A stretch of 10,593 bases of DNA from Acidimicrobiaceae bacterium. GTDB taxonomy: Bacteria > Actinomycetota > Acidimicrobiia > Acidimicrobiales > Ilumatobacteraceae. A program made the translations under genes and the position numbers. The stretch's first letter is position 1, and every line of letters begins with the position of its first letter. The stretch covers positions 1 through 10,593 of the forward strand of contig CANKVI010000029.1 in the NCBI GenBank assembly GCA_947487095.1, written 5' to 3'. Below the pieces are notes generated by a model. That model ran no database searches. It was not told the DNA's origin and saw only the letters and a list, made by a program, of their open reading frames with translations. Positions 1-10,593 of this stretch are shown here, piece by piece.

Positions 1-792
1 GCCGACAAGACCATTACCAACCCTGTTTCATTTGAAGATCAGGCGCTTCGTTTTGTTGGCCGCGAATTGTACGAAGCATTTTTCAAGGGCTACACAAAGA
101 AGCAATGGGGTGTTGAGCCAACAGAATTGCCAGCCAGCATTCTTGCGCGACTTCCATTGCGCTTCACTGCAGACAATTCATATTTCAATCATCCGTTCCA
201 AGGCATTCCTGAACACGGGTACACACCAATTGTGGAAGCGATTTTGGATCACCCGTCAATCACGGTGCATTTGTCAACTGCGTTCGACCCCGCGTCGTCA
301 AATGCGTATGACCATGTTGTGTGGACAGGTCCAATCGATGCGTATTTTGGTTTCGAGCACGGACGCCTTGGGTATCGCACACTCGACTTCGTTCAAGAAG
401 TGAAAGACGGTGATGTGCAGGGTTGTCCAGTATTGAATTACTGCGACGAAAGCGTGCCCTACACGCGCATTACCGAACACAAACATTTCGCACCGTGGGA
501 GCATCACGAAAAGTCGGTGACCTACACCGAGTATTCACGTTTGTGCGGCGAAACCGATACGCCGTATTACCCAATTCGTTTGGTTGAAGAAAAAGATCAG
601 TTAGTGAAATACGTTGAGCAAGCCCGTGCGCAGCAGGGGGTTACGTTCCTTGGCCGCCTCGGTACGTATCGTTATCTCGACATGGACGTCACTATTCACG
701 AAGCACTCAATGCTGCAAGTGGCATTCTTGACGCGGTGAATACCAACAGTTCGATTCCATCGTTTTTCACCGACCCATTGAGTGGCTCGTAA
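1..792 (+). CDS. glf: UDP-galactopyranose mutase, 5'-truncated
   Basis: This flavoenzyme interconverts UDP-galactopyranose and UDP-galactofuranose in the cytoplasm, supplying the Galf donor for cell-wall galactan. The frame is open from base 1 to TAA at 790-792, giving 263 visible residues. The family is usually about 370-400 residues, so the N-terminal FAD-binding Rossmann part lies outside the window. Family hallmarks seen are FKGYTKKQWG (bases 82-111), the TGPID...F...GRLGYRTL segment (about 325-387), VPYTRITEHKHF (about 453-488), which carries a conserved active-site Arg, and the C-terminal GRLGTYRYLDMD FAD-contact segment (about 652-687). The stop overlaps the start of the glycosyltransferase gene by one base (TAATG), implying co-transcription and translational coupling. 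The product is the substrate of that neighbour. Family assignment is very secure; exact length is unknown. Confidence 0.96.
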   Translation, partial: ADKTITNPVSFEDQALRFVGRELYEAFFKGYTKKQWGVEPTELPASILARLPLRFTADNSYFNHPFQGIPEHGYTPIVEAILDHPSITVHLSTAFDPASSNAYDHVVWTGPIDAYFGFEHGRLGYRTLDFVQEVKDGDVQGCPVLNYCDESVPYTRITEHKHFAPWEHHEKSVTYTEYSRLCGETDTPYYPIRLVEEKDQLVKYVEQARAQQGVTFLGRLGTYRYLDMDVTIHEALNAASGILDAVNTNSSIPSFFTDPLSGS

Positions 793-2576
793 TGACGCAG
801 CTGCTGCAACGTTTGGTTCTGCCAACTGAAACCACAACCGAACCATTGTTGTATGCACGGTTTGATGGCACGACAAAAATCGTTCCAGGTGGCGCAGTGT
901 TGCAAGATGGTGCAGAGGTGTCGTTTGATACCTCGTTTGGCGTGTTTGCAGCCGGACGTTGGAGTCGCATCACCACGGTGAATGCGCTTGCAGTTCGCGT
1001 GCGCGCCTCTGGAATAGGCATTGCCCAAGTTGTCGGCGTAAGCGCTCGCGGGGAAACCGTGGTCGCTTCCGAGCCATTGCCACAAGGCGAAGGATGCCCA
1101 GTTTTCATTGAGTTTTCGCTGCCAAACCTGCAGTCAACGCCGTACGGCACCTACTTCGTTCGGGTGTTGGCCCAAGGTGGCGAAGTGTGCATTACGGGCG
1201 GCGAGTGGGTGAGTGCAGACGCACCGGCACACGATGTGAAGTTGTCGCTATCCATCACCACGTTTAATCGCCAAGAGTACGTTCGCAAAACCGTGAGCAA
1301 TGTGTTGGAACTTGAGCGCAGCATCGACGTATTGCGCGGCCGCGTTCGCGTGTTCGTAGTGGACAACGCACAGAACGTCACCTTCGATGCACCTGCAGAC
1401 GCACCGTTGCAAGTAGTACCGAACGGCAACCTTGGTGGTGCCGGTGGTTTTGCTCGCGGTCTCATCGAATTGCGCAAACAGGGTTGGGCAACGCACGTGT
1501 TGTTCATGGACGACGACATCACGCTCGAACCAGAAGCCTTAGTGCGCACCATGGCGTTGTTCGCCAACGCGCGTGACCCGAAGTTGTGCATCCATGGAGC
1601 AATGCTCAGCGAAGAGCGCCCGTGGCTGCAGTTTGAAGCAGGGTCCGAGTATTCATTCCGCTCCATTTATCCGTTGCAGGCACTTGGCCGCGAGGACGAT
1701 TTGCGCAAGCGCGAGCTTGCCGTGGTCGACGCGCCAGAGATTCCGTTCGACTACACCGCCTGGTGGTACACCGCGTTTCCAATTTCCATTACGAATGAAA
1801 ACCCACTTCCGGTGTTTGTGCGCGGCGACGACGTTGCCTTTGGTCTCATGCACACGGGCAAGCACAGCGTCACGCTGAATGGTGTCATTGTGTGGCACGC
1901 CGACTTCGGTTTGAAAAACAACCCAAGTTCGTTATTCTATGAGTCGCGCAACCTTGCATTGGTTGACACGTTGGTGTTCGACAAGCATCATTGGTGGAAC
2001 TTGGCGTACCGCTTTGCATCATTTGGTTTCCGCAATTTATTCTCCATGCGCTATTCCAGCACCGAATACATGTTGAAAGGTCTTGACGCTTACTTGGCAG
2101 GACCAAGCGAGTGGATGAAGATTGATCACGCGGCGTTACACGATGAATTACGAAAGTGTGCCGAAGAAAAACCAGCACCGCTTTCTTCAGAACTTGCAGC
2201 CATCGAGCCACGCAAACGACGACATAAGGCATTGCGTGCCATCGGATTCCTGTTTGCCATTGTGTCGGTGGGCGGGTACATCATTCCGCGTCCATTGCGC
2301 TTGCGTGAGTATGGAGTTGGGCCTATTGATGCACGCGCGGTTGGCGTGGCCACATTGCGCAATCGCATGTTGTATCGCCACGATCGCATTGCCGATGGCT
2401 TCGTAGTGGAACGCGACACGAAGCGGTTCTTTTCGTTGCTTGGTCAGGTCGCAAAATCGATTGTCACCATTGCATTTTCGTACCGCCGCTTGAAGCGCGA
2501 ATATCGCGCTATGTATCCAGAAATGGTCAGTACTGCAGCGTGGGAAGCGCGATTTACTGCTGGGATGAAGCGCTAA
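792..2576 (+). CDS. glfT2: GlfT2-like polymerising galactofuranosyltransferase
   Basis: A 594-residue family 2 (GT-A) glycosyltransferase resembling mycobacterial GlfT2 (about 637 residues), which extends the galactan chain on a lipid carrier at the inner membrane face using UDP-Galf. Visible parts are an N-terminal beta-rich domain (about 1-150), a nucleotide-binding start SITTFNR (about 154-160), a PNGNLGGAGGFARG motif (about 206-219), the metal-binding MDDDI (D240-D242), an AWWYT aromatic patch (about 318-322), an RGDD motif (D346, D347) at the catalytic-base position, and VWHADF whose H369 matches the metal-binding His. A YSSTEYMLKGLDAYLAGPSEW stretch and a basic C-terminal region with one hydrophobic segment (GFLFAIVSVGGYIIP) follow as in GlfT2. 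M. tuberculosis GlfT2, from memory, has Trp-Asp-Asp where this protein has Gly-Asp-Asp. The start is ATG at 792-794, overlapping the glf stop. GlfT1 or another Galf transferase is the alternative, but length and C-terminal region favour GlfT2. Confidence 0.9.
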   Translation: MTQLLQRLVLPTETTTEPLLYARFDGTTKIVPGGAVLQDGAEVSFDTSFGVFAAGRWSRITTVNALAVRVRASGIGIAQVVGVSARGETVVASEPLPQGEGCPVFIEFSLPNLQSTPYGTYFVRVLAQGGEVCITGGEWVSADAPAHDVKLSLSITTFNRQEYVRKTVSNVLELERSIDVLRGRVRVFVVDNAQNVTFDAPADAPLQVVPNGNLGGAGGFARGLIELRKQGWATHVLFMDDDITLEPEALVRTMALFANARDPKLCIHGAMLSEERPWLQFEAGSEYSFRSIYPLQALGREDDLRKRELAVVDAPEIPFDYTAWWYTAFPISITNENPLPVFVRGDDVAFGLMHTGKHSVTLNGVIVWHADFGLKNNPSSLFYESRNLALVDTLVFDKHHWWNLAYRFASFGFRNLFSMRYSSTEYMLKGLDAYLAGPSEWMKIDHAALHDELRKCAEEKPAPLSSELAAIEPRKRRHKALRAIGFLFAIVSVGGYIIPRPLRLREYGVGPIDARAVGVATLRNRMLYRHDRIADGFVVERDTKRFFSLLGQVAKSIVTIAFSYRRLKREYRAMYPEMVSTAAWEARFTAGMKR

Positions 2577-4917
2577 GCAGAGCCATCCAGGTTTCACGAT
2601 TAATCACACCTGATTGCTTCAGTCCAACGGTTTTCTGGAATCGCTTTACTAAGCGAAGCGTTCCCGATCCGAACACGCCATCGGCTTTTACCTTCACCTT
2701 CAACACCCGGGCGAGTGCGGTCTGCGCGGTGGCAACCGTTGTGTGTTTCATGCCAAGTTTCAGTGTGACGGTGGATGGATCAATGCTCAACACCGCAAGC
2801 ACCGCATCGTCTGCAATTCCATCAACAACAAATCCGTTGTTGGTTTCCAATTGGCTCACCCATGACGCAGTGCCCTTGCCAAACACACCGTCTACAACGA
2901 TGCGCTTCTTCTTCGGCAATTTGAAGTACGTGTTCAATTGCGTTTGCAACAACTTCACGTTGTCTCCTCGGTCGCCTCGCGCTATTGGCACACCAAGGGG
3001 AACGATCGTTGCAGTGCCGCTGGCAATTAAGCCATTAGCGCGCAGTGCGTCCAGTTGATTGCGAAGGAACAATGCAAATTGTGCACGTCCTGTGTTGGTG
3101 AGGTGCACATCGTCTTTAAACCAGCGACCTTGCGTTGGGTCACTGCTTGCTGCGTTCCAATCCAACACCGACACGTTGGGGTAGCTGGTTGCAGCATTGG
3201 CAAGCACCGCATTCGACAGTGAATAGTTGCGCGATGAGCGACGCGTTGACAAATTAATGAACACGATTCGCTGAATTCCGCGTGCGTTCAACGCGTTTAC
3301 TACTTGATCTACGTCTGACTGCAACGTGTTCGGGTCATCGTTGTAGCCCAACTGAATAATTGCAATGTTTGGGTACTGTTCGGGAGTGAGCGAGTTGATA
3401 ATTGTGGGAGCATCAGGAAGTCCGCTGGCAGCGGCAACGCAACTTGGTCCTACCATGCAGCGATTAGACAGCGCTTGGTAATTCATAGACGGATACGCGG
3501 GCGCTACCACTGCGTTGAATTCAGCTTTGATGCTTTCGCCAACTGAGTCACCTATGAACAGGAATGAGCCAACAGGTGCAGCATCAAACGGTGCGCTCAC
3601 GACGCTTGTCGTTTCAAACCATGGTGCAGGAATATCGAATGTGGTCTTAAATGCCCAACCGGTAACCGTCACGCTGCCTGCAGTGCCGTTAATGGTGACA
3701 CTGGTGGCGTATCCATTCCAATCGCCACCGAGACCATCGTGATTCGTGACTACTGAGGTCAAGGTTCCGACTGCTGGATACTTGGCTTGAATTGCAGCCG
3801 CTGAAAACACACGAGTCCACACAAGGAGTGAGTTCACGGGTTCGCTTGCCAAGTCTCCTGGGTCTGCTTGGGCGGGGAATGTGCCGCCTGCGGTTCGGCC
3901 GCCATTGCTGGAGGTAAATTCGGTGCGCGACGGCAGACCGTTTGGTGTCACGACCACAACGCCAGCCGTTTCGGCAATGGCCTGATCGGTGTAGGGGTGT
4001 TCAAGGTCGGTTGGATTCGCATTAATCGATTCACGCAACAGCGCGCCGCCATACACCTGGCAATCCTGCGTATCGCACGTGCGTGCCAAACCTGCGTACC
4101 TATTCTCTGTTGCCGAGTACGAACGTGCAGCTACTGCTTGTGCGCGCAACGCATTCATTCCTGCTCCGCCCGCAGCAGCTCCCCATTCGGCCGGAGATTC
4201 GCGAGGCACCACGCCACGCAAGTAGCTCTCGATGGACGTTGCATTGATGGTGCGATTTTCTCCGCGCGAGTTATTCACCGCACGCACCTCACCGCGGTAG
4301 TAACGAATTTTGAATTTTGTTGATCCTGTTCGTGGTTCGCACAAACCAATGAGTTGCGTTGGAGCAGCTGCTGGGTCTGCACCAACAGTGGTGGTGAACG
4401 ATGCAACGTTTTGTACGTCACCAATCAACGAGAAACCTTCTGCTGCTGGGTCTGCTCCAGCAGTTGCACAGCGACGCTCCTGTGTGCCCCACACGCGATA
4501 CACGCGGTTAGCAACCTCACGTGCAACGAGTGAGCCCCAGGTACGACCAGGAGTTGGGTCTTGCAGAAATACAGCATTGTTGCCATCCGAAATAACCGCT
4601 GTCTGTGCGTTGTTCATTGCACTTAACCAGGTGGTCATTGCTTGGCCTGGGTCGGCAAGCGAGCCAAGAGTGTTTCCAGTAGCGCCGCCGTAATAGAAAT
4701 TAAGAATTGCATCCCACGACCAGCCATACACCGTGGCGTAGCCATACGAGCCGTACTGACTCATCCCACGTCCGTGACCGTATCCACGGCCTTCAATTTG
4801 AATGGCGATTGGAAGCTGACCGACTTCAGCCTGAACTGGAACGACATGAGACGACAACAGAGTGGCACTGCTTGCGAGTACGCAAAGAACTGCAGAAATT
4901 TTTTGGGGGACGCGCAT
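2554..4917 (-). CDS. Secreted SpoIID/LytB - SGNH hydrolase - 2x peptidoglycan-binding protein
   Basis: A 787-residue exported cell-wall protein. Residues 1-30 form a signal peptide (MRVPQK, hydrophobic core, then VQA before E31). A GRGYGHGRGMSQYGSYGYA motif (about 43-61) is typical of actinobacterial SpoIID-like proteins, followed by the SpoIID core (about 200-345) with YLRGVVPRESPAEW and ALRAQAVAARSY; E240 sits at the position of the glycan-cleaving Glu of SpoIID. Residues about 449-625 are an SGNH hydrolase: GDS (nucleophile S458), LGYND (N526) and DDVHL (D602, H605). Two peptidoglycan-binding type 1 domains follow (about 647-710 and 718-782), each with VDGVFG or ADGVFG. By family knowledge this suggests a wall-anchored lytic enzyme joined to an esterase or deacetylase; substrates are inferred. 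ATG at 4917 is chosen because GAGGAG lies 10 nt upstream and the signal peptide starts there. A TTG at 4935 is in frame but begins at the ribosome site. The 3' end overlaps glfT2 by 23 bp. Confidence 0.9.
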   Translation of the reverse strand: MRVPQKISAVLCVLASSATLLSSHVVPVQAEVGQLPIAIQIEGRGYGHGRGMSQYGSYGYATVYGWSWDAILNFYYGGATGNTLGSLADPGQAMTTWLSAMNNAQTAVISDGNNAVFLQDPTPGRTWGSLVAREVANRVYRVWGTQERRCATAGADPAAEGFSLIGDVQNVASFTTTVGADPAAAPTQLIGLCEPRTGSTKFKIRYYRGEVRAVNNSRGENRTINATSIESYLRGVVPRESPAEWGAAAGGAGMNALRAQAVAARSYSATENRYAGLARTCDTQDCQVYGGALLRESINANPTDLEHPYTDQAIAETAGVVVVTPNGLPSRTEFTSSNGGRTAGGTFPAQADPGDLASEPVNSLLVWTRVFSAAAIQAKYPAVGTLTSVVTNHDGLGGDWNGYATSVTINGTAGSVTVTGWAFKTTFDIPAPWFETTSVVSAPFDAAPVGSFLFIGDSVGESIKAEFNAVVAPAYPSMNYQALSNRCMVGPSCVAAASGLPDAPTIINSLTPEQYPNIAIIQLGYNDDPNTLQSDVDQVVNALNARGIQRIVFINLSTRRSSRNYSLSNAVLANAATSYPNVSVLDWNAASSDPTQGRWFKDDVHLTNTGRAQFALFLRNQLDALRANGLIASGTATIVPLGVPIARGDRGDNVKLLQTQLNTYFKLPKKKRIVVDGVFGKGTASWVSQLETNNGFVVDGIADDAVLAVLSIDPSTVTLKLGMKHTTVATAQTALARVLKVKVKADGVFGSGTLRLVKRFQKTVGLKQSGVINRETWMALLSASSQQ

Positions 4918-4927
4918 AGTGAGAAAT

Positions 4928-4933
4928 CTCCTC
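4928..4933 (-). promoter_or_regulatory. Shine-Dalgarno site that sets the SpoIID-protein start
   Basis: GAGGAG on the minus strand lies 10 nt upstream of ATG 4917. It is the clearest ribosome binding site in the window and argues against initiation at the in-frame TTG 4935, whose last base is the first base of this motif. Confidence 0.7.
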
Positions 4934-4953
4934 AATGGCTTCTGTTCAGTCTA

Positions 4954-4967
4954 CCGATAGGTATCGG
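4954..4967. promoter_or_regulatory. Perfect 14-bp dyad CCGATA-GG-TATCGG, possible operator
   Basis: Six-base arms around a 2-bp centre lie in the 77-bp gap between the exporter stop and the start of the SpoIID-protein gene. On the minus strand it lies directly between a TTGACC element (4976-4981) and a TAGACT element (4948-4953). These could be -35 and -10 boxes, but their 22-nt spacing is longer than usual. The position would suit an operator controlling the wall-protein gene. As an RNA hairpin it would have only five stem pairs and no following U-run, so a terminator role is less likely. Confidence 0.35.
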
Positions 4968-4994
4968 CAGGGTGTGGTCAACCTTGAGCGCTAT

Positions 4995-5900
4995 TTACGC
5001 GGTTTCACTGGCAGCGGGCAGGACATCTCGTTGTTGCACCATTACGCCAATGAGCACAAGGGACATCCCAAGTAAATCAATCAGTGTCGGAGTTTGATCA
5101 AGAAAGAAAAATCCAAACACCACTGCAGTAACAGGAAGCAACGCAAGTAAAACAGAAAATCTGCGCACAGGAATCTTGCGCATGATGGATTGCTCTATTC
5201 CATAGCCAAGTGCGTTTGAAAACAGACCAACTAACAGACAGGCAAAAAGTATTGATGGAGAGCTCCATGCCGGTCCACTGTTGGCGGCACCAAACGGCGT
5301 AATAACAACAGCGCCAATTGCAAGACCAACGCCAAGCCCAGAAACACCACGGTTTAATTGGGCAACTTTTGAACCAATAACAATGTATGCACCCCAACAT
5401 GCAGAGGCGAGGAAGATAAACAACAGTCCAAGCGGTTCGTTACCAAGCTCGAATCCCGAAAGAATGAGAACACCGATTGTGGCCAAAGCAAGGGCGAGTG
5501 CGTTGCGCCGGGTCTTTGTTTGAAATGCAGCGACGCAAATTGGCCCAATGAATTCAATGGCTACACCTTTGCCTAAGTCCAAACGATCAATCGCCAAATA
5601 GAACGTCAGGTTCATCAGCGCAACTGAAATTCCAAATGCCGATGCAGAAACTAGTTCGCTGCGCGACCATTTTCCTTGGCGAATCAGTCGCGGTGCAGAA
5701 AAAATAATCAGAATCAACGATGCAGCAATGACACGTAACCAAGCAACGCTTTCTGGTGCAACGCGATCAAACAATCGGAATGCAATGACGGCGCCAATGT
5801 ATTGCGCACTTGCAGAGCAGATGAAGTACAACTCGGGCGGTAAACCGCCAACTCGGGTACTCAGCGATTTCTGCGTGAGTAGTGCAGAGTTACCGCTCAA
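4995..5900 (-). CDS. EamA/DMT-family transporter, RhtA-like exporter
   Basis: A 301-residue integral membrane protein of the drug/metabolite transporter superfamily with two EamA halves and about ten hydrophobic segments (roughly 23-44, 51-69, 83-104, 111-127, 133-150, 156-177, 187-205, 215-236, 247-267 and 272-290). The segments reading MNLTFYLAIDRLDLGKGVAIEFIGP (about 96-120; MN, FY and EF.GP conserved) resemble RhtA, the E. coli threonine/homoserine exporter. Substrate cannot be read from sequence; small amino-acid-like or metabolite export is inferred. Translation appears to start at TTG 5900, which overlaps the upstream aldolase stop as TTGA. No ATG or GTG lies between the upstream in-frame stop (5910-5912) and the first membrane segment, and no good Shine-Dalgarno site is seen, so translational coupling is likely. 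It is co-transcribed behind the aldolase-like gene. Confidence 0.85.
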   Translation of the reverse strand: MSGNSALLTQKSLSTRVGGLPPELYFICSASAQYIGAVIAFRLFDRVAPESVAWLRVIAASLILIIFSAPRLIRQGKWSRSELVSASAFGISVALMNLTFYLAIDRLDLGKGVAIEFIGPICVAAFQTKTRRNALALALATIGVLILSGFELGNEPLGLLFIFLASACWGAYIVIGSKVAQLNRGVSGLGVGLAIGAVVITPFGAANSGPAWSSPSILFACLLVGLFSNALGYGIEQSIMRKIPVRRFSVLLALLPVTAVVFGFFFLDQTPTLIDLLGMSLVLIGVMVQQRDVLPAASETA

Positions 5901-6712
5901 TCGAACAGTTCAGGGTCTGTTGCGCAAATTTCTTGGAACAGCGGTTGAAACTGGAACCAACCAGCTTCGGCAAAACCGGTGAGCTGCTGAGTGTATGTTG
6001 CCGCCTCATGCGAAATGAGTTTCGGCGTGCCCGCTGCCTCGGCAAGCAGTTGTGCTTGGCAACTGCGGTCCATGGTGATGAACCAATAAGCCGCTGCTTC
6101 AACGGTGGTACCAACGGTAAACAATCCATGGTTTTGGTGAATGGCTGCTTTACCTGTTGGGAACAGTGATGCGAATTCTTCGCCTGCTGCAACTTCGAAC
6201 ACCACTTTGCCGCCTTGTTCGGTGATCACAGTGTGGTCGTCGTAGAAAATGCATGCGTCTTGCGTAATTGGGTCAAGCTTGCGACCAAGCGATGACCATG
6301 CTTTGCCGTACGTGGAGTGTGCATGTGCTGCACCAATCACATCTGGTCGAGCTTTGTGAATTGCTGCGTGCAATACAAACGCTGCGCGATTCACCGGCTG
6401 TCTGCCGATAACGACTTCACCATCGTGATTCACCAAAATGAGATCACTGGTTTTCATGTGACGGAAACTTTTGCCAAATGGGTTCACCCAAAAGCAGTCG
6501 GTGAACTCTGGGTCGCGTGCAGTGATGTGTCCGGCAACGCCTTCTCCGTATCCAAGGCGACCAAACACGCGAAGCGCGGCGGCAAGGCCAACCTTGCGGG
6601 CACGACGTTCGTCGTCGAAGTTGTCATAGGTTGGTCGCCCAATGGATGCCACTTCTCGTGGCTTCAATTTCACTCCATCAATCCTGCGGACTTCTTGCTC
6701 AGTTGTGGTCAT
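5897..6712 (-). CDS. Class II aldolase/adducin-like domain protein
   Basis: A 271-residue cytoplasmic protein of the class II (zinc) aldolase/adducin head fold. Seen motifs are EGVAGHITARDP (about 57-68), NPFG (77-80), the HAAIHKARPDVIGAAHAHS segment (115-133) with presumptive metal ligands H130 and H132, and QNHG (193-196) giving the third ligand H195. In FucA-type aldolases an acidic residue lies four positions before the first His of this block; here it is A111, so a standard fuculose-phosphate aldolase or ribulose-phosphate epimerase reaction is doubtful. The actual substrate is unknown. The first 40 residues are polar and precede the fold. The ATG at 6712 has no clear Shine-Dalgarno site but has a TAGCCT hexamer 6 nt upstream, suggesting a leaderless message. 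It overlaps the exporter gene by 4 nt (TTGA), so the two probably form an operon, divergent from the mutase gene. Confidence 0.87.
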   Translation of the reverse strand: MTTTEQEVRRIDGVKLKPREVASIGRPTYDNFDDERRARKVGLAAALRVFGRLGYGEGVAGHITARDPEFTDCFWVNPFGKSFRHMKTSDLILVNHDGEVVIGRQPVNRAAFVLHAAIHKARPDVIGAAHAHSTYGKAWSSLGRKLDPITQDACIFYDDHTVITEQGGKVVFEVAAGEEFASLFPTGKAAIHQNHGLFTVGTTVEAAAYWFITMDRSCQAQLLAEAAGTPKLISHEAATYTQQLTGFAEAGWFQFQPLFQEICATDPELFD

Positions 6713-6718
6713 ACGCCA

Positions 6719-6724
6719 AGGCTA
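6719..6724 (-). promoter_or_regulatory. Putative -10 element of a leaderless promoter for the aldolase-like gene
   Basis: TAGCCT on the minus strand fits the TAnnnT -10 pattern. It is followed by 6 nt (TGGCGT) and then the ATG at 6712, so the transcript would begin at or next to the A of the start codon. No Shine-Dalgarno site is seen. The same geometry occurs on the other strand for the divergent gene. No convincing -35 box is visible. Confidence 0.5.
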
Positions 6725-6752
6725 CCCATGCGCCAATTTCCACCCAATCTCG

Positions 6753-6758
6753 TAACCT
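6753..6758 (+). promoter_or_regulatory. Putative -10 element of a leaderless promoter for the mutase gene
   Basis: TAACCT is followed by 6 nt (AGACCC) and the ATG at 6765. The message would start at the initiation codon and lack a leader, as is common in actinobacteria. No Shine-Dalgarno site precedes this ATG. The 52-bp gap holds both divergent -10 candidates, which are 28 bp apart. Confidence 0.5.
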
Positions 6759-6764
6759 AGACCC

Positions 6765-8351
6765 ATGGCTGAAACCCCTCAAGACCGCCAGACCGACTCT
6801 GGCATCACCATTAATCCGTTGTATACAGCCGAATCGCTGGGTGCCTTCGACCCGGCAACCTCGCTTGGTGCTCCTGGTCAACAGCCATACACCCGCGGCA
6901 TTTACCCAACCATGCACCGCGACCGCTTGTGGACCATGCGTCAGTACGCGGGCTTCGGAAGTGCAGCCGACACCAATCAACGATTTAAGTTTTTGCTCGA
7001 GGCTGGTCAAACAGGACTCAGTTGCGCATTCGACTTGCCAACGCAAATGGGTTACGACAGCGATCATGCACGTTCGGCTGGCGAAGTAGGAAAAGTTGGC
7101 GTTGCCATTGACTCACTTGACGACATGCGCACTCTGCTTGCCGACTTGCCGCTCGACAAAGTCACCACATCAATGACAATCAACTCAACGGCTGCAATCT
7201 TGCTGTTGATGTACGAGTTGGTTGCAGAAGAGCGCGGTGTGCCAAGCACGGCAATTAGTGGCACCATTCAAAATGACTTGCTGAAGGAGTACATTGCGCG
7301 CGGCACCTATGTGTATCCGCCTAAGCCTTCAATGCGCATCATTACCAACATTTTTGAGTACTGCTCAAAGAACGTTCCGAAGTGGAACACCATTTCCATT
7401 TCCGGTTACCACATTCGCGAAGCTGGAAGCACGGCAGTACAAGAACTCGCGTTCACGTTGTCGAACGCCATTGCTTACGTGCAAGCAGCAATTGATGCTG
7501 GTCTCGATGTGGATGACATTGGTCCACGTCTCAGCTTCTTCTGGAATGGTCACAACAACTTCTTCGAAGAAGTAGCCAAGTTCCGCGCCAGTCGCCGCAT
7601 GTGGCACGACATCATGACCAATCGTTTTGGCGCGAAGAAGGAAGCAAGCAAACTGATGCGCTTCCACACACAAACTGGTGGTTCAACACTTACTGCGCAG
7701 CAACCGTTGAACAATGTGGTGCGCGTGGCTGTACAAAGCATGGCTGCGGTGTTGGGTGGAACGCAAAGCCTCCACACCAACGGTTACGACGAAGCACTCA
7801 GCTTGCCAACCGAAGAAGCGGCACGCATTGCATTGCGCACACAGCAGATCATTGGTTACGAAAGCGGAGTCACCGACACACCAGACCCACTTGCAGGTTC
7901 GTACTTTGTTGAATCACTAACGAATGAAGTTGAGCGATTGGCATACGAATACATTGCGCGCATCGACGAGATGGGCGGGGCGGTGCAGGCCATTGAAGCC
8001 GGTTTCCAAATGGATGAAATTGAAGAAGCCGCATACAGCTATACGAAGTCGATCGACGATCAGACTCGCGTTTTGGTTGGCGTCAACAAGTTCACGGTGG
8101 AAAACGAGCCAGAGCCAAAAATTACGCCACCAATTCCTGGATTGGAACAAGGTCAGGTCGACCGCCTTACGAAGTACAAGGCAAGCCGCGATATGGCGTT
8201 GGTTACGGTAAAGCTCGATGCTTTGCGCGAAGCCGCAAGAGGCACGGGCAACGTCTTGCACCCAATGAAAGAAGCCTTGCGGGCCAGTGCAACACTTGGC
8301 GAAGTAAGCGACGCGTTGCGCGACGTTTTTGGCGTGTACCGCCCGGGCTGA
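6765..8351 (+). CDS. Methylmalonyl-CoA mutase large (catalytic) subunit, split type
   Basis: A 528-residue acyl-CoA mutase barrel that, with B12, would interconvert methylmalonyl-CoA and succinyl-CoA in propionate, odd-chain fatty acid or branched amino acid metabolism. Motifs include [10 protein letters not shown] (41-50), [11 protein letters not shown] (55-65), [13 protein letters not shown] (89-101), [21 protein letters not shown] (about 166-186) and [11 protein letters not shown] (211-221), with H216 at the radical-chemistry His (H244 of the Propionibacterium enzyme). Residues separating the subfamilies are Y61 (Y89) and R179 (R207). These fit methylmalonyl-CoA rather than isobutyryl-CoA mutase (Phe, Gln) or 2-hydroxyisobutyryl-CoA mutase (Ile, Gln). 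The protein ends after the barrel and linker, without the DxHxxG cobalamin-binding domain, so a separate small subunit of about 130-150 residues must be encoded elsewhere. The start at ATG 6765 lacks a Shine-Dalgarno site and looks leaderless. Its TGA abuts the convergent nitroreductase stop with no base between. Confidence 0.93.
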
Positions 8352-8906
8352 TTAGTTGAAGTACGTGATTGCGGGCACTGGGCGTTCGCGGTCTGGAATG
8401 TCGCGATTCGGCCAACCCAAGTACAACATTGCCGTGATGTGTGTGCCTTCAGGCCAACCACAGTGCTTTGCAACATCGTCGTTTGCGCCCTTCGGGCAAC
8501 TGGACCAAAAACTGCCAAGGCCCATCGCGGTGGCGCCAAGCAACATGTTTTGAATTCCTGCAGACACCGCATCGCGGTTTTCTTCGGTTTGTAGTTCCGA
8601 TTCACCTTGCAAGGTGCCAACGACAACGATCACCGGTGCGCGCAAATACTTGGTGCGCGTTTTCGTCACTTTCATTTCGGTGTCGCCATGGCGCTGCATT
8701 GCTTCGGCAGTTGCATCGCCAAGGGCACGACGAGCATCGCCGGTAAACACACCGAACAACCACGGCCAGGTGAGTTGATGGTTTGGCGCCCACGCCGCAA
8801 CATCACACAACTTGTTAATCAAGTCCATGTCCACCTCGCGCTCGAGGTCCATCATCAATTGCGTGCGGCGTGCAATTACTAGCTTGCGGAAATCGTCAAA
8901 CACCAT
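8352..8906 (-). CDS. Nitroreductase family protein, YdjA-like
   Basis: A 184-residue FMN-dependent oxidoreductase of the nitroreductase fold, close in length and layout to E. coli YdjA (183 residues). Features are an N-terminal IARRTQLMM segment (about 11-19; paired Arg that bind FMN phosphate), AAWAPNHQLTWPWLFGVF (about 37-54; compare APDHK..QPW in YdjA), a central helical region including NMLLGATAMGLGSFWSS, a YLGWP segment near the end, and a C-terminal PAITYFN tail like FVTYF in YdjA. It probably acts as a homodimer using NAD(P)H; the natural substrate is not known. The ATG at 8906 lies 15 nt after the dapD stop, without a strong Shine-Dalgarno site. It is the last gene of the lysS-dapD unit, and its stop is flush with the mutase stop. 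Confidence 0.88.
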   Translation of the reverse strand: MVFDDFRKLVIARRTQLMMDLEREVDMDLINKLCDVAAWAPNHQLTWPWLFGVFTGDARRALGDATAEAMQRHGDTEMKVTKTRTKYLRAPVIVVVGTLQGESELQTEENRDAVSAGIQNMLLGATAMGLGSFWSSCPKGANDDVAKHCGWPEGTHITAMLYLGWPNRDIPDRERPVPAITYFN

Positions 8907-8921
8907 GGCGACAGACTATTG

Positions 8922-9965
8922 CTAGTTCTTGTGCAATGCGGCGTTGAGGCCGCCCCAGCTGCCGGTGCGCTGCACCACTTCAACTGCACCTGTCAGGCTG
9001 TTGCGACGGAAGAGAATGTCGTTTGCGCCGGAGAGTTCGCGTGCTTTTACCGTTGCACCGTCTGGCAGTTTTACTTGCGTGCCAGCAGTTACATACAGGC
9101 CGGCTTCAACAACGCAATTGTTACCTAGTGAAATTCCAAGGCCACTGTTTGCGCCTAACAAGCACTTCTCGCCAACGGTCACCATTTCTTTTCCGCCACC
9201 GGAAAGCGTGCCCATGATTGATGCGCCGCCGCCAATGTCAGAACCGTCGCCAACAACAACGCCTGCAGAAATTCTGCCTTCCACCATTGATGCGCCCAGT
9301 GTTCCCGCATTGAAGTTGCAGAAACCTTCGTGCATCACGGTGGTGCCACTTGCAAGGTGAGCACCTAAGCGAACGCGGCTTGCATCGGCAATGCGCACAC
9401 CGCCCACCATGGAAGCGCCAAGTGTTCCCGCATTGAAGTTGCAGAAACCTTCGTGCATCACGGTGGTGCCACTTGCAAGGTGAGCACCTAAGCGAACGCG
9501 GCTTGCATCGGCAATGCGCACACCGCTTGGCACTACGTAGTCGGTCATGCGAGGAAACTTATCGACACCGTTCACTACCAGTTGTTGGCCTTGCTTCAGT
9601 TGGTTGTAACGCACGTCTTCAAGAGCGTCCAGTGCAACAGGCCCAATGGAGGTCCAGGCAACGTTGGCAAGCAAACCAAACGCACCATCCAAATTCACTG
9701 TGCGTGGCTTGGCAAGTCGGTGCGACAGCAAGTGCAAACGCAAGTACACGTCGCTGGCACTGGTTGGTGCAGCGGTAGTGTCAATGACTAACGAAGTAGG
9801 AACAAGCGAAACTCCCCGACGCGGGTCGGTATGAGTCTGCGACTCAGTTGGCGTTCCTGCAGGAACTGCTTCGCCCAAGCCAAGGTGGCGGAAGTAGGTG
9901 TCGAGTGTGGTGCCGTCTGCTGCAACAGTTGCAATGCCAACGCCCCATGCCTGTGTTGTGCTCAT
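8922..9965 (-). CDS. dapD: Tetrahydrodipicolinate N-succinyltransferase with internal 41-residue tandem duplication
   Basis: DapD transfers succinyl from succinyl-CoA to tetrahydrodipicolinate in the succinylase route to meso-diaminopimelate and lysine. The 347-residue product has an N-terminal domain (about 1-145), a left-handed beta-helix of hexapeptide repeats (about 148-310) and a short tail ending [13 protein letters not shown], all resembling the mycobacterial-type enzyme (about 317 residues). Family motifs are [53 protein letters not shown] and [14 protein letters not shown]. Residues 148-188 are repeated as 189-229, so the H-E-G-F motif, whose Glu is thought to act in catalysis, appears twice (E172 and E213). 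Without the extra 41 residues the length would be 306, normal for the family. The frame stays intact. ATG 9965 lies 2 nt after the lysS stop (TAACGATG), so it is clearly in an operon with lysS. Whether the enlarged enzyme is active, or the repeat is an assembly error, cannot be told here. Confidence 0.93.
9281..9403. repeat. 123-bp tandem repeat within dapD, copy 2 in gene order
   Basis: This copy directly abuts 9404-9526. The two are 120/123 identical: 9298-9403 matches 9421-9526 base for base, and the three differences (9288, 9291, 9297) are all third-codon-position, synonymous changes (TCA/TCC, GCA/GCT, CTG/CTT). It encodes residues 189-229, whose last residue is Glu as in normal DapD (SMVEGRI). 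Confidence 0.97.
9404..9526. repeat. 123-bp tandem repeat within dapD, copy 1 in gene order
   Basis: This copy encodes residues 148-188 of DapD. At the junction with the other copy (9403/9404) a hybrid Gly codon (G from GTGG, GC from GCGGT) joins the copies in frame. The flanks lose identity at once (9280 against 9403 and 9404 against 9527 differ), so the duplication is a single clean unit of 41 codons. Confidence 0.97.
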
Positions 9966-9967
9966 CG

Positions 9968-10593
9968 TTATTTCGCCTCTGGTCGAAGGGTAGGGAACAA
10001 GATCACGTCTTTAATAGAGCCCGCATCGCTCAGCAACATGACCAAGCGGTCAATACCAATGCCGAGGCCTGCAGTTGGCGGCATACCAAACTCGAGTGCG
10101 CGCAGGTAGTCCTCGTCCAAGCTTCCTGCTTCATTGTCGCCAGCTTCTTTTGCCAACTGTTCGTCCTCAAAGCGCTTGCGCTGTTCAATTGGGTCGTTCA
10201 ACTCGCTGTAACCGTTAGCAATTTCGCGTCCACCAATAAACAACTCGAATCGCTCGGTGAGGTGCGGGTCGTTGCGGTCTTGGCGAGCAAGCGGCGAAAT
10301 TTCAACAGGGTGGTGTGTCACAAACGTTGGGGTGATCAAATCTTTTTCACACAACTCGGCGAAGATCTCTTCAATCACGCGACCAGAACCCCAGTGCTTT
10401 TCGCACTTGATCTTGTGCTTGGCGGCAACTTCGCGCACTGCTGCAACATCCATTGACGGGTGCAGTGTTACGCCAGTTGCATCACTGGCCAAGTCGATCA
10501 TGCGGGCTTTGCGCCATGGCTGTGCCAAGTCAAATTCGTTGCCTTGAATGACCACGGTGGTGGAGCCGCGTGCATCGCGTGAAGCATTGGTAA
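9968..10593 (-). CDS. lysS: Lysyl-tRNA synthetase (class II), 5'-truncated
   Basis: LysRS charges tRNA-Lys with lysine using ATP. The window holds the C-terminal 207 residues; the frame stays open through base 10593 ([14 protein letters not shown] before the internal Met at 10555), so the internal ATG there is not the real start. Family sequence is clear: [59 protein letters not shown] and the class II motif 3, [15 protein letters not shown], followed by [13 protein letters not shown]. The N-terminal anticodon-binding OB fold and motifs 1 and 2 lie beyond the window edge. TAA at 9968-9970 is 2 nt before the dapD start, so lysine charging and lysine/diaminopimelate synthesis genes are probably co-transcribed. 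Confidence 0.97.
9976..9980 (-). promoter_or_regulatory. Possible Shine-Dalgarno site for dapD within the lysS end
   Basis: AGAGG on the minus strand, inside the last codons of lysS, lies 10 nt before the dapD ATG. This is the same spacing as the GAGGAG site of the SpoIID-protein gene. It supports the ATG at 9965 as the dapD start, but the match is short. Confidence 0.4.

Follow-up and report, generated by a model that had tools for sequence, protein, structure and literature searches.

The dapD gene in the analysed DNA (the window, meaning the whole stretch of 10,593 nucleotides) is written with a 123-bp segment repeated in tandem, and this feature is most likely not biological. The duplication is probably an assembly artefact, in which overlapping pieces from two strain variants were joined end to end. 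Inside the gene, one 123-bp unit occupies 9281-9403 and a second abuts it at 9404-9526. The features on which the argument depends are listed below.

8922..9965, minus strand: dapD as written, encoding tetrahydrodipicolinate N-succinyltransferase of 347 aa, that is, the 306-aa type plus 41 duplicated residues (TIGR03535, 3fsx, length in relatives).
9404..9526, minus strand: copy A of the 123-bp unit, upstream in the gene (TRF, repeat finder, alignment).
9281..9403, minus strand: copy B of the 123-bp unit, downstream in the gene (TRF, repeat finder, alignment).
9403..9404, no strand: blunt junction between the copies, without microhomology (matched-run check).
9288..9297, minus strand: three silent differences, at 9288, 9291 and 9297 in copy B (copy A counterparts 9411, 9414 and 9420).

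The presence of the repeat in the sequence letters is confirmed. TRF and the repeat finder agree on a period of 123 and 2.0 copies over 9281-9526, which bears out the two abutting units proposed by an earlier interpretation of the letters alone (the sequence-only reading). Copies A and B are identical at 120 of the 123 bases, and the mismatch pairs (9288/9411, 9291/9414 and 9297/9420) correspond to coding-strand unit positions 116, 113 and 107. All three fall on third bases of four-fold codons (TCA/TCC, GCA/GCT and CTG/CTT) and are silent, and the first 106 bases on the coding strand are identical between the units; the same cluster of synonymous changes beside 106 identical bp had been described in the sequence-only reading. 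If changes are placed evenly over the 41 third positions, the chance that all three fall within 4 of the 41 codons is about 0.011. Sequencing error was considered as the source of the mismatches and set aside: all are silent, which is rare for random errors, and strain variants would fit better.

The matched run is exactly 123 bases, with zero bases common to both copies past either unit edge, and the short shared bases that mark slippage are absent from the edges (matched run minus period is 0). None of the other 12 direct-repeat families listed by the repeat finder in the window exceeds 23 nt, which places the 123-bp repeat far beyond chance. The reading frame stays open through both copies. 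The unit had been described as 41 codons, and its length of 123 bp agrees with this; its edges, however, fall within codons, so that the doubled residues are approximately 148-188 and 189-229. Copy A ends in ...Ser-Met-Val-Gly-Gly, and copy B runs on into the native Glu-Gly-Arg (...Val-Glu-Gly).

Apart from the repeat, the gene is an ordinary actinobacterial DapD. Its product reaches 522.3 bits against NCBIfam TIGR03535 (DapD_actino; curated cut-off, 441.5), with the match in two stretches. The best PDB match is 3fsx, identified as the DapD of Mycobacterium tuberculosis in the available part of PMC3281039, and 5e3p is also among the closest actinobacterial DapD structures. The same source describes the family as a trimeric enzyme with active sites between subunits. 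According to Pfam, the neighbouring genes encode a UDP-galactopyranose mutase, a glycosyltransferase with a GlfT2-type domain, a protein with SpoIID and peptidoglycan-binding domains, an EamA transporter, a class II aldolase/adducin-type protein, a methylmalonyl-CoA mutase, a nitroreductase and a class II tRNA synthetase. In loci L002 and L004 (11492-11860), about 370 additional bases separate the mutase gene from the nitroreductase gene; the window lacks them at 8351-8353.

In the relatives examined, the unit occurs once. A comparison with the DapD of close relatives, which the sequence-only reading had proposed as a check, gave a single unit in all 80 genome_contigs loci. The genus search covered 23 genomes, with a match in 16 and none in 7; 13 of the 16 are clearly single-copy, in that two query halves overlap on one contig, and three (G006, G012 and G015) are too partial. 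Genomes G001-G004 of this search are also counted among the 80 loci. The best 120 of 8000 scored nearest proteins are all 304-311 aa long, and in an alignment of 20 of them the nearest reach 97-99% identity to the window protein over shared columns. Another search scored only residues 146-232, where a doubled protein would be expected to rank first; among its best 120 of 8000 scored proteins, no protein reaches both high coverage and high identity, and 13 sequences fetched from this listing, including every row above 80% coverage, are single-copy by reading. The window's own protein appears in neither listing (best 120 of 8000 scored in each).

The closest genome loci, L001-L003, share 86-91% DNA identity with the window where they align; for L001 and L002 this is most of the window, for L003 its right end. 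The flanks were also compared for a change of nearest relative at the junction. Upstream of the unit, L239 (89.1%) and L001 (88.4%) are nearest, and downstream L002 (89.7%), a difference too small for use.

The protein P0022 (306 aa) matches the window's group over its first two thirds and a more distant DapD over its last third, and is possibly a chimeric assembly or a recombinant. P0128 (235 aa) closes with a run of residues unlike DapD, which we take to resemble a translated sequencing adapter. P0152 (297 aa) is a DapD without one stretch that its relatives carry. DapD-like proteins of about 49-60% identity also occur in the phage-labelled records MT835995.1, OQ572403.1 and MT836793.1, where their genes may be host DNA or carried genes.

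The preferred explanation proposes that two pieces of one locus, derived from two strain variants of one species, overlapped by about one final k-mer. Abutting these pieces end to end would write the overlap twice, and the real gene would then encode an ordinary 306-aa DapD. A fork in the assembly graph may arise where two variants coincide for more than 100 bases and then diverge, which would explain the silent differences beside a long identical block.

The length of the unit gives this idea its specific form. In the available parts of the papers concerned, the MEGAHIT k-list 23,43,63,83,103,123 is given for metatranscriptomes at the DOE JGI (PMC6243002), for metagenomes (PMC6081815, PMC5839234) and, together with SPAdes with a last k of 127, in PMC6646334. 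The period of 123 equals the last k of this published JGI MEGAHIT recipe, and we infer the same final k for the present contig, as the product of a short-read metagenome assembly in which some program step abutted pieces. JGI origin alone would not imply k=123, since PMC6243002 is metatranscriptomic and PMC6646334 also includes SPAdes with 127. In the accessible text of the COBRA paper (PMC10914622), contigs from MEGAHIT and metaSPAdes share end sequences with a length of exactly maxK in most simulated cases of repeat fragmentation, and the simulations included within-population variation.

Several observations argue for a join of two assembled pieces. Besides the single copy in the relatives examined and the clustered silent differences, they include the blunt junction, the agreement of the period with a published final k and two parallels in other contigs (L080 and L542). 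Copy A lacks the mapped catalytic Glu, and 41 residues would break the hexapeptide step of the beta-helix. The sequence-only reading had considered a real enlargement but judged that the clustered differences fit a haplotype join or gene conversion better; the present evidence leans towards the join, with the period of 123, the blunt junction and the two parallels as additional grounds. Against it stand the lack of Ns at the junction, the difference at 3 of 123 bases in a k-overlap that should be exact, and the absence of tandem duplications of 60-400 bp from 4.07 Mb of IMG/VR loci. The frame is also kept as in a living gene, although 123 is divisible by 3 anyway and a duplication of this length is in frame by arithmetic alone. 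No MEGAHIT step is known to us by which contigs are abutted, which also counts against the join.

The active site was mapped by aligning the single-copy relative P0001 with 3r5a, with residue roles taken from the Pseudomonas aeruginosa DapD as given in the available part of PMC3281039. Asp168, Asn209, Glu221, Arg223, Ala226 and Ser241 correspond to Asp135, Asn176, Glu188, Arg190, Ala193 and Ser208 in single-copy numbering, where the shift of 33 assumes three extra chain residues. In P. aeruginosa, Glu221 is proposed to deprotonate the substrate amino group (PMC3281039). The mapped Glu is that of M-V-E-G-R, immediately after the unit, and copy A has Gly at that position; Glu is found there in all 79 translated relatives (the 80 loci minus one that was too short or lay too close to a contig end). 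The sequence-only reading had described HEGF, with its Glu, as an active-site segment. This motif is invariant in 79 of 79 translated relatives, yet its Glu is not the mapped one, which lies just outside the unit. The mapped substrate residues are retained in copy B and its flank, apart from Asp135, which now adjoins copy A; with this upstream Asp included, the set is complete.

The beta-helix register is probably not kept across the duplication, as judged from the spacing of residues in the chain, although the sequence-only reading had suggested that it might be. Aliphatic residues recur every six positions (151, 157, 163, 169 and 187, with Cys at 175 and Thr at 181). The junction imposes a step of 5 (187 to 192), and 41 is not a multiple of 6 or 18. 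This argument is only moderate, because the native helix is irregular too, with a step of 4 (187 to 191) right after the unit. Structure prediction, another check proposed earlier, favours neither reading: the AlphaFold2 mean pLDDT was 38.2 for the 347-aa protein vs 46.1 for the 306-aa relative P0001 as control, and both values are poor, including that of the intact control.

Comparison DNA comprising 7,524,036 bases in 654 loci, with overlaps counted, was scanned for tandem repeats of 60-400 bp period whose copies are at least 90% identical. Such repeats are rare, and six distinct ones pass this filter: L080 (87 bp), L542 (142 bp), L529, L543 and L599 (69 bp each) and L270 (63 bp). The 69-bp repeats, with 2.13, 2.65 and 3.12 copies as a set, lie in open low-complexity stretches. 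L270 is a 63-bp pair, alike at 56 of 61 bases, in a phage record titled complete genome, and for this reason two copies alone do not imply an artefact. Besides that of the window, two-copy duplications more than 95% alike and without extra bases number two in these 7.5 Mb, L080 and L542. In the 392 IMG/VR loci (4,073,795 bases, overlapping contigs counted twice), no tandem duplication of 60-400 bp period was found; the same loci hold four of 45-54 bp. This null result is neutral with regard to the k-mer idea and weighs mildly against such an artefact being frequent.

The strongest alternative, which nevertheless appears unlikely, is that one strain recently underwent a genuine in-frame tandem duplication and that later recombination with a neighbouring strain, across the end of a single copy, introduced the silent differences. 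Copy B keeps the active-site Asn, Glu and Arg, and the enzyme might work with approximately two extra beta-helix coils. The frame open through both copies and the retention of the mapped substrate residues other than Asp135 are consistent with such an origin, and near-perfect tandem repeats of at least 60 bp do exist in the genus (the three of 69 bp, one of them with only 2.13 copies). Nevertheless, the duplication is not seen in the relatives examined (best 120 of 8000 proteins, genome loci and genus genomes), and its edges are blunt and lack the short shared bases that slippage would be expected to leave. The clustering of the differences needs a second event, and 41 residues correspond to no integral number of hexapeptides or coils. 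It is correspondingly doubtful that a real strain carries a 347-aa DapD formed by a very recent off-hexapeptide doubling, with copy A lacking the mapped Glu and copy B holding the catalytic set.

A chimera of two molecules from library preparation or amplification (PCR or whole-genome), faithfully assembled and thus an artefact of the sample, not of the assembler, is very improbable: it would suit the blunt junction and the two alleles and would explain junction k-mers present in reads, but it would have had to displace the true form in the assembly and leaves unexplained why the period equals an assembler k.

The two outcomes carry different implications. If the repeat is an assembly artefact, blunt two-copy duplications of assembler-k length within conserved genes need checking before they are given an evolutionary reading. 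If it is true, doubling of a core segment out of step with the hexapeptide repeat can be accommodated by a trimeric beta-helix enzyme, and the gene would show, as an experiment of nature, how far 41 inserted residues are tolerated by an essential enzyme of left-handed beta-helix fold.

The preferred reading, a join of two assembled pieces, has its closest counterparts in other contigs. L080 (10290-10454), from a deposited MAG contig with a SPAdes-style name, is clearly an unmerged contig overlap and the only such overlap among 45 N runs examined. It resembles the window in that an assembled contig contains the overlap as two neighbouring copies, and differs in its length of 78 bp, its exact match and the 9 Ns between the copies, which the 78 exact bases flank on both sides. 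L542 (2221-2504; G003:C16), seen again as L607, is probably an unmerged overlap of the same kind. Like the window's repeat it is blunt, with 2.00 copies and few differences between them (five), and its region is single-copy in four relatives (G001, G002, G004 and G022), with G016, G017 and G020 matched only partly. Its differences are the length of 142 bp, the broken frame of a Peptidase_S13 (PF02113) gene in a genus member, and the fact that four of the five differences change a residue.

The contig joins by k-mer overlap treated in the available text of PMC10914622 share with the window two copies, blunt edges and, for the published final k of 123, the length; the ends there are exact, whereas the overlap in the window has three mismatches. 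With regard to the enzyme, the window protein lies above the cut-off for actinobacterial DapD (TIGR03535; 3fsx, 5e3p), and the two aligned stretches together span it. It departs from that family in that 41 beta-helix residues, single in the relatives examined, are present twice.
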